Translations under genes and position numbers: made by a program
Notes under the pieces: generated by a model
The model's input: only the letters and a program-made list of their open reading frames with translations
Told to the model about the DNA's origin: nothing
Database searches by the model: none
NCBI GenBank assembly: GCA_001304015.1
Contig: LJUY01000017.1
Span: 1 to 62,340, forward strand
DNA from: a candidate division Zixibacteria bacterium SM23_81
GTDB taxonomy: Bacteria > SM23-81
Length of the DNA: 62,340 nt
Direction: 5' to 3'
Part shown: piece after piece, positions 1-62,340 of the stretch
Layout: every line of letters begins with the position of its first letter
Numbering within the stretch: position 1 is the first letter of the stretch

Positions 1-2
1 AT

Positions 3-1724
3 TTAAAACGAATCATCTTTATCATCCCGGTTTTATTGGCAGCTTCCTGGGATGGGGGTTCTGCTCAAAACGCCCCTGTGTGTACCGCTCCAGGCGATCA
101 GGATGCAAATTATAAGGGCATCGTGTATGCGGGAGATGAAAAAGCCATTATTGCATGGAGAGATAATCGTAATGAGAGCAACGGCAGTGATATCTATGCC
201 CAGCGGGTAAACATTCATGGCGAGGTGTTTTGGACCAAGGACGGTATTGTGGTCTGTGATGCACCTGAAAACCAATATAATCCCAGGGTTGTACAAGACG
301 GGCAGGGTGGCGTCATTATTGCCTGGGTAGATGCACGAAGAGACACTGCCTCGGATATCTATGCTCAGCGGGTCGATTCCAGCGGCACAATGCTCTGGCC
401 AGATAACGGCATAGCGGTTTTTACTGCCACAGGAGCGTCGGGGGGAGATATCGATATAATTAGTGATGGACAAGGCGGAGCTCTTTTAATCTGGGCAGAT
501 ATGCTTGATTACCGTCCTACATTTTTTGCCCAACGTATAGATTCAAGTGGCCAGCGGGTATGGACAGAGGATGGAGTCCACATTGGTGGCATTTCCTCGA
601 ATATGGATGCAAAACTTACCACCGATGGCTCGGACGGCGCAATCATTGCCTGGACAGACAACCGCAATTCCAGCCAATCGAATTTTGACATTTATGCGCA
701 ACATCTTAACGGGGCGGGAATATCGCAATGGACTCAAGATGACGCAGCGGTCACACAGGCTGATTATGGACAGCGTGTACGCGGAATTGCAAGTGATAAG
801 GCCGGAGGTGCTATTATTGCCTGGTACGATTGGCGCGGAGATGACGGCTTGTATACCCAACGTGTTGATAATAGTGGAAACATGGTATGGGTAACCTACG
901 GCGTTGCCTTCGATTCTACAACTTATCATGATGTAGAGATTAAGGTTACAAGTGATAATGCTGGCGGAGCTTATTATATTTGGACGGATCGTTCTTTCTC
1001 TTCGGACCAAACTTCTGACATATACGGACAGCGAATGGGCGCATCCGATTCCCACTTGTGGGGTCTGTATGGTGCTCCGGTATGCGATCATCAGGGATAC
1101 CAAATCTCTCCCAGGGCTGTCCACGATGGTTTAGACGGCATAATTGTAATTTGGAATGATAACCGTGATAACGACAGCACCGGTTGGGATATTTATGCCC
1201 AACGTATTAATTCATCCGGTGGGAAAATCTGGACCGATCAGGGTATATGTATTTCTAACGAGCAGCACTATCAGGGAAATCCGGAGATAGCAGGCTGCGA
1301 TTCCTTAGGCGCTATTATTGTCTGGAGTGATAGCCGTAATTTGGATACCGGTGGGAGAGATATCTATATGCAGGGGGTTGATCTTGACGGTAATTTATAT
1401 GATGTCCCAACTTCTATATCCCATCGTTCAATAGAGAAATTACCAACCAAGGTTAAACTGTACCAAAATTATCCCAATCCATTCAATCCTGTAACATACA
1501 TACGCTATGAATTATCCTGCTCCTATAAAGTGAGCATTTCTATTTACAATGTGATGGGACAAAAAATTAAAACATTTCCATCCAAAAACCAGAATCCGGG
1601 ATATCATACCGTAGTTTGGGATGGGACCGATGATGCAGGACGGAAAGTTGGCAGCGGAATATACTACTGTCGGGTTAGTGCCGGTAGTTACAGTGCCACT
1701 AAAAAAATGATTTTGCTAAAATAA
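3..1724 (+). CDS. T9SS-exported repeat protein, 5' end outside window
   Basis: The reading frame is open to the left window edge and begins with a basic, hydrophobic stretch (LKRIIFIIPVLLAAS) that looks like a signal peptide, so the true start lies just upstream; the TTG at 36 is probably internal. The body holds seven full and one partial repeats of about 55 residues, each with a core like GAIIAWxDxRN...DIYAQRVDSSG...W...DGI. This resembles beta-propeller or beta-sandwich surface repeats. The last 80 residues form a type A T9SS sorting domain (YPNPFNP near residue 482, then a beta-rich segment ending in KKMILLK). This predicts export by the SprA channel encoded at 49.7 kb and cleavage or anchoring at the surface. 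Codons look more A/T-rich than in the genes that follow. The ligand is unknown. Confidence 0.85.
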   Translation, partial: LKRIIFIIPVLLAASWDGGSAQNAPVCTAPGDQDANYKGIVYAGDEKAIIAWRDNRNESNGSDIYAQRVNIHGEVFWTKDGIVVCDAPENQYNPRVVQDGQGGVIIAWVDARRDTASDIYAQRVDSSGTMLWPDNGIAVFTATGASGGDIDIISDGQGGALLIWADMLDYRPTFFAQRIDSSGQRVWTEDGVHIGGISSNMDAKLTTDGSDGAIIAWTDNRNSSQSNFDIYAQHLNGAGISQWTQDDAAVTQADYGQRVRGIASDKAGGAIIAWYDWRGDDGLYTQRVDNSGNMVWVTYGVAFDSTTYHDVEIKVTSDNAGGAYYIWTDRSFSSDQTSDIYGQRMGASDSHLWGLYGAPVCDHQGYQISPRAVHDGLDGIIVIWNDNRDNDSTGWDIYAQRINSSGGKIWTDQGICISNEQHYQGNPEIAGCDSLGAIIVWSDSRNLDTGGRDIYMQGVDLDGNLYDVPTSISHRSIEKLPTKVKLYQNYPNPFNPVTYIRYELSCSYKVSISIYNVMGQKIKTFPSKNQNPGYHTVVWDGTDDAGRKVGSGIYYCRVSAGSYSATKKMILLK

Positions 1725-1760
1725 AATTTCTGATGATCGTCCCCAAACAGGAGGTTACCC

Positions 1761-2318
1761 ATGCGCGAGCTGCTGGTATTATTCGTGGTCGCTCTTTTCC
1801 TCGCCGGTTGTGAAGGGGATATGGGTCCAGCCGGTCCAGCCGGGAACGCCAACGTCATGGCGGGCACGATCTCGATATCCAATGCCGAGTGGCTGGCCTA
1901 CTCCTCCTGGACGATGACCACCGATGTGGGAACGATCACCGCCAAGTCAACGCGCTATGTGGAGATCCCCGTCGCCGCGATCACGGCGGACATCATCGAA
2001 AACGGTGCCGTTTTGATGTACTTCGAGGCGGAAGCAGGTACGGATCAGTGGACGACGTTGCCGTTCGAGTTTCTTCATTACACCGGCGTTTACTTTATCA
2101 ACATCGTCTATGAGGTGCAAGAGGGCATGATCCGGCTGCACTACTTCCTCATGCGGGCCTACCAAGGTGCCACCCTCCCGGACCTGGCGGCAGTGGTGAT
2201 CCCCACCTACGAATTCAAATATGTGGTCATCGAAGGGACGGCGCTCAAGGCTCTTCAGACCAGTGGTGTCGATCTGTCCCAGCCCGACGGCATCACCGAG
2301 TACGCGACGATGCCGTGA
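1761..2318 (+). CDS. Lipoprotein with short collagen-like GPAGPAG stretch
   Basis: A 185-residue protein with a lipoprotein signal peptide: MRELL, a hydrophobic core, and the lipobox LAGC at residues 14-17. Directly after the lipidated cysteine comes EGDMGPAGPAGNANV, a minimal collagen-like G-x-y run that I recall in envelope lipoproteins of FCB bacteria. The remainder is a beta-rich domain without a motif I can name. A good ribosome site (GGAGG) lies 7 nt before the ATG. It follows the T9SS cargo gene by 36 nt and precedes two more lipoproteins, so it probably belongs to an envelope gene group. Function unknown. Confidence 0.8.
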   Translation: MRELLVLFVVALFLAGCEGDMGPAGPAGNANVMAGTISISNAEWLAYSSWTMTTDVGTITAKSTRYVEIPVAAITADIIENGAVLMYFEAEAGTDQWTTLPFEFLHYTGVYFINIVYEVQEGMIRLHYFLMRAYQGATLPDLAAVVIPTYEFKYVVIEGTALKALQTSGVDLSQPDGITEYATMP

Positions 2319-2397
2319 GCACATCGGCCGGCATGTGGCACTTTATCGGTGGCGTCGGGTCGCCGTACCCGACGCACCAGGAAAGAGGTGGTTGACC

Positions 2398-2931
2398 GTG
2401 TTGAATAAATGTCTGGTTTTAACCATATTTATTATGGTGCTCCTGGACGCTTTTGCTTGCTCCAAGCAATCCCAGGAAGTGCTGCTGAAAGGATATCCTC
2501 TGGACATACCGGAAGGGATCATCACTCAATCGGACGATCAAGTGACCCTGAAGATCGATCCTAACGTGACCGCCGACGGCAACGGTTCTCTTAAAATCAC
2601 GGCCGCGGATTCCACTACGGTGCGGTTGTATGAGACTGGTGATCTGGACATAGAAAATGCCCGCTTGATTTATCAGGCCAAGGTTCGCACCCAAGGCGTA
2701 GAGGGTCAGGTCTATCTGGAGATGTGGTGTCATTTCCTCGAGAAAGGGGATTTCTTCTCCCGAGGTCTGCAAACTCCTCTCATGGGCACCGTGGACTGGA
2801 CCACACAGGAGACGCCCTTCTTCTTGAAAAAAGGACAGAACCCCGACAACGTGAAGCTCAACCTGGTCATCGACGGCACGGGGACGGTGTGGATCGACGA
2901 TATCCGGCTGTTGAAGGGGCCGCTACAGTAG
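2398..2931 (+). CDS. Putative lipoprotein with jelly-roll-like domain
   Basis: The frame is open from 2221, but the segment before 2398 reads as arginine-rich non-coding DNA. I place the start at GTG 2398 (or the adjacent TTG 2401), preceded by AAAGAGG at 2382-2388. The N terminus is hydrophobic and followed by DAFACSKQ, a lipobox-like cysteine at about residue 20. The mature part is about 155 residues of predicted beta structure ending in GTVWIDDIRLL, a pattern common at the end of carbohydrate-binding or galactose-binding-like jelly-roll domains. Its TAG overlaps the ribosome site of the next gene, which suggests cotranscription and coupled translation. Ligand unknown. Confidence 0.65.
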   Translation: MLNKCLVLTIFIMVLLDAFACSKQSQEVLLKGYPLDIPEGIITQSDDQVTLKIDPNVTADGNGSLKITAADSTTVRLYETGDLDIENARLIYQAKVRTQGVEGQVYLEMWCHFLEKGDFFSRGLQTPLMGTVDWTTQETPFFLKKGQNPDNVKLNLVIDGTGTVWIDDIRLLKGPLQ

Positions 2932-2939
2932 GAGGAATC

Positions 2940-3650
2940 ATGAGAAATTGTCTCGTGAAGTTGATGCTGTGGGTCATGGCCTTTAGTTTGGGCCTGGCGC
3001 TGATGGGCTGCGGCTCATCCAACCGGCTGAAGGATTACACATTCCGAGATATGACCGCGGCGGCGATGATCGCCGTGCCGTCAGAGCCAGAGGTGTTTAC
3101 CGATTCGTTCCTCGAGATAGATCCGGAAGATCTACTGGCATCGGCCCTGCGAGCGGGCACCACCTTGGCCAAGGAGATCACCGCAGATCAAACGCGGGCC
3201 CGCCTGGATAGCGCCATGGCACAGGTGGATCTTCCCGAACAAATACTGGACGGAACCCTGCAGCGCTGTTCACAGTATCTCCATCTGTTGCCCATCTATG
3301 ATCCCAATCGTTCTGATTTTCTGTTCGACATGGTCATCAATAGCTATGGCATCGACGCCGAATCCTGGGATTCCAGGGTCTACTTTAAAATGGACCTCGA
3401 AGTCTATCTCTTAGATAACAATACCGGCCTGGAAATATGGAAAACTCGCGTGAAGGAAAAACAATCCGTGTCGGGATTGGCTTTTGGCACCAGCAGCGTG
3501 GCCGCGGATAACGTCATCACTGCCATAGGCCTGTCCCAGCTTAGCGTGGGGGAGATGGTGGAGGGATTTCAGTTTCTGGCCGATGACACCGCAGATCGTG
3601 TGGCCAGGAAGCTGCGCAGAGATTATGCCAAATCCCGAGAGAGTGAGTGA
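2940..3650 (+). CDS. Lipoprotein of unknown function
   Basis: A 236-residue protein with signal peptide and lipobox LMGC at residues 21-24. The start at ATG 2940 is chosen because of TAGGAGGA immediately upstream and because the signal peptide begins there, although the frame is open further upstream. The mature domain (roughly residues 35-230) alternates strands and helices and contains VYFKMDLEVYLLDNNTGLEIWKTRVKEK, which resembles periplasmic lipoproteins that present a beta sheet. No enzyme motif is visible. It starts 8 nt after the previous lipoprotein gene and looks like its operon partner. Confidence 0.75.
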   Translation: MRNCLVKLMLWVMAFSLGLALMGCGSSNRLKDYTFRDMTAAAMIAVPSEPEVFTDSFLEIDPEDLLASALRAGTTLAKEITADQTRARLDSAMAQVDLPEQILDGTLQRCSQYLHLLPIYDPNRSDFLFDMVINSYGIDAESWDSRVYFKMDLEVYLLDNNTGLEIWKTRVKEKQSVSGLAFGTSSVAADNVITAIGLSQLSVGEMVEGFQFLADDTADRVARKLRRDYAKSRESE

Positions 3651-3809
3651 AGAGGATAGACACTATTGTATGAGCTGTGTCATCATGTCCGAAGTTAAAG
3701 GAAAAGACAAAACAAAGGTGAACGTACAGTAACTTCATCTTGCAAAAAATGTTTTCTTTACTAACCTTTAACTAAGATTAACCCTCAGAAAGTCGCAGGA
3801 GAGACTCCC

Positions 3810-6053
3810 ATGCCCCCCTCCGCCCCCAAACAAAAGAACGCCGCAAGCATGGCTTTCCAGACTGAGTTAGACCTAACGCCCAATGCCCTTACTGTTCTGG
3901 AGAGAAGGTATCTGCGCAAGGACCGCAGCGGCAGGGTCATCGAGACCCCAGAGGAGATGTTCCGCCGTGTGGCTGAGAATGTGGCTTCGGTGGACGCCGA
4001 ATACCGCAGCCGGGAAGAGGTCAAGAAAACCGAGGAGGAGTTTTACGGTATCTTGTCCCGCTTGGAGTTTCTTCCCAACTCCCCCACTCTCATGAACGCC
4101 GGTACCAAACTTCAGCAGCTCTCCGCTTGCTTCGTCCTACCCATCGATGATTCCATGGAGAGCATCTTTGAAGCCATCAAGAGCACGGCTCTGATCCATC
4201 AAAGCGGCGGGGGTACGGGCTTCTCCTTCTCCCGCATCCGCCCAAAGAACGATGTGGTTCAGTCCACCAAGGGGGTTTCCAGCGGCCCACTGTCCTTCAT
4301 GAAAGTCTTTGACGCTGCCACAGAGGCCGTCAAGCAGGGGGGCACAAGACGAGGGGCGAATATGGCCGTGCTGCGGGTGGATCATCCGGACATCTTGGAT
4401 TTCATCCAATGTAAGAAAGAAGAGGGTGTTCTCTCCAATTTCAACATCTCCGTCGGCTTGACCGAGAAGTTCATGAAAGCTCTCGCAAATGGGGAAGAGT
4501 ACGAACTCACCAATCCCCACACGCGGCAGGTAGTGAAAAAGCTAGAGGCAAAATTGGTCTTTGACACCATAGTGGATTTGGCCTGGAGCAACGGGGAGCC
4601 GGGGATCGTCTTCTTGGATCGCATCAATGAGGACAATCCCACTCCACAGCTAGGGGAGATCGAGAGCACCAATCCGTGCGGGGAACAGCCTTTATTACCA
4701 TATGAATCGTGTAATCTCGGCTCCATAAATCTGTCCCGGGTGGTCTCCCAAAAAGCCGTCGACTATGAGAAGTTAAAGACTTTGGTTGGGGTGGCCGTTC
4801 ACTTTCTCGACAACGTCATTGACGTCAGCCGGCAACCCCTGAGTCATATTGAGAACCTGACCAAGGCCAACCGCAAGATCGGTCTGGGCGTGATGGGTTT
4901 CGCCGACATGCTGATCAAGTTAGGCATTCCCTATGATTCAGAGGAGGCCATCCATTGTGCTAAGCAGGTCATGGAGTTCGTCTCTAGCTCATCCAAGGAG
5001 ATGTCGGCCCAGTTGGCTGAGGAGAGAGGTGTTTTTCCCAATTTCAAGGGAAGCATTTACGAAAGACCGAAAGGCGCAAGGCTGCGCAATGCCTCCACCA
5101 CCACAATTGCCCCCACTGGCACCATCAGCATCATTGCGGGGTGTTCCTCTGGAGTGGAGCCTCTGTTCGGCCTCTGTTTTTTCCGCCACGTCATGGACGA
5201 TGATAAGCTGGTGGAAACAAATCCCCTTTTCGAGCAGATAGCCCGCGAACGGGACTTCTATGATGAGGCGCTCCTCAGGGAAATCGCCATCAAAGGATCG
5301 GTGAAGGGGATGGAGGCGGTGCCGGAGGACGTGAGACGGCTGTTTGTGGTGGCTCACGATCTTCCCCCAGAGTGGCACATACGAATGCAGGCCGCCTTTC
5401 AGAAACACACGGACAATGCCGTTTCTAAGACGGTCAATTTCCCCGTCGATGCCACCCGTGAGGATGTGGCTCAGGTCTATAATCTGGCTTATGAGACCGG
5501 CTGCAAGGGAGTGACTATCTATCGAGATAGGAGCCGGGAAAAACAGGTTTTGAATCTGGGCGCGATGCAACGAGCCGTCTCACCCAGGTCTCGTTCTCCC
5601 CGGGCCAGACCGGTGGTCCTCCGCGGCATAACCGAGAAGATGGGGACGGGGTGCGGAAGTCTCTATGTGACTATCAATGAGGACGAGGTTGGGCTATTCG
5701 AGGTCTTCGCCCAGTTGGGTAAAGCGGGTGGGTGTGCCGCCTCCCAGACGGAGGCCATCAGCCGATTGGTATCCCTAGCCCTACGGGGTGGCATCGAGAT
5801 TGAGGCCGTTCTGAAGCAGCTGAGAGGCATCCGGTGTCCCTCCCCTTCCTGGCAGGATGGCGGGATTATTCTCTCGTGTCCCGATGCCATCAGCCGGGCT
5901 ATCGAGAAGTACCTCAAGACTACCCACAGTCTCGAGGAAGGCTTGAATTATCAGCCGCAGGGAGCCGCCGGCACCTGCCCCGACTGCGGGGAGACTCTGG
6001 AACATACCGGCGGGTGTGTCGTCTGCAGGCACTGTGGCTATACCAGGTGTTGA
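3810..6053 (+). CDS. nrdJ: Vitamin B12-dependent (class II) ribonucleoside-diphosphate reductase
   Basis: This 747-residue enzyme reduces ribonucleotides to deoxyribonucleotides using adenosylcobalamin, in any oxygen condition. The N-terminal region (about 15-90) is followed by the ten-stranded barrel: LSACFVLP (redox cysteine near residue 107), [23 protein letters not shown], and NPCGEQ with ESCNLGSIN (radical-site region near residue 288). Residues about 605-705 form the TSCPD domain ([29 protein letters not shown]) and the tail is a zinc ribbon (CPDCGE...[12 protein letters not shown]), the usual architecture of long NrdJ. Length matches the family. GGAG lies about 10 nt before the ATG. 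I saw no cobalamin riboswitch in the 160 nt upstream. It appears to be a single-gene unit. Confidence 0.95.
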
Positions 6054-6306
6054 TGGAGAAGCTCGTTGGTTGGGTCAAGTTTGTCGGCGTTGATATCCGT
6101 AACGTGAATCGTTGATCGATAATCGTTAATCGTGAAAAAAAAGACAGATCCTGAATTCTTGATCCTGGAGCTGGTGAGCAAACTAATTGTCGGTACGCTA
6201 AATTGAGAGTTCTTGTTTCAACCATCGAGCATCGAAAAACGAGCTTCGAGCATCGTTACGAGCATCGACACCGATAAACGATTTACCAGTTTCGATTCAC
6301 ACAAAG

Positions 6307-6347
6307 GGGACTCACCCAGTGTAGGAGGTGCTCAGCCATAGAGTCCC
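6307..6347 (+). other. Hairpin upstream of the TPP riboswitch
   Basis: GGGACTC (6307-6313) can pair with GAGTCCC (6341-6347), enclosing 27 nt that contain GTAGGAGGTG. It lies about 30 nt before the riboswitch, so it may be part of the same leader RNA. No known RNA family is recognised; it could also be chance. Confidence 0.3.
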
Positions 6348-6377
6348 TGGTAGCTCTTTGGAAAGCTTTCAATGAAG

Positions 6378-6454
6378 TCCGTTGGGGGTGGCCGCAAGGC
6401 CTGAGATGATACCCCTGGAACCTGATCTGGGTGATGCCAGCGGAGGGAAACGGT
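6378..6454 (+). promoter_or_regulatory. TPP (thi-box) riboswitch
   Basis: The conserved thi-box parts are present in order: GGGGTG, then CTGAGATGATACCC, then GAACCTGATCTGGGTGATGCCAGCG and GAGGGAA. CCGTT (6379-6383) can close helix P1 with AACGG (6449-6453). It binds thiamine pyrophosphate and, with the terminator that begins 11 nt later, should switch off transcription when TPP is plentiful. The next gene on this strand is the AIR-synthase-like gene about 430 nt downstream. No recognisable thiamine gene follows directly. Confidence 0.9.
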
Positions 6455-6464
6455 TGGTGGCGAG

Positions 6465-6491
6465 AGCGAACCTGATCGGGGTTTGCTTTTT
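6465..6491 (+). terminator. Rho-independent terminator of the TPP riboswitch
   Basis: AGCGAACC (6465-6472) pairs with GGTTTGCT (6480-6487) across a 7-nt loop and is followed by a run of T to 6491. Its position just after the aptamer fits the expression platform of a transcription-terminating riboswitch. Confidence 0.75.
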
Positions 6492-6812
6492 GTTTGCCTG
6501 AAAACCGGGAGTCGGGATTCGGGGATCGGGAATCGGGAATTACCCTCTTCTCTTCTCCTCCCCAGCTAGCAGTCGGCAGTAGACAGGATGCGGGGGATGT
6601 CAGACAGCTTTTAACGATCACCAATTACCGATCAAGGATTCACGGATTTCCCTTATTCTCTCCTCCACCGCCCCAGGATTCGAGGATTCAAGGGAAAAAA
6701 CCGGGAATCGAAATCCATACAAAAATGGGGTGGCGGGGCACTTGAATCCTGGATCACTTGAATCCTTAAATCCTAGATTATTCGGATCCTCGGATCCTTG
6801 AATCCTTTGTTT
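6492..6812. repeat. Gene-free DNA made of degenerate short tandem words
   Basis: No gene is visible. The stretch contains successive imperfect tandem words: GGGAATC/GGGATTC-like (6507-6540), GCAGTCGGCAGTAG (6569-6582), ACGATCACCAATTACCGATC (6612-6634), GGATTCGAGGATTCAAGG (6673-6692), and TTGAATCC/GGATCC-like words (6741-6806). The word changes every 20-60 nt. The flank at 6100-6290 has ATCGTTAATCG and GAGCATCGA words of the same style. Role unknown. Confidence 0.7.
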
Positions 6813-6886
6813 TATCAAAATTTTCAATCTTCAATGCCTTTTTGCATAGACCCAACCTCCCGGCAAGAATGTCAGGATGCGATGAG

Positions 6887-7957
6887 ATGCGAAGCGAACT
6901 TCCGGCAGTGGGCAAGATTTCCCCGGAGATCTTCGAGCAATTGATCTTTCCCAATCTAGGGGCTTCGAACACGTCCATTTTGGTAGGCCCACAACACGGG
7001 GTAGATGTAGGGGTAGTGGATCTCGGTCACGGCCTCGTCATGGCCCTGACCACCGATCCAGTTTTTGTCGTTCCGCAATACGGCTGGGAGAGGGCAGCCT
7101 GGTTTGCGGTACACATTTTAGCCTCCGACGCTGCCACCTGCGGTTTGAGGCCCACCTACCTGTCGATAGATCTGAATCTGCCCAGGGCTATCCAGAAGCC
7201 GGAGCTGGAATTTCTGTGGACCGCTATTCACAGGGAGTGCCAGAAGTTAGGCATTACCATCGTTAGCGGGCATACCGCCCGGTATGATGGCTGCGACTAT
7301 CCCATGGTGGGTGGAGCCACCATGATCTGCGTGGGACCAAAATCGCAGTATCTGACGCCCCAGATGGCCCGGCAGGGCGATCACATCATTCTCACCAAGG
7401 GGGCAGCCATCGAGGCAACGGGCATTTTCGCGGTAACCTTCAGTCGCCAGATCGCCGAGCGTTATGGTGAGTCCTTTGCCCTAAGAGCTCAGGAGATCTT
7501 CTGGCAGATGTCGGTTGTCGAGGATGCCTTGACGGCCGTCTCTGTAGGCGTGCACGAGAACGGAGTCACGGCCATGCATGATGCCACCGAATGCGGCGTG
7601 TGGGGAGGCCTTTACGAGGTGGCACAGGCCAGCGCAGTAGGGATGGTGGTGGACAAGGAACGGATACCCATTCTGGAGGAGGTAGATGAGATTTGCTCCC
7701 ATTTCGGCATGGACCCTTACTCCGCCATTAGCGAGGGAAGCCTGATCATCACCTGTCGACCCCACCGGACGCCGGAGGTCCTTCAGGCTCTCCAGCAAAA
7801 GAACATCAACTGTGCTGTCATCGGCTCCGTGATCTCCCCCAAAAGGGGTATCCAGCTCGTTGAGCGAGGGCGCCAAAGGCCTCTAGTCCACCCCCGGGTG
7901 GATCCATTTTGGGATGCCTTTCGCCGAGCGCTGGAGGGTAAGAACAGTAAGCAGTAG
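6887..7957 (+). CDS. AIR synthase-related (PurM/HypE/ThiL-fold) protein
   Basis: A protein of about 356 residues with the two-domain PurM fold. The N-terminal half has LPAVGKISPEIFEQ, GVDVGVVDLG, TTDPVFVV and GWERAAWFAVHILASDAATCG, the pattern of ATP-binding AIR-synthase-like subunits. The C-terminal half has MHDATECGVWGGLYEVA, IPI...ICSHFGMDPYSAISEGSLIITC. It is closer to HypE-like 'AIR synthase-related' proteins than to PurM, and it lacks the catalytic cysteine/selenocysteine region of SelD. No hydrogenase maturation genes are nearby. The start is uncertain: ATG 6887 has AGGA 9 nt upstream, while ATG 6869 and TTG 6842 are also in frame. The TPP riboswitch upstream suggests, but does not prove, a thiamine-related job; TMP kinase ThiL belongs to the same fold. 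Confidence 0.75.
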   Translation: MRSELPAVGKISPEIFEQLIFPNLGASNTSILVGPQHGVDVGVVDLGHGLVMALTTDPVFVVPQYGWERAAWFAVHILASDAATCGLRPTYLSIDLNLPRAIQKPELEFLWTAIHRECQKLGITIVSGHTARYDGCDYPMVGGATMICVGPKSQYLTPQMARQGDHIILTKGAAIEATGIFAVTFSRQIAERYGESFALRAQEIFWQMSVVEDALTAVSVGVHENGVTAMHDATECGVWGGLYEVAQASAVGMVVDKERIPILEEVDEICSHFGMDPYSAISEGSLIITCRPHRTPEVLQALQQKNINCAVIGSVISPKRGIQLVERGRQRPLVHPRVDPFWDAFRRALEGKNSKQ

Positions 7958-8145
7958 GCAGTAGGCAGGAGGCAGGGACAATGGCAATGGCAATCCCCTC
8001 TCCCCTCCACCGCAGTAGGCAGTGAGCAGTAAGCAGTGCCTCCTCCCGTAACCACCCCGGGGGCAGGAGACAGGGAGCAGGGGCAGGATAAGAGTTTAGA
8101 GCGTTTAGAGAGTTAAGAGAGTTTGGAGAGTTTAGAGAACTAGAA
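7942..8145. repeat. Degenerate short tandem words in intergenic DNA
   Basis: Three word families follow one another: AGCAGTA/GGCAGTA (7945-7972 and 8014-8037), CAATGG (7978-7995), and GAGTTTAGA/GAGAGTT-like (8093-8140). They are imperfect and overlap the end of the preceding gene by a few bases. No gene lies between 7958 and 8399. Confidence 0.7.
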
Positions 8146-8172
8146 TGCTCGATGAGATCTCTCCTATCTGTC

Positions 8173-8214
8173 ATTCCCGCGGAAGCTTGTCCCCGTGAAA
8201 ACGGGGGCGGGAAT
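8173..8214. repeat. REP-like nested palindrome
   Basis: ATTCCCGC (8173-8180) and GCGGGAAT (8207-8214) form an outer inverted repeat; inside it CCCCGT (8191-8196) pairs with ACGGGG (8201-8206) around GAAA. The flanks TGTC and CCAG match the widespread TCATTCCCGC...GCGGGAATCCAG intergenic palindrome class seen in many bacteria. It may be a REP-type element; no transposase is nearby. Confidence 0.65.
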
Positions 8215-8282
8215 CCAGAGACTTTATAAGGTCTATTTTCATTCCATTGTTAGCATTAAGAACCTGCATTTTTCAACCGGGA

Positions 8283-8392
8283 TCAAGCATCCAGGATCTA
8301 GGATCTGCTTTTTTACGAGTCTCCAGTCTCTAGTCTCGACTTTCCACGAATCACGATTCACGAATCACGGCTTTTCACGGTTTTCACGGAGG
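8283..8392. repeat. Degenerate short tandem words before the oligopeptidase gene
   Basis: Words such as CCAGGATCTAGGATCTG (8290-8306), TCTCCAGTCTCTAGTCTCG (8321-8339) and ACGAATCACGATTCACGAATCACGG (8347-8370), then TTTTCACGG twice. They run up to the ribosome site of the next gene. CACGAATCACGG recurs at about 46930. Confidence 0.6.
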
Positions 8393-8399
8393 TTCTCCA

Positions 8400-10544
8400 A
8401 TGTGGCAGTATGAAAAACAGGAACTTTTCTTCTGCTTGACGCTCTGTTTTGCCCTTGTCGTTTTGCTGGTTTTCGGATGTGAGCAACAAAAGGATATTGC
8501 TCCTCCAATGGCTCGAGTTATTCCCAAGGCGGACACCCTCCACGGAGATGTTCGCATCGACAATTATCACTGGTTGCGGGAAAGAACAAATCCAGAAGTC
8601 ATCGAGTATCTTGAGGCTGAAAATGAATATACCCAGGCAATGACCAAACACACGAGGAAGATGCAGGAATACTTGTTTAAAGAGCTGAAAGGGAGAATCA
8701 AAGAAACAGATATGTCTGTTCCTGAGAAAATTGGCCAGTTTTATTATTACACTCGCATGGAGGTGGAAAAGGACTACCCGGTTTACTGTAGAAAAAGGGG
8801 AAATCTGGGGGCGGAGGAGGAGGTGCTGTTGGACCAGAATCTGCTGGCCCGTGGCCATGATTATTACGAGATCGGAGCCTTCAAGGTGAGCCCAGATCAT
8901 CGGCTGTTGGCTTATTCAGTGGACACAACCGGCGCGGAAATATACACCGTCTCCGTCAAGGATCTGCAGACAGGTGAACTCCTGGAGGATAAAATCGAGC
9001 GTGCCTATGATGACCTGGAGTGGGCCAACGACAACGAGACGATTTTTTACAGCACCTTGGATGAGGCTTTACGTCCCTATAAGCTCTACAGGCATACATT
9101 GGGCACCGACCAAAGCGAAGATGTGCTCCTGTACCACGAAAGAGACGAGATGTTTTATCTGGAGCTTTCCAAAACAAGGAGCAAGGCGTACATTTTCATT
9201 GACTTGGAAAGCAAGACCACCTCTGAGATTCGCCATTTAAGCGCGGATCGTCCCGGTGAAGGGTTGCAGGTGATTCATTCTCGTCAGCAGGGAATGGAAT
9301 ATGATGTCGGCCACGGAGGCGAGAAATTCTACATTCTCACAAATGATCGAGCCCAGAATTTCAAGGTCATGGAAACCCATGTCAGCCAACCCTCAAAAGA
9401 CAATTGGCAGGAGGTTATTCCCCACCGTGAACATGTAAAAATCGACAGAATCGATCTCTTTGAAAACCACTTGGTGCTCTACGAACGGGAGGGGGGACTG
9501 AAAAAAATCCGGGTCATGAATCTGAGAAGCAGACAAATTCATGAGGTGGAATTGCCCGAGCCCGTTTATACCTGTTGGCCGGAACGCAACCCGGAGTTTT
9601 ACACCCATGTCCTTCGCTTCAATTACAGCTCGTTGGTGACGCCCAGGTCCGTTTTCGATTATGACATGAATGCCAAAACTCGGGAGTTGAAAAAACAGTA
9701 TGAGGTCCTGGGTGGTTATGACCCATCTCTGTATCGATCCGAGAGAATGTTGGCTCAGGCCCCCGACGGCACCATGGTGCCCATCTCATTGGTTTACAAA
9801 AAGGGGATGGTGAAAGATGGTACCAGTCCTCTTTATCTTGATGGCTACGGATCGTATGGTTTATCCAGCGAACCCAAGTTTTCCGCCAATAGATTGAGTC
9901 TCATAAATCGGGGTTTCACCTATGCCATCGCCCACATCCGGGGGGGAGGAGAGATGGGCAGACACTGGTATGAGGACGGAAAGCTGCTTAACAAAATGAA
10001 CACCTTCACGGACTTCATCGCCTGTGCTGAACACCTGATCGCCGAGAATTATACCTCCGCAGAGAGGCTCGTTGTGAATGGTGAAAGCGCCGGCGGCTTG
10101 CTTATGGGAGCGGTGGCCAACATGCGGTCCAACTTGTTCAAGATCGTCATCGCCGAGGTACCCTTTGTGGACGTCATCAACACAATGCTGGATCCCAACA
10201 TACCATTGACAGTCACGGAGTACGAAGAATGGGGTAATCCTAACGAAAGGGAATACTATCATTACATGAAATCCTATTCTCCGTATGACAATGTCGAGGC
10301 TAAGGACTATCCCAACATGCTGATCACGGCTGGCCTGAATGATCCTCGAGTGCAGTATTGGGAACCGGCCAAATGGACGGCCAAGCTGAGGGCCCTCAAA
10401 ACCGACGACAATATCTTGCTGCTCAAGACAAATATGGGCGCAGGCCATTTTGGTCAGACTGGCAGGTACGATTATTTAAGGGATGTGGCGTTTGGATATG
10501 CCTTCATTTTTGATGTCTTAGGAATTAAGGTCCAAAAGGGATAG
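8400..10544 (+). CDS. Prolyl oligopeptidase family lipoprotein (oligopeptidase B-like, S9A)
   Basis: A 714-residue serine peptidase with an N-terminal lipoprotein signal (hydrophobic run ending LLVFGC at about residue 27), so it is probably held at the periplasmic side of a membrane. Residues about 40-430 form the beta-propeller that filters small peptides (HGDVRIDNYHWLRERTNPEVIEYLEAEN at its start). The C-terminal hydrolase has the nucleophile in NGESAGGLLMG (about residue 563), the acid in AGLNDPRVQYWEP (about 645) and the histidine in GAGHFGQ (about 682). The family cleaves short peptides after basic or proline residues; the arginine-pocket preference of oligopeptidase B is inferred only. 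ATG 8400 is preceded by GGAGG. It stands alone between repeat-rich spacers. Confidence 0.92.
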   Translation: MWQYEKQELFFCLTLCFALVVLLVFGCEQQKDIAPPMARVIPKADTLHGDVRIDNYHWLRERTNPEVIEYLEAENEYTQAMTKHTRKMQEYLFKELKGRIKETDMSVPEKIGQFYYYTRMEVEKDYPVYCRKRGNLGAEEEVLLDQNLLARGHDYYEIGAFKVSPDHRLLAYSVDTTGAEIYTVSVKDLQTGELLEDKIERAYDDLEWANDNETIFYSTLDEALRPYKLYRHTLGTDQSEDVLLYHERDEMFYLELSKTRSKAYIFIDLESKTTSEIRHLSADRPGEGLQVIHSRQQGMEYDVGHGGEKFYILTNDRAQNFKVMETHVSQPSKDNWQEVIPHREHVKIDRIDLFENHLVLYEREGGLKKIRVMNLRSRQIHEVELPEPVYTCWPERNPEFYTHVLRFNYSSLVTPRSVFDYDMNAKTRELKKQYEVLGGYDPSLYRSERMLAQAPDGTMVPISLVYKKGMVKDGTSPLYLDGYGSYGLSSEPKFSANRLSLINRGFTYAIAHIRGGGEMGRHWYEDGKLLNKMNTFTDFIACAEHLIAENYTSAERLVVNGESAGGLLMGAVANMRSNLFKIVIAEVPFVDVINTMLDPNIPLTVTEYEEWGNPNEREYYHYMKSYSPYDNVEAKDYPNMLITAGLNDPRVQYWEPAKWTAKLRALKTDDNILLLKTNMGAGHFGQTGRYDYLRDVAFGYAFIFDVLGIKVQKG

Positions 10545-10546
10545 TC

Positions 10547-10813
10547 GTTAAAACGCTCAGCGACTCATCTGCTCTGGGCAGCCTACTGGGACTGGTGGTC
10601 CGCAAGCCGCGGCCGCGACTGCTGAGCGTGACCTTGGGTTTTTCGGCGGGGGTCACGGTTTTGATCTCCTTCGTGGAGCTATTGGTGGGAGGCATAGAGT
10701 CTATCGGCTTTCTTCAGATCCATCTGGGCTTTTTCGCCGGCATCAGCCGGCTCTGGCCTGAGTGCCGCAGACGAGAAGACAAAGACCTCTACCACAGGGC
10801 GAAAACCTCTTGA
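10547..10813 (+). pseudogene. Remnant of a ZIP-family (ZupT-like) metal transporter gene
   Basis: The frame through 10571-10690 reads ALGSLLGL, VVRKPRPRLLSV, then TLGFSAGVTVLISFVELL, matching the first two membrane helices of ZupT-type zinc transporters. It then continues with HLGFFAGI, a motif that lies further along in intact members, and ends in unrelated residues at 10813. A full ZIP protein needs about 260 residues and eight helices. No start codon with a ribosome site is seen, and the frame abuts the stop of the oligopeptidase gene. I infer a decayed gene with an internal deletion. Confidence 0.6.
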
Positions 10814-10838
10814 CAATCGCTCTGTTCTGTACTACCAT
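10810..10838 (+). promoter_or_regulatory. Sigma70-type promoter of the GYD gene
   Basis: TTGACA at 10810-10815, 17-nt spacer, TACCAT at 10833-10838. The predicted transcript soon contains a small hairpin, GGAGAC (10852-10857) with GTCTCC (10869-10874). The start codon is 80 nt downstream of the -10 box. Confidence 0.65.
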
Positions 10839-10917
10839 ACTTAAAGCGCGAGGAGACCACCTCGGATTGTCTCCAAAGAGGAACTTTTATAGCCACGGCC
10901 AAGAAGGGAGGTGTACC

Positions 10918-11205
10918 ATGGCGACCTACGTCATTTTGAGCCGTATTTCTCCTGAGGCCTTTCGTAAGCCGGAGGATTTCCGTAAGTTGGCAAAGGAGGT
11001 TGGCGATAGGATTCGCAGCGAGTGCCCGGGGGTTGTCTGGAAGGACAGTTATGGCCTCTTCGGTCGTTTCGACATCCTGGATATCGTCGAGGCCGACGAC
11101 CCCAAAGATGTCACCAAGGCTGCGACCATCATCCGAGCCTTTGGACATTCCAGCACAGAGACCATGCTGGCTACTCCCTGGAAGGAGTTTATAGGGTCCA
11201 TGTGA
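10918..11205 (+). CDS. GYD domain-containing protein
   Basis: A 95-residue single-domain protein starting MATYVILSRIS, with DSYGLFGRFDILDIVEADDPKD and ATIIRAFGHSSTETMLA, the pattern of the GYD family (Pfam PF08734), small ferredoxin-like alpha/beta proteins of unknown biochemical function. The start ATG 10918 has GGGAGG 7 nt upstream; the frame is open further upstream, but that part is untypical. It is a monocistronic unit: consensus-like promoter before it and a perfect 11-bp terminator after it. Confidence 0.85.
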   Translation: MATYVILSRISPEAFRKPEDFRKLAKEVGDRIRSECPGVVWKDSYGLFGRFDILDIVEADDPKDVTKAATIIRAFGHSSTETMLATPWKEFIGSM

Positions 11206-11258
11206 GGAATTTCGGATTGAAGACCCTGATGAAATTGGAAGAAAGGTCCTGGGATTCG

Positions 11259-11293
11259 ATAGGGGCGAGGTGATCTCGCCCCTATAGCTTTTT
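11259..11293 (+). terminator. Rho-independent terminator after the GYD gene
   Basis: ATAGGGGCGAG (11259-11269) pairs perfectly with CTCGCCCCTAT (11275-11285) around GTGAT, followed by AGC and five T. Confidence 0.85.
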
Positions 11294-11411
11294 CGTGGGA
11301 ATGGTTTGTTGATTTGTCCTTCCAGATTCTTATACCAGACAAGGTGCTGTCTTCAAGAGCACAGATTTTAACGCTGCCCTTTCTTTCTACCATTTACATA
11401 AGGAGGTCCCA

Positions 11412-13874
11412 ATGAGGAGAATTGCCGTTGTCTGTGTGTTCTTGATGACCCTGTCCGTTCTCGGAATCAATGCCTCCTGCGCCCACCAGATTGCTCCCAT
11501 TCCCTCGTACTACTCCCAAACGGATTTTCTCCTGACCACTCCCGGGGCCGCTGGTTCCGCCCTGGGGGGATATGTGAACCCCGCCGCCTATGGCCTACTG
11601 CCCGGCTTTGAGCACCAGTTTTTCTGGTCTGATCAAGGGGCGAAGCTCGGCTCTCTTAGAAGGTGGGGTTTGTTTCTGGGGGTTCCTCATCTGGGCTTTG
11701 GCTGCATCCATCACAGACAGACTCTGCCAACAGTAGGTGGCCAAACGCGAAAGGTCAGCATCACAGATTACCGTATGGCCATAGCTGAGGGAGAAGGAAG
11801 TTGGGCTATTGGGCTGGGCTACGGCTGGTCGGGAGGAGACTCACAGGGCTATCCGAGGGAGAATATTTTCCAGCTTGGTTTGATGGGACGCCCTTTTCCA
11901 TATGTATCTCTCGGCGTGGCGGGTAACTTCGCCACTGGCAGCTCGAACCGCTCGGGGATCTTCGACCTGGCGGTTCGCCCCCTGGGCAATCCCACTGTGA
12001 CCTTGTTTGCGGACGCTGAGCTGGCAAAGAAGGACCGGTTTGAGGAGGCTCGATGGGGTCTTGGTGGCGCTGTGGAGTTTTTACCTGGAATTGAGCTGGT
12101 GGGCAAATATCTGGATACCGAGGCTTTCACTCTGGGATTGAACTTCAGCTTCGGGCGGTCGGCCGTGTCGGCGGCCCCCCATTACGACGACCAGCAAGAG
12201 CTGAGTTACACCACTTACGGAATTCGGGGTGGCTACCCAAAACTCAGCCTCTTCGACCGCTACCTGAGAAAGGACAAACGCTATCTTTCTCTGGAGTTGA
12301 AGGGCAGGGTTTCCTACCGCAAATACCGTTACTTCGACGAGCAGACCCATACCCTCTACGACCTCCTCAGCTCCCTGGATGCTGCCATCGAGGACCCGCG
12401 CATCGCCGGTGTGGTCATAAACCTATCTGGGATTCGCATTTCTCGAGTTTTGGCTTGGGAGATTCGCGAAAAGCTCAAGGAGGTCAGGAAGACTGGCAAG
12501 AAGGTTGTGGTCTTCATGGATGACGGCGGGATGACCGAATATCACCTGGCCAGCGTGGCTGACAGAATCATCATGAATCCCGAGGGAGTTCTCATTCTTC
12601 CTGGATACGTAGCTGGTCACACCTACTTTCGAGGCATGCTGGAAAAGCTGGGCCTGGGTTTTGACGAATGGCGTCTTTTCAAGTACAAGTCCGCTGGTGA
12701 GATCCTATCCAGGGAGGGCATGTCCGAGGCAGACCGGGAGCAGCGCCAGGCGTTGCTTGATGATCTCTATGCAGTGGTTCGAGAAGACATCAGAGTCTCG
12801 AGGAATATCTCCAAACAAAAATTTGATTCCTGGATTAACGAGAAATCTTTATTCTCGGCTGATATTGCTCTCGCTGAGGGTCTCGTGGATACCCTGGGGC
12901 GTTGGGTGGATGCCAAGGAGATCATCAAGTCTTGGGAGGGCAAAAGCAAGCTAATGGTGGGCCCTAAAAAGCTGGCTGCCCGGGAATTTCCCTCCCAGAT
13001 CTGGGGAGACAAACCCCAGATCGCCGTCGTGTATGCTGTGGGTTTCTGCGCCATGGATGAGGGCATCAAGGCTCGCCAGTTGGAGAAGATATTTAAGCAA
13101 TTGAAGAAAGACAGGCAGGTCAAGGGCGTGGTCTTCCGGGTGGACTCTCCCGGAGGGCTTGGCCTGCCGGCCGATATCGTCGCTGAGGCTCTCCGGAAAT
13201 GCGCCCAGGCAAAGCCGGTCGTCGTCAGTCAGGGAAATGTAGCTGCTTCCGCCGGGTATCAGATCTCTATGTACGCAGATACCATCGTGGCTGCTCCCAA
13301 TACGGTGACGGGCTCAATCGGCGTGGCCGGTGGGTGGGTTTGGAATAAGGGGTTCGGCTCGAAGCTGGGGCTCACGTCGGATCATGTCAAGGTGGGCGAT
13401 CACGCCGACGTTGGCTTTGGAATCCGAATTCCGTTTTTGGGAATACCGCTGCCCGACCGCAATTTGACGGTCGAGGAGCGCGGCATTATAGAAGATCACA
13501 TCCGAGCCTCCTATAAAACCTTTGTGGCCCAAGTGGCTCAGGGACGGAAGTTGACCGAAGCCCAAGTTGATTCCGTCGCCCAGGGGAGAGCCTGGAGTGG
13601 CATCGATGGTCACCAAAAGGGATTGGTGGACCTCATCGGGGGGTTGGAGACATCTCTCCTGTTGGCCAAAGAAGCAGCGGGCATCCCCCCGGGGAGGGAG
13701 GTCGAGATCGTGGAACTGCCTCGCAAGGGACTGTTTAAGCTCGACATGTTCAAGCCACAGATGCCTGGTTTCAGCATGCAAGAGGATCGCGAATGGCTCT
13801 ATCTGAAGTTGATCTCCGAACATCCGGGCAGGCCCTTGCCGATCATCCCACCGGATATGTATCCGGAGGAATGA
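11412..13874 (+). CDS. sppA: SppA-type signal peptide peptidase fused to an N-terminal barrel-like domain
   Basis: An 820-residue protein. A signal peptide (about 1-24) leads into about 250 residues of alternating amphipathic strands with VNPAAYGLLPGFEHQFFW and repeated aromatic-glycine turns, like FadL/PorV-type outer-membrane proteins. Residues about 285-820 are a tandem SppA (protease IV, S49): the lysine base in FKYKSAGEIL (about 425) and the serine nucleophile in NVAASAGYQISMYADT (about 613), followed by GSIGVAGGW. SppA degrades leftover signal peptides or membrane-associated peptides in the periplasm. The extra N-terminal domain makes it longer than the usual long SppA (about 600) and suggests attachment to the outer membrane. 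GGAGG precedes ATG 11412. Confidence 0.88.
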   Translation: MRRIAVVCVFLMTLSVLGINASCAHQIAPIPSYYSQTDFLLTTPGAAGSALGGYVNPAAYGLLPGFEHQFFWSDQGAKLGSLRRWGLFLGVPHLGFGCIHHRQTLPTVGGQTRKVSITDYRMAIAEGEGSWAIGLGYGWSGGDSQGYPRENIFQLGLMGRPFPYVSLGVAGNFATGSSNRSGIFDLAVRPLGNPTVTLFADAELAKKDRFEEARWGLGGAVEFLPGIELVGKYLDTEAFTLGLNFSFGRSAVSAAPHYDDQQELSYTTYGIRGGYPKLSLFDRYLRKDKRYLSLELKGRVSYRKYRYFDEQTHTLYDLLSSLDAAIEDPRIAGVVINLSGIRISRVLAWEIREKLKEVRKTGKKVVVFMDDGGMTEYHLASVADRIIMNPEGVLILPGYVAGHTYFRGMLEKLGLGFDEWRLFKYKSAGEILSREGMSEADREQRQALLDDLYAVVREDIRVSRNISKQKFDSWINEKSLFSADIALAEGLVDTLGRWVDAKEIIKSWEGKSKLMVGPKKLAAREFPSQIWGDKPQIAVVYAVGFCAMDEGIKARQLEKIFKQLKKDRQVKGVVFRVDSPGGLGLPADIVAEALRKCAQAKPVVVSQGNVAASAGYQISMYADTIVAAPNTVTGSIGVAGGWVWNKGFGSKLGLTSDHVKVGDHADVGFGIRIPFLGIPLPDRNLTVEERGIIEDHIRASYKTFVAQVAQGRKLTEAQVDSVAQGRAWSGIDGHQKGLVDLIGGLETSLLLAKEAAGIPPGREVEIVELPRKGLFKLDMFKPQMPGFSMQEDREWLYLKLISEHPGRPLPIIPPDMYPEE

Positions 13875-13932
13875 TGGCGTGATACGTGGCTCGTGTTACG
13901 TGATGCGAGTTGCGTAATCAGCAAGGCTCGTA

Positions 13933-13954
13933 GGGGCGGTTCGCGAACCGCCCC
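13933..13954. repeat. 22-nt perfect palindrome (REP-like)
   Basis: GGGGCGGTTCG at 13933-13943 is followed directly by its exact reverse complement to 13954. The type TAGGGGCGGTTCGCGAACC is a known-looking dispersed intergenic palindrome. Stutter words (CGTGATACGTGG, CGTGTTACGTGATGCG) flank it on the left at 13877-13912. No T-run follows, so it is not an obvious terminator. Confidence 0.65.
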
Positions 13955-14124
13955 AATGTGTATGGGAATATTTGGAGATGGCATCATCATGGTAGTGTCG
14001 CTGAACGTTTCATTTTGCGCAGCGGCGCGCCGTGCCCCTCCGAATTGATGTCCATCGTTTTTCCCGAATCACGATTCCCGAATCCCTTTGATCCATAAGC
14101 ACCAAACACCAACAAAATATTCCC

Positions 14125-14153
14125 TTGACAAATCTAGCAGAAGGCGTTAAATT
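14125..14153 (+). promoter_or_regulatory. Sigma70-type promoter of the tRNA gene
   Basis: TTGACA at 14125-14130, then TAAATT at 14148-14153 after 17 nt. The tRNA begins 12 nt further on, consistent with a short 5' leader removed by RNase P. Confidence 0.75.
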
Positions 14154-14164
14154 AACAATCCGGT

Positions 14165-14241
14165 GGCGGTGTAGCTCAGTTGGTTAGAGCAGCGGAATCA
14201 TAATCCGCGTGTCCGGGGTTCGAATCCCTGCACCGCTACCA
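14165..14241 (+). tRNA. tRNA with CAU anticodon, probably elongator tRNA-Met
   Basis: A complete 77-nt cloverleaf: acceptor GGCGGTG/CACCGCT, D arm GCTC...GAGC, anticodon stem GCGGA/TCCGC with loop ATCATAA (anticodon CAT), T arm with GGTTCGAAT, and encoded CCA. The first pair is G-U rather than the C-A mismatch of initiators, and the anticodon stem lacks the three G-C pairs of initiators. The choice is therefore elongator Met or the Ile tRNA whose CAU becomes lysidine-AU. The overall sequence looks more like tRNA-Met. TilS, which makes lysidine, is encoded at 18692-20080, but this is not linkage evidence. Confidence 0.95.
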
Positions 14242-14339
14242 TTTTTCATATGCATGTGCCTTGTTTGCCCAAGGGCTTGACAGGGATTTTTTTTGCCTCG
14301 ATTCTTCAGTTTCTTCCTATAAACCAGGAGTAGCCCACC

Positions 14340-15029
14340 ATGGCTGATCTGGAAGGCATACTCAGGCCACCGGAGCGTCAGCTTCCCCCTTATCCGCCCA
14401 AGTCCATCTATCTGGCCACGGGCGAGCAAATGGTCGTCCGTCCTGCAGTTCGAGAGGAGACTTCCATGCTCCTAGAAGCCATCGCTCCCTTGCTTTACGT
14501 GGAGCGGGATTTCTACGACATCGTCGCTGCCCGGACCTTCGCCGAGCTGTTGGGCTGGAAGCGGTACAGGGTGAAGGATGAATACTGTCTCGTGGGCCTC
14601 ATCGACGGACAGCTGGTGGGTCTGGTCAACGGGCGAACCCTGAGCTCCAAGGTGGGTATCAGCTACCATACCCTAGCTTTGAGACGCGGGCTGAGGGTTG
14701 GGGCCCACCTGTTCGCCTCCAAGATGGAGTATCACATAGAGATCCTGAAGCAGAAATACGTCTACATCACCGCCGAGAGCCCCATCGGCTTTCGCCGGTG
14801 GATGCTGGAGTACGATCTCATCCAACGGCCCGACATACCTCATGAGCTGGGCGGTGTGGACGTCTGGACCTTGACGCCGGAGCTGTATCACGCCGCCAAG
14901 GATCGACTGGTGGTGGGAGAGCGGCCGGTGCCGGCGCCTTTGCTGAAGACGGCAGAGACCATCACGATCCCCGAGGAGGCTCAGCTGGTCCAACAGGTGA
15001 CGGGGAGAGCGAAAAAGCGCAGCTCGTAG
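14340..15029 (+). CDS. GNAT-like acyltransferase-fold protein (tentative)
   Basis: A 229-residue soluble protein. Residues about 30-190 read like a GNAT fold: MVVRPAVREETSMLLEAIAPLL at the start, a strand pair DEYCLVGLIDGQLVGLVNGR, then SYHTLALRRGLRVGAHLFASKMEYHIEIL, where GNAT proteins bind acetyl-CoA, although the Q/R-x-x-G-x-A/G pyrophosphate loop is only loosely matched (RGLRVGAHL). The C-terminal 50 residues are rich in P, E and Q. It precedes the thiolase-like gene by 250 nt of repeat-rich DNA. An acyl-CoA-related role is inferred only from fold and neighbours. A TTGACA at 14275 has no well-placed -10 box. Confidence 0.6.
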   Translation: MADLEGILRPPERQLPPYPPKSIYLATGEQMVVRPAVREETSMLLEAIAPLLYVERDFYDIVAARTFAELLGWKRYRVKDEYCLVGLIDGQLVGLVNGRTLSSKVGISYHTLALRRGLRVGAHLFASKMEYHIEILKQKYVYITAESPIGFRRWMLEYDLIQRPDIPHELGGVDVWTLTPELYHAAKDRLVVGERPVPAPLLKTAETITIPEEAQLVQQVTGRAKKRSS

Positions 15030-15262
15030 GAGAGTCGAGATTAGTGAAAATCTCAGTGGCAATTTCCTCCCCTGGCCATCCCAGTAGGTAGTAAGCAGTA
15101 TGCAGTGAAAGACGAATTGTAATAGCAATGGCAATAACAATGGCAATAAGAAAATAGTCGGCAGCAGTAGCTTACACTCTTTTATTGCTACTGCCATTGC
15201 CAATTGCAATTATGGTTTTCACGATTAACGATTCACGATTAACGATCACCGATCTCAACGAG
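15030..15262. repeat. Degenerate short tandem words before the thiolase gene
   Basis: Word families: AGTAGGTAGTAAGCAGTATGCAGT (around 15081-15105), AATAGCAATGGCAATAACAATGG (15120-15143), then a near inverse of the same words, TATTGCTACTGCCATTGCC (15183-15201), and finally ACGATTAACGATTCACGATTAACG (15220-15243). Because AGTAG/CAATGG words recur as CTACT/CCATTG, the segment could fold back on itself. No gene seen. Confidence 0.65.
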
Positions 15263-15279
15263 ACCGGAGAGGTTTTTTC

Positions 15280-16458
15280 ATGAGAGATGTGGCTATAATC
15301 GGCTGTGGGATGACCAAGTTCGGCCGCCGTGAAGAGGACCTTTTGGAGCTGCTTATGGAGGCCTCTTTGGCGGCCATGAAGGACGCGGGACTCGACCACA
15401 GATCCGTTGACGCAGTCTACGTGGCCAACATGGGCGCCGGCATCCTCAACTACCAGACGGGTGTGGCCAGCGCATTGGTAGACCGCCTGAACTTGCTGCC
15501 GGCTCCTGCCGACACCGTGGAAAACGGCCCGGCCTCAGGAGCTTCAGCCATCAAGAACGCCTTTCTGGCCATCGCCTCCGGCCTTTATGATTCAGTTCTT
15601 GTGGTCGGCGGCGAGAAGATGCGGGCCGTAACCGGTTGGGAAGCAACCGATTTTGTGGCCAGCATGACTCACCGCCAGGGCGAGTACATTTACGGCGTCA
15701 CCCTGCCTTCCCTGGCAGGTATGTTCGCCCGGCTGCACATGGCCAAATATGGCGTAAAACAAGAACATCTGGCCATGGTGGCTGTGAAGAATCACGAGAA
15801 TGGCGCCAAGAATCCCTATGCCCACATCCAGCAGGCAGTGACCATGGAGGGCATCCTGCTCCGGCCCGAGGCGGTAGTCAATAACCCGCCCATCGCAGAG
15901 CCTCTGAGGATGTACGATTGCTGTCCGGTGAGTGACGGAGCCGCTGCCGTTGTGCTTTGTGCCGCCGAAAAGGCCAAGGATGCCCCTCATCCCGCAGTGC
16001 ACATCGCTGGCTTCGGTCAAGCGACCGATATCCACGCCGTATACCAAAGAGATGATCCCCTGGATCTGAAGGCGGTTCGAGGTGCGGCCAAGGCTGCCTT
16101 TGAGATGGCCAGGCTGTGCCCACAGGACATCCAGGTGGCCGAACTGCACGATGCCTTCACCATCCTGGAGATCGTCGAGAGCGAGCAGGCCGGTTTCTTT
16201 CCCGTGGGCCAAGGGCATCGAGCCCTGGAGGAAGGAGCTACCCGGTTGGACGGCAAGCTACCCATCAATCCTTCTGGAGGGTTGAAAGCTCGGGGCCATC
16301 CCGTGGGCGCCACGGGGGTGGCTCAGGTGACGGAGCTGGTCTGGCAATTGCGGGGCCAGGCTGGTGAAAGGCAGGTTTCCCAGGCGGTCAACGGTTTTTG
16401 TTGTAATTTCGGGGGATTCGGCAACAACGTATTGGCTTTTGTCCTAAGCCGGGAGTGA
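15280..16458 (+). CDS. Thiolase-superfamily protein (lipid-transfer/SCP2 type) lacking the nucleophilic Cys
   Basis: A 392-residue protein with the thiolase double fold: MRDVAIIGCGMTKFG at the start, GHPVGATG near residue 340 and ELHDAF near 290. At the site where thiolases carry the acyl-accepting cysteine (C-A/S-T/S-G) the sequence reads ENGPASGASA, with proline 84 in place of Cys. The C-terminal catalytic region reads NGFCCNFGGFGNN (Cys 374). Known family members condense or cleave acyl-CoAs; without the nucleophile, classical ping-pong chemistry is doubtful. The DUF35 gene begins 3 nt after its stop, the arrangement of archaeal and bacterial thiolase/DUF35 pairs where DUF35 assists acyl-CoA channelling. 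GGAGAG precedes ATG 15280. Confidence 0.88.
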   Translation: MRDVAIIGCGMTKFGRREEDLLELLMEASLAAMKDAGLDHRSVDAVYVANMGAGILNYQTGVASALVDRLNLLPAPADTVENGPASGASAIKNAFLAIASGLYDSVLVVGGEKMRAVTGWEATDFVASMTHRQGEYIYGVTLPSLAGMFARLHMAKYGVKQEHLAMVAVKNHENGAKNPYAHIQQAVTMEGILLRPEAVVNNPPIAEPLRMYDCCPVSDGAAAVVLCAAEKAKDAPHPAVHIAGFGQATDIHAVYQRDDPLDLKAVRGAAKAAFEMARLCPQDIQVAELHDAFTILEIVESEQAGFFPVGQGHRALEEGATRLDGKLPINPSGGLKARGHPVGATGVAQVTELVWQLRGQAGERQVSQAVNGFCCNFGGFGNNVLAFVLSRE

Positions 16459-16461
16459 GCA

Positions 16462-16803
16462 ATGGAGGTCCCGAAGGGTTATCAGTGCAAAGCATGTGGG
16501 CGTGTTTTCCACCCGAAACGCAGGTTCTGTCTGGGCTGTGGCGGGGACCAATTTAAAGAGCTGGCCTTGGAGAAAGAGGGCACCCTGCTCACCTTTACGA
16601 AACTTCACGCTCTCACCATGGATTTCACGACGCGAACGTTGATGCTGGGCATCGTCGAGTACCCCCGCGGCGTCCGAGCTCTGGGCCAGCTGTCCACCGA
16701 TAAGGTGGAGATGGGCATGAAGATGCGTCACCGCTGGGAGAAGGTCCGGGAAATCAATGGACAAGAGATATACGGCCTGAAGTTTTATCCGGCCTCGAAG
16801 TGA
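16462..16803 (+). CDS. DUF35 OB-fold, zinc-ribbon protein
   Basis: A 113-residue protein with an N-terminal rubredoxin-like zinc ribbon (YQCKACGRVFHPKRRFCLGCG, two Cys pairs at residues about 9-12 and 23-26) and a C-terminal OB fold from about residue 40 (EGTLLTFTKLHA...LGIVEYPRGVRALGQL). This is the DUF35 family (COG1545), which pairs with thiolases and, in archaea, bridges thiolase and HMG-CoA synthase. It begins 3 nt after the thiolase-like gene and is surely cotranscribed with it; the two products probably form one complex. Confidence 0.9.
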   Translation: MEVPKGYQCKACGRVFHPKRRFCLGCGGDQFKELALEKEGTLLTFTKLHALTMDFTTRTLMLGIVEYPRGVRALGQLSTDKVEMGMKMRHRWEKVREINGQEIYGLKFYPASK

Positions 16804-16862
16804 ATGTTCGGCCCTGATTAGACCTGGCTCAGGCGCGGGTTTTTCTGAAAGGAGGAAAAGGA

Positions 16863-17495
16863 ATGTCCCAACGAGTAGTGGTCACTCTCTTGACGTTTTT
16901 ATTTTTGGCCTATTGTTCCACCGCCACGGCCGGATTTGCCGTGGGCCCGAACCTGTTTCTCTCGATGCCCCAAGAGGATTTTGCCAACGTCTCGGGAAAT
17001 GGGGGCGGAGTCGGGATAAAGTTCCTTTTCTCGCCCCCTGTGATGGTGGGCATCGGCGCGCGGGCTGATTTGGCCTTTGTGGTCTATGGTTCCGAGACCC
17101 GTAAGGGTGAAGTGGCTGGCATTCCGGTAGACGTTGAGACCCGCAACCAGTCCGTTCAATTTACCGTGGGACCCCAATTTCAAACGCCCATGGGCCCGGC
17201 GCGATTTTACGCAGCCCCCATGGCCGGCGTCTACAATTACAGCACCGAGGTGGAGATTGAGGGTACCGACATCGGCAAAACCGACTTCAGCACCACCAAG
17301 TTCGGCTGGAACTTCACCGGTGGAATGCTGGTGAAGGTCTATAGCAGTCCCCTGGGGAAGTTCGATTTGGACGTCGATTTGATGGCCAAGTACCACACCA
17401 TCAAAGACGCCGTCGAGACAGAAATCGATGGTCAGAAAGAGACGACCGACTCCAACGATATTACCCTCCATGCCGGAGTGCTATTCTCCTTCTAA
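16863..17495 (+). CDS. Outer-membrane beta-barrel protein
   Basis: A 210-residue protein with a signal peptide (about 1-23, ending TATAG) and then roughly eight amphipathic strands separated by glycine-rich turns (VGIGARADLAFVVYGSE, VQFTVGPQFQTPMGPARFYAAPMAGVYNYS), ending with phenylalanine (LHAGVLFSF), the usual outer-membrane insertion signal. It resembles the OmpW/porin-like small barrels. AAAGGAGG lies before ATG 16863 and a strong terminator follows. Transport substrate unknown. Confidence 0.8.
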   Translation: MSQRVVVTLLTFLFLAYCSTATAGFAVGPNLFLSMPQEDFANVSGNGGGVGIKFLFSPPVMVGIGARADLAFVVYGSETRKGEVAGIPVDVETRNQSVQFTVGPQFQTPMGPARFYAAPMAGVYNYSTEVEIEGTDIGKTDFSTTKFGWNFTGGMLVKVYSSPLGKFDLDVDLMAKYHTIKDAVETEIDGQKETTDSNDITLHAGVLFSF

Positions 17496-17520
17496 ATTGT
17501 ATGATGAATCGACGCTGGAG

Positions 17521-17553
17521 GCCCGAGATTCTCCCTGGATCTCGGGCTTTTTT
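17521..17553 (+). terminator. Rho-independent terminator
   Basis: GCCCGAGAT (17521-17529) pairs perfectly with ATCTCGGGC (17539-17547) across a 9-nt loop and is followed by six T. It ends the barrel gene unit and insulates the housekeeping operon that follows. Confidence 0.9.
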
Positions 17554-17616
17554 CTTAAGCACCGAAGATGCGGTTTTGCACAGCTCAATCTGCTTCCTCA
17601 AATCCCCAAATACCAC

Positions 17617-17645
17617 TTGACTTCATTCCTGGACAAGCCTACATT
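17617..17645 (+). promoter_or_regulatory. Sigma70-type promoter of the housekeeping gene run
   Basis: TTGACT (17617-17622), 17-nt spacer, TACATT (17640-17645). It is the only clear promoter I see before the co-directional run that begins at 17702. Confidence 0.6.
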
Positions 17646-17701
17646 GTTAGTAGGAAATTATTTCGACCTTCCCACGTTATGTTTTTTGGAGAGAACGTGT
17701 T

Positions 17702-18676
17702 ATGGCCAAAGGTGTGGGGTTGTTCTCCGGTGGGCTGGATAGTATTCTGGCCGTCAAGGTATTGCAGGACCAGGCAATTGAGGTCATCGGCGTGACCTTC
17801 TGTAGTCCCTTTTTCGGGGCCAAGGGAGCCAAAGAGGCTGCTCAGCGTATGAAGATGGATCACAGGATCGTGGACATTACCGGGGAGCACCTGGAGATGG
17901 TTCGCCATCCCAAACACGGTTATGGCCGCAATATGAATCCCTGTATCGACTGCCACGCCATGATGTTCCGAAAGGCTGGAGAGCTCATGGAACGGGAGGG
18001 AGCCGACTTCCTCTTTTCCGGAGAGGTCTTGGGGGAACGTCCCATGTCCCAGAACAGAGGTTCACTGGTAAGGGTGGCCCGAGAATCTGGCTACGAGCCG
18101 GTCATTCTCCGCCCTCTTTCGGCCAAGCTGTTGCCTGAGACCCAACCGGAACGGGAGGGTAAAGTGGATCGCCAGTGCCTTCTGGACTTGCGGGGACGGG
18201 GACGCAAAAGGCAGATGGAACTGGCGGCCCACTACGGCATCCCTAACTATCCGAACCCGGCCGGTGGCTGTCTCCTCACCGATGCGATCTTCTCCCGGCG
18301 CTTGAGAGATCTATTTCAACATAGTGATTCCGTGACTCCGCGAGAGGTAGAGCTGCTCAAGGTGGGCCGCCACCTGCGCCTGGACGATCGTTGTAAGATA
18401 GTGGTGGGGCGCAACCAAGGAGAAAACAAGAAACTAAGCGAGCTTCGAGTCCCGAACGATATGATCTTGGACGTGAAGGGGTATCCCAGCCCGCTGGCCC
18501 TCATCCCCGGTGGAGCACCGGAAACCTTGGTCCCATTGGCAGTAGCAATCCTGCTCCGGTATAGCGATGCTCCGGGGGATCAGACCGCTGTGGTCATCGC
18601 CAGAGATGCAAGGGGAGAGCGAGAGATCATCGCACGAGCCAGTAACCCAGAACAAACCGTGAGATTCCAGATCTGA
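17702..18676 (+). CDS. PP-loop ATPase, ThiI/MnmA-like tRNA sulfurtransferase family
   Basis: A 324-residue protein with the ATP-pyrophosphatase loop SGGLDS at residues 9-14 and a CxxC pair in NPCIDCHAMMF (about residue 80), both typical of enzymes that activate a tRNA uridine by adenylation for sulfur transfer. SGEVLGERPMSQ and NYPNPAGGCLLTD follow. The C-terminal third (from about residue 210) does not look like MnmA; recalled relatives carry an NFACT-R-like RNA-binding module there, which I infer rather than see. It is annotated in some genomes as a tRNA thiolation protein. The gene heads the operon, 16 nt before tilS, another tRNA-modifying PP-loop enzyme, which supports a tRNA role. Confidence 0.8.
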   Translation: MAKGVGLFSGGLDSILAVKVLQDQAIEVIGVTFCSPFFGAKGAKEAAQRMKMDHRIVDITGEHLEMVRHPKHGYGRNMNPCIDCHAMMFRKAGELMEREGADFLFSGEVLGERPMSQNRGSLVRVARESGYEPVILRPLSAKLLPETQPEREGKVDRQCLLDLRGRGRKRQMELAAHYGIPNYPNPAGGCLLTDAIFSRRLRDLFQHSDSVTPREVELLKVGRHLRLDDRCKIVVGRNQGENKKLSELRVPNDMILDVKGYPSPLALIPGGAPETLVPLAVAILLRYSDAPGDQTAVVIARDARGEREIIARASNPEQTVRFQI

Positions 18677-18691
18677 GCAGCGAGCGTTGAT

Positions 18692-20080
18692 ATGGACATC
18701 ATCCAGCAAGTACGAGAGACTATTGCGACGTATCAGATGATTGAGAAAGGGGATCGAGTGTTAGTGGCCGTCTCAGGCGGTCCAGACTCTGTGGCCTTGC
18801 TCCACCTCCTGTGGCGTCTGCGTGATACACTGGGCATCGACCTACACGTGGTCCATCTGGATCATGGGCTTCGCGGTCATAGCTCTCGACAGGACGCCCA
18901 ATACACCAGGCGACTGGCTCGACGGCTGGGTTTATCCTCTACCGTGCAGGGGATCCAATTTCTGACAGAGTCTCGGGGTAGCCTGGAGGAGGAGGCCCGA
19001 CTGGCTCGTTACGCCTTCTTCGAGCGGGTGGCCTCCATGGTGAAGGCCCGACGCATTGCCACTGGGCACAATGCCGACGATCAGGCAGAGACGGTGTTGA
19101 TGCGCATCCTTCGTGGTGCCGGATCCACAGGTTTGAGCGGGATTCCCCCCGTCAGGGGCCGGATCGTGCGACCTCTGATCCAAGTGAGACGTTGCCAAAT
19201 CGAGGAATATCTCCACAGGCGTCGTTTCCATCCGCGCCGAGATCACACCAACCAGCAGCTCCGATACCTGCGAAATCGGGTAAGGAATGAGTTGATTCCT
19301 CTGCTGGAGCGAAGATACAATCCTAAGATAGTGGAAATTCTCAATAGAATTGGCCAGCTGGAAAGCGAGGAGAACATCTATTTCCAGAAATTGTCCCAGG
19401 ATCTACTGGAAAGCCCGAGCAAAAAGGATTCCAATGGGAAAATTGTTCTTGATTTAGCCCTTTTTGCGGATTATTTTAACATTCAAGGAAAATTTCTGAT
19501 TAGAGAGCTTATCAGAAGGATAAAGGGAGATCTCCGGCGTATCAGCTTTAAGCATGTGGAACAGGTTTTTAACCTGGCTTGTAACGGACACGTCGGGTCT
19601 CGGATTCACCTTCCTGATGAGATAGTGGTAGAACGTGCCGCCAAGGCTCTTGTCTTCCGGAAGGGTTTGCCCCAACCTTTCTGTAAGTCCGTAGAGCTCC
19701 CCGGAAAAATCGAGTTTTCCGCTTTGGGGCTGGCCTTAAGGACGGAATTAGTGGTCAAAGGGCGAATTCCTTGGCCGCCTCGAGTGCGGGATCAGTTCGA
19801 GGCCTTCGTGGATTGGGCACGGCTACGCGGTCCCTTCCTATTGCGAAGCCGCCAACGGGGAGATCGATTTCATCCGCTTGGTATGAGCGGCACCCGTAAA
19901 CTTTCCGATTACCTCATCGATCGAAAGGTTCCCCGTATTCAGCGGGATGAAATTCCCCTATTAGTGGGCAGAGACGGAATCATATGGGTCATCGGACATG
20001 GCATCGCCAACCCCTTCAGGGTGACCGAGAAAACAAAATCAGTCCTATGGGCTCGGTGCTTTTTGGAGCGCAACCCATGA
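18692..20080 (+). CDS. tilS: tRNA(Ile)-lysidine synthase
   Basis: A 462-residue PP-loop enzyme that attaches lysine to C34 of the CAU-anticodon isoleucine tRNA so that it reads AUA. SGGPDSVALLHLL at residues 29-41 is the ATP loop; HLDHGLRG and ATGHNADDQAETVLMRILRGAG are family signatures; the C-terminal domain (from about 370) ends with FHPLGMSGTRKLSDYLIDRKVPR, the tRNA-binding TilS-C motif. Its last codon overlaps the ATG of hpt (ATGA), a pairing common in bacteria. Confidence 0.95.
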   Translation: MDIIQQVRETIATYQMIEKGDRVLVAVSGGPDSVALLHLLWRLRDTLGIDLHVVHLDHGLRGHSSRQDAQYTRRLARRLGLSSTVQGIQFLTESRGSLEEEARLARYAFFERVASMVKARRIATGHNADDQAETVLMRILRGAGSTGLSGIPPVRGRIVRPLIQVRRCQIEEYLHRRRFHPRRDHTNQQLRYLRNRVRNELIPLLERRYNPKIVEILNRIGQLESEENIYFQKLSQDLLESPSKKDSNGKIVLDLALFADYFNIQGKFLIRELIRRIKGDLRRISFKHVEQVFNLACNGHVGSRIHLPDEIVVERAAKALVFRKGLPQPFCKSVELPGKIEFSALGLALRTELVVKGRIPWPPRVRDQFEAFVDWARLRGPFLLRSRQRGDRFHPLGMSGTRKLSDYLIDRKVPRIQRDEIPLLVGRDGIIWVIGHGIANPFRVTEKTKSVLWARCFLERNP

Positions 20081-20598
20081 TATCCAAGTTGAAGGTGCTG
20101 ATCGCCGAGGAGCAGATTCAAAATAGGATCAAGAAGTTGGGGGCACAGATTTCTAAAGATTATCGGGGGATGGACCCTATTTTGGTCAGCATCCTGAAGG
20201 GGAGTTTCCTCCTTTTGTCCGATCTCATTCGTGGCATAGATATTCCTCATGAAGTGGACTTCATGGCCGTGTCCAGTTATAGCAATTCTCAGGACTCCAC
20301 AGGTGTCGTCCGTTTACTTCAGGACCTCAGCACCAACATCCACGGGCGCCATGTGCTGGTTGTTGAGGATATCGTTGACACCGGTCTCACCTGGCAGTAC
20401 ATTCGGGCCAACCTGTTAACTCGACACCCGGCCTCCTTAAAGATCTTGACGCTGTTGGATAAAAAGGAGCGTCGTCTGGTGGATGTGCCTCTGGATTACG
20501 TGGGATTCGTTATTCCGAACCAGTTCGTTGTCGGTTACGGCCTGGATTATGAAGGGAGAATGAGAAATTTGCCTTACATCGGGGTGCTGGAGGAGTGA
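20077..20598 (+). CDS. hpt: Hypoxanthine phosphoribosyltransferase
   Basis: A 173-residue purine salvage enzyme that converts hypoxanthine (or guanine) and PRPP to IMP (GMP). The PRPP-binding loop is VLVVEDIVDTGLT (about residues 90-102), preceded by ILKGSFLLLSDLIR and followed by the substrate segment VGYGLDYEGRMRNLPYIG. ATG 20077 overlaps the tilS stop, giving coupled translation; the frame is open upstream but only as an overlap with tilS. FtsH follows 28 nt later, as in many Gram-positive and FCB genomes (tilS-hpt-ftsH). Confidence 0.95.
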   Translation: MISKLKVLIAEEQIQNRIKKLGAQISKDYRGMDPILVSILKGSFLLLSDLIRGIDIPHEVDFMAVSSYSNSQDSTGVVRLLQDLSTNIHGRHVLVVEDIVDTGLTWQYIRANLLTRHPASLKILTLLDKKERRLVDVPLDYVGFVIPNQFVVGYGLDYEGRMRNLPYIGVLEE

Positions 20599-20626
20599 GT
20601 CTCCTTTTCGGAAAGGTTGAGGTGTG

Positions 20627-22714
20627 ATGAACGCGAGTAACCGAGATCAGGGGCGGTTTGACAGGGGACGTCCACCTACAGGTGGTCGAGACCAGGGACC
20701 ACCGCAGGGAGACTCACAGGGACCCGGTTGGCGAAGGACTTCTCGAACTCTGCTGTTTTGGATTCTTCTACTTCTCCTCTCCATATCCATCTTTCAGTTT
20801 TTCAACCGATCTCGTCGACAAGAGGTGACCATTACATATACTGAGTTCCGCCAGCAGCTGAACCAGGGCAATGTGAGCCAGGTGACCATCGTGGACAAGG
20901 ATATTCGCGGCGAACTCAAGGGTGTGGCCACAAAACTGGATAATGGAAAGGTTACCGAATTTGACAAGTTCTACGTGCACATTCCCTTTGAGATGCCAGA
21001 GCTCGTGAACGAGTTGGAGGCCCAGGAGGTGACCATCATTGCCGAACCGAGGACATTGAACTGGTTTAGCATTCTGCTCTCTGGGCTGCCTTGGATACTG
21101 CTGGTGGGCATCTGGCTGATCATCTTTCGTCAGATGCGCGGAGGACCAAAAGGAATCTTCTCCTTTGGAAAGAGCAAGGCCAAGCTATTGACCCAGGATA
21201 GGCCGAAGGTCACCTTCGCCGATGTGGCCGGAGCCGACGAGGCCAAACAGGAGCTTCAAGAGGTCATTGAGTTCCTCAGAGATCCGGGACGGTTTCAGAA
21301 ACTGGGAGGCAGGATCCCAAAGGGTGCCCTCCTTCTGGGGGCGCCGGGGACTGGCAAGACCCTGTTGGCTCGGGCCGTGGCCGGGGAGGCGGGGGTTCCC
21401 TTCTTCAGCATGAGCGGCTCAGATTTCGTGGAGATGTTCGTGGGCGTGGGAGCCTCCCGGGTTCGTGACCTTTTCGAGCAGGGCAAAAGGAGTGCCCCGT
21501 GCATCATCTTCATCGACGAGATTGACGCCGTGGGCCGTCACCGAGGCGCAGGTTTAGGCGGTGGTCACGACGAGCGGGAGCAGACGCTCAATCAGCTTCT
21601 TGTGGAGATGGACGGATTCGAGTCCAATGAGGGGGTCATCCTCTTGGCGGCCACCAACCGGCCTGATGTTCTGGACCCAGCGCTTTTGCGGCCCGGCCGA
21701 TTCGATCGGCAGATCATCGTGGACATTCCGGACGTCAAGGGCCGGGAGGGAATTTTAAGAGTTCACACACGTCGTATCCCCTTGGCCAGGGATGTGGATC
21801 TCTCCCTTTTGGCTCGTGGGAGTCCTGGCCTGTCTGGGGCCGACCTGGCCAACTTAGTCAATGAGGCTGCTCTGTTGGCGGCTCGAAAAGACCGCAGCAA
21901 GGTCACGATGAACGATTTCGAGGAGGCCAAAGACAGGGTCATGATGGGAGTGGAGCGTAGAAGCCTCATCCTCAGCGAAGATGAGAAAAAAAGCACCGCC
22001 TATCATGAGGCCGGGCATGCCCTGGTGGCCAAACTCATCCCTGGAGCCGAGCCGGTCCACAAGGTCACCATCATACCGCGGGGCCGCAGCTTGGGCGTCA
22101 CTCATCTGTTGCCCAAGGATGAGAAACACAGCTGGTCAAAGGAGTATCTGGAAAACCTCATTGCAGTTAAGCTTGGTGGAAGGGCAGCCGAGAAAATCGT
22201 GTTCGACCAGATGACCACAGGTGCGGGTGGGGACATCGAGGATGCCACCCGCTGGGCCAGGAGCATGGTGTGCGAATGGGGCATGAGTGAGAGGTTGGGA
22301 CCAGTGACCTTTGGGAAGAAAGAGGAGGAGATCTTTCTGGGGCGGGAGATCGCCAAACATCGGGACTACAGCGAAGAGACGGCTATTCTCATCGACGAGG
22401 AGGTCAAGCGCATCGTGGAAGCTCAGCAGCATCGAGCGGAAGCCATCCTTAGAGCCAACCTGAATAACTTGCATAGGTTGGCCAAGGCTCTGCTGGAAAG
22501 GGAAATCCTCGATGGTTCTGAGATCGACAAGATCCTGCGGTCAAAGAAACCACGTTCGAGACACTCCCGGAGAAGGCCACGCCGGAAAGAGAACGCCACC
22601 CCCACAAGGAAGACGACCGCTGGTCGTAAGGTTCCCTCCAGCTCATCGGAAACGGAACGGAAACAACGGGCATGGACAAAGCCGAAATCGAGGCTGCAGT
22701 CAAAAGACTCTTAA
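20627..22714 (+). CDS. ftsH: ATP-dependent zinc metalloprotease FtsH
   Basis: A 695-residue membrane AAA protease that extracts and degrades membrane and regulatory proteins. After a polar N terminus come one membrane helix (about 43-60), a periplasmic domain and a second helix (about 145-168). The AAA module has GAPGTGKT (about residue 240), [12 protein letters not shown] and the SRH region; the protease has the zinc site HEAGH (about 460). The last 60 residues are an unusual basic Ser/Lys/Arg tail ([13 protein letters not shown]), and its final 43 nt overlap the start of folE. The start at ATG 20627 is preferred over the adjacent GTG. Confidence 0.96.
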
Positions 22715-23232
22715 AGGCCATAGGGGAAAATCCCCAGAGGGAAGGCTTGCGGAATACCCCCCGGAGGGTGGCCGAAATGTACCAGGAGATCTTCGGGGGG
22801 ATTTGTGCGGATCCTCGAAAGCAGCTGCAGGTGTTCTCAACCAAGAATCAAGACGAGATGATTCTGGTTCGCGATGTTCCCTTCTATTCCATCTGCGAAC
22901 ATCACCTCATGCCCTTCTTCGGGGTGGCACATGTGGCCTATATTCCAGACAACAATCGCATCACTGGTTTCAGCAGTCTTGTAAAAGTGTTGGAGGCCAT
23001 GGCAAAGCGTCCCCAGTTGCAGGAACGTTTGACCACGGAGGTGGCCGATACTATCATGGAGGTTCTGCAGCCTAAAGGCGTGTTGGTGGTCGTCGAGGCG
23101 GAACACCTGTGCATGACCATGAGGGGTGTGAAAAAACCTGGCTCTGTGACCACCACCTCGGCCATGCGTGGCGTCATGAGAAATGAAGCCACTCGAGCCG
23201 AGGCTTTTTTCCTGATCAAGGGGCACAAGTAA
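22672..23232 (+). CDS. folE: GTP cyclohydrolase I
   Basis: A 186-residue enzyme that opens GTP to 7,8-dihydroneopterin triphosphate, first step of folate synthesis. Zinc ligands are in [11 protein letters not shown] (about residues 74-84) and [10 protein letters not shown] (about 144-153); the substrate segment [24 protein letters not shown] is present. The ATG lies 43 nt inside the end of ftsH in another frame, with only a poor ribosome site, so translation may depend on ribosomes finishing ftsH. folP follows, completing a small folate pair. Confidence 0.95.
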
Positions 23233-23259
23233 AGGCCTGCATACCGCCACGGGAGGATC

Positions 23260-24474
23260 ATGGCGCGCCCACACGTCAGGCTAGTGGACATCCGGGAGCT
23301 GTCCCAAGCCGCCAAGGAGCTGAAGCGCGTGGGTGCCAATGGCCGCTCGTGGGAGATTATGGCCCCCAAGGCCATTTTTAAAGTGCTCAAGGTCTCGGAT
23401 CTACCCTTTCCGGCGGCCACTGTGATCAAACAGGAGATGCTCGCTCTGGGAGCGGATGCGGCGGTGGCTCGAGGAGTGATCACGGCCCGGGTCAAACGCT
23501 CCGACGTCTTAATCATGGGCACAGTTGGCCAGCTGGAGAGGTTAGCGCACAAGATAGCGGCCCAACCCTTCGGCCTGGATCGGCTCTCTACGGAGATCCA
23601 GCGGGTCATTGCCGATCTAAGGAGTCCTCACCAGCGTCAGCTCCATTGTCGTGGAAAAGTTCTTTCCATCGGCCAGCGGCCCCTTATCATGGGTGTGCTC
23701 AATCTCACGCCCGATTCTTTTTCCGACGGCGGGCAGTTCAACGCGCTGGAGCGAGCTATCCCTCGTGCTCATGAGATGGTGGCTCAGGGGGCTGACATCA
23801 TCGATGTGGGTGGCGAATCCACCCGGCCCGGAGCTCAACCCATTCCTCTGGATGAAGAACTACGAAGGGTTATTCCCGTCGTGGAGCGATTGAGTGCCGA
23901 GTTGAAAGTACCTATATCCGTCGACACTTACAAAGCTGAGGTAGCCGATCGTGCTCTGAAGGCAGGGGTTCATATTGTGAATGATATCAGCGCACTGCGA
24001 TTCGACCAGCGGATGTCCCAGGTGGTGGCCGAAAACAAGGCAGCGCTGGTTTTGATGCACATGAAAGGAACCCCTCGCAATATGCAGCGCAATCCTCGTT
24101 ATGACGATGTTATGCAAGAGATTATCCAATTCTTGGCACAGCAACTGCAGAAGGCCGAGGAGGCCGGGATTTCCCGCAGCCGATTGATAGTGGACCCTGG
24201 GATCGGCTTCGGAAAGCGAGTGCAGGACAACCTGACCATCCTTAATCGTCTTGGCGAGCTTCACACTCTGGGTGTGCCGGTCTTGGTGGGCGTCTCGCGG
24301 AAGTCCTTCATCGGAAAGGTCCTCGATCTGCCGGTCGAGGATCGCCTGGAGGGCTCTGCAGCTGCAACAGCTCTTGCCGTGACCAGAGGTGCCCATATGC
24401 TTCGAGTGCACGATGTGAAGGAGATGAACCGCGTTGTTCAAATGGCCCACGCGATATCCGTAGCCATGGGATGA
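23260..24474 (+). CDS. folP: Dihydropteroate synthase with N-terminal extension
   Basis: A 404-residue protein. Residues from about 140 are the pterin-binding TIM barrel: MGVLNLTPDSFSDGG, DVGGESTRPGA, VDTYKAEVADRALKAG, HMKGTPRNMQ, DPGIGFGKR and VGVSRKSFIG, all diagnostic of the enzyme that joins p-aminobenzoate to the pterin. The first 135 residues (MAPKAIFKVLKVSDLP, QEMLALGADAAVARG) are an extra domain that I recall in long DHPS proteins of clostridia and others; its function is not known to me. GGAGG precedes ATG 23260. It follows folE by 27 nt. Confidence 0.94.
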   Translation: MARPHVRLVDIRELSQAAKELKRVGANGRSWEIMAPKAIFKVLKVSDLPFPAATVIKQEMLALGADAAVARGVITARVKRSDVLIMGTVGQLERLAHKIAAQPFGLDRLSTEIQRVIADLRSPHQRQLHCRGKVLSIGQRPLIMGVLNLTPDSFSDGGQFNALERAIPRAHEMVAQGADIIDVGGESTRPGAQPIPLDEELRRVIPVVERLSAELKVPISVDTYKAEVADRALKAGVHIVNDISALRFDQRMSQVVAENKAALVLMHMKGTPRNMQRNPRYDDVMQEIIQFLAQQLQKAEEAGISRSRLIVDPGIGFGKRVQDNLTILNRLGELHTLGVPVLVGVSRKSFIGKVLDLPVEDRLEGSAAATALAVTRGAHMLRVHDVKEMNRVVQMAHAISVAMG

Positions 24475-24484
24475 GGGTGACCAT

Positions 24485-26918
<2,434 letters not shown>

Positions 26919-28068
26919 CCGAGCAAATGCAGCTTGATCTGGAATCGTGGCAGCGCCTTAGCGCAGTGCCCGGAATCGGTCCGGTTCTCTTTAGGCAGCT
27001 GGTCAAACGTTTCGGATCTCCAGCGAAGGTGCTGGGGGCTTCGAGGGTAGAGCTCTGTTCTCTGCCAAACATCGATGAGAAGAGGGCACAGGCCATATTA
27101 GAGGCGGCTGGCCTGCCCCTGAAGGAGGGATGGTCAACCCTGCTGCAGCAGCTGGGGGTGACCATCCTGACTTATCGGGACTCAAATTATCCCGAGAAGT
27201 TGCTCACTACGTACGATTACCCCCCTCTGCTTTATGTCAAGGGTCAGCTGACGGCGGCCGATGAGCTGGCAGTTGCAGTGGTGGGTAGCCGACGCGCCAG
27301 TTCTTACGGCCAACGCGTCGCCGAGAAACTCGCTGCCGATCTTGCTTACCATGGGATTACCGTGGTAAGTGGCTTGGCACGAGGCATCGATTCCATGGCC
27401 CATAAAGGTGCCCTGGCAGCTGGGGGGCGCACCTTGGCCGTTTTGGGGTCAGGCATCGACATTATTTATCCGCCGGAACATCGTGTTCTTGGGGAGCAAA
27501 TTGCCCGTTGTGGGGCGCTCATTTCTGAGTTTCCCCTGGGGTCTGAGCCGGATGCTGGTCATTTCCCCAGAAGGAATCGTATCATCAGTGGGTTAAGTTT
27601 GGGTGTCGTAGTAGTGGAAGCCGGGCTCCGGAGCGGGGCTCTTCTCACTGCCCGCTTTGCTCTGGATCAGGGCCGAGAAGTGTTCGCTGTTCCTGGAAGT
27701 ATCGACGCACCTGGAAGCCAAGGTACGCACTGTCTCATCCAGGAAGGTGCTAAGCTCGTTCAGAAGGTAGAGGACATCTTAGAGGAGCTTCCCGTATCTG
27801 GGAAGGTTGTGGATGTGAAGTCACCTGCCCAGTCGATGACCGATCTCTCCGCTGAAGAGGGAAAGCTCCTGGCATTGGTGACGGATCAGCCGGTCCCGGT
27901 GGACAATCTCATTGCTCAATCAGGTTACCAGGCCTCGGAGACTCTGTCTTTGTTGCTTTCTCTGGAGATGAAAGGTCTGGTCCAGCAACTTTCTGGCAAG
28001 AGGTTTGTTAGGAGGTAGTCCCCCACTCGGGTCAGGTAAGCTCATGCTCTTTTCACGAGATAGCCTGG

Positions 28069-28335
28069 ATGATTAAAAAGACCATCATCGTTCAAAATAA
28101 GTTGGGCTTACATGCGCGCCCGGCCGCGATGGTGGTCGGCGAGGCCAGTCGCTTTGGCTCGGAAATTCATCTCAATAAAGATGGGTTGGAAGTGAACGCC
28201 AAGAGCATCATGGGTGTGATGATGTTGGCGGCGGAGATGGGCAGTCAGATTATCATCACCGCCAATGGGGAGGATGAGAAGCTGGCCATCCAGGCTTTAG
28301 AGATCCTCTTTGCCTCCAAATTCGATGAGGAATAA
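28069..28335 (+). CDS. ptsH: Phosphocarrier protein HPr
   Basis: An 88-residue HPr. His15 in LGLHARPAAMVV is the phosphate-carrying residue, and Ser46 in NAKSIMGVMML is the position phosphorylated by HPr kinase in organisms that have it. It receives phosphate from Enzyme I, encoded 48 nt downstream. No sugar-specific EII component is in the window, so the pair may serve regulation rather than sugar import (inference). No strong ribosome site precedes ATG 28069. Confidence 0.94.
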   Translation: MIKKTIIVQNKLGLHARPAAMVVGEASRFGSEIHLNKDGLEVNAKSIMGVMMLAAEMGSQIIITANGEDEKLAIQALEILFASKFDEE

Positions 28336-28383
28336 TACGATCCCCCAAATGGGCAGAAGATTTCCAGAAGTACGGAGGAGAGA

Positions 28384-30150
28384 TTGGCCGAGAAAAACCT
28401 GGTTTTAAAGGGAGTACCCGTCTCCCCCGGCATCGCCATCGGGTCTGCCTTTTTGCTCCATCGAGACGAACTACAGGTGGAAGAAGAAGAGATTGCCGGC
28501 GAGCAGGTAGCCTCTGAGGTGGAGAAATTCAAAAGGGCCATTCAGCAGACTAAAGAGGAACTTTTCGGTATTCGTCGCCGGGTGGCCCGGAATCTGGGAG
28601 AGGAACAGGGGCGCATATTCGACGTGCAACTGTTGATGCTGGACGACGTGATGACCATTGACCAGACCATCACGGCCATACAGGAGCGCAGGCGGAACGC
28701 GGAATTTATCTTCTGGGAGAACCTCCAAAAAGCCATTTCCACCATCGAGTCGTCGGATCAGGTCTTTTTTCGCGAGAGGGCGTCAGATATCAGGGACTTA
28801 GGCCGCCGTGTGCTGCACAATCTTCTGGGTATCAAACAGCTGACCGTGGCCGGGATCCAGTCGGAGGTGGTGGTGGTAAGCCAGGACCTGAGCCCCACCG
28901 ACACGGCTCAGATGCATCGGAGGAACATCCTTGGTTTTGCCACGGATATGGGCGCGCGGACCTCCCATGCGGCCATCATGGCTCGCTCTCTGGAGATCCC
29001 CGGTGTGGTCGGTCTTAAGGATGCCACCCTTCAGGTGAAACACGGGGAGACGATTATTCTGGACGGCACCAAAGGCACGATGGTGGTGGCGCCCGACAAA
29101 CGAGTCTTAGAGCACTACCGTGGGGAGCAACAGAAATACCTTCAGTGGTCCTCCAGCATGGCTGCTCTCAAGGATCTTCCCGCTAAGACCCTGGACGGTT
29201 ACTCCATCCAGCTTGCCGCCAATATCGAGTTCCCCGACGAGGCGGACTCCGCACTGGACCATGGGGCTACGGGGATTGGCCTGTATCGCACGGAGTTTCT
29301 CTATTTGAGCCGCGCAGATCTGCCCACCGAGGAGGAACAATACGAAGCTTACAGTGCTATCGCCGAGAGGATGCTTCCTGATGCGGTCACCATCCGCACC
29401 TTCGATTTGGGTGGTGATAAATTCTCCATGTATCTTAAAGGTCAGCCCGAGGCGAATCCCTTCTTGGGGCGGAGGGCCATTCGCGTCTGTCTCGATTGCC
29501 CTGACATCTTCAAGGTTCAGCTGGCGGCTATTCTCAGGGCCAGCGCCAACGGTAACCTGAAAATCTTGTTTCCCATGATCTCAGGCGTGGAACAGCTCAG
29601 ACAGGCTAAGGAGATCGTTAGCCAGGTGCAAGAGGAGCTTAAAGCCAGAGGGTTTTCCTATGATGCCAAGATTCCCGTGGGGGTCATGATCGAGGTTCCG
29701 TCCGCCGTCATGGTGGCCGACTCTCTAGCCCGGGAGGCCGATTTCTTCAGCATTGGGACAAACGACTTGATTCAATATACCCTGGCCGTGGATCGAGGCA
29801 ACGAACAGGTGGCAGAGCTCTTCGATCCCTTTCACCCCGGTGTTCTCAAGCTTATTCAACAGGTGGTGCAGGCGGGCCATCGAGCCTCTATTCCGGTGGC
29901 TATATGCGGAGAACTGTGCGCAGAGCCACTGGCCGCTATGTTGTTGCTTGGCCTAGGGCTCGATGAGTTCAGCATGAGCTCCATCTCTATACCCCAGATT
30001 AAGAAGGTCATCCGGTCGGTGACCATGGACGAGGCTCGAGCTGTCGCTGCCCATGTGCTGGAAATGGAGACCAGTCAGCAAATTAAAACCTATCTGATGG
30101 AGCAATCCCGCCGCTTGTATCCCGATTTTCTCCCTGTGGATGTGGTTTAA
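28384..30150 (+). CDS. ptsI: Phosphoenolpyruvate-protein phosphotransferase (PTS Enzyme I)
   Basis: A 588-residue enzyme that takes phosphate from PEP and passes it to HPr. The HPr-binding N-terminal domain is followed by the active-site histidine in GARTSHAAIMARSLEIPGVVG (about residue 195), and the C-terminal PEP barrel has GIGLYRTEFLY, EANPFLGRRAIR, PVGVMIEVPSAV, DFFSIGTNDLIQYTLAVDRGN and the cysteine in ICGELCAEP. The start is TTG 28384, supported by ACGGAGGAGA just upstream and the typical LKGVPVSPGIAIG beginning. Confidence 0.95.
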   Translation: MAEKNLVLKGVPVSPGIAIGSAFLLHRDELQVEEEEIAGEQVASEVEKFKRAIQQTKEELFGIRRRVARNLGEEQGRIFDVQLLMLDDVMTIDQTITAIQERRRNAEFIFWENLQKAISTIESSDQVFFRERASDIRDLGRRVLHNLLGIKQLTVAGIQSEVVVVSQDLSPTDTAQMHRRNILGFATDMGARTSHAAIMARSLEIPGVVGLKDATLQVKHGETIILDGTKGTMVVAPDKRVLEHYRGEQQKYLQWSSSMAALKDLPAKTLDGYSIQLAANIEFPDEADSALDHGATGIGLYRTEFLYLSRADLPTEEEQYEAYSAIAERMLPDAVTIRTFDLGGDKFSMYLKGQPEANPFLGRRAIRVCLDCPDIFKVQLAAILRASANGNLKILFPMISGVEQLRQAKEIVSQVQEELKARGFSYDAKIPVGVMIEVPSAVMVADSLAREADFFSIGTNDLIQYTLAVDRGNEQVAELFDPFHPGVLKLIQQVVQAGHRASIPVAICGELCAEPLAAMLLLGLGLDEFSMSSISIPQIKKVIRSVTMDEARAVAAHVLEMETSQQIKTYLMEQSRRLYPDFLPVDVV

Positions 30151-30180
30151 TTTTTTTTCGACCCTTTCGGAGTATGTAGT

Positions 30181-31287
30181 ATGAAATTCCCCTTGAGCCC
30201 TGAACAAATAAGTCATCTGGATCCATCTCATATGTTGACCCTGCTGACCTCGTTTCCCGATCAGCTTGGCGAGGCCATGAAGATCACACACCAGGTGTGC
30301 CTTTCGGTGCAGAAAAGGGCGATCCGTAACGTGGTCGTGGCCGGCTTAGGAGGTTCGGCCATCGGGGGGGATCTCCTGAGAACATATTTGGTCGACCAGG
30401 TAGAGCTGCCCATCTTGGTCAATAGAGGATATACCCTGCCGGGTTTCGTAGGCCCTGACACTCTGGTTTTCGCCTCCAGCTATTCCGGTGATACCGAGGA
30501 AACTCTTGCCGCGTGCCGGCAAGCCATCCAGCGAAGATCTCAAATCATCGGCATTGCAAGCGGAGGGCAACTTGTACAGCTGGCCGCTGAAGCGAATTTT
30601 TCCATGATCAGGATTCCAGCAGGTTATCCGCCTCGAGCGGCCTTGGGATATTCATTTGTTGCTCTGCTTCTGAGCATGGCCAAGCTGGGATTGGTCAGCG
30701 AACAAGGGGTGAGTCTTCGTGAAGCCCAGGAGCTGGTCCGCCAAAAGGGAGTCGAATATCATCCTTCTGTTCCCTTGGGGAAAAACGAGGCCAAGCAATG
30801 TGCTCTCAAGCTACGAGGTAAGTTCCCCGTAATATACGCGTGGGGTCATCATTTCGAGGCTGTGGCCATCCGCTGGCGGGGACAGTTGGCCGAGAATAGC
30901 AAACAGCTGTCCAGCCATCATCTTTTTCCCGAGATGGATCACAACGAGATCGTCGGCTGGGGCATGCCCGAAGCTATGATGAAGAAGACCGCGGTGATCC
31001 TGCTGAGAGATCGGGGGGAACCAAAGCCCATCGTCAAAAGAATGGAGATCACCAAGGAGCTCATCGCTCCCTTTGCTGGTGAAATAGTGGAAGCTTGGGC
31101 TACCGGCACCTCCCTTCTGGCCCGTTTGTTTTCCCTTCTGCACCTGGGAGATTGGGTCAGTTTTTACTTAGCGGTGCTCAACGGAGTCGACCCGACTCCA
31201 GTACAGAGGATCGATATGCTGAAGAGGAGGTTGGCCGGCGGCTCAGAGGGCAACCGCGTCCCCCCTGAGCAGGAGGAATCCAAGTGA
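30181..31287 (+). CDS. Bifunctional phosphoglucose/phosphomannose isomerase
   Basis: A 368-residue protein with two SIS folds. Motifs: GLGGSAIGGDLLRTYL, SSYSGDTEETLA (sugar-phosphate binding), PPRAALGYSF and HHLFPEMDHNEIVGW (catalytic Glu/His region). This matches the archaeal/bacterial PGI/PMI family that interconverts fructose-6-phosphate with glucose-6- or mannose-6-phosphate. It follows ptsI by 30 nt and its stop overlaps the GTG of the nucleotidyltransferase gene, which suggests a sugar-nucleotide supply role. Confidence 0.88.
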   Translation: MKFPLSPEQISHLDPSHMLTLLTSFPDQLGEAMKITHQVCLSVQKRAIRNVVVAGLGGSAIGGDLLRTYLVDQVELPILVNRGYTLPGFVGPDTLVFASSYSGDTEETLAACRQAIQRRSQIIGIASGGQLVQLAAEANFSMIRIPAGYPPRAALGYSFVALLLSMAKLGLVSEQGVSLREAQELVRQKGVEYHPSVPLGKNEAKQCALKLRGKFPVIYAWGHHFEAVAIRWRGQLAENSKQLSSHHLFPEMDHNEIVGWGMPEAMMKKTAVILLRDRGEPKPIVKRMEITKELIAPFAGEIVEAWATGTSLLARLFSLLHLGDWVSFYLAVLNGVDPTPVQRIDMLKRRLAGGSEGNRVPPEQEESK

Positions 31288-32267
31288 AGGCAATTATACC
31301 GGCTGCGGGCATCGGTTCTCGACTTCGTCCTCATACGCATACTCTGCCCAAAGCTTTACTCCACGTGGCTGGAAAGCCCATCATCGGGCACATTTTGGAC
31401 CATTTGGTGGAGCTAGGCGTTGGGGAAGCTGTCATCGTCATCGGGGCTTTTGGTGAAAAAACCAAGGAGTATGTGAAAAAAAACTATCAGTTGAAAGCCG
31501 CCTTCGTGGAGCAGAAGAAGCGCCAAGGATTGGGGCACTCCCTCTATCTGGCCATGCAGGCCACAGAGCCGGAACCGGTGCTCATCGTTTACGGGGATAC
31601 CATCTTTGAGGGTGACATCGCGGGGGGTATCGATTTTTCCGTGGATGGTTCTTTGGGAGTGAAGGAGGTTGACGATCCTCGGCGCTTTGGGACGGTGGAG
31701 ATAGAGGGCGACCGAATCGTCAGGTTGGTGGAGAAGCCGGAGAAGCCCCGGTCGAACTTGGTCATCGTGGGGGTGAATTTCATCAACAACTTCCAGCTGC
31801 TTCTGTCCTGCTTAACGAAAATTGTCGAGGAGGATATCAAAACTCGCGGCGAGTATCAGCTTACCGACGCCTTCCAGCTCATGATCGATGAAGGCGCTCG
31901 CTTAACCGCTTTTTCCATGGAGGACTGGTTTGACTGCGGGAAGCCAGAGACCATACTTGCCACCAATAGACATCTGCTGAGCAAGTTCCAATATAAGAGT
32001 CAGATTAAAGGTTCGGTTGTCATAGCTCCCACTTTCATCTCTCCCAGCGCACAGGTGCACAACTCCATAGTGGGACCTCATGTCTCTGTGGCGGATGGGG
32101 CTGTCATCAGGAACTCCATCGTCGAGGACTCCATCATCGGACAGCGAGCCGAGGTGACCGATTGTCTCCTCAAAGGTTCCCTGGTGGGAGATAGCGCGGT
32201 GGTCCAGGGGAAATTTACTCAGTTAAACGTGGGCGATTCCTCAGAGATCAAATTTTCGCTGGTTTAA
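31284..32267 (+). CDS. Sugar-phosphate nucleotidylyltransferase
   Basis: A 327-residue protein that begins at GTG 31284 inside the previous stop codon (GTGA). Residues 1-235 are the Rossmann-like transferase (IIPAAGIGSRLRPHTHTLPKALLHVAGKP, IVYGDTIFEGD, GTVEIEGDRIVRLVEKPEKP, DWFDCGKPETILATN), and the end is a left-handed beta-helix with hexapeptide repeats (APTFISPSAQVHNSIVGPHVSVADGAVIRNS, read in pieces). It joins a nucleotide to a sugar-1-phosphate; glucose-1-phosphate thymidylyl- or uridylyltransferase are both possible. Product probably feeds envelope glycans. Confidence 0.88.
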   Translation: MKAIIPAAGIGSRLRPHTHTLPKALLHVAGKPIIGHILDHLVELGVGEAVIVIGAFGEKTKEYVKKNYQLKAAFVEQKKRQGLGHSLYLAMQATEPEPVLIVYGDTIFEGDIAGGIDFSVDGSLGVKEVDDPRRFGTVEIEGDRIVRLVEKPEKPRSNLVIVGVNFINNFQLLLSCLTKIVEEDIKTRGEYQLTDAFQLMIDEGARLTAFSMEDWFDCGKPETILATNRHLLSKFQYKSQIKGSVVIAPTFISPSAQVHNSIVGPHVSVADGAVIRNSIVEDSIIGQRAEVTDCLLKGSLVGDSAVVQGKFTQLNVGDSSEIKFSLV

Positions 32268-32288
32268 TCTTATTCACAAGGGGGATAC

Positions 32289-33446
32289 ATGATGGGTAAG
32301 TTTTTAATGACCTCTGAGTCGGTGACCGAAGGTCACCCGGACAAGGTCTGCGATCAGATTTCCGATGCCGTCCTGGATGAGGTTCTTAAAGAGGACCAAA
32401 AGGGGCGGGTGGCCTGTGAGACCTTTATCACCGTTGGCCTGGTAATAGTTGGCGGCGAGATCACCACCACATGCTGGGTTGATGTGCCCCAGCTGGTGAG
32501 GCAGGTGGTCGGTACAATTGGCTACAGCCATTCCCGTTACGGCTTCGATGCGGCCTCATGTGCCATCCTCAATGCCATTGGCAAGCAGTCGCCGGACATC
32601 GCTCAGGGGGTGGATCCTGGGGGCGCGGGCGATCAGGGTCTTATGGTGGGGTATGCCTGCCGGGAAACTCCGGAGCTGATGCCTCTGCCCATCATGCTGG
32701 CCCATCGATTGACCCAGAGATTAGCTCAGGTGAGGAAGGAGAAGATCTTGGATTTCCTGGGACCAGATGGCAAATCCCAGGTCACAGTCGAGTACCAAGA
32801 CGGCATACCGCGCCGCGTGACCACGGTGATCCTGGCCTGCCAACACACCGAGGAGGTGCTGGACAAAAGCGGAGCGAATATGTCTCAGGAAGCCATCCAG
32901 CAGATCGAGGAGAAGGTGGTTCGCGCCGTTATCAAGCCCGATCTGTTGGACGACGATGTCCGGATTCTCATCAACCGTACGGGGAAATTCGTCATCGGGG
33001 GGCCCCAATCAGACACGGGAATGACGGGACGCAAGATCATAGTGGACACCTATGGGGGAGCCGTTCCCCACGGCGGAGGCGCCTTTTCCGGCAAAGATCC
33101 CACCAAGGTCGATCGCTCGGCCACATACATGGCCCGGTATATTGCCAAAAACATCATCGCCGCCAAACTGGCGGACAAATGCACTGTGCAACTGGCCTAC
33201 GTCATCGGCGAGCCGCAGCCGGTCTCCGTGATGATCTCCACCGATGGAACGGGCGTTGTGCCCGATCATCGCTTGGAGGAGTTGGTCAGAAAGCACTTCG
33301 ACCTATCTCCCAAAGCAATTATCGAGAGTTTGAATCTCCTCCGCCCCATCTACCGTCAGACGGCCGCCTATGGCCATTTCGGGCGAGAACATCCCGATTT
33401 TACCTGGGAGAGGACAGACAGGGCAGATGATCTCAAGAGGGGCTGA
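32289..33446 (+). CDS. metK: S-adenosylmethionine synthetase
   Basis: A 385-residue enzyme making SAM from methionine and [19 protein letters not shown] at the N terminus, [15 protein letters not shown] in the middle and [28 protein letters not shown] near residue 260 are signature blocks. ATG 32289 or 32292 may be used. The gap to the previous gene is only 21 nt and holds no riboswitch. ahcY follows, pairing SAM formation with SAH removal. Confidence 0.96.
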
Positions 33447-33469
33447 GGCCCCGTGGTGGAATTTTATAG

Positions 33470-34771
<1,302 letters not shown>

Positions 34772-34786
34772 TCGAGGAGATGTGAT

Positions 34787-35338
34787 ATGAAAAAGTGCTT
34801 TTTCTGGTCCGTGTTCGTCTTTGTGATGGGAGGGCTATGTTCCCCAGCTGTGGCGCTTCCCGTTGGCATAGGGGCATTTGCGGGGCTAAACATGCCTATC
34901 GTTCAGGATGATGCCGGCACGGGCTCTCTGTATGGAGCCAGGGTGAGGCTGGCCGTGATTCCCTTTCTCGCCGTGGAGCCCACCTTGACCTTTTTCAATC
35001 AGGGTGATGCCACCACTGAGGTGAGAGGGGAGGAATATGAATTGGACGGAGGCAAGTCAACGGCTCTGGGGGTCAACGTGATCATGGGATCGGTGGGCAC
35101 GCCGGTCGGCCTGAGGTTTTATAACGTCATCGGCATTGCCAGCCACGCCATGAAACAGGAGGGAACGGAGGATGAGAGCCGGCTTGCCGTGAGCATAGGG
35201 CCGGGCTTAGAGGCGAAGTTGGGCACACAGCTGGCCCTGAATGTTGAGACCCGACTGCACATGATCAGCCTGGAAGGCGGTGGAGCCCGTAAGAACCTGG
35301 GACTGACCGGCGGGTTGATGTATTACGTGGGCCACTGA
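34787..35338 (+). CDS. Small outer-membrane beta-barrel protein
   Basis: A 183-residue protein with a signal peptide (about 1-24) and alternating strands (VGIGAFAGLNMPIVQDD, LYGARVRLAVIPFLAVEPTLTFF, ALGVNVIMGSVGTPVGLRFYNVIG, LNVETRLHMISL) like eight-strand OmpA/OmpX-type barrels. It begins 15 nt after ahcY with GAGGAG upstream and is probably transcribed from the same operon end. Function unknown. Confidence 0.75.
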   Translation: MKKCFFWSVFVFVMGGLCSPAVALPVGIGAFAGLNMPIVQDDAGTGSLYGARVRLAVIPFLAVEPTLTFFNQGDATTEVRGEEYELDGGKSTALGVNVIMGSVGTPVGLRFYNVIGIASHAMKQEGTEDESRLAVSIGPGLEAKLGTQLALNVETRLHMISLEGGGARKNLGLTGGLMYYVGH

Positions 35339-35363
35339 GGTCATCGAGAAGGAGTCTGAGAAG

Positions 35364-35912
35364 ATGAAATCCAAGTTGTCAAAGACGGCCATGGGGATCC
35401 TGCTGATAGCCCTGATGGCCTTCGTATGGCAGTGTACCTCCTGGTTGCTCTCCGCCACCCTCCAGGTCACATATTCTGTAGAAGCCGATATCTTTTCTGT
35501 CGAGGACGATGTGGGGATGGTCAAGGTAGACCTCACGGAGGACGAAGACTGGCAGGAACACCGCGATGAGATCACGGGCATTCAAAGAATCCTCTTCTCC
35601 TCCTGGGTGATCAACCACAGCGACAGCACCGCCGCCGCGCAGATTTACATCTCCAAGCGCTGCGACATCGAAGATGCGGATTCGGTGAAGGCCCTGACCG
35701 ACCTCATCCTGGATGGGATATCCGTTCCGGGCAACGATTCCATATACATCACGCCCCAGAACAGTCACATGTATCTCCAAGAGCCGGAGGTACTGAAAGA
35801 GTTTCTGTTGGAGGGCGAGGCTTGTCTGTACTGGATTGCGAAAGAAGTGCCTTTCACTCTTGAGATTCCTGATAGCGTGACCATCGTCGTAGATTTCACG
35901 TACGCGGAGTGA
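35364..35912 (+). CDS. Secreted or lipid-anchored protein of unknown function
   Basis: A 182-residue protein with an N-terminal hydrophobic segment (AMGILLIALMAFVWQCTSW); the Cys at about 24 could be a lipobox variant, but WQC is not canonical. The rest is acidic and beta-rich (VEDDVGMVKVDLTEDEDW, AAQIYISKRCDIEDADSVKAL, LEIPDSVTIVVDFTYAE). GAAGGAG precedes ATG 35364, 25 nt after the barrel gene. I do not recognise the family. Confidence 0.7.
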   Translation: MKSKLSKTAMGILLIALMAFVWQCTSWLLSATLQVTYSVEADIFSVEDDVGMVKVDLTEDEDWQEHRDEITGIQRILFSSWVINHSDSTAAAQIYISKRCDIEDADSVKALTDLILDGISVPGNDSIYITPQNSHMYLQEPEVLKEFLLEGEACLYWIAKEVPFTLEIPDSVTIVVDFTYAE

Positions 35913-36197
35913 AATTCCGATGGTTGGCGGGACCGAGCTCATCTTTTCTCTTTGCAAAACGCCCCGGTCGGTGGGTGCTGATGAATTTGAAAATTCCCTG
36001 TTACCAGATACGTCCCTTCAGGCAGAACGGTGTCTTTCCATTTTGGGATCTGAGGTTTTTCTATAATCCCATGTGGGTGAATGAATAACCTGACTTCATG
36101 GTAGAGCCTAGTCTGTTGGCATGGTCCTTGCTGAAATTAAGCCAGGTCACCCAGCTTTCCAGGGAGAAAAAAAAGTTCTCTGAGCCCAAAAAAAACC
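35913..36197. other. Gene-free spacer at the end of the housekeeping run
   Basis: No gene, RNA or clear terminator was found between the last gene of the run and the promoter at 36198. A-rich tracts occur at 36166-36176 and 36188-36195. Confidence 0.4.
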
Positions 36198-36226
36198 TTG
36201 ACAAATTCTCCAGTATGTGATAAAAT
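36198..36226 (+). promoter_or_regulatory. Strong sigma70 promoter P1 of the 920-residue protein gene
   Basis: TTGACA (36198-36203), exactly 17 nt, TAAAAT (36221-36226). It opens a leader of about 310 nt. Just downstream GGTT-TATAA (36227-36236) and TTATA-AACC (36249-36258) can pair with one mismatch. Confidence 0.8.
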
Positions 36227-36333
36227 GGTTCTATAAAGTGCAAGAGTGTTATAAAACCGCAAAGAAGCGAAAGTTAATTTATTTCATTACAGAAATAGAT
36301 ATTTTTCCTAGCTAAAATACGTAATTCAATCTA

Positions 36334-36362
36334 TTGACGTTTTTTAAGAAATATTTTATGCT
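36334..36362 (+). promoter_or_regulatory. Possible second promoter P2 of the 920-residue protein gene
   Basis: TTGACG (36334-36339), 17 nt, TATGCT (36357-36362), in a very A/T-rich leader. Together with the upstream promoter it would give tandem starts 136 nt apart. Confidence 0.5.
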
Positions 36363-36542
36363 ACTTACCTAAGGATAGAGCATAAAAAGGGGCGGATAAC
36401 TGTATAGATAAGCTAGTTCCAATTTACCTAAACTGTTGTTATCTATCTAATTTAGAAGTCTGAAAGGAGGTGGAAGGGTCTGGAGAATTTTCTCGCAGAG
36501 GTGTGTTTGCGTTGGAACAATCCTCTATAAGGAGGCTCAATA

Positions 36543-39305
36543 ATGATGAGAAAGGTAATTTTTACGCTTCTTGTGGGCGTCATCCTCACCAGCGGTTGGG
36601 CATTTGCTGCTGTCGATGAAGATGAATCCATCAAAGCGGATACTCCTAAGGCCGTCGACAAGGTAAAGATGGCGGACGAGTTTTACTTTGTCGACATTAA
36701 GGACGACCAGGTTCACAGGGCCGAGAGAACACCCTGGGCCGCTCGCAGCTCCAAGGGGTCCAAAGCCGTGATCGACACCATAGCGCATTTCACCGGCGAG
36801 AGTGGCGGGAGTCCTACCTGGCAAGACCGGAAGATGGCACCCGCTGAGTGGGATACGGTGGATAATACCATACCCCCACCTCCGGAGGACTGGGTTTTGT
36901 ACTGGCATGTGGACACGGTTGAGGTGGTCAACGGTGATAGCGCCTGGTGGTGTGGAGATCCCAGCATAGGTCCTTATGGCGGATACGGCGACGATTGGTA
37001 TCAGACCCTCATATCTCCGGTCCTTCACCTGCCCGCTGGTAGCGATTCGATTGTCCTGGAATTTGACCAATTATTGAGATGTGAGATCAACACTTACGTC
37101 TCTGTGTTCAGCTGGGACGGATATAACGTGCGGATTGACACCAGTGACTTTGCCACCGACAACTTCTTTGAGATTAAGCCCTATCATCCCGAGGATGACA
37201 GCTCGTACTACAAACCTCCGATACAGTTCCCCCCCAGTCTTAGAAACCATTTTGGCGAATATGACAGCCTGTGGTGCTGGGACTATAACAGGGATCCTAA
37301 GGGTCATGGCGGCATATCCGTAGATAGCTCCACCGTCCTTTACCCCAGGATATTCGATTTCTCTGACTTTGCCGGGGATAGCGTCAAGTTCCAAATCGTC
37401 TTTTCCAGCGACGGAGCTTACAACACAGAGGATGATGAGGACCTAATTGGCCTCATAGTGGACGACATCAAGGTGACAGCTTTTGGTACCAAAGATACTG
37501 TTCTGCTCAATGAGACCTGCGAGGCTGCGCAGATGCCTCATAAGATGACGCCGGCAACTTGGTTCGCTGACCCCACCGGGAATTACTGGTGGCTGTCCAC
37601 CCCAGACGCACACACGGGTATCTACAAAGCCTGGTGCTCATTGCCGGGAACCGGGAATTATGTCTCAAATTTGGAAAATGCCCTGGTCTCGCCAAAGATT
37701 TATCGGGCTAACCTGGACACCAACATGGCCGATATGTGGCTGGATTGGTGGCTGAAATGCCAAGTTGATGCTGCCAACACCGGTGCTTATAACGAGTTTA
37801 AGCTCGACGACGGCGACTGGAGCTATATCAGCACATTGCACGGAGTCGGATCGTACTATTATGGCCTAGGCGGCGTCACAAACTCGGAGTGGTGGACCGT
37901 CTATCAGTGGAGCGATTTTATGCACGACATGTCGCCCCTGATAACCGATACCAGCATCCACTGGGATAGCCTGCAGGTTGCCGTTGGCTTCTTCAGCCGG
38001 GAGGCTACTCCCCCAGTTGGCGGTTTAGGGCTCAAGGTGGACGACATCACTCTATTTGGTCGAATTGGGTATCCCAACGATCTGGGCGTGACCGCTGCGA
38101 AGATCCCCATGCCTAACTCCAACGATGTGAGGCTCTATATGGATACCGTTGCCGTCGAGAACTACGGTTTCAACACGGCCGGTGGCGGCAACTACTTCAT
38201 CAAGATGACCATCGTTGACGGCGCCAACAATGTGGTCTTCGGCCCAGCGACGCAAATTGCGCATCCTGGCCCCCCACCACCCCCTGATATTCCGCCTCTG
38301 CAAACAAGAAAGGTGGCACTGGATACCTCTGTGGCCAACTTCACTCTGACGCAGGAGGGTCCCTATACCTTCTACATCTGGAGCGAGTGGACCGCCGTGA
38401 CCGACGACGATGGCTCTAACGACACCCTGGCCACCGAGTACACGCCGCCCAGCAAGGCCCTCCACTATCCCGATACTTATAACTATCCGGCCGGCCTTGC
38501 CGAGCTCAGATATCACGATCAGGGCCTCTACATGTATCCCTACTTCAATGTGAGGGAGATGCTTCCTGGTGAGATAGCCGCAGTCCATTTCACTCCAGAG
38601 GAAAGGTTCTATCCCTTCGATTTGGGCCTCGCCATTCCACATTTTAATTCGGATGGCAGTAATGTCACCTTGAAAGTGTGGGGACCCGGCGTCGACGACG
38701 ATCACCCCGGGACCCTATGGTTCGATAGCACATTCACCACGACCGTGGATTCCTTGATCACACCATACCCTATCAACCTGGATCTGGTGGCCAACCTGCA
38801 GCACCTGAGCACCGATTTCTGGATGGGTGTGGAATGGGCCGATACGGTGGATCGATGCATGGCGTATGAAGGCGGCGATGATCCCACTCTCAGCACCGTG
38901 CAGTGGAACCATAGCTACCTGTACACCGAAGGTGCTTGGGAGCAACACAGCAATGACTGGTATTTCGAAGGCATGATCAGGTTCCGGAGCGTCGTCGATC
39001 CAATAGCGGTCACGCCGTCCCAGAGCGGACCGCCCAAGAACTCCTCGGGCAACCTCTATCTTGATTGGAATGACGTCAGCCAGACTTATCACTACCGCAT
39101 CTATCGCGGAACAGATGCTTACGGGTCGGCGGCTCTGTTTGATTCTGCTGCCGCCTCCAACTACACGGATAATTCTGGTGTGGTGGGCGACGTCAACACG
39201 CACTACTATTACCAGATCCTTCCCGTTCACCAGGATAGCTCCATCTATGGTAAGGCCAGTAAGCGGGTGGGCGAATTCGACAGGTCCGTGATCAAGGCGA
39301 AGTAG
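36543..39305 (+). CDS. Large secreted protein with beta-sandwich domains
   Basis: A 920-residue protein with a clear signal peptide (residues 1-22, ending AFA). Two regions, about 160-320 and 330-500, look like MAM/choice-of-anchor-type jelly rolls (LISPVLHLPAGSDSIVLEFDQLLRC; ALVSPKIYRANLDTNMADMWLDWWLKC). Each ends with a VDDI(K/T)(V/L) strand (LIVDDIKVTAFG; LKVDDITLFG). A proline-rich hinge follows near 580 and a fibronectin III-like domain closes the protein (YLDWNDVSQTYHYRIYRGTD). No protease motif and no YPNPFNP sorting domain are visible, so it may leave by another route or lack surface anchoring. AAGGAGG is 10 nt before ATG 36543. It has its own strong promoter, so abundant expression is likely. 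Confidence 0.8.
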   Translation: MMRKVIFTLLVGVILTSGWAFAAVDEDESIKADTPKAVDKVKMADEFYFVDIKDDQVHRAERTPWAARSSKGSKAVIDTIAHFTGESGGSPTWQDRKMAPAEWDTVDNTIPPPPEDWVLYWHVDTVEVVNGDSAWWCGDPSIGPYGGYGDDWYQTLISPVLHLPAGSDSIVLEFDQLLRCEINTYVSVFSWDGYNVRIDTSDFATDNFFEIKPYHPEDDSSYYKPPIQFPPSLRNHFGEYDSLWCWDYNRDPKGHGGISVDSSTVLYPRIFDFSDFAGDSVKFQIVFSSDGAYNTEDDEDLIGLIVDDIKVTAFGTKDTVLLNETCEAAQMPHKMTPATWFADPTGNYWWLSTPDAHTGIYKAWCSLPGTGNYVSNLENALVSPKIYRANLDTNMADMWLDWWLKCQVDAANTGAYNEFKLDDGDWSYISTLHGVGSYYYGLGGVTNSEWWTVYQWSDFMHDMSPLITDTSIHWDSLQVAVGFFSREATPPVGGLGLKVDDITLFGRIGYPNDLGVTAAKIPMPNSNDVRLYMDTVAVENYGFNTAGGGNYFIKMTIVDGANNVVFGPATQIAHPGPPPPPDIPPLQTRKVALDTSVANFTLTQEGPYTFYIWSEWTAVTDDDGSNDTLATEYTPPSKALHYPDTYNYPAGLAELRYHDQGLYMYPYFNVREMLPGEIAAVHFTPEERFYPFDLGLAIPHFNSDGSNVTLKVWGPGVDDDHPGTLWFDSTFTTTVDSLITPYPINLDLVANLQHLSTDFWMGVEWADTVDRCMAYEGGDDPTLSTVQWNHSYLYTEGAWEQHSNDWYFEGMIRFRSVVDPIAVTPSQSGPPKNSSGNLYLDWNDVSQTYHYRIYRGTDAYGSAALFDSAAASNYTDNSGVVGDVNTHYYYQILPVHQDSSIYGKASKRVGEFDRSVIKAK

Positions 39306-39362
39306 GTTGAGTACATCACAAAGATGGGTTAGAAAAAAAGTTTCATTTGCCCAACTTTTTGC

Positions 39363-39391
39363 TTGACAAAATTGCCCATCTTTGATATAAT
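39363..39391 (+). promoter_or_regulatory. Perfect-consensus sigma70 promoter
   Basis: TTGACA (39363-39368), 17-nt spacer, TATAAT (39386-39391). Both boxes and the spacing are exactly consensus, rare for a bacterial gene. It drives the duplicated-domain protein gene at 39592 and perhaps the next gene by read-through. Confidence 0.92.
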
Positions 39392-39401
39392 GACCTTAGA
39401 G

Positions 39402-39433
39402 CCCTGGAGAGGCTCTAGGAAGCCTCTCCAGGG
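39402..39433 (+). promoter_or_regulatory. 5'-terminal mRNA stem-loop
   Basis: CCCTGGAGAGGCT (39402-39414) is followed by a 6-nt loop and its exact 13-nt complement (39421-39433). The predicted transcription start is about 39398, so the hairpin sits at the very 5' end of the message. There is no T-run, so it is not a terminator; such 5' hairpins are known to protect mRNAs from 5'-end-dependent decay (for example ompA). Protection here is inference. Confidence 0.75.
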
Positions 39434-39591
39434 TGAAGAGGTTCGAAGGAAAAGGTTCCAGAGGTGAAAATCATTTTCATCCTTAGAAGGAGGTGAGGTC
39501 GGTTTCCAAAGAGGCGGTTGTACCGGCATGTTGGGAAGCTTTGCTTCCACCCGCTTAACACGAATCGTTTCTTTATAGGAGGAGGAGATAA

Positions 39592-40428
39592 ATGAAGGTG
39601 AAAATCTCTCTCGTGGTTGTGTTCGCGACCTTGGTTGCGGCCACCTGGGCTTTTGGAGACGGCTTCAATATGGTGAGCTGGCCGCTTTTACCCCATAACA
39701 CCAGCATTCAAGCCGCTATGGCCGACTCCATGGGCACAGGCTGTCAATTAACGGGTAGCTTCATGTCGTTTTACGCTGATTTGGTTAGGTATTATGATGC
39801 CTCCACGAGCACCTGGTATACAGGCTGGTATAGCACTACGCTGAGTGCCTGGCAGGGGGATCTGACCACCATCGAACCTGACAAGGGGTACTGGATCCAG
39901 ATTCGGGGTGGTAATCCCGCGGTGACCTTGACCATGACCGGGGGCGTCTGTGACACTAACCGTATCGTGCCCGTCTACGACTCGGCAACTCTGACTACTT
40001 TTAATTTAGTGGGCACTGCTTTTGCCGTTCCCTGTTCTCTTAAAGATTGCGGTATGGTGGCCAGCGGTTTCACCGGGTCGTTTATGTCGTTTTATTCGGA
40101 CAAGGTGCGTCACTGGGACGGTGCTACTTGGTTTACGGCCTGGTATAGCACGACACTGAGTGCTTGGCAAGGCGACCTCTATACCCTCGACCCGGGTGAT
40201 GGTTACTGGCTGGAGATACTGGCCGGGCACGGTTTCACCAACGATGAGTGGGTCTATCCGGTTCCTCCAAGCTACGCCAAGGGCGCCAAAACCGTGGCGA
40301 GCCGCCAGACGAGGGGCAGGGCTTCCGTGGAGAGAGAGTTGCCTGTACGTGTGATCCGGACCCTGGGAGGCAGCACCAACACGAGCTTGAAACCGGAGAA
40401 ACAGGTGGAGGCCAAGAAGACCAGGTAA
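39592..40428 (+). CDS. Secreted protein with a duplicated domain
   Basis: A 278-residue protein with a signal peptide (about 1-21). It contains two copies of a domain of about 100-110 residues: copy one has FNMVSWPLLPH, TGSFMSFYADLVRYYD, WYSTTLSAWQGDL and GYWIQI; copy two has FNLVGTAF, TGSFMSFYSDKVRHWD, the identical WYSTTLSAWQGDL and GYWLEI. The core is reminiscent of small domains with the 'NxVSxPL...GYWv' pattern seen in FCB secreted proteins. The C-terminal 45 residues are basic and unstructured, with no T9SS sorting domain. A GGAGGAGG ribosome site precedes ATG 39592. Its promoter is a perfect consensus, so it may be a major product. Function unknown. Confidence 0.82.
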   Translation: MKVKISLVVVFATLVAATWAFGDGFNMVSWPLLPHNTSIQAAMADSMGTGCQLTGSFMSFYADLVRYYDASTSTWYTGWYSTTLSAWQGDLTTIEPDKGYWIQIRGGNPAVTLTMTGGVCDTNRIVPVYDSATLTTFNLVGTAFAVPCSLKDCGMVASGFTGSFMSFYSDKVRHWDGATWFTAWYSTTLSAWQGDLYTLDPGDGYWLEILAGHGFTNDEWVYPVPPSYAKGAKTVASRQTRGRASVERELPVRVIRTLGGSTNTSLKPEKQVEAKKTR

Positions 40429-40607
40429 GCCTTGCGTCCCTGAGGCTTTCAGATTACCGGCTTTCTGATTTTTACCGGCTTTCTATTGCGAAGTTTGGAA
40501 GGGGGTGAGAGCAGGGCCATTCTTGAAGGTGGTTGTTGTTGTTGAAACAACCAGAGGTTTTTCGTAAGATGAGGTGAACTATTTCCCCGGAAGGAGGGAA
40601 AGAAAAG

Positions 40608-41690
40608 ATGAGAAAGCTTTTTCTATTGATCATGGTACTGGGTGCTTTTGTGGCCACCCAGGTCTACGCCACTCCCTCGCCTATGGATATCTATGGTGGC
40701 TTCGATCCCGGTGTTGGCATCTGGACTCTGCGTGGACCTGATGGTGTAACTCCTCTGAACGTGGGCGACTGCGTCTGTATTTACTGGAAGGGCCCGAATG
40801 GTGTGCGCGATGGGCTCGATTTCGTCAATGCGCCCGAGCCAGCGGACGATGATGTGCTGCTGGAATGCATTGGGATAGGCCCCAACGATGGCGCGACTGG
40901 GCCTGCGTTCTTCAAGCTGGGCCTGGGCACTTTTCAATCGGGTGGAGGCCATCCCGCGGCCTGTGAGGAGATCTACGTTTGTATCTTCGACGATCCTTGC
41001 GCCGACCTGGATCCCAGCAACTACTTTGCTTATTCCGATCAGTATCACGTGCTGAATCAATCGGGTGAGACCTTCTTCGCCAAATTTCCCGGCGATCCCG
41101 GTGGTGGTTACACCGATACCCCGCTGCCCGTTGAGCTGATGTCCTTCGACGCCATCGCCCGGGACGGCGAGGTTCTGTTAGAGTGGAAGACGGCCAGTGA
41201 GACCAACGCTCTCGGGTTCTACATCGAAAGGGATGGAGAGCGGATCAACCAGGAGCTCATTCCGGCTGCCGGCCATGCTACCACCGAGAACACTTACACC
41301 TACGCGGACAGAGGCCTGACCAACGGGGTCACCTACTACTACGATCTGTTCACCCAGGATCTGGATGGCGTGACGATGAAGGCCAACACGGAGCCCATGG
41401 CGGCCACTCCGATGGCCCATGTGCCCACCGTGTTCGCTCTTCATCAGAACTATCCCAACCCGTTCAACCCGTATACCGACATCAAGTACGACCTCCCCGA
41501 GGACGTGCATGTCACCTTGAAGGTATACAACATTCTTGGTGCTGAGGTGGCCACATTGGTGAATACCAAACAGCAGGCCAACTTCTACACAGTGCGTTGG
41601 GATGCCGAGAATCTGGCTAGTGGTGTGTATTTCTGCACCATCACTGCCGGTGATAACAAGGCCGTGAGGAAGATGGTTCTGATGAAGTAG
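40608..41690 (+). CDS. T9SS-exported protein with one IYGG domain
   Basis: A 360-residue protein. Signal peptide 1-22; residues about 26-160 form a domain starting DIYGGFD, with GDCVCIYWKGPNGVRDG, DDDVLLECIGIGPNDG and ending GETFFAKFP, the same domain that is repeated in the neighbouring gene at 44497-46612. A fibronectin III-like segment follows (PLPVELMSFDAIARDGEVLLEWKTASETN, about 175-265), then the type A T9SS sorting domain (YPNPFNPYTDIKYDLPE...GVYFCTITAGDNKAVRKMVLMK, read in pieces). GGAAGGAGGG precedes ATG 40608. No own promoter is obvious in the 180-nt gap, so read-through from 39363 is possible. A strong terminator follows. Confidence 0.88.
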   Translation: MRKLFLLIMVLGAFVATQVYATPSPMDIYGGFDPGVGIWTLRGPDGVTPLNVGDCVCIYWKGPNGVRDGLDFVNAPEPADDDVLLECIGIGPNDGATGPAFFKLGLGTFQSGGGHPAACEEIYVCIFDDPCADLDPSNYFAYSDQYHVLNQSGETFFAKFPGDPGGGYTDTPLPVELMSFDAIARDGEVLLEWKTASETNALGFYIERDGERINQELIPAAGHATTENTYTYADRGLTNGVTYYYDLFTQDLDGVTMKANTEPMAATPMAHVPTVFALHQNYPNPFNPYTDIKYDLPEDVHVTLKVYNILGAEVATLVNTKQQANFYTVRWDAENLASGVYFCTITAGDNKAVRKMVLMK

Positions 41691-41715
41691 TACGACATCG
41701 CGAGCTCACATGAAA

Positions 41716-41750
41716 GCAGCGCCTTCCCCTTGTGGAAGGCGCTGTTTTTT
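41716..41750 (+). terminator. Rho-independent terminator
   Basis: CAGCGCCTTCC (41716-41726) pairs with GGAAGGCGCTG (41733-41743) across a short loop and is followed by seven or more T. Confidence 0.92.
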
Positions 41751-42444
41751 TGTCCCCCGAGCATATCTCATTGGGTAATTCAAAGAGAAATTATTGATTG
41801 ATGTCACCGAGAAAACAGTCTGTTATTTCAGAGAGCCCCAGGGATTGGTGATTTTCGCGAAGACCTGCCTTCCTTGTGGTGATGGTGGCCAGCGAGACCG
41901 ACTGTTGTGAATTCCGCAGGGCAGTGGCCTTGGTGTATTGGGCTGCCCAGGTTTCGGCCATGGGGATGGTTAAGAAGCAGATCTTGGTAGTTTTTGGCGT
42001 CAAGCTGTCAGGGATTATCTTCGCATGAGTGTGGGATCATAGGGCAATAGGCGTGGAGGGTTATCAAAGCCCCCAGCTTCGTTAAACAGGCTGTTTCAAC
42101 GATTACCTTTCTCAGTAATCGAGCAGATGAACATTGTGCTCCGTGAGGTCACTGGATCGGCATTCTCTTGGAACCTTCTCACTGCCCTCCGGCACCCTTG
42201 TTCCCATGGAGCGAACGGGACATGTGCTCAGATGTTCCCGTGCCAGGGTGGAGCAAGTTGCAAGAGCATAGATTGTTATTTTCTGCTAAAAGAAAAGTCT
42301 TTGACCAGAACACATCCTGAATTAAGGGAGCTTCCTGATGGAGCTGAGGCCATTCATGAAGTTTTTCCCGGCGCGATAGGGGAACAGATTGGATGGGTCA
42401 AAATCCCGCTGCCAATAATGAGGGCATAGCAGAGAAAAAACCTC
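41751..42444. other. Long gene-poor spacer
   Basis: About 690 nt between a terminator and the next promoter. Open frames exist on both strands (41791-42003 minus, 42127-42429 plus), but neither has a recognisable protein pattern or convincing ribosome site. No RNA gene was recognised. Confidence 0.45.
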
Positions 42445-42473
42445 TTGACAAAAGGCCCGCCATGGATTAGATA
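42445..42473 (+). promoter_or_regulatory. Sigma70-type promoter of the SBBP gene
   Basis: TTGACA (42445-42450), 17 nt, TAGATA (42468-42473). The start codon lies about 70 nt downstream with a GGGGGAGG ribosome site. Confidence 0.78.
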
Positions 42474-42543
42474 AGGGAAGTGATGTGCCCAATCCTGGCT
42501 GAGTCTTGAGCAACCGCGAGGGAAACCGAGGGGGAGGTCTACC

Positions 42544-44034
42544 ATGAATCAGAAGAAGAAAATTGTTGCACTCATCGTCTTGCACCTTTTGCTGTTCTTC
42601 TGCGCGCAGCCCAAGGTCGCTGAGATCGACCTCGTCTGGAGTACCTTTCTGGGAGAAAGCGCCACCGACGAGGGCTTTGGCATCGCCGTGGATGGCTCCG
42701 GCAACGTTTACGTGACGGGATTCGTCGGTTCAGTCGACTTTCCCACCACACCCGGGGCTTTTGACAACACCTATAATGGTGGCCCTCTGGACGCTTATGT
42801 GGCCAAGCTCAATCCGACTGGAGACGCCCTTGTCTATGCCACCTTCCTAGGGGGTGAGGGTGAGGACAGGGGCTATGGCATCGCCGTGGACGGCTTAGGT
42901 GGTGCCTACGTGACGGGCAGGACCAGGTCAGTCGATTTTCCCACCACATCTGGGGCTTTTGATACCACACACAACGGAGACCACGACATCTTTATGGTCA
43001 AGCTCAACCCATCGGGAAACGATCTCACTTATGCCACCTATCTGGGGGGAAGCGATGACGAACATACTGAGAGCATCGCCCTGGACGGCTTGGGCAGCGC
43101 CTACGTGGCTGGGTTGACCAGGTCAATTGACTTTCCCACAACAGAGGGGGCCTTCAGAATCAGCCATTGCAGCCCCGGGGAGGAGGATGCCTTTGTGGTC
43201 AAGCTCAATCCGGAGGGAGCTGATCTGGTCTTCGGCACCTTCTTGGGAGGAAGCGCTGAAGACTGGGGTCTTGATATCGCCGTGAATGGCGCTGGCAACG
43301 CCTACGTGGGCGGATTGACCTATTCGGTCGATTTTCCCACCACACCGAAGGCTCTCGACACCTCATACAACGGCGCCCGGGACGCTTTTGTGGCCAAGCT
43401 CAACCTGGCGGGAAGCGATCTTGTCTACGGCACTTTCTTGGGAGGTAGCAATCAAGACTGGAGCCATGGTATTGCCGTAGACGGCGCCGGCAACGTCTAT
43501 CTGACCGGGACCACCTATTCCCATGACTTTCCCATCACCGCCGGGGCTATCGATACCGTCTACAACGGGTTCACCGACGTCTTTGTGTCTCAAATCAATC
43601 CCTCAGGAAACGCACTAGTCTATTCCACTTTTCTGGGAGGAAGCGACGAGGAGCGAGGCATTGATATCGCCGTAGACGGCGCCGGCAGCCTGTATCTGGT
43701 CGGATATACCAGATCCGTCGAATTCCCCATCTCAGTTGGGGCTTTCGATGGTGACCACAACGGCCAATCCGATGTTTTTGTGACGAGGCTCAAGCCAGCG
43801 GAAAACGCCCTTGCCTACGCTACATTCCTGGGAGGAGACTCCAATGATGTGGCCCGTGGCCTGGCCGTAGATGACTCGGGCAACGCCTACCTGACCGGGT
43901 GGACCGAGTCAGGTGATTTTCCCACCACACCGGGGGCTTTCGATACCTCATACAGCGGTGCCGAAGACGCCTTTGTGGCCAAGTTGCACTTTTGCACTCA
44001 CGGCCGTACAGCTCGGCTCCGCGGCCATCAGTGA
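42544..44034 (+). CDS. SBBP-repeat beta-propeller secreted protein
   Basis: A 496-residue protein with an N-terminal signal peptide (about 1-24, with FFCAQ). The rest consists of seven SBBP repeats of about 59 residues, each built as ...YATFLGGxxEDxGxGIAVDGxGNxYVTGxTxSxDFPTTxGAFDTxYNGxxDxFVxKLNPxG, expected to form a beta-propeller. The last repeat ends abruptly in HFCTHGRTARLRGHQ, with no T9SS sorting domain, unlike most FCB proteins of this kind, so the 3' end may be damaged. The frame after the stop (to 44227) encodes nothing recognisable. Own promoter upstream. Function unknown; such propellers often bind surface polymers. Confidence 0.85.
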   Translation: MNQKKKIVALIVLHLLLFFCAQPKVAEIDLVWSTFLGESATDEGFGIAVDGSGNVYVTGFVGSVDFPTTPGAFDNTYNGGPLDAYVAKLNPTGDALVYATFLGGEGEDRGYGIAVDGLGGAYVTGRTRSVDFPTTSGAFDTTHNGDHDIFMVKLNPSGNDLTYATYLGGSDDEHTESIALDGLGSAYVAGLTRSIDFPTTEGAFRISHCSPGEEDAFVVKLNPEGADLVFGTFLGGSAEDWGLDIAVNGAGNAYVGGLTYSVDFPTTPKALDTSYNGARDAFVAKLNLAGSDLVYGTFLGGSNQDWSHGIAVDGAGNVYLTGTTYSHDFPITAGAIDTVYNGFTDVFVSQINPSGNALVYSTFLGGSDEERGIDIAVDGAGSLYLVGYTRSVEFPISVGAFDGDHNGQSDVFVTRLKPAENALAYATFLGGDSNDVARGLAVDDSGNAYLTGWTESGDFPTTPGAFDTSYSGAEDAFVAKLHFCTHGRTARLRGHQ

Positions 44035-44310
44035 TCAGGGCTTCTTGGCCTCAAAGGGAGTCGTGGTTTCGAAAATAAGCTGCCATGGGGGGAGATTTTC
44101 ATCCCCATATCAGAAGTCGGGCAACGCTCCAAGATTGGCAGGTTGGGTTGGAGCAGCTATGGGCCGGAGACAGTGGATCAGTGTTGATAATTTCCAGGCC
44201 GTGAAACTGTTGGAAAAGACGAAGTAAGGTGTATTTTTAATTGCGCTTAGCCCAGAATGTCGCGCTGTTGGAAGATGCCATATTTTTGCCTTCCTGGGTC
44301 GAAAAAAGGC
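44035..44310. other. Spacer after the SBBP gene
   Basis: The stretch may hold the decayed 3' end of the SBBP gene. An overlapping frame reads to a stop at 44227 and ends VDNFQAVKLLEKTK, but shows no domain I recognise. No terminator was identified. Confidence 0.3.
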
Positions 44311-44339
44311 TTGACAAAAGCAAGAGCAAGTATTATTAT
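44311..44339 (+). promoter_or_regulatory. Sigma70-type promoter of the multi-IYGG gene
   Basis: TTGACA (44311-44316), 17 nt, TATTAT (44334-44339; an overlapping TATTAT begins at 44331). The leader is about 150 nt and contains GGAGGAGGTGAGG about 115 nt before the start codon. Confidence 0.8.
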
Positions 44340-44496
44340 TAGAATTCTTATAAACACTTATCAAAATCTGAGGACTGAGGAGGAGGTGAGGACTTCAGGA
44401 AAAGTTTCATCTGCAAATTGGGCAGAGAATTGAGTGGGTAATATTCATAGAGAAGGACAAACCGAGAGGAAGGGGCCTCAAAAAAGGAGTGTCAAG

Positions 44497-45156
44497 ATGA
44501 CAAGGAAGGCATTTGGCGTGGCGGTCGTGTTATCCCTCATCCTGCTGGGAGTCCAGGCGACTCTGGGCGAGCCGGGTATGCAACCGGGTTTTATTGACTT
44601 GTATGGCGGTTTTGACGGAGCTAGCTTGTGGCACCTAACCGATGAGAATATGGATAGCTTGGAGGTAGGCGACGTCGTGATGGCCATCTATGCGGGCCCA
44701 GACGAGATCATCGATCTGCCGGTCCAGGCGGCGGGGAGCCCGTACAATGGACAGGTCACAGGGGATGATATCATCATCCCGGCCAATAGTGCGTTTATCA
44801 ATAATATGGGGTTTTTCTTTTTTACCATCCCCAGTTGGAACCCGGGTGACACCGACTCTTTGGGGAATCAGAGACACCCGGTAGCGGGGGAGAAGATCTA
44901 TACCCGGGTTTTCAACGACGGGCAGGTGACCAATGCCACCTATTACGGAGATAGTAACCTAAAGGTGGTGGCTGGGGGGATGGGCGAGGTGATGTTTTTC
45001 CAGCTGCCCAACGACCCTAACGGGCCCACTACCGACACCCAGAACTTCGGGCGGTTCTTCAAGATCATCGGCGGGATTGACCCCGCCAAACCTCCCCGAC
45101 ACCACCCGGATGCCCGGCGGAGACGACGTTCGCATCCAGACCTGGCGGGTAGGTGA
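44497..45156 (+). CDS. T9SS cargo with repeated IYGG domains, N-terminal part before a frameshift
   Basis: Starts at ATG 44497 (AAAAAAGGAG upstream) with a signal peptide (about 1-24, ending TLGEPG). The first domain (about residues 30-175) begins DLYGGFDGASLWHL, has GDVVMAIYAGPDEIIDL and GEKIYTRVFNDGQVTNATYYGDS, and ends GEVMFFQLPN. A second copy starts FFKIIGGIDPAK, and then the frame runs into arginine-rich nonsense (HHPDARRRRRSHPD) until 45156. The proper continuation is in the frame of 45077-46612. Comparison with repeats three and four shows that about 32 codons of repeat two are missing at the junction (45080-45115). So this is the front half of one gene split by a deletion or an assembly error. 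Confidence 0.8.
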   Translation: MTRKAFGVAVVLSLILLGVQATLGEPGMQPGFIDLYGGFDGASLWHLTDENMDSLEVGDVVMAIYAGPDEIIDLPVQAAGSPYNGQVTGDDIIIPANSAFINNMGFFFFTIPSWNPGDTDSLGNQRHPVAGEKIYTRVFNDGQVTNATYYGDSNLKVVAGGMGEVMFFQLPNDPNGPTTDTQNFGRFFKIIGGIDPAKPPRHHPDARRRRRSHPDLAGR

Positions 45157-46612
45157 GGGATTTTTGCCCCAAACCGACACCGGCACCTTTAGAAGGTTTA
45201 CGGGTTCATTTGATGACCCCAGCCATGGTCGTCCAGCTCAAGGTGATGTGATTTACATACGGCTGTTTAACGCCAGCAATCTCCTGGAGGCCACGCATTA
45301 TGGCGACAGTCAGACCTATACGGTGAATTACGTCATCGGTGAGTCTCTGAGTGTGTTCTTCGACGATGAGGTAGATTGTTCTATGCCCGTCGAAATCTCA
45401 GAGGAAAGAGATCTCACCATTATCGGCGGATTGGATACCACCGATGTCAGCTACTGGCCCCTGATTGATGGTGACGGGAATGAGCTTGAGGACGGGGATC
45501 TGGTTCAGCTCATCTGGGCGGGCTCTGACGGCCTCATCGATCCTCTGGACGATGTCACCGGCGAACCCACCGGAGACGACAGTCTTCTGGCTTCCTGGGG
45601 CATCGGCCAGGGCTTGGGCCCTGGAACAGGTCGTTTCAAATATGAACTATTCACCTATGAGAGCCACGCCAAAGGCTATCCCGCCCAGGGAGATCACATC
45701 TATCTGCGGTCTTTCGATGGCAGCAGTTTGGGTGAAGGTACAGGATCAACATGGTACGGCGAGACGCCCATCTACCAGGTGCAGTGGGAGTTCGGCGAGA
45801 TGTTCTACAGCTTTCCGGACAGCGCCTTCGATGACACTACGCGTACGCCCTGGTATAGGAGCCTGACCATTTACGGTGGGTTGGACGCGTCTATGAACCA
45901 GTTTCCGCTGACGGATAGCTCTGGGGCCATGCTGGATGATGGGGATCTGGTTCAGATGATCTGGGCTGGTCCTGACGAGGTCATCGACCCCATAAGCGTC
46001 ACGGATTGCATGCCCACGGGAGATGATAGTCTGCTGGCCACCTGGGGTGTCGGCACGGGATTCGACGCCTCGACAGGCCTATTCAAGGGGGAATTTCAGA
46101 CATTTTCCGCCCATAAGGGCGGTTTTCCGGCCCAGGGAGATTATCTCTACTTGCGCCTCTTCAACGGCTCCCTTTACACCGATGCCACCCACTATGGTGA
46201 GAGCGCGCTTCATGAAGTGGCCTATGTCCAGGATGAGCAGTTCTTTAGCTTTCCCGATGCCACCAATGATGCCATTATTCCCAACCCCTGCTACACATCT
46301 GTCGAGTGGTCCAACCCGACGACTTCACTGCCTACTCAATACGCCTTGTCCCAGAACTATCCCAACCCGTTTAATCCTGTGACGGACATTCAATACCAGA
46401 TTCCGGAAGCCGTCCACGTTGAGCTAAGCATTTACAACGTGCTGGGCCAGGCAATTTACACGCTGGTCGACGACCAGCGTGCCGCCGGGAAATACACCAT
46501 TCGCTGGTTTGGGACGGATAGCCAAGGCAGGGAAGTGAGCGCAGGTCTCTATTTCTATCAGATCAAGGCGGGCGACTTCGTCAGCGTGCGTAAAATGGTG
46601 TTGCTCAAGTAG
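45077..46612 (+). CDS. T9SS cargo with repeated IYGG domains, C-terminal part after the frameshift
   Basis: This frame has no credible start codon or ribosome site of its own; meaningful sequence begins around 45095 (DTTRMPGGDD, end of the damaged second repeat). Two complete copies follow: TIIGGLDTTDVSYWPLIDGDG...GEMFYSFPD and TIYGGLDASMNQFPLTDSSG...DEQFFSFPD, each about 135 residues and sharing DGDLVQ(L/M)IWAG, PTGDDSLLA(S/T)WG(I/V)G, (G/F)PAQGD and YGE. The end is a type A T9SS sorting domain (YPNPFNPVTDIQYQIPE...KAGDFVSVRKMVLLK, read in pieces). With the upstream half it would make a surface protein of about 700 residues. A clear terminator follows. Confidence 0.8.
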   Translation: MTPPNLPDTTRMPGGDDVRIQTWRVGEGFLPQTDTGTFRRFTGSFDDPSHGRPAQGDVIYIRLFNASNLLEATHYGDSQTYTVNYVIGESLSVFFDDEVDCSMPVEISEERDLTIIGGLDTTDVSYWPLIDGDGNELEDGDLVQLIWAGSDGLIDPLDDVTGEPTGDDSLLASWGIGQGLGPGTGRFKYELFTYESHAKGYPAQGDHIYLRSFDGSSLGEGTGSTWYGETPIYQVQWEFGEMFYSFPDSAFDDTTRTPWYRSLTIYGGLDASMNQFPLTDSSGAMLDDGDLVQMIWAGPDEVIDPISVTDCMPTGDDSLLATWGVGTGFDASTGLFKGEFQTFSAHKGGFPAQGDYLYLRLFNGSLYTDATHYGESALHEVAYVQDEQFFSFPDATNDAIIPNPCYTSVEWSNPTTSLPTQYALSQNYPNPFNPVTDIQYQIPEAVHVELSIYNVLGQAIYTLVDDQRAAGKYTIRWFGTDSQGREVSAGLYFYQIKAGDFVSVRKMVLLK

Positions 46613-46638
46613 CGAGTTAAGGAATCAAGATGAGGAAA

Positions 46639-46668
46639 AGGCAGCGTCCCTGAGGCGCTGCCTTTTTT
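46639..46668 (+). terminator. Rho-independent terminator
   Basis: AGGCAGCG (46639-46646) pairs with CGCTGCCT (46656-46663) and is followed by six T. Confidence 0.9.
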
Positions 46669-46944
46669 CTTCGTCTGATCTCGTTGGTAGGTCTCGAAGT
46701 GCGTTACGTTGGTCGTCTATCGTGGGTCGGGGCTCAAATTTTCAGATGGTGCCAACTGGACAGCATGTTTTTCAAACGATACTGGAAACGATACTGGATT
46801 GACGACGGGCGAATTTGGCAACGAATATGGAAGTCGATGAGTGATTTTCGATTATAGAAGGAATCTCTTACCTTGGATTCCGACAAAGGCACAAGCCTCT
46901 GGGAGGCGCATGGAAGTCCGTATCCCGATCCACGAATCACGGTC
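46669..46944. other. Spacer between convergent units, with a short direct repeat
   Basis: No gene seen. AACGATACTGGA occurs twice in tandem around 46775-46798, and CACGAATCACGG (about 46930) is a word also present at 8347-8370. It separates the plus-strand secreted-protein units from the minus-strand permease pair. Confidence 0.5.
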
Positions 46945-48021
46945 TCACTTCTTGGACTTTATCAACACCATCACGCCCGCCAGGCCGAAGAAGATATTGC
47001 CCATCCAGGCGGCCAGCATGGGGGGCAAAGAACCCCGATAGCCTAAAGCCTGGCCCATCCGAAGGAAGCTGAAGTAGACGAAGCAGATCAACAAGCTGAT
47101 GGCGAAACTGACAGCGGCCCCGCTACGTCGGGGATTTGAGGCCAGAGGAGCTCCGAAAAGGACGATGATGAGATTGGCGAAGGGGAAAGCGATCTTCAGA
47201 GAGAGGTCCACCTGCTCCCGATGCACCTCTCCACCGCTTCGTTGAATCCGCTGGATGTAGGCTCGTAGTTCGAAGTAGTCCATCTCCTCTGGGTCTTTCT
47301 GTCTTCTCACCAGATCTTGGGGCGTTTCCTCCAGATCGGGACGGCGCAACCGCTCAAAGGGGATGGCTTTTTCTTCCTGACCCACAAATTCTCGAACCAG
47401 ACCCTCCTTTAGGGTCCATGCTCCCTTTTCCCAGATCATCTCTTGAGCGTCGATGCGAGTCGACAACCGTCCCCCCTGATACCTCTGAATCACCAATCCA
47501 CGGCCTACCTGTTTCTGGCCGTCGTATTCTTTGATGTAATAGATGCGGCCTTGGGTCCCCTGCAGGTAAAGGTTCCGCCTGACAAGCTTGGCCGGCTGTC
47601 CTTGCTGTTTGATGTCCCTTCTGTATATGTGGGCTTTTTTCTGGTTGGTGTAAGGAACCACAAATTCGCCCATGAGAAGGCTAAACAGGCTCACCATCAA
47701 GGCCAGGCGAAACAGGGGCAGTAAAATCCGGTACAGGCTTATTCCCGCCCCTTTCATGGCCGTGAGCTCGTTGTGGCGGGATAGGGAGCTAATAGAGAAG
47801 AGGCTGGCCAGAAGCATGGCCACAGGCAGAGTGAGCAGGATGATGTAGGGTGTGAAAAAAAGGTAATATTCGGCCACTAATAGAACCGAAACCTCTTTGT
47901 CGATGAAAGTGTCTATGTGCTCGACGAGATCCACCACCACAAAGATAACCAGGAAAGCAAGCAGACTGAAGCCCATGGCGGCGAGAAATTGTCGGCTGAC
48001 GTAGTTCTCTAAGATTTTCAT
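46945..48021 (-). CDS. LptF/LptG family permease (second of pair, LptG-like)
   Basis: A 358-residue membrane protein of the YjgP/YjgQ family. Four or more membrane helices at the two ends (MGFSLLAFLVIFVVVDLVEHIDTF; IAFPFANLIIVLFGAPLAS; AISLLICFVYFSFLRMGQALG) flank a periplasmic beta-jellyroll (KAHIYRRDIKQQ, LYLQGTQGRIYYIKEY). In LptB2FGC this subunit pair extracts lipopolysaccharide from the inner membrane. It begins 7 nt after the upstream gene of the same family, so the two are one operon. Presence implies LPS-like lipid export; LptB is not in the window. Confidence 0.9.
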   Translation of the reverse strand: MKILENYVSRQFLAAMGFSLLAFLVIFVVVDLVEHIDTFIDKEVSVLLVAEYYLFFTPYIILLTLPVAMLLASLFSISSLSRHNELTAMKGAGISLYRILLPLFRLALMVSLFSLLMGEFVVPYTNQKKAHIYRRDIKQQGQPAKLVRRNLYLQGTQGRIYYIKEYDGQKQVGRGLVIQRYQGGRLSTRIDAQEMIWEKGAWTLKEGLVREFVGQEEKAIPFERLRRPDLEETPQDLVRRQKDPEEMDYFELRAYIQRIQRSGGEVHREQVDLSLKIAFPFANLIIVLFGAPLASNPRRSGAAVSFAISLLICFVYFSFLRMGQALGYRGSLPPMLAAWMGNIFFGLAGVMVLIKSKK

Positions 48022-48028
48022 GGCAGAC

Positions 48029-49363
48029 CTATTGAGAAGCCACAGTTTTCCTGAACTTTCTGGGGATCAGACGATGTGTCCAGTTCCAGGAGATAAAGGT
48101 GGTTTCTTTAACCATATGTCGAACCAGGAGGATCCCGGCTCCGCCGATGAGGATATTGGGACTCCACATAGCCCAGAAGGGCGTGATGATCCGGCGATCG
48201 GCCAACTCCTCACCCCCGATCAGGAAAGCCCAGTAGAGAACGAAGAATCCCAAGCTTATGCCCATGCTGATGGCGATACCACCTCTTTTCATCATGATGC
48301 CCAGGGGGGCTCCGATGAGCACGAAGATAATACAAGCCGCTGGGATGGAGAACTTTTTATGGATCTCCACCAGATAGCTATTGATCTGCCTTTCCAAGTG
48401 CTCGATGGCTCTCAGTTCGGTTCGTAGCTGACTGAGAGTGGTCTGGTTGTTCTTCAGCCACCCAGGGCCCTGAAGAGGCGTATTCGCCGAGATCAGCCGA
48501 CGGATGTTTCCCCGGGCCAACTGGTTCATTTGTTGACGATGTCCCTCGATTTCTGGCCTGAACTCGGCGATTTTCTCCCGCATCATCTTAGAGCTCATCT
48601 CCCGGTCGCCGCGGTACTCGGAGGTTGTGCGGACCAGCTTGGTGCCCACATCGTGCATGTACAAGGTATGTTTTTTGAAGACCACCCGGCGATATTTTCG
48701 AGGATCCGCCACGTCCACCTCGTGGATCTCACCGTCGTGCAAGTCCAGCCTCAGAGTGTTTCCATCGGGAGAAAACTGAAGGGTGCCTTTCTTCGCCAGA
48801 ATGGTGGTTGGTGGCTCACCACCTCGCTGATCGTAGATGGTGATGCCCTCCAACTCCGATCGCCTCTCGTCCACTTTTTTGATGAGGATGTTGTATCCGG
48901 GGAATTCGTCCAGGAAGATGCCGGCTTTAAACGTTAAAGTTGGCCTTTTCTTGCTTACATCGGACATCAAGGTGCGAGCCCGATGGTTGAACTCTGGCAA
49001 AACGTGATTGTTGAACAACAGCAGCCCAAGGGCTAAAACCGCCGCCGCCAACAATGTGGGGGCCAGGATGACATACAGGCTTGTGCCGCTGGACTTAATT
49101 GCCGTGATTTCATTGTCTGCAGAGAGGCGGCCGAAAGCCATCAGGGAGGCTACCAGCACGGCCATGGGAACCGAGAGGGCCAGCATCCAGGCCAGGTTGA
49201 GGCCGAAGATCTCCAAGATCGTCCAGGCCCCAAGGCCTTTTCCGATAATCAAGTCCATGATGTCGATGACGAAATCCATAATCAGGATGAAAGTGACCAC
49301 GGAGAAACCGAACAGGAAGGGGCCGATGTGCTCTCTGAGGATATAGGCGTTCAATATACGCAT
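48029..49363 (-). CDS. LptF/LptG family permease (first of pair, LptF-like)
   Basis: A 444-residue YjgP/YjgQ membrane protein, first gene of a minus-strand pair. N-terminal helices (GPFLFGFSVVTFILIMDFVIDIMDLIIGKG; MLALSVPMAVLVASLMAFGRLS) are followed by SSGTSLY, a jelly-roll domain (LTFKAGIFLDEFPGYNILIKKVDE), a long coiled-coil-like insert (about 265-325, EFRPEIEGHRQQMNQL) and C-terminal helices (SIPAACIIFVLIGAPLGIMMKRGG). The insert makes it longer than typical LptF. It is divergent from sprA across a 318-nt region. Which of the two is F or G cannot be settled from sequence alone. Confidence 0.9.
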   Translation of the reverse strand: MRILNAYILREHIGPFLFGFSVVTFILIMDFVIDIMDLIIGKGLGAWTILEIFGLNLAWMLALSVPMAVLVASLMAFGRLSADNEITAIKSSGTSLYVILAPTLLAAAVLALGLLLFNNHVLPEFNHRARTLMSDVSKKRPTLTFKAGIFLDEFPGYNILIKKVDERRSELEGITIYDQRGGEPPTTILAKKGTLQFSPDGNTLRLDLHDGEIHEVDVADPRKYRRVVFKKHTLYMHDVGTKLVRTTSEYRGDREMSSKMMREKIAEFRPEIEGHRQQMNQLARGNIRRLISANTPLQGPGWLKNNQTTLSQLRTELRAIEHLERQINSYLVEIHKKFSIPAACIIFVLIGAPLGIMMKRGGIAISMGISLGFFVLYWAFLIGGEELADRRIITPFWAMWSPNILIGGAGILLVRHMVKETTFISWNWTHRLIPRKFRKTVASQ

Positions 49364-49499
49364 GTTTTGGTCTTCTGGTCCTTTTTCTAATGAAAATCTT
49401 GCTCTTCAAGGGCTGGGAGCCTGTTCTTGTGAGGCACAGAGAATATAGTGCAAGTTGTCTGGGAGAACAAGATTTTTTGTCCCTTGGCCAAATTTTTGC

Positions 49500-49528
49500 T
49501 TGTCATCTCTGGTGCTTTTTGCTATTTT
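49500..49528 (+). promoter_or_regulatory. Sigma70-type promoter of sprA
   Basis: TTGTCA (49500-49505), 17 nt, TATTTT (49523-49528). The leader to the sprA start is about 150 nt. The rest of the 318-nt divergent region (49364-49681) has no gene I can support. Confidence 0.7.
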
Positions 49529-49559
49529 TAGTTCAAAACATACGAGTACAGGAGGTAGT

Positions 49560-49574
49560 ATGGGTAACAGCTAA
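49560..49574 (+). other. Possible leader mini-ORF (MGNS, stop) before sprA
   Basis: A strong AGGAGG (49550-49555) is followed 4 nt later by ATG and only four codons before TAA. A second mini-frame, MAGVCS, begins at 49589. The sprA start itself has no comparable ribosome site close by, so ribosomes loaded here could influence sprA translation. This may be chance. Confidence 0.35.
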
Positions 49575-49681
49575 AAATTCCTGGGGGTATGGCTGGAGTT
49601 TGCTCCTGAGTTTCTTGTGGCCTACCCATCTTGGTTGTGGGAGGAAAGGGAAAAAATACTGCGTTCTTGGTAGCGATCCGT

Positions 49682-52600
49682 ATGATGAATTTTAGCAACA
49701 GAGCCGCCATTTCATTCTCGTTTCTAGTCTTTATGGCGGTTTTTCCTTTGTTGGCTCCCTCTTCGGTCCTGAGCACTGGCATCGATTATCTAGAGGACTC
49801 GAATGGAGCGGTGCCCTCGTTGGGCTTTACCCAGGGGGGCTTCTTGGTCGCTGGTGATACGACCTTGTGTCTGCTGTCCGATAAAGCCCTGGGCGTTAAG
49901 CAATCTGTATCCATCGATCTGGAAAGCGACCAAGTGCTGCTCTACGAGAGCGTTGCTGGAGAGGATCTGGGATTTCCTTTGGTCATGAATCTGGATGAAT
50001 ACTTACGTCTGCGCTACCACCGGAATCTTCGGACGAACTGGCGGACCTTCAACCGGACCCAGTTGAAACAGGCACAGGAGGTAGGGTCAGGGTCCCTGTT
50101 TGAAATCGACATTCCAGTAAAGTTTCCCAAGGCTATCAGGAGCATAGTCGGGGAGGGTGGACCGGGCCTGAAGGTCACTGGCATGAGGAGAATAAGCTTC
50201 GCTGGCCGCAGCGAGTGGACCGAGGGTTTGCAACAGACAGCCACGTCCAAGCCCTCCAAGTTTCCCTCCTTGAACATGGAGCAGAGGTCCAGGTTCACCA
50301 TCGAGGGGACGGTGGGGAGCAAGATCAACGTCTCCGTCGATCAGGACAGCGAGCGGGACAACGAGCTGGAGAACAATATTCAGATCCGCTACACTGGCGA
50401 TGAAGATGAAATCATCCAGGAGATTCAGGCTGGAAATACAACCCTGGCCCTGCCCAATACCCAATTCGTTGGCTACTCTCAAAGCGTGAAGGGACTCTTT
50501 GGAATCAAAGCTAACGCTCAGGTGGGAAACCTGAACCTGAGCACAATTGCCAGCCAGGAGAAAGGCAGCGGGGCCAGCGGTACCTTCAAGGCTGGGGCTC
50601 AGCAGGATTCCTCAGTCATCCGCGATTATGAGTATAAAGCGCGCAGCCGGTACTTTCTGGATCTCACATATCGTGATCGTTATTGGGATACCCAATCGGT
50701 ACCCTCATGGTATGATTTAATAACTGGTGTTCATAGCTATGATCCGGCTGATTCCATCATCTCTGTGATCATCTATGTGGATGATCGAAATGCCTATAAT
50801 AATGCCGATGTGGAGGGAGGCGCCGTGCCGGCGAGGGCTTATATTTCTCCCCACCTGCCCGGGAACGAGGTGGTCTATCGAGGGGATTTCAATGAGCTGG
50901 AGGAAGAGGTCGATTACACCGTTGATCGGCGAACCGGATACATCGCCATGAGAACCCCCCTCCAGCCAGAGCACGTGCTGGCCGTCTGGTATAACACCAA
51001 AAGTGGTCAGACTGACTGGGACAGGATCGCCCCCGATGATAGTTTAAATCTGAAGTTGCTGAAGCCCAACAATCCCACCCCCGAAGACCCCACCTGGGAT
51101 TTGGAGTGGAAGAACCTCTATGACCTGAGAACGCGTAACATCCAGAATCCCAGGGAGTTTCACATCAAGATCTATAAGGAAATCCCCAGCCAGCCCTCCC
51201 AGACCATCCAGCCCGAGGATGGCAGTCAGCTACTGCACATCTTCGGCCTTGACGTTCACGATCTGGGCGGCAGCCCAGGTCCAGACGACGAAGTGGATCT
51301 GGATCGCTATCTGGTGGATCTCAACAGGGGGGAGCTCGTCTTCCCCGACCATCGCCCCTTCGCCCCGGAGCAGCCCATCGTCGAGGGCAAGGAGCTCATA
51401 GGCAAGATTCCCGTCATCTACGATTCCGACTACGATAGAGCCAAGATAGACTCCAGCCGCTACTACATCGTGGTGGATTTCGTCAACAAGAAGACCACCT
51501 ATTCTTTAGGGCACATGAATATCATCGAAGGCAGCGTGGTGGTCACAGCCAATGGGGAAAGGCTCCAAGAGGGCGTGGACTACAGCGTGATCTACGAAAT
51601 CGGCCAGATTTCCTTGCTCTCGGACAGAGCCACGAATCCCAACGCCGACGTCGCCGTGGATTTCGACTACGCCCCCTTCTTCATGCCTGCCCAAAAGACT
51701 CTCCTGGGAATACGGGGCGAGTACGATCTGGGCGAGAACGCCAGGTTTGGGTCTACTGCGTTATTTCGGCGGGAGAAGACCCTGGAGCAGAGACCCAGGG
51801 TAGGTCAGGAGCCTACCAGGACATTCGTATGGGACGCTGACCTGGCCCTCCGGTTTCAGCCCTCCATCATGTCGGCCATGGTCGAAGCCATTCCACTGGT
51901 GGAAACAGATCAGGCCTCCGCCCTGAACATCTCTGCGGAGGTGGCTCAAAGCCTTCCCAATCCCAACACGCTGGGCCAGGCGTATATCGATGATTTTGAG
52001 GGTAGCAAGGAGGCCCTAAACCTGTCGGTGATGCGAACGGCCTGGACCAAATCCAGCGCTCCCCATGATGATGCAGGGAATTCTCTTCCCGACAGCAGTG
52101 CTCGGGGCCGTCTCATCTGGTACAACCCCTGGGATCGCGTTGCCGTCAATGATATTTGGCCCAACAAGAAAACTCTCAGCGAGGATAGTCGTATTCACAC
52201 CCTGAACCTGGTTTTTACTCCAGACGCCACCCTGAGCACCCCTCCCCAAGAGCAGTGGGGTGGTGTGATGCGGTACTTCTCCCAGGGATACTGGGACCAG
52301 CGGAGGAGTAAGTACCTGGAGGTGTGGGTCAAGAACGATACGACAACACCAGCCATCTTGAAAATCGATTTGGGCATCATGAGCGAGGACATCGACGGCG
52401 ACGGGAACCTGGACACCGAGGATAAACTTCGAAATGGTCTGCGAGACGGCGTCCTGGACGAGGATGAGGATACCGGACTGGATGGGGTCTCCGGCAGGGA
52501 TGGCTCTAATATTGCTGGCGACGCTGGGGACGACGACTGGCGCTATGATTCCAAGAATAAGTATGATTACAGCCGGATTAATGGCACCGAGGGCAACGCC

Positions 52601-55519
52601 GACGATCCCGATGCTGGCCGCCGCCCTGATACTGAAGATCTGGACAAATCCGGTTATCTGGAGACGGATAACGGGTATTTTCAATTCACCGTTGACCTCT
52701 CCTCCGACGAGAATGAGGTCCCAGACACAGAGAGCAATGGCTGGCGGCTGTATCGGATTCCGCTACAGGATACCACCAATGCCCCCTGGTATCGGAAACA
52801 GGGGGACAGTGAAGTGGATTGGCGGTTCATCAAGTATGCTCGTATTTGGATAACCAGCGTCACGGATCCGACTTGGGTGCAGATCGCCTCTCTGGAGATC
52901 GTGGGCAACAAGTGGGAGGAGCTGGGGTTAGCCAGCCTGGATACGTTGAGTCAGGTGGGCTTAGATGAGACCTTCGATCTGGCAGTGAAGAACACCCACG
53001 AGAATGAGGACTACCGCTCGCCTCCAGGGGTCACTCCAGAGAAGGATCGGGCCACAAATATCCCCAAACGGGAACAATCTCTGGTCCTGAAATTCTCGAA
53101 TCTCAAACCCGATCATTACGGAGCGGCGCAACGCATACTATATAGCCGAGAGGACTATACCGGCTACGGGGAGCTGCGCATGTTCGTTCACGGCAGCGAG
53201 GAGGTCTCTCCGGGGGACTCCAGTCGGGTCGAGTTTTACCTCCGCCTGGGCGATAGTTCCAACGATTTCTACGAGTACCACACTCCCGTTTACTATTCAT
53301 CAAGCCTGTGGGACTCCCGCAATGAGGTGGTGATCAACTTCGAGGAACTCACCGGCCTTAAAGATGCCCTGTTGAGGCGCATCGAGGGGATGCAGGGAGT
53401 GGTTCCCGACACTTCCCTGGGCCACTATCGAATTCATGGGAGACCCTCCCTTTCGGCCATCAGATGGTTTGAGGTGGGGGTGATCAACCGCTCCCTGGAT
53501 GTGGTCTCTGGCGAGATCTGGCTGAATGAGATGCGAGTCACCAATGTTCGGCGAACTCCTGGCTGGGCGGGGCGCGTCTCGGTGGACGCCACCTTTGCAG
53601 ATTTCGCCGGCGTCTCTTATTCCTTTCTAAAAAGAGATAGCGAGTTCCATGGGCTGCGAGAGAAGACGGGCACTGGGAGGAACGCCACCACCCAAAGCGT
53701 CAGAGCTAACCTCAATCTGGACAAGTTTCTGCCTGCCAGTTGGGGGATCTCTTTGCCAATAAGGGGGTCATGGTCTAAAGATCTCCAGCTGCCCAGGTTA
53801 AAGCCGGGCTCAGACATCGTGCTGCCTAAAGCTCAAAGGCAGCAGGATCGATCTGAGTCCGTTAACCGATCGGCCAACATCTCCTTTAACAAAAGGAAGA
53901 CTTCCGGTAACTGGATTGTGGGCTGGACCCTTGAGAGGTTGAGGCTTAATCTGGCTTTGAGCAGCGCGAACAGCCGTACTTCCACCTATCCAGTAAACAA
54001 TAGCTCCAGCTACGATGCCTCACTGAACTATGATCTGACGCCGCCAAAGCAAGGCTCGCTGGCCCCCTTAGGCTGGGCTAAATCGTTTCTGCCGAAAATG
54101 ATCTCGGGTACCACGTTGGCTTATCTGCCCAGCAAGCTTAACTTCAGCTCAAGCATATCTCGTACTCAAAGCTATCATGTGGATCGCTCCAACAACAAAA
54201 CTGGTCGATTCTCCCGTGACCTGTCTAATAGGGGCGAGCTGGGCTTAACCCCCCTGAAGAGCTTGAAGGTGGACTACACCCTGTCCAACATTATGGATCT
54301 ACGCGACGACAAGAAGATTGATCTGGCTAAGCTCCGGTTTGGCACTGAAATTAGCCGGAAACAGACGGCCAGCTTGAGTTACAATCCGTCTATTTTCAAT
54401 TGGTTGACAAACAGTTACAATTATCGGGCTGACTATCAGGAGAACAACGATCCCAATAGCGGTGCCAGCGGCGGAAGGTCTGTGGGTGTGAACACCAGCC
54501 AGTCTGTTGAGATGAGCATGAACTGGAAGAAGATCTTCGGCTCGGTCAGCAAACCCAAGGAAGGATTAGAACCTGGGTTTCCAGGGTGGATCGTCTTTCA
54601 GTTCAGGAGCCTTTTGGGACGAATCAAGCCCGTCAGGGCCAACTATCAGAACGAGAAGACCTTCAGTCTTCCGGGGCTTAAGGCGCGACCGTCCTGGAAG
54701 TTTCAACTGGGGCTCTCCAGACAAGCCGACGTACCGCAGAATCCCCAGGTTTTTCAGAATAACAGAGAGGGGATCAGCTCCACCTGGAGTCTCAAGAGCG
54801 GGGTGGAATTGCTGCCTGGAATCGATATGGGGACGAGCTATCAATTCAGGGATAGGGTCAACAGGACCCCTGATAAGGTCGACGAAACCCGTTCGGTGAG
54901 CTTTCCCGATATCAGCATTCGTTGGGGAAACGTGGGTAAACTGGGTCCCCTGAAATCGATATTAGAGTCATCCAGCTTGGATTTCGGGTACTCCCGAAAG
55001 GTAGACGAGAGGGGTGACGAGGACCTGAAGAACCTCACCTCTAAAGGGATCAGCAAGCAATTTTCCCCATTGTTCTCCTGGACAGCCCGATGGAAGAAGA
55101 ATTTAAGCACGAACCTAAAGAACTCCAGGTCTAGCAGCGAGACGAAGACCTACCGCGGATCGGCCACCACCACCAAACGGGAAGAGCAAACGAATTCCTT
55201 TAATATCAGCTATTCCTTCAGCTCCCCTAAGGGCATCCGCCTTCCTATTCTGGGTAAGAGGATCAAATTCACCAGCAATTTGAACCTCTCTCTAGACATC
55301 TCTACAAGACAGACTCTGGAGCGCACCGCCCTGGAAGGCAGGGGCTTTAATACGAATTCTGACACCAAGGAACTTCGGATTCAACCGACGGCTAGCTACA
55401 GCTTCAGCAAAAACGTCACCGGCGGCCTTAACGCCCTTTGGATGAACAGCGATGACAAGAAAACCAACCAGAAAAGGAGAGTGCGAGAACTGGGATTTTA
55501 TACCGAACTGAGATTTTGA
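49682..55519 (+). CDS. sprA: T9SS outer-membrane translocon protein SprA
   Basis: A very large outer-membrane protein, about 1,945 residues from ATG 49682 (adjacent ATG 49685 possible; frame open from 49631). After a signal peptide (about 1-30) come blocks seen in SprA: NLDEYLRLRYHRNLRTNWR, GVRMISF-like GMRRISFAGRSEWTEG, QRSRFTIEGTVGSKINVSVDQDSERDNELENNIQIRYTGDEDEIIQEIQAGNTTLALP (read in pieces, about 215-270), AYIDDFEGSKEALNLS near 770, and WLNEMRVTNVRRTPGWAGRVSVDATFADFAGVSYSF near 1280, with a strand-rich C terminus ending in an aromatic (YTELRF). In Flavobacterium the homologue is a 36-strand barrel through which T9SS cargo passes. This is the matching exporter for the YPNPFNP proteins in the window. 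The somewhat short length compared with Bacteroidota SprA (about 2,400) is typical of deeper lineages (recall). Confidence 0.92.
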   Translation: MMNFSNRAAISFSFLVFMAVFPLLAPSSVLSTGIDYLEDSNGAVPSLGFTQGGFLVAGDTTLCLLSDKALGVKQSVSIDLESDQVLLYESVAGEDLGFPLVMNLDEYLRLRYHRNLRTNWRTFNRTQLKQAQEVGSGSLFEIDIPVKFPKAIRSIVGEGGPGLKVTGMRRISFAGRSEWTEGLQQTATSKPSKFPSLNMEQRSRFTIEGTVGSKINVSVDQDSERDNELENNIQIRYTGDEDEIIQEIQAGNTTLALPNTQFVGYSQSVKGLFGIKANAQVGNLNLSTIASQEKGSGASGTFKAGAQQDSSVIRDYEYKARSRYFLDLTYRDRYWDTQSVPSWYDLITGVHSYDPADSIISVIIYVDDRNAYNNADVEGGAVPARAYISPHLPGNEVVYRGDFNELEEEVDYTVDRRTGYIAMRTPLQPEHVLAVWYNTKSGQTDWDRIAPDDSLNLKLLKPNNPTPEDPTWDLEWKNLYDLRTRNIQNPREFHIKIYKEIPSQPSQTIQPEDGSQLLHIFGLDVHDLGGSPGPDDEVDLDRYLVDLNRGELVFPDHRPFAPEQPIVEGKELIGKIPVIYDSDYDRAKIDSSRYYIVVDFVNKKTTYSLGHMNIIEGSVVVTANGERLQEGVDYSVIYEIGQISLLSDRATNPNADVAVDFDYAPFFMPAQKTLLGIRGEYDLGENARFGSTALFRREKTLEQRPRVGQEPTRTFVWDADLALRFQPSIMSAMVEAIPLVETDQASALNISAEVAQSLPNPNTLGQAYIDDFEGSKEALNLSVMRTAWTKSSAPHDDAGNSLPDSSARGRLIWYNPWDRVAVNDIWPNKKTLSEDSRIHTLNLVFTPDATLSTPPQEQWGGVMRYFSQGYWDQRRSKYLEVWVKNDTTTPAILKIDLGIMSEDIDGDGNLDTEDKLRNGLRDGVLDEDEDTGLDGVSGRDGSNIAGDAGDDDWRYDSKNKYDYSRINGTEGNADDPDAGRRPDTEDLDKSGYLETDNGYFQFTVDLSSDENEVPDTESNGWRLYRIPLQDTTNAPWYRKQGDSEVDWRFIKYARIWITSVTDPTWVQIASLEIVGNKWEELGLASLDTLSQVGLDETFDLAVKNTHENEDYRSPPGVTPEKDRATNIPKREQSLVLKFSNLKPDHYGAAQRILYSREDYTGYGELRMFVHGSEEVSPGDSSRVEFYLRLGDSSNDFYEYHTPVYYSSSLWDSRNEVVINFEELTGLKDALLRRIEGMQGVVPDTSLGHYRIHGRPSLSAIRWFEVGVINRSLDVVSGEIWLNEMRVTNVRRTPGWAGRVSVDATFADFAGVSYSFLKRDSEFHGLREKTGTGRNATTQSVRANLNLDKFLPASWGISLPIRGSWSKDLQLPRLKPGSDIVLPKAQRQQDRSESVNRSANISFNKRKTSGNWIVGWTLERLRLNLALSSANSRTSTYPVNNSSSYDASLNYDLTPPKQGSLAPLGWAKSFLPKMISGTTLAYLPSKLNFSSSISRTQSYHVDRSNNKTGRFSRDLSNRGELGLTPLKSLKVDYTLSNIMDLRDDKKIDLAKLRFGTEISRKQTASLSYNPSIFNWLTNSYNYRADYQENNDPNSGASGGRSVGVNTSQSVEMSMNWKKIFGSVSKPKEGLEPGFPGWIVFQFRSLLGRIKPVRANYQNEKTFSLPGLKARPSWKFQLGLSRQADVPQNPQVFQNNREGISSTWSLKSGVELLPGIDMGTSYQFRDRVNRTPDKVDETRSVSFPDISIRWGNVGKLGPLKSILESSSLDFGYSRKVDERGDEDLKNLTSKGISKQFSPLFSWTARWKKNLSTNLKNSRSSSETKTYRGSATTTKREEQTNSFNISYSFSSPKGIRLPILGKRIKFTSNLNLSLDISTRQTLERTALEGRGFNTNSDTKELRIQPTASYSFSKNVTGGLNALWMNSDDKKTNQKRRVRELGFYTELRF

Positions 55520-55571
55520 GGTCATACTGAGTTTACCTGGCGCGAAGCTGGACATCCAACGGGAGGCACCC

Positions 55572-55988
55572 ATGATGAACTTCACGCCGCAGGAAAGCCG
55601 GATTCTCCTGTTTTTAGTGGCCACTCTGCTGTTGGGCAGCGCTATTTCCCTTTACCGGCACCACCGATTACACGTTGCTTGCGAACTCTCGGTGAATTCT
55701 TTGGAGGTGATTCCTGGGCCTCGAGCTTCTGATTCATCTGAAGTTGAGAAAGACGCGGGATTGCTTGATAAGAAGTTGAATATCAACACCGCAACCAGCC
55801 AGGAGCTGCAGTTGCTTCCGGGGATCGGCCCACAGTTGGCCCGCAGGATCGTTGCCCATCGTCAAACCCACGGGCTGTTTTCCTCACCGAGCCAAATCAC
55901 ACAAGTAAGAGGCATTGGAGAGAAAACTCTCCAACGAATAACGGGCTTGATCACAGTAGATGAGATCATCCAGGATAAAAAAAAATGA
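55572..55988 (+). CDS. ComEA-like helix-hairpin-helix DNA-binding protein
   Basis: A 138-residue protein with one N-terminal membrane helix (about 10-25, ILLFLVATLLLGSAISLY) and a C-terminal double helix-hairpin-helix domain (LNINTATSQELQLLPGIGPQLARRIVAHR...FSSPSQITQVRGIGEKTLQRI, read in pieces, about 70-125). ComEA binds incoming DNA outside the inner membrane during transformation. GGGAGG precedes ATG 55572. It follows sprA by 52 nt and is followed by a terminator. Combined with dprA and the pilus-like genes next door it suggests natural competence, but no ComEC is in the window. Confidence 0.85.
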   Translation: MMNFTPQESRILLFLVATLLLGSAISLYRHHRLHVACELSVNSLEVIPGPRASDSSEVEKDAGLLDKKLNINTATSQELQLLPGIGPQLARRIVAHRQTHGLFSSPSQITQVRGIGEKTLQRITGLITVDEIIQDKKK

Positions 55989-55990
55989 CC

Positions 55991-56015
55991 AAAGCCCCGT
56001 GTAGGGGACTTTTTT
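55991..56015 (+). terminator. Rho-independent terminator after comEA
   Basis: AAAGCCCC (55991-55998) pairs with GGGG-CTTT (56004-56012, one bulged A) across GTGTA and merges into a T-run. Confidence 0.7.
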
Positions 56016-56016
56016 G

Positions 56017-56045
56017 TTGACTTCAAAGTCTATTATTGGTATGAT
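56017..56045 (+). promoter_or_regulatory. Sigma70-type promoter of the pseudopilin/PilM pair
   Basis: TTGACT (56017-56022), 17 nt, TATGAT (56040-56045). The first gene starts 45 nt downstream with GGAGG. Confidence 0.78.
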
Positions 56046-56089
56046 AAAGCACTTTCTTATCTCTTCACAGGCAAAGGAGGTAAAAGCCG

Positions 56090-56455
56090 ATGAGGGAGAG
56101 TGAGCGTGGTTCAGTCTTTTTGCGGATTCTGATTGTGATTTTGTCCGTGGCTGTAGTTTTATCGGTGCTCATTCCTCAATTTAAAGAGAAGAGGGAGAAG
56201 GAGGAGTTGGCCTTGAGCCGGATGCGAATGTCACTTCTGGCTGAGGCGCAAGAGGCTCACCTGAAGGCCAAGGGCGTGTATGCCAGCGATCTCGACAGCC
56301 TCAGGGCTTTTTTGCCCCAGGGAGAGGACTTTGTCTCTCCAACAAGCGGTGCGCCGTTCCAGGTTAGTGCCGTCGATTCAATCAGTTACATTATCCAAAG
56401 CCCCGATGGACACGGGCTGATACGCACCGGAAGAATAAGTTGGGAAGAGAAGTGA
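56090..56455 (+). CDS. Type IV pilin/pseudopilin-like protein
   Basis: A 121-residue protein with a short basic N terminus and one hydrophobic helix (about 10-28, FLRILIVILSVAVVLSVLIP) continuing into a long amphipathic helix (KEKREKEELALSRMRMSLLAEAQEAH), then LKAKGVYASDLDSLRAFLPQGEDFVSPTSGAPF. This is the shape of GspG/PilE-type pseudopilins (helix, then small C-terminal domain with 'Y.t.l..L'). A classical G|FTLIE prepilin cleavage site is missing, so processing by prepilin peptidase is doubtful. It lies 4 nt before the PilM-like gene. Confidence 0.7.
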   Translation: MRESERGSVFLRILIVILSVAVVLSVLIPQFKEKREKEELALSRMRMSLLAEAQEAHLKAKGVYASDLDSLRAFLPQGEDFVSPTSGAPFQVSAVDSISYIIQSPDGHGLIRTGRISWEEK

Positions 56456-56459
56456 GACT

Positions 56460-57377
56460 ATGTCTCTATTCGGGAGGAACATCTCCGTTGGTCTGGAGAT
56501 GGGCAGCCACGTGCTTCGCGCGGTCCAGATTCAACATCGGCAGGGTCGACCCCGTCTGTTGGCGCTAGAGACTCAGCAATATGTCGCCAGTTCAACAGGT
56601 GCCTTTTCTACGGAAGGCCCCGTTTGGCAAGTGGTTAAGCTAGGCCGGAAGACCGGCCGTCTGGTGGTCAACGTGCCTGGATCGGTGGCCTTGGTCAGGA
56701 TAGTAAAGGTGGAGGCCTCCGAGATGAGTAATCTCCGCGATTGGGTGATGTGGGAAGCCCAGCAATATTTAGCCGCTCCGCTGGAGGAGTATTTCATCGA
56801 TTTTCAGAAGCTGAGATCTCATGAGGAATCGGGCCTCTGGGAAGTATTAGTGGTTACGGCTCGCCGCGGGGCTGTTCGAGAGAGAGCCCGTCTCTTCAAA
56901 AAGGTCAACCTGAAACCGGCTATCATGGACGCAGATGCCCTAGCGCTTCACAACGCCTTTGAGGTTAACTATCCAAGTCACGCAGACTCTTTAGTAGCCC
57001 TCGTGAATCTGGAAAGGGATGTGACCACAGTTTTAGCCATCAAGGGGGGGGGACTGCAGGATGTGTCCACCGTGAAGACACCTGCGGAGAGCGAAAAGCT
57101 TTGCCAGAGAATCCATACGTGCCTGGATAACATTTTACAGCATGTGGCTCCGGGTCAGGTGCAAGGGGAGCGGTTTGTCAAAGTTCTTCTCAGCGGGGGT
57201 GGACCCCATGTGCAAGAAGTGGTCAATGCTCTGTCTTCCAAGGGCCACATGGAGGTTGAGTTGGCCGATCCCTTCAGGGAGCTGAGCATTTTGCCCACAT
57301 TGAGGGAGAAGCTGGATCGATCATGTCGGGCCTTGGAATTTATGTTGGCCACGGGTCTGGCTTTGAGAAAAGCCTGA
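56460..57377 (+). CDS. PilM-like type IV pilus assembly ATPase-fold protein
   Basis: A 305-residue actin-like protein. It starts FGRNISVGLEMGSHVLRAVQIQ, the phosphate-1 strand of PilM/FtsA-fold proteins, and has WVMWEAQQYLAAPLEEYFIDFQKL, DADALALHNAFEVN, VALVNLERDVTTVLAIKGGGL and VKVLLSGGGPHVQEVVNAL, ending FMLATGLALRKA. PilM is the cytoplasmic ring partner of PilN in type IV pilus or competence machines. It is shorter than usual (about 350), and no pilN, pilO or pilQ follows; rsmD is next after 121 nt. Its partners must be elsewhere. Confidence 0.85.
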   Translation: MSLFGRNISVGLEMGSHVLRAVQIQHRQGRPRLLALETQQYVASSTGAFSTEGPVWQVVKLGRKTGRLVVNVPGSVALVRIVKVEASEMSNLRDWVMWEAQQYLAAPLEEYFIDFQKLRSHEESGLWEVLVVTARRGAVRERARLFKKVNLKPAIMDADALALHNAFEVNYPSHADSLVALVNLERDVTTVLAIKGGGLQDVSTVKTPAESEKLCQRIHTCLDNILQHVAPGQVQGERFVKVLLSGGGPHVQEVVNALSSKGHMEVELADPFRELSILPTLREKLDRSCRALEFMLATGLALRKA

Positions 57378-57498
57378 GATATATGGTACGATGGTCACAG
57401 AGGCAGGGCCAGGCCTTCCCAGGGGAATTGAGATTGTCGGTTTTACAACCGTTTGCAGCCAGAGAGGATTGGTTTTTGTCTAGACCAGGGGGTTTTTC

Positions 57499-58059
57499 GT
57501 GCGCGTGATCTCCGGCGAGGCGAAAGGCCGCCGGCTGAAAGCGCCAGCTGACAATCGTATCCGCCCAACGGCTGATAAGACAAAGGAAGCATTGTTTGAC
57601 ATCATCGGTGGAGAAGTTCATGGTGCCCGAGTGTTGGACCTGTTTGCCGGAACGGGAAATCTGGGCATCGAGGCTCTTAGCCGGGGTGCTCGGAGAGCCC
57701 TCTTCGTGGATGTAGCCAAGAAGGCTGTGACTATCATCCGGGCGAATGTGGACCTGGTGAAGTATGGCGATCGTTGTGAAGTATGGCAGGAGGACGCTTT
57801 TTCAGCCCTCTCTCGTTTAGGACGAATGGGCCGTCGATTTGATCTGGTATTCTGTGATCCTCCGTATGGTCATCAGTTCGTCGAAAGATCATTGCGTTTT
57901 TTAGTCCTTGGGCATTTGGTCGAGAACAATGGCTTGGTAGCCGTGGAACATCATCGGAAAGATAAGCTTCCCCAAAGAGTGGAAACCCTCCTCATGCTGG
58001 GTGAGCGCTTCTTCGGTGAAACCGCGGTGACCTTTTATAGACAGAAGGCTGAGCCATGA
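57499..58059 (+). CDS. rsmD: 16S rRNA (guanine(966)-N(2))-methyltransferase
   Basis: A 186-residue SAM methyltransferase. MRVISGEAKGRRLKAP is the classic start, TADKTKEALFDII and VLDLFAGTGNLGIEALSRGA the SAM-binding region, and VFCDPPYGHQF the catalytic DPPY motif. It modifies the small ribosomal subunit. Start GTG 57499. Its TGA overlaps the coaD ATG (ATGA), a very common rsmD-coaD arrangement. Confidence 0.94.
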   Translation: MRVISGEAKGRRLKAPADNRIRPTADKTKEALFDIIGGEVHGARVLDLFAGTGNLGIEALSRGARRALFVDVAKKAVTIIRANVDLVKYGDRCEVWQEDAFSALSRLGRMGRRFDLVFCDPPYGHQFVERSLRFLVLGHLVENNGLVAVEHHRKDKLPQRVETLLMLGERFFGETAVTFYRQKAEP

Positions 58060-58580
58060 GCAAGAAGCGATTATACCCTCAAGGTCCTCTGGCCAAGAGG
58101 GTGGCCGTCTATTCCGGAACTTTCGATCCTATCACCAAAGGACATCTGGACATCATCTGCCGCGCACTGAACCTCTTCGATCACGTTATTATAGCCGTGG
58201 CGGATAATTTGGAGAAACAGACACTGTTCTCCAAGGATGAGCGACTGCAGATGGTACGCCTGGCCACTCGTGACATGGAAGGAGTGACGGTGGACTCCTT
58301 TAAAGGGCTTCTAGCACACTATGTTCAGGAGAAAGGTGTGGCTGTCATCGTCAGGGGACTGCGGGCGGTTAGTGATCTGGAGCACGAATTTCGAATGGCT
58401 TTCATGAATAGGAGCCTCGTACCTCAGGTGGAAACTCTTTTTTTAATGCCCAGCGAGGATTTCACCTATCTTAACTCCACTGTGGTGAAAGAGGTGGCCC
58501 GTCTGGGAGGTGACGTCAGCCAGTTTGTGCCTCCTGTCGTGGAGGAGCGTTTGAGGAGCAAACTCAAAAACTCGACTTAA
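58056..58580 (+). CDS. coaD: Phosphopantetheine adenylyltransferase
   Basis: A 174-residue coenzyme A biosynthesis enzyme that adenylates 4'-phosphopantetheine. After a 16-residue N-terminal extension come VYSGTFDPITKGHLDII (nucleotide-binding TFDPxTxGH), FSKDERLQMV, VIVRGLRAVSDLEHEFRMAFMNR and PSEDFTYLNSTVVKEVARLGGDVSQFVP. Start ATG 58056 overlaps rsmD; a later in-frame start would remove the extension. Its stop overlaps the pta ATG by one base. Confidence 0.95.
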   Translation: MSKKRLYPQGPLAKRVAVYSGTFDPITKGHLDIICRALNLFDHVIIAVADNLEKQTLFSKDERLQMVRLATRDMEGVTVDSFKGLLAHYVQEKGVAVIVRGLRAVSDLEHEFRMAFMNRSLVPQVETLFLMPSEDFTYLNSTVVKEVARLGGDVSQFVPPVVEERLRSKLKNST

Positions 58581-59596
58581 TGACCTATCTCAGAGAGAGC
58601 GGAGTGAGTTTCTTAGAACGGACTCGTCAGAGGGCCAAAAGCCTGCATCGATTGGTGGTGTTTCCCGAGGGGACCGAGGAGCGGACCATTCAGGCCGCTT
58701 CACAGGTTGCTCAGCAGGGGATTGCTCGTCCCATCTTGGTGGGAACCGAAACCCAGATAGGCCATATAGCTGAAAAAATAGGCGTTCCTTTGAGAAACGT
58801 GGAGTGTGTTGATCCCCAGAAGTCACCTCATTTCGATGAATATGTCAACGAGTTCTATGAACTGCGCCGGAAAAAGGGCATCAGCGTTAATGAAGCCCGA
58901 CAGACCATCTCCAATCCCCTCTATTTCGGAGCCATGATGGTCCGCAACGGGCAGGCCGACGGAAGCGTTGCTGGAGCTCAAAACACCACAGGGAATGTGG
59001 TCAGAGCGGCCATCCAAGTTATTGGATTGGCCTCTGGCATCACCACACTTTCGGGGTGTTTCATCATGATCGTACCAGATTTTCTGGATACTGGGCACGA
59101 GAAGACTTTCGTCTTCGCGGACTCCGCGGTTTTGCCAGCTCCCAACGAAAGGCAGTTGGCCAGCGTGGTGATCTCCTCGGCGAAAACGATGGAGAGGGTG
59201 GTCGGTGAGGAACCCATCGTGGCTATGCTGTCCTTCTCCACCAAGGGCAGCGCCAGGCACCCTTCTATAAATAAAATATTGGCCGCCATGGAAATGGCCA
59301 AAGGGATGGCGCCTGATCTCAAGATCGAAGGCGAGCTGCAGGTGGATGCAGCGGTGGTGCCGGAGATCGGCAAGCGGAAAGTTCCCCATAGCCCTTACGC
59401 CGGGAAAGCCAATGTGCTCATCTTCCCGGACCTGAATGCCGGAAATATTGCCTACAAACTGGTGCAGAGGATGGCCAAGGCTCAGGCTATCGGCCCTGTG
59501 CTTCAGGGGCTGGCCAAGCCGGCCAACGACCTCTCCAGAGGTTGTAGCGTCCAGGATATCATCGACGTGACGGCCATCACCATGGTCACAGCTTAG
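58580..59596 (+). CDS. pta: Phosphate acetyltransferase
   Basis: A 338-residue enzyme that interconverts acetyl-CoA and acetyl phosphate. VVFPEGTEERTIQAA, NPLYFGAMMVRNGQADGSVAGAQNTTGNVVRAAIQVIG, VFADSAVLPAPNERQLASVV, MLSFSTKGSARHPS and FPDLNAGNIAYKLVQRMAKAQAIGPVLQGL (read in pieces) are diagnostic. It is the short form without the N-terminal regulatory domain. No ackA is adjacent. ATG 58580 overlaps the coaD stop. Confidence 0.94.
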   Translation: MTYLRESGVSFLERTRQRAKSLHRLVVFPEGTEERTIQAASQVAQQGIARPILVGTETQIGHIAEKIGVPLRNVECVDPQKSPHFDEYVNEFYELRRKKGISVNEARQTISNPLYFGAMMVRNGQADGSVAGAQNTTGNVVRAAIQVIGLASGITTLSGCFIMIVPDFLDTGHEKTFVFADSAVLPAPNERQLASVVISSAKTMERVVGEEPIVAMLSFSTKGSARHPSINKILAAMEMAKGMAPDLKIEGELQVDAAVVPEIGKRKVPHSPYAGKANVLIFPDLNAGNIAYKLVQRMAKAQAIGPVLQGLAKPANDLSRGCSVQDIIDVTAITMVTA

Positions 59597-59617
59597 AAAG
59601 ACTGCTCGCTGAAGGTT

Positions 59618-60316
59618 ATGGCCTATCAACAACACCGTTTGACGGATTTGCCCGAGGACCAGAGGCCTCGGGAGAAGCTGAGAAGGCTCGGAGCAGGGGC
59701 CCTGTCCGATTACGAGCTGTTGGCTGTGATTTTGGCCAGGGGCACCAAGAGGGTGGGCCTTCTTCACATCGCCCAAAAAGCCTTGCAGAGCTGTGGTCCC
59801 AGGGCACTGCTGGGTGTGGATGATGTGGATCGCCTGCGTCAGTTGTGTGACGTGGGGGAGGTTCATGCTTGCCAGATCCTGGCCTGTTTTGAGCTGGGAA
59901 GGCGGTTTTTTCAAAAGGGCAACCAGATACGTCTGCGCACCCCAGAGGCCGTATACCAGCATTTGCGACACCTGAGCGATCTCAACAAAGAGGCCTTTTG
60001 GGGTCTATACCTTGATGTGAAGGGATGCCTTGTCCACGAGGAGGTCGTCTCTCTGGGGACGTTGACCATGAATCTGGTTCACCCCAGAGAGGTGTTTCGG
60101 CCAGCCATCGAGCATTCTGCCGCCAGTGTGATTCTCGTCCACAACCACCCATCAGGAGATCCCACGCCCAGTGCTGAGGACTTGAAGGTGACCCGGCAGC
60201 TTGTGGATGTGGGCAGATTGATGGACATCGAGGTGCTGGATCACGTGATTATCGGAGGAGAAAGTTTCGTGAGTCTGAGACGAAAGGGTCTGATGGCCTC
60301 GGAGACCAATCAGTGA
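59618..60316 (+). CDS. radC: RadC family JAMM-domain protein
   Basis: A 232-residue protein. N-terminal helical part (PREKLRRLGAGALSDYELLAVILARGT, about 17-43) and a C-terminal JAB1/MPN metallo-domain with HNHPSGDPTPSAED (about 170-183), the metal site. The family was once linked to DNA repair, but its biochemical role remains uncertain. Four bases overlap with the next gene. Confidence 0.93.
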   Translation: MAYQQHRLTDLPEDQRPREKLRRLGAGALSDYELLAVILARGTKRVGLLHIAQKALQSCGPRALLGVDDVDRLRQLCDVGEVHACQILACFELGRRFFQKGNQIRLRTPEAVYQHLRHLSDLNKEAFWGLYLDVKGCLVHEEVVSLGTLTMNLVHPREVFRPAIEHSAASVILVHNHPSGDPTPSAEDLKVTRQLVDVGRLMDIEVLDHVIIGGESFVSLRRKGLMASETNQ

Positions 60317-60825
60317 GGAAAAGAATGTCGAGGCCGCCTTCTTTTTTCATCGCGGGCGTTATACAGGGTTCCTCTCAAGACAGAGGATTATACGACCAAA
60401 GATACAGGAAGCGCCTGACCCAGCTTCTGAAGCAAGTCTTTCCAGGCGCCTTGGTGATCAGCCCCTTTGATCTTCACCCCAACGGAATCGATTACAGTCT
60501 GGAAAAGGCAAAGGCCACCTTCATGGAGATGGTGGCTCGGGCTATAGAGTGCGATGTGCTCATCGCATATTTACCCGAAGCCAGCCTGGGAACGGCAATT
60601 GAGATGTGGGAGTGCTACCGGGCAGGCATTCCTATCTGGACCATCTCGCCCATGAGGGAAAACTGGGTCATCAGGTTTTTCTCCCAGCGAATATTTTCCT
60701 CCGTGACCTCGTTTGAAGAATTTCTTATCGCCCAGGCCAAGGAAGAGGTGCTTTGTGCTGTCCACCGCAGTGACCAGAGATCTGAAGGGTTTTCTGGGCG
60801 AGCAGGCGGTGAGCTCGGCCCTTGA
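60313..60825 (+). CDS. Nucleoside 2-deoxyribosyltransferase-like protein
   Basis: A 170-residue protein. PPSFFIAGVIQGSSQDRGLYDQRYRKRL at the start, VISPFDLHPN, AIECDVLIAYLPEASLGTAIEMWECYRAGIPIWTISPM (read in pieces) follow the pattern of the nucleoside 2-deoxyribosyltransferase / N-glycosidase-like flavodoxin fold, where the DxxIAxLPxxSxGTxxE segment carries the catalytic acid. Start could be GTG 60313 (overlapping radC) or ATG 60325. The C-terminal 25 residues overlap the next gene. Substrate unknown. Confidence 0.65.
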   Translation: MRKRMSRPPSFFIAGVIQGSSQDRGLYDQRYRKRLTQLLKQVFPGALVISPFDLHPNGIDYSLEKAKATFMEMVARAIECDVLIAYLPEASLGTAIEMWECYRAGIPIWTISPMRENWVIRFFSQRIFSSVTSFEEFLIAQAKEEVLCAVHRSDQRSEGFSGRAGGELGP

Positions 60826-62188
60826 GGACCGCACCTGTTATTCCTATGATGCCGTGACTCAGGGCTACTTGCCTGATCTGGTCGTCTTTCCGGAAAACCA
60901 AGCTCATGTGATTCGTCTCATGCGCTATGCTCATCGTCGGGGAATTCCCGTGATACCTCGGGGGGCGGGCTCGGGTTGCAGCGGGGGTGGGGTCTCAGCA
61001 CGGGGAGGGATTTTGGCGAGCTTCGAGCGCATGAACCGCATTCTCTCTCTGAATCGCGAGCTAATGCTAGGCCAGGTCGAACCGGGGGTGGTCACGGCCC
61101 GCTTTCAGCGAGAGGCGGAGCGTTGTGGATTGTTCTATCCACCGGATCCATCGAGCGCAGAGATTTCCACCCTGGGAGGGAATGTGGCTCATGGAGCCGG
61201 TGGATTGCGGGGACGGAAATATGGTACAACCAAAGACTACGTCGTGGGTTTAGAGGCGGTTGTGGCAAATGGTCAGCTGGTTCGGACGGGTTTGTTCTCT
61301 CCCGGCCAGTCCAGCGATCTGACGGGTTTACTGGTGGGCTCTGAAGGCACCTTGGCCATCATCACAAAGATGGCCCTGAGGTTGGTGCAAAGGCCAGAGA
61401 GCTTCTCCGCCCAGCTTTTCGTTTTCCCCCGGGTGGGCCAAATCATCCAGACAGCCCGCTCTATCCTGGGAGCTGGTTTGGTGCCGACGGTTATGGAGTT
61501 CATAGACCAAAGGGCGGTGGAGTGTGTGCGGCTTCAGGGTCAGGCGACCCTTCCCCAGGTGGACGGCCACATTCTTTTGGTGGAGCTTTCTGGCCGGCGT
61601 CAAGAGGTGCTCTCAGGGATTGAACAGGTGGAGCGTCTGGGGAGAGAGGGGGGGGCTCTGGTGGCTCGGCGAGCCATAACGGCGTCAGATCGGAAGAAGA
61701 TCTGGTCCGTGCGACGGGCGCTTTCTCCCTCTATGGCTCACGCCGCTGCCCAAAAAGTCAGCCAGGATGTCTGTGTTCCCCCAAAAGTTCTGCTCCCTCT
61801 GTTGAGGGAGATCGACCAGATCGGCCAGAAGTATCAGCTTTTGGTCATCACCTTTGGGCATTTGGGGGATGGCAACCTGCACGTGAATCTTATGAGCGAT
61901 GGGAGCCGGGAGCTGATGAGACAAACGGAACTCGCCGTTGGAGATCTGTTCCGCACCGTGTTGGCCTTGGGCGGAACCATCTCGGGCGAACACGGTGTTG
62001 GCCTTACCAAGGCGCGATACCTTTCCTGGGAGTTCTCTCAAGAGACCATGGCCGCTCACCGGAAGATTAAAGCGACCTTTGACCCTAAGGGGATATTGAA
62101 CCCCAACAAGATGTTCGGCACATCTGATATGTCGGCTTCGCCTGACCTGGAGGGCAAGAACCCTTCTGGTAACAGAGCAAAGGAGTAA
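60755..62188 (+). CDS. FAD-linked oxidase, glycolate/D-lactate dehydrogenase type (GlcD-like)
   Basis: About 477 residues. The FAD-binding PCMH domain has PDLVVFPENQAHVIRLMRYAHRRGIPVIPRGAGSGCSGG, PPDPSSAEISTLGGNVAHGAGGLRGRKYGTTKDYVVGLE and LLVGSEGTLAIITK (read in pieces); the C-terminal domain ends with FGHLGDGNLHVNL, GTISGEHGVGLTKA and FDPKGILNPNKMF. These match GlcD-type enzymes oxidising 2-hydroxy acids. GTG 60755 is chosen because AAGGAAGAGG lies just upstream and an earlier start would overlap the previous gene more; even so the overlap is 71 nt. No FeS partner (GlcF) is adjacent. Confidence 0.9.
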   Translation: MLSTAVTRDLKGFLGEQAVSSALEDRTCYSYDAVTQGYLPDLVVFPENQAHVIRLMRYAHRRGIPVIPRGAGSGCSGGGVSARGGILASFERMNRILSLNRELMLGQVEPGVVTARFQREAERCGLFYPPDPSSAEISTLGGNVAHGAGGLRGRKYGTTKDYVVGLEAVVANGQLVRTGLFSPGQSSDLTGLLVGSEGTLAIITKMALRLVQRPESFSAQLFVFPRVGQIIQTARSILGAGLVPTVMEFIDQRAVECVRLQGQATLPQVDGHILLVELSGRRQEVLSGIEQVERLGREGGALVARRAITASDRKKIWSVRRALSPSMAHAAAQKVSQDVCVPPKVLLPLLREIDQIGQKYQLLVITFGHLGDGNLHVNLMSDGSRELMRQTELAVGDLFRTVLALGGTISGEHGVGLTKARYLSWEFSQETMAAHRKIKATFDPKGILNPNKMFGTSDMSASPDLEGKNPSGNRAKE

Positions 62189-62191
62189 GCA

Positions 62192-62340
62192 GTGAAGATG
62201 AATGACGATAGAGGACGGATCGTCAATAGGGTTTTGGCCCTGTTTGTGTTTGTGGTGGTGTTGGTGGTGTATGTGCGGACCATGGCGGCGTCGGTGTCTT
62301 TTTGGGATTGTGGTGAGTTTATAGCCTGTGCGCATATTTT
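62192..62340 (+). CDS. DUF2723 membrane protein (glycosyltransferase-like), 3' end outside window
   Basis: Only the first 49 codons are in the window. After a basic N terminus and a membrane helix ([18 protein letters not shown]) comes [17 protein letters not shown], the signature of DUF2723 proteins, multi-pass membrane proteins related to protein O-mannosyltransferases and common in FCB genomes. GTG 62192 is 6 nt after AGGAG; ATG 62198 is an alternative. Starts 3 nt after the previous stop. Confidence 0.85.

Follow-up and report, generated by a model that had tools for sequence, protein, structure and literature searches.

The window analysed here, a stretch of 62,340 nt, corresponds to contig C94 in a draft genome of 3.07 Mb (G000; 99 contigs, 92.6% complete). 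It holds a row of five genes (A to E) that begin with signal-peptide-like sequences and are in part preceded by strong promoters and long leaders (Table 1); signal peptides, gene starts and promoters were all assigned by simple rules. An earlier account of the region, made by a sequence-only reading, proved largely right with regard to this gene row, its T9SS tails and three of its promoters. The gene that it described as frame-split is E, which passes between two reading frames at about 45077-45156, within its second repeat. Approximately 30 residues of the other repeats are missing from the second repeat at this point, and the break is either a real deletion or an assembly collapse between repeats, which cannot be told apart.

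Table 1. Features of the five-gene region and its leaders (positions in the window).
Feature	Position	Strand	Remarks
Sigma54 (-24/-12) promoter TGGCATGGTCCTTGCT, upstream of A	36117..36132	+	exact pattern match; identical in G001
Sigma70 promoter of A, TTGACA-17-TAAAAT, TG before -10	36198..36226	+	11/12; kept in G001
Second, weaker sigma70-like site, leader A	36334..36362	+	9/12; aligns poorly in G001
Interior extended SD (GAAAGGAGGTG), leader A	36462..36472	+	70 nt upstream of start codon
Gene A	36543..39305	+	920-aa secreted protein, no Pfam family; orthologue in G001
Sigma70 promoter of B, TTGACA-17-TATAAT	39363..39391	+	12/12
14-bp stem-loop, leader B	39401..39434	+	~3 nt from predicted 5' end of transcript B; by folding
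Interior extended SD (AAGGAGGTGA), leader B	39487..39496	+	95 nt upstream of start codon
Gene B	39592..40428	+	278-aa secreted protein, two repeats, no family
Interior SD, degenerate (GGAAGGGGGTGAG), upstream of C	40497..40509	+	by eye
Gene C	40608..41690	+	single C/E repeat domain and T9SS sorting tail
Intrinsic terminator-like hairpin, then T run	41720..41753	+	3' of gene C; stem detected
Gene D	42544..44034	+	SBBP beta-propeller; no sorting tail, no qualifying promoter
Sigma70 promoter of E, TTGACA-17-TATTAT	44311..44339	+	11/12
Interior extended SD (AGGAGGTGAGG), leader E	44381..44391	+	~106 nt upstream of start codon
Gene E	44497..46612	+	several C/E repeat domain copies and T9SS sorting tail; frame broken

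C and E are paralogues that have the repeat domain in common, and they are the two proteins of the row with C-terminal T9SS sorting domains. Both tails are recovered by Por_Secre_tail of Pfam (E-values of 1.4e-11 for C and 9.7e-06 for E) and by TIGR04183 (1.2e-11 and 1.4e-9, respectively), while profile searches found no such tail in A, B or D. The sprA gene, likewise as reported, begins 3 kb downstream of the row (SprA_N, 6.4e-32). No PDB relative of A was identified by sequence search, and the predicted structures of C (pLDDT 40) and A (pLDDT 31) are too low in confidence for use. Between C and D, 850 nt without a convincing gene (41690-42543) are opened by the terminator-like hairpin.

The promoters of A, B and E all have a 17-nt spacer in the context CTTGACAAA, and they are the only sites on either strand of the 62 kb that match the consensus at 11 or more of 12 positions; the shuffled island yields a mean of 0.04 such sites. 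Four promoters of the TTGACA-17-TATAAT type had been proposed, one of them fully consensus. The latter is that of B, and those of A and E also stand, whereas the fourth, before D, does not, as the TTGACA at 42445 has no matching -10. The leaders, said to span 100-310 nt, are approximately 310 (A), 195 (B) and 150 nt (E) long as judged from the promoter positions. The same CTTGACAAA context is noted upstream of a tRNA gene at 14165 (14124-14238). Near-consensus promoters were considered as a mark of secreted genes and rejected in this role, as they were found upstream of 14 of the 60 other T9SS-tailed genes and of 6 of 59 non-secreted ones (p=0.08); they are, therefore, not specific to the island. 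In three near-consensus promoters on other contigs of the genome (C31 and C87), the -10 is overlapped by the palindrome ACTCTAATTAGAGT, of which one copy is imperfect. Downstream of these promoters are the genes of two secreted (OMP-like) proteins that are related to each other and of one membrane protein similar to TauE/SafE-type transporters, and the palindrome looks like a repressor operator.

The five genes in related genomes

The phylum is sparsely sampled, and three relatives were available for comparison: G001, which represents a sister genus of the same family, and G002 and G003 of the same phylum. The G001 orthologue of gene A is 46% identical and resides in the same gene order (dprA-ptsI-...-metK-ahcY-OMP-35364-A), and sprA-lptF-lptG is conserved in G001 on a different contig. 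G001 has no homologue of B and no C/E repeat domain; among the matches listed for E, only the sorting tail matches. The neighbourhood, whose absence from close relatives had been named in advance as an argument against a functional system, is thus absent from G001 for B, C and E, and only A is syntenic.

The sequence-only reading had taken the region for a surface-coat or adhesion system. A conserved and dedicated system of this type would account for the run of five secreted proteins, the two T9SS tails and the strong promoters, but it is very unlikely given that B and the C/E domain are missing from the nearest relative, that C and E are paralogues and that E is broken. The genome, moreover, encodes 79 T9SS tails (Por_Secre_tail matches), and two tails near sprA therefore mean little. 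The dedicated five-gene system was rejected on this comparative evidence, as in G001 the position of A alone is kept.

Interior extended Shine-Dalgarno words

In the leaders of A, B and E, the gene start is preceded at 70-110 nt by an extended Shine-Dalgarno (SD) word of the GAAAGGAGGTGA type that has no start codon at working distance. The sequence GAAAGGAGGTGAT is complementary to the 16S rRNA 3' tail, which was taken here from the general bacterial consensus. At least five further T9SS-tailed genes share with A, B and E a leader word that is complementary to the 16S 3' end and located off the start codon. These interior words had been overlooked earlier, as had the hairpin of leader B and the sigma54 site upstream of A.

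The hairpin of leader B has a predicted energy of -29.6 kcal/mol (z = -3.9), and none of 200 shuffles folds as well. The folding of leaders A and E is not unusual, and the 5' hairpin of B is the only structure that stands out in these leaders. Rfam covariance models gave no match at E<=1 within 36000-46700. A riboswitch or other structured RNA leader was rejected on these two grounds, the lack of an Rfam match and the ordinary folding of A and E. Elsewhere in the window, a TPP riboswitch is found at 6374-6465 (69.2 bits).

Alignment of leader A to that of its G001 orthologue, a comparison between genera, reveals four conserved blocks in leaders that are 42% identical overall: (i) the sigma54 site TGGCATGGTCCTTGCT, (ii) the sigma70 promoter, (iii) TCTGAAAGGAGGTGGAA, located approximately 70 nt before the start, and (iv) the true SD. 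The TCTGAAAGGAGGTGGAA block is identical at 17 of 17 positions and is the best conserved 17-nt window of the leader. Two further orthologous leader pairs (C10/C195 and C18/C82) retain the interior SD, and the sigma54 site is retained as well in the C10/C195 pair.

Enrichment within the genome, where tests consisted of searches and targeted stretches of the draft sequence, was assessed on 65 genes (60 other T9SS-tailed genes plus A to E). Words of at least 9 nt of the 16S complement occur at -35 to -250 in 11 of the 65, compared to a mean of 0.63 and a maximum of 4 in 300 shuffles, and words of 8 nt occur in 16 cases in the sense orientation, 1 antisense and 4 reversed; some of the element-like words in this test, including some 8-nt matches, fall in preceding coding sequence. 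Carriers are not significantly more frequent in the island (3/5) than among the other T9SS-tailed genes (13/60; p=0.09). The composite of promoter and interior SD was matched four times in G000 and four times in G001, two of these eight being ordinary start-proximal SDs, and no control match was obtained in 60 genomes.

The double-SD pattern AAGGAGGTG-N50-80-AGGAG-N4-12-ATG is present in 39 of 98 genomes. The loci that were read include 30 chosen by the tool (one per genome) and 40 picked by hand from the list. After removal of loci whose first SD itself starts an ORF, a signal-peptide gene followed the double-SD leader at 16 of the 21 remaining tool-chosen loci, each from a different genome, and at 41 of 52 overall, the latter count including the hand-picked loci, from which some with a first SD that plainly starts a gene had been omitted. 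Among control SD-ATG genes, by comparison, 30 of 249 (12%; 80 unrelated loci) encode a signal peptide (p=4.6e-10 versus 16/21), and the same is true of 15 of the 123 controls with a free upstream 100 nt (p=4.9e-9 versus 16/21). The association with signal-peptide genes extends across many phyla. The exceptions include DsrA-like and Hsp20-like genes, named by eye, the products of which are often made in bulk and fit high expression. In one genome (G058), six near-identical secreted-protein genes on six contigs each have the same interior-SD leader.

In 46 of the leaders, the bases beyond the search pattern also match the 16S tail, with the next A in 31, the following T in 29 and the preceding A in 31. 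The start codon follows the element at a distance of 61-93 nt (median 72.5, within a search range of 59-97). SD-like words rich in purines frequently occur upstream of genes, and AAGGAGGTG is also the optimal real SD of the genome, such that leftovers of old starts would look alike; however, the tests by shuffling, by strand, by secreted genes across genomes and by conservation each lie above chance, and it is most improbable that the interior words are a meaningless by-product.

The interior SD could instead serve as the ribosome binding site of a short leader peptide that regulates, or is coupled to, the secreted-protein gene. Consistent with this explanation, A and its G001 orthologue both have an open frame that begins at the GTG of GGAGGTG and extends over the main start, and a few other cases have a start 5-9 nt downstream of the element with an ORF that overlaps the gene. 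Start codons 5-11 nt after the element are, however, not enriched (13/45 versus approximately 15 by chance), and the GTG lies within the SD at a spacing of zero to one base. The GTG frame, in addition, exceeds the other usable frame only slightly in open length (median 16 versus 12 codons), and the leaders of A, B and E would encode peptides of different length with no relationship to one another. The leader peptide is thus considered unlikely and was set aside for want of a start-codon signal.

Possible roles of the interior words

The region is best explained, with somewhat better than even confidence, as a run of separately controlled secreted-protein genes with high-expression leaders, in which the interior SD would dock the 30S subunit without initiating translation. 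A near-consensus sigma70 promoter, joined in A by the upstream sigma54 promoter, would start a long leader, and the interior stretch of 9-12 nt, fully complementary to the 16S 3' tail and 70-110 nt before the start, would then dock a 30S subunit. This docking is predicted to be non-initiating because no start codon is at working distance. The docked 30S may shield the leader from ribonucleases and/or raise the local supply of ribosomes, the 5' hairpin of B would act to the same end, and abundant surface and secreted proteins would thus be made from long-lived mRNAs. The leader probably keeps its mRNAs stable or well loaded with ribosomes. High expression, as the sequence-only reading proposed, is a well-supported prediction in view of the near-consensus promoters, the interior extended SDs and the 5' stem-loop of B. 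The weak points of the docking explanation are D, which has neither promoter nor element, and C, which has a degenerate element and no strong promoter.

A related possibility is a standby or loading function, in which the element would raise the rate of translation from the downstream start rather than the stability of the mRNA. At a spacing of 60-95 nt, a second 30S could be accommodated at the true SD, and the link with abundantly made proteins suits loading and stability equally. Known standby sites are usually unstructured and beside a structured ribosome binding site, but no conserved structure was seen near the true SD here; while loading and stability cannot be distinguished on sequence grounds, an element that acts on translation rate instead of stability appears the less probable option, though one to be taken seriously.

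Docking of the 30S on a leader has precedents. The STAB-SD of cry3A from Bacillus thuringiensis binds 30S and blocks RNase J1 (Agaisse and Lereclus 1996; reviewed in PMC4113751). The cry3A leader similarly has an SD-like word, complementary to the 16S 3' end, at about 100 nt before the start of a gene for a very abundant protein. The cry3A word is non-initiating, a property that is predicted for the elements described here from the start-codon counts. By contrast to cry3A, the present elements are from a Gram-negative, T9SS-bearing lineage, reside inside the leader downstream of predicted promoters, occur mainly before secreted-protein genes and are putative rather than established stabilisers. 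RNase J (TIGR00649) was not found above the cut-off in G000 (92.6% complete) or in G001-G003; thus, STAB-SD action in its classical, published form is not applicable here and was rejected, and a variant is proposed in which the docked 30S would protect against endonucleases, as in ompA, or raise the ribosome supply.

In the aprE and ompA leaders, binding to the SD without translation, together with a 5' stem-loop, stabilises the mRNA (PMC7509114, PMC11805744). Similar to aprE of Bacillus subtilis (Hambraeus 2000 and 2002, cited in PMC11805744), leader B has both an extended SD and a stem-loop at its 5' end, the latter of 14 bp in B; aprE relies on its own SD, whereas a separate second SD is present here. 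In ompA of Escherichia coli, a host that uses RNase E, a 5' stem-loop and a strong SD stabilise the mRNA of an abundant outer-membrane protein even when the start codon is absent; this leader has a single SD and no interior, non-initiating site (cited in PMC7509114).

Within the open-access literature searched, STAB-SD elements are discussed almost solely for Bacillus and its relatives. A further prospect, plausible but short of an even chance, is that the non-initiating extended SD is a widespread and undescribed cis element of secretome and top-expressed mRNAs in many phyla, which, without RNase J, would park a 30S on the leader for endonuclease protection or ribosome pre-loading. If so, what is known as the stabiliser of one Bacillus toxin gene and a few Gram-positive leaders would become a general device for secreted and surface proteins, the abundant surface proteins of uncultured lineages would become predictable from an element that is readable from sequence alone, and ribosome parking versus translation as the setter of mRNA lifetime could be tested beyond Firmicutes and Escherichia coli.

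Sigma54 sites and a candidate exterior regulon

The site upstream of A is the sole exact match in the window to TGGCAY-N5-TTGCW. It has the GG-N10-GC core with TGGCAY and TTGCW, and rpoN is found in all four genomes (G000-G003). Genome-wide, the exact pattern occurs at 14 sites compared to 1 for a backward control, and the ORFs downstream, judged by eye, are in most cases those of secreted or envelope proteins. The sites may mark a candidate exterior regulon, in agreement with the view that sigma54 controls the exterior of bacteria (Francke et al. 2011, PMC3162934). An additional feature relative to that view is that the sigma54 site lies some 80 nt ahead of a near-consensus sigma70 promoter. 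This sigma54-then-sigma70 arrangement is observed in two genes, A and the T9SS-tailed gene of C10, and in each is kept in the sister genus. The C10 gene has the same order as A (sigma54 site, sigma70 promoter, interior SD, true SD, start codon), and the series is kept in its G001 orthologue. Eight of the sigma54 sites are upstream of genes for secreted proteins, a lipoprotein, an apparent polysaccharide-export protein and an apparent GspF-like protein.
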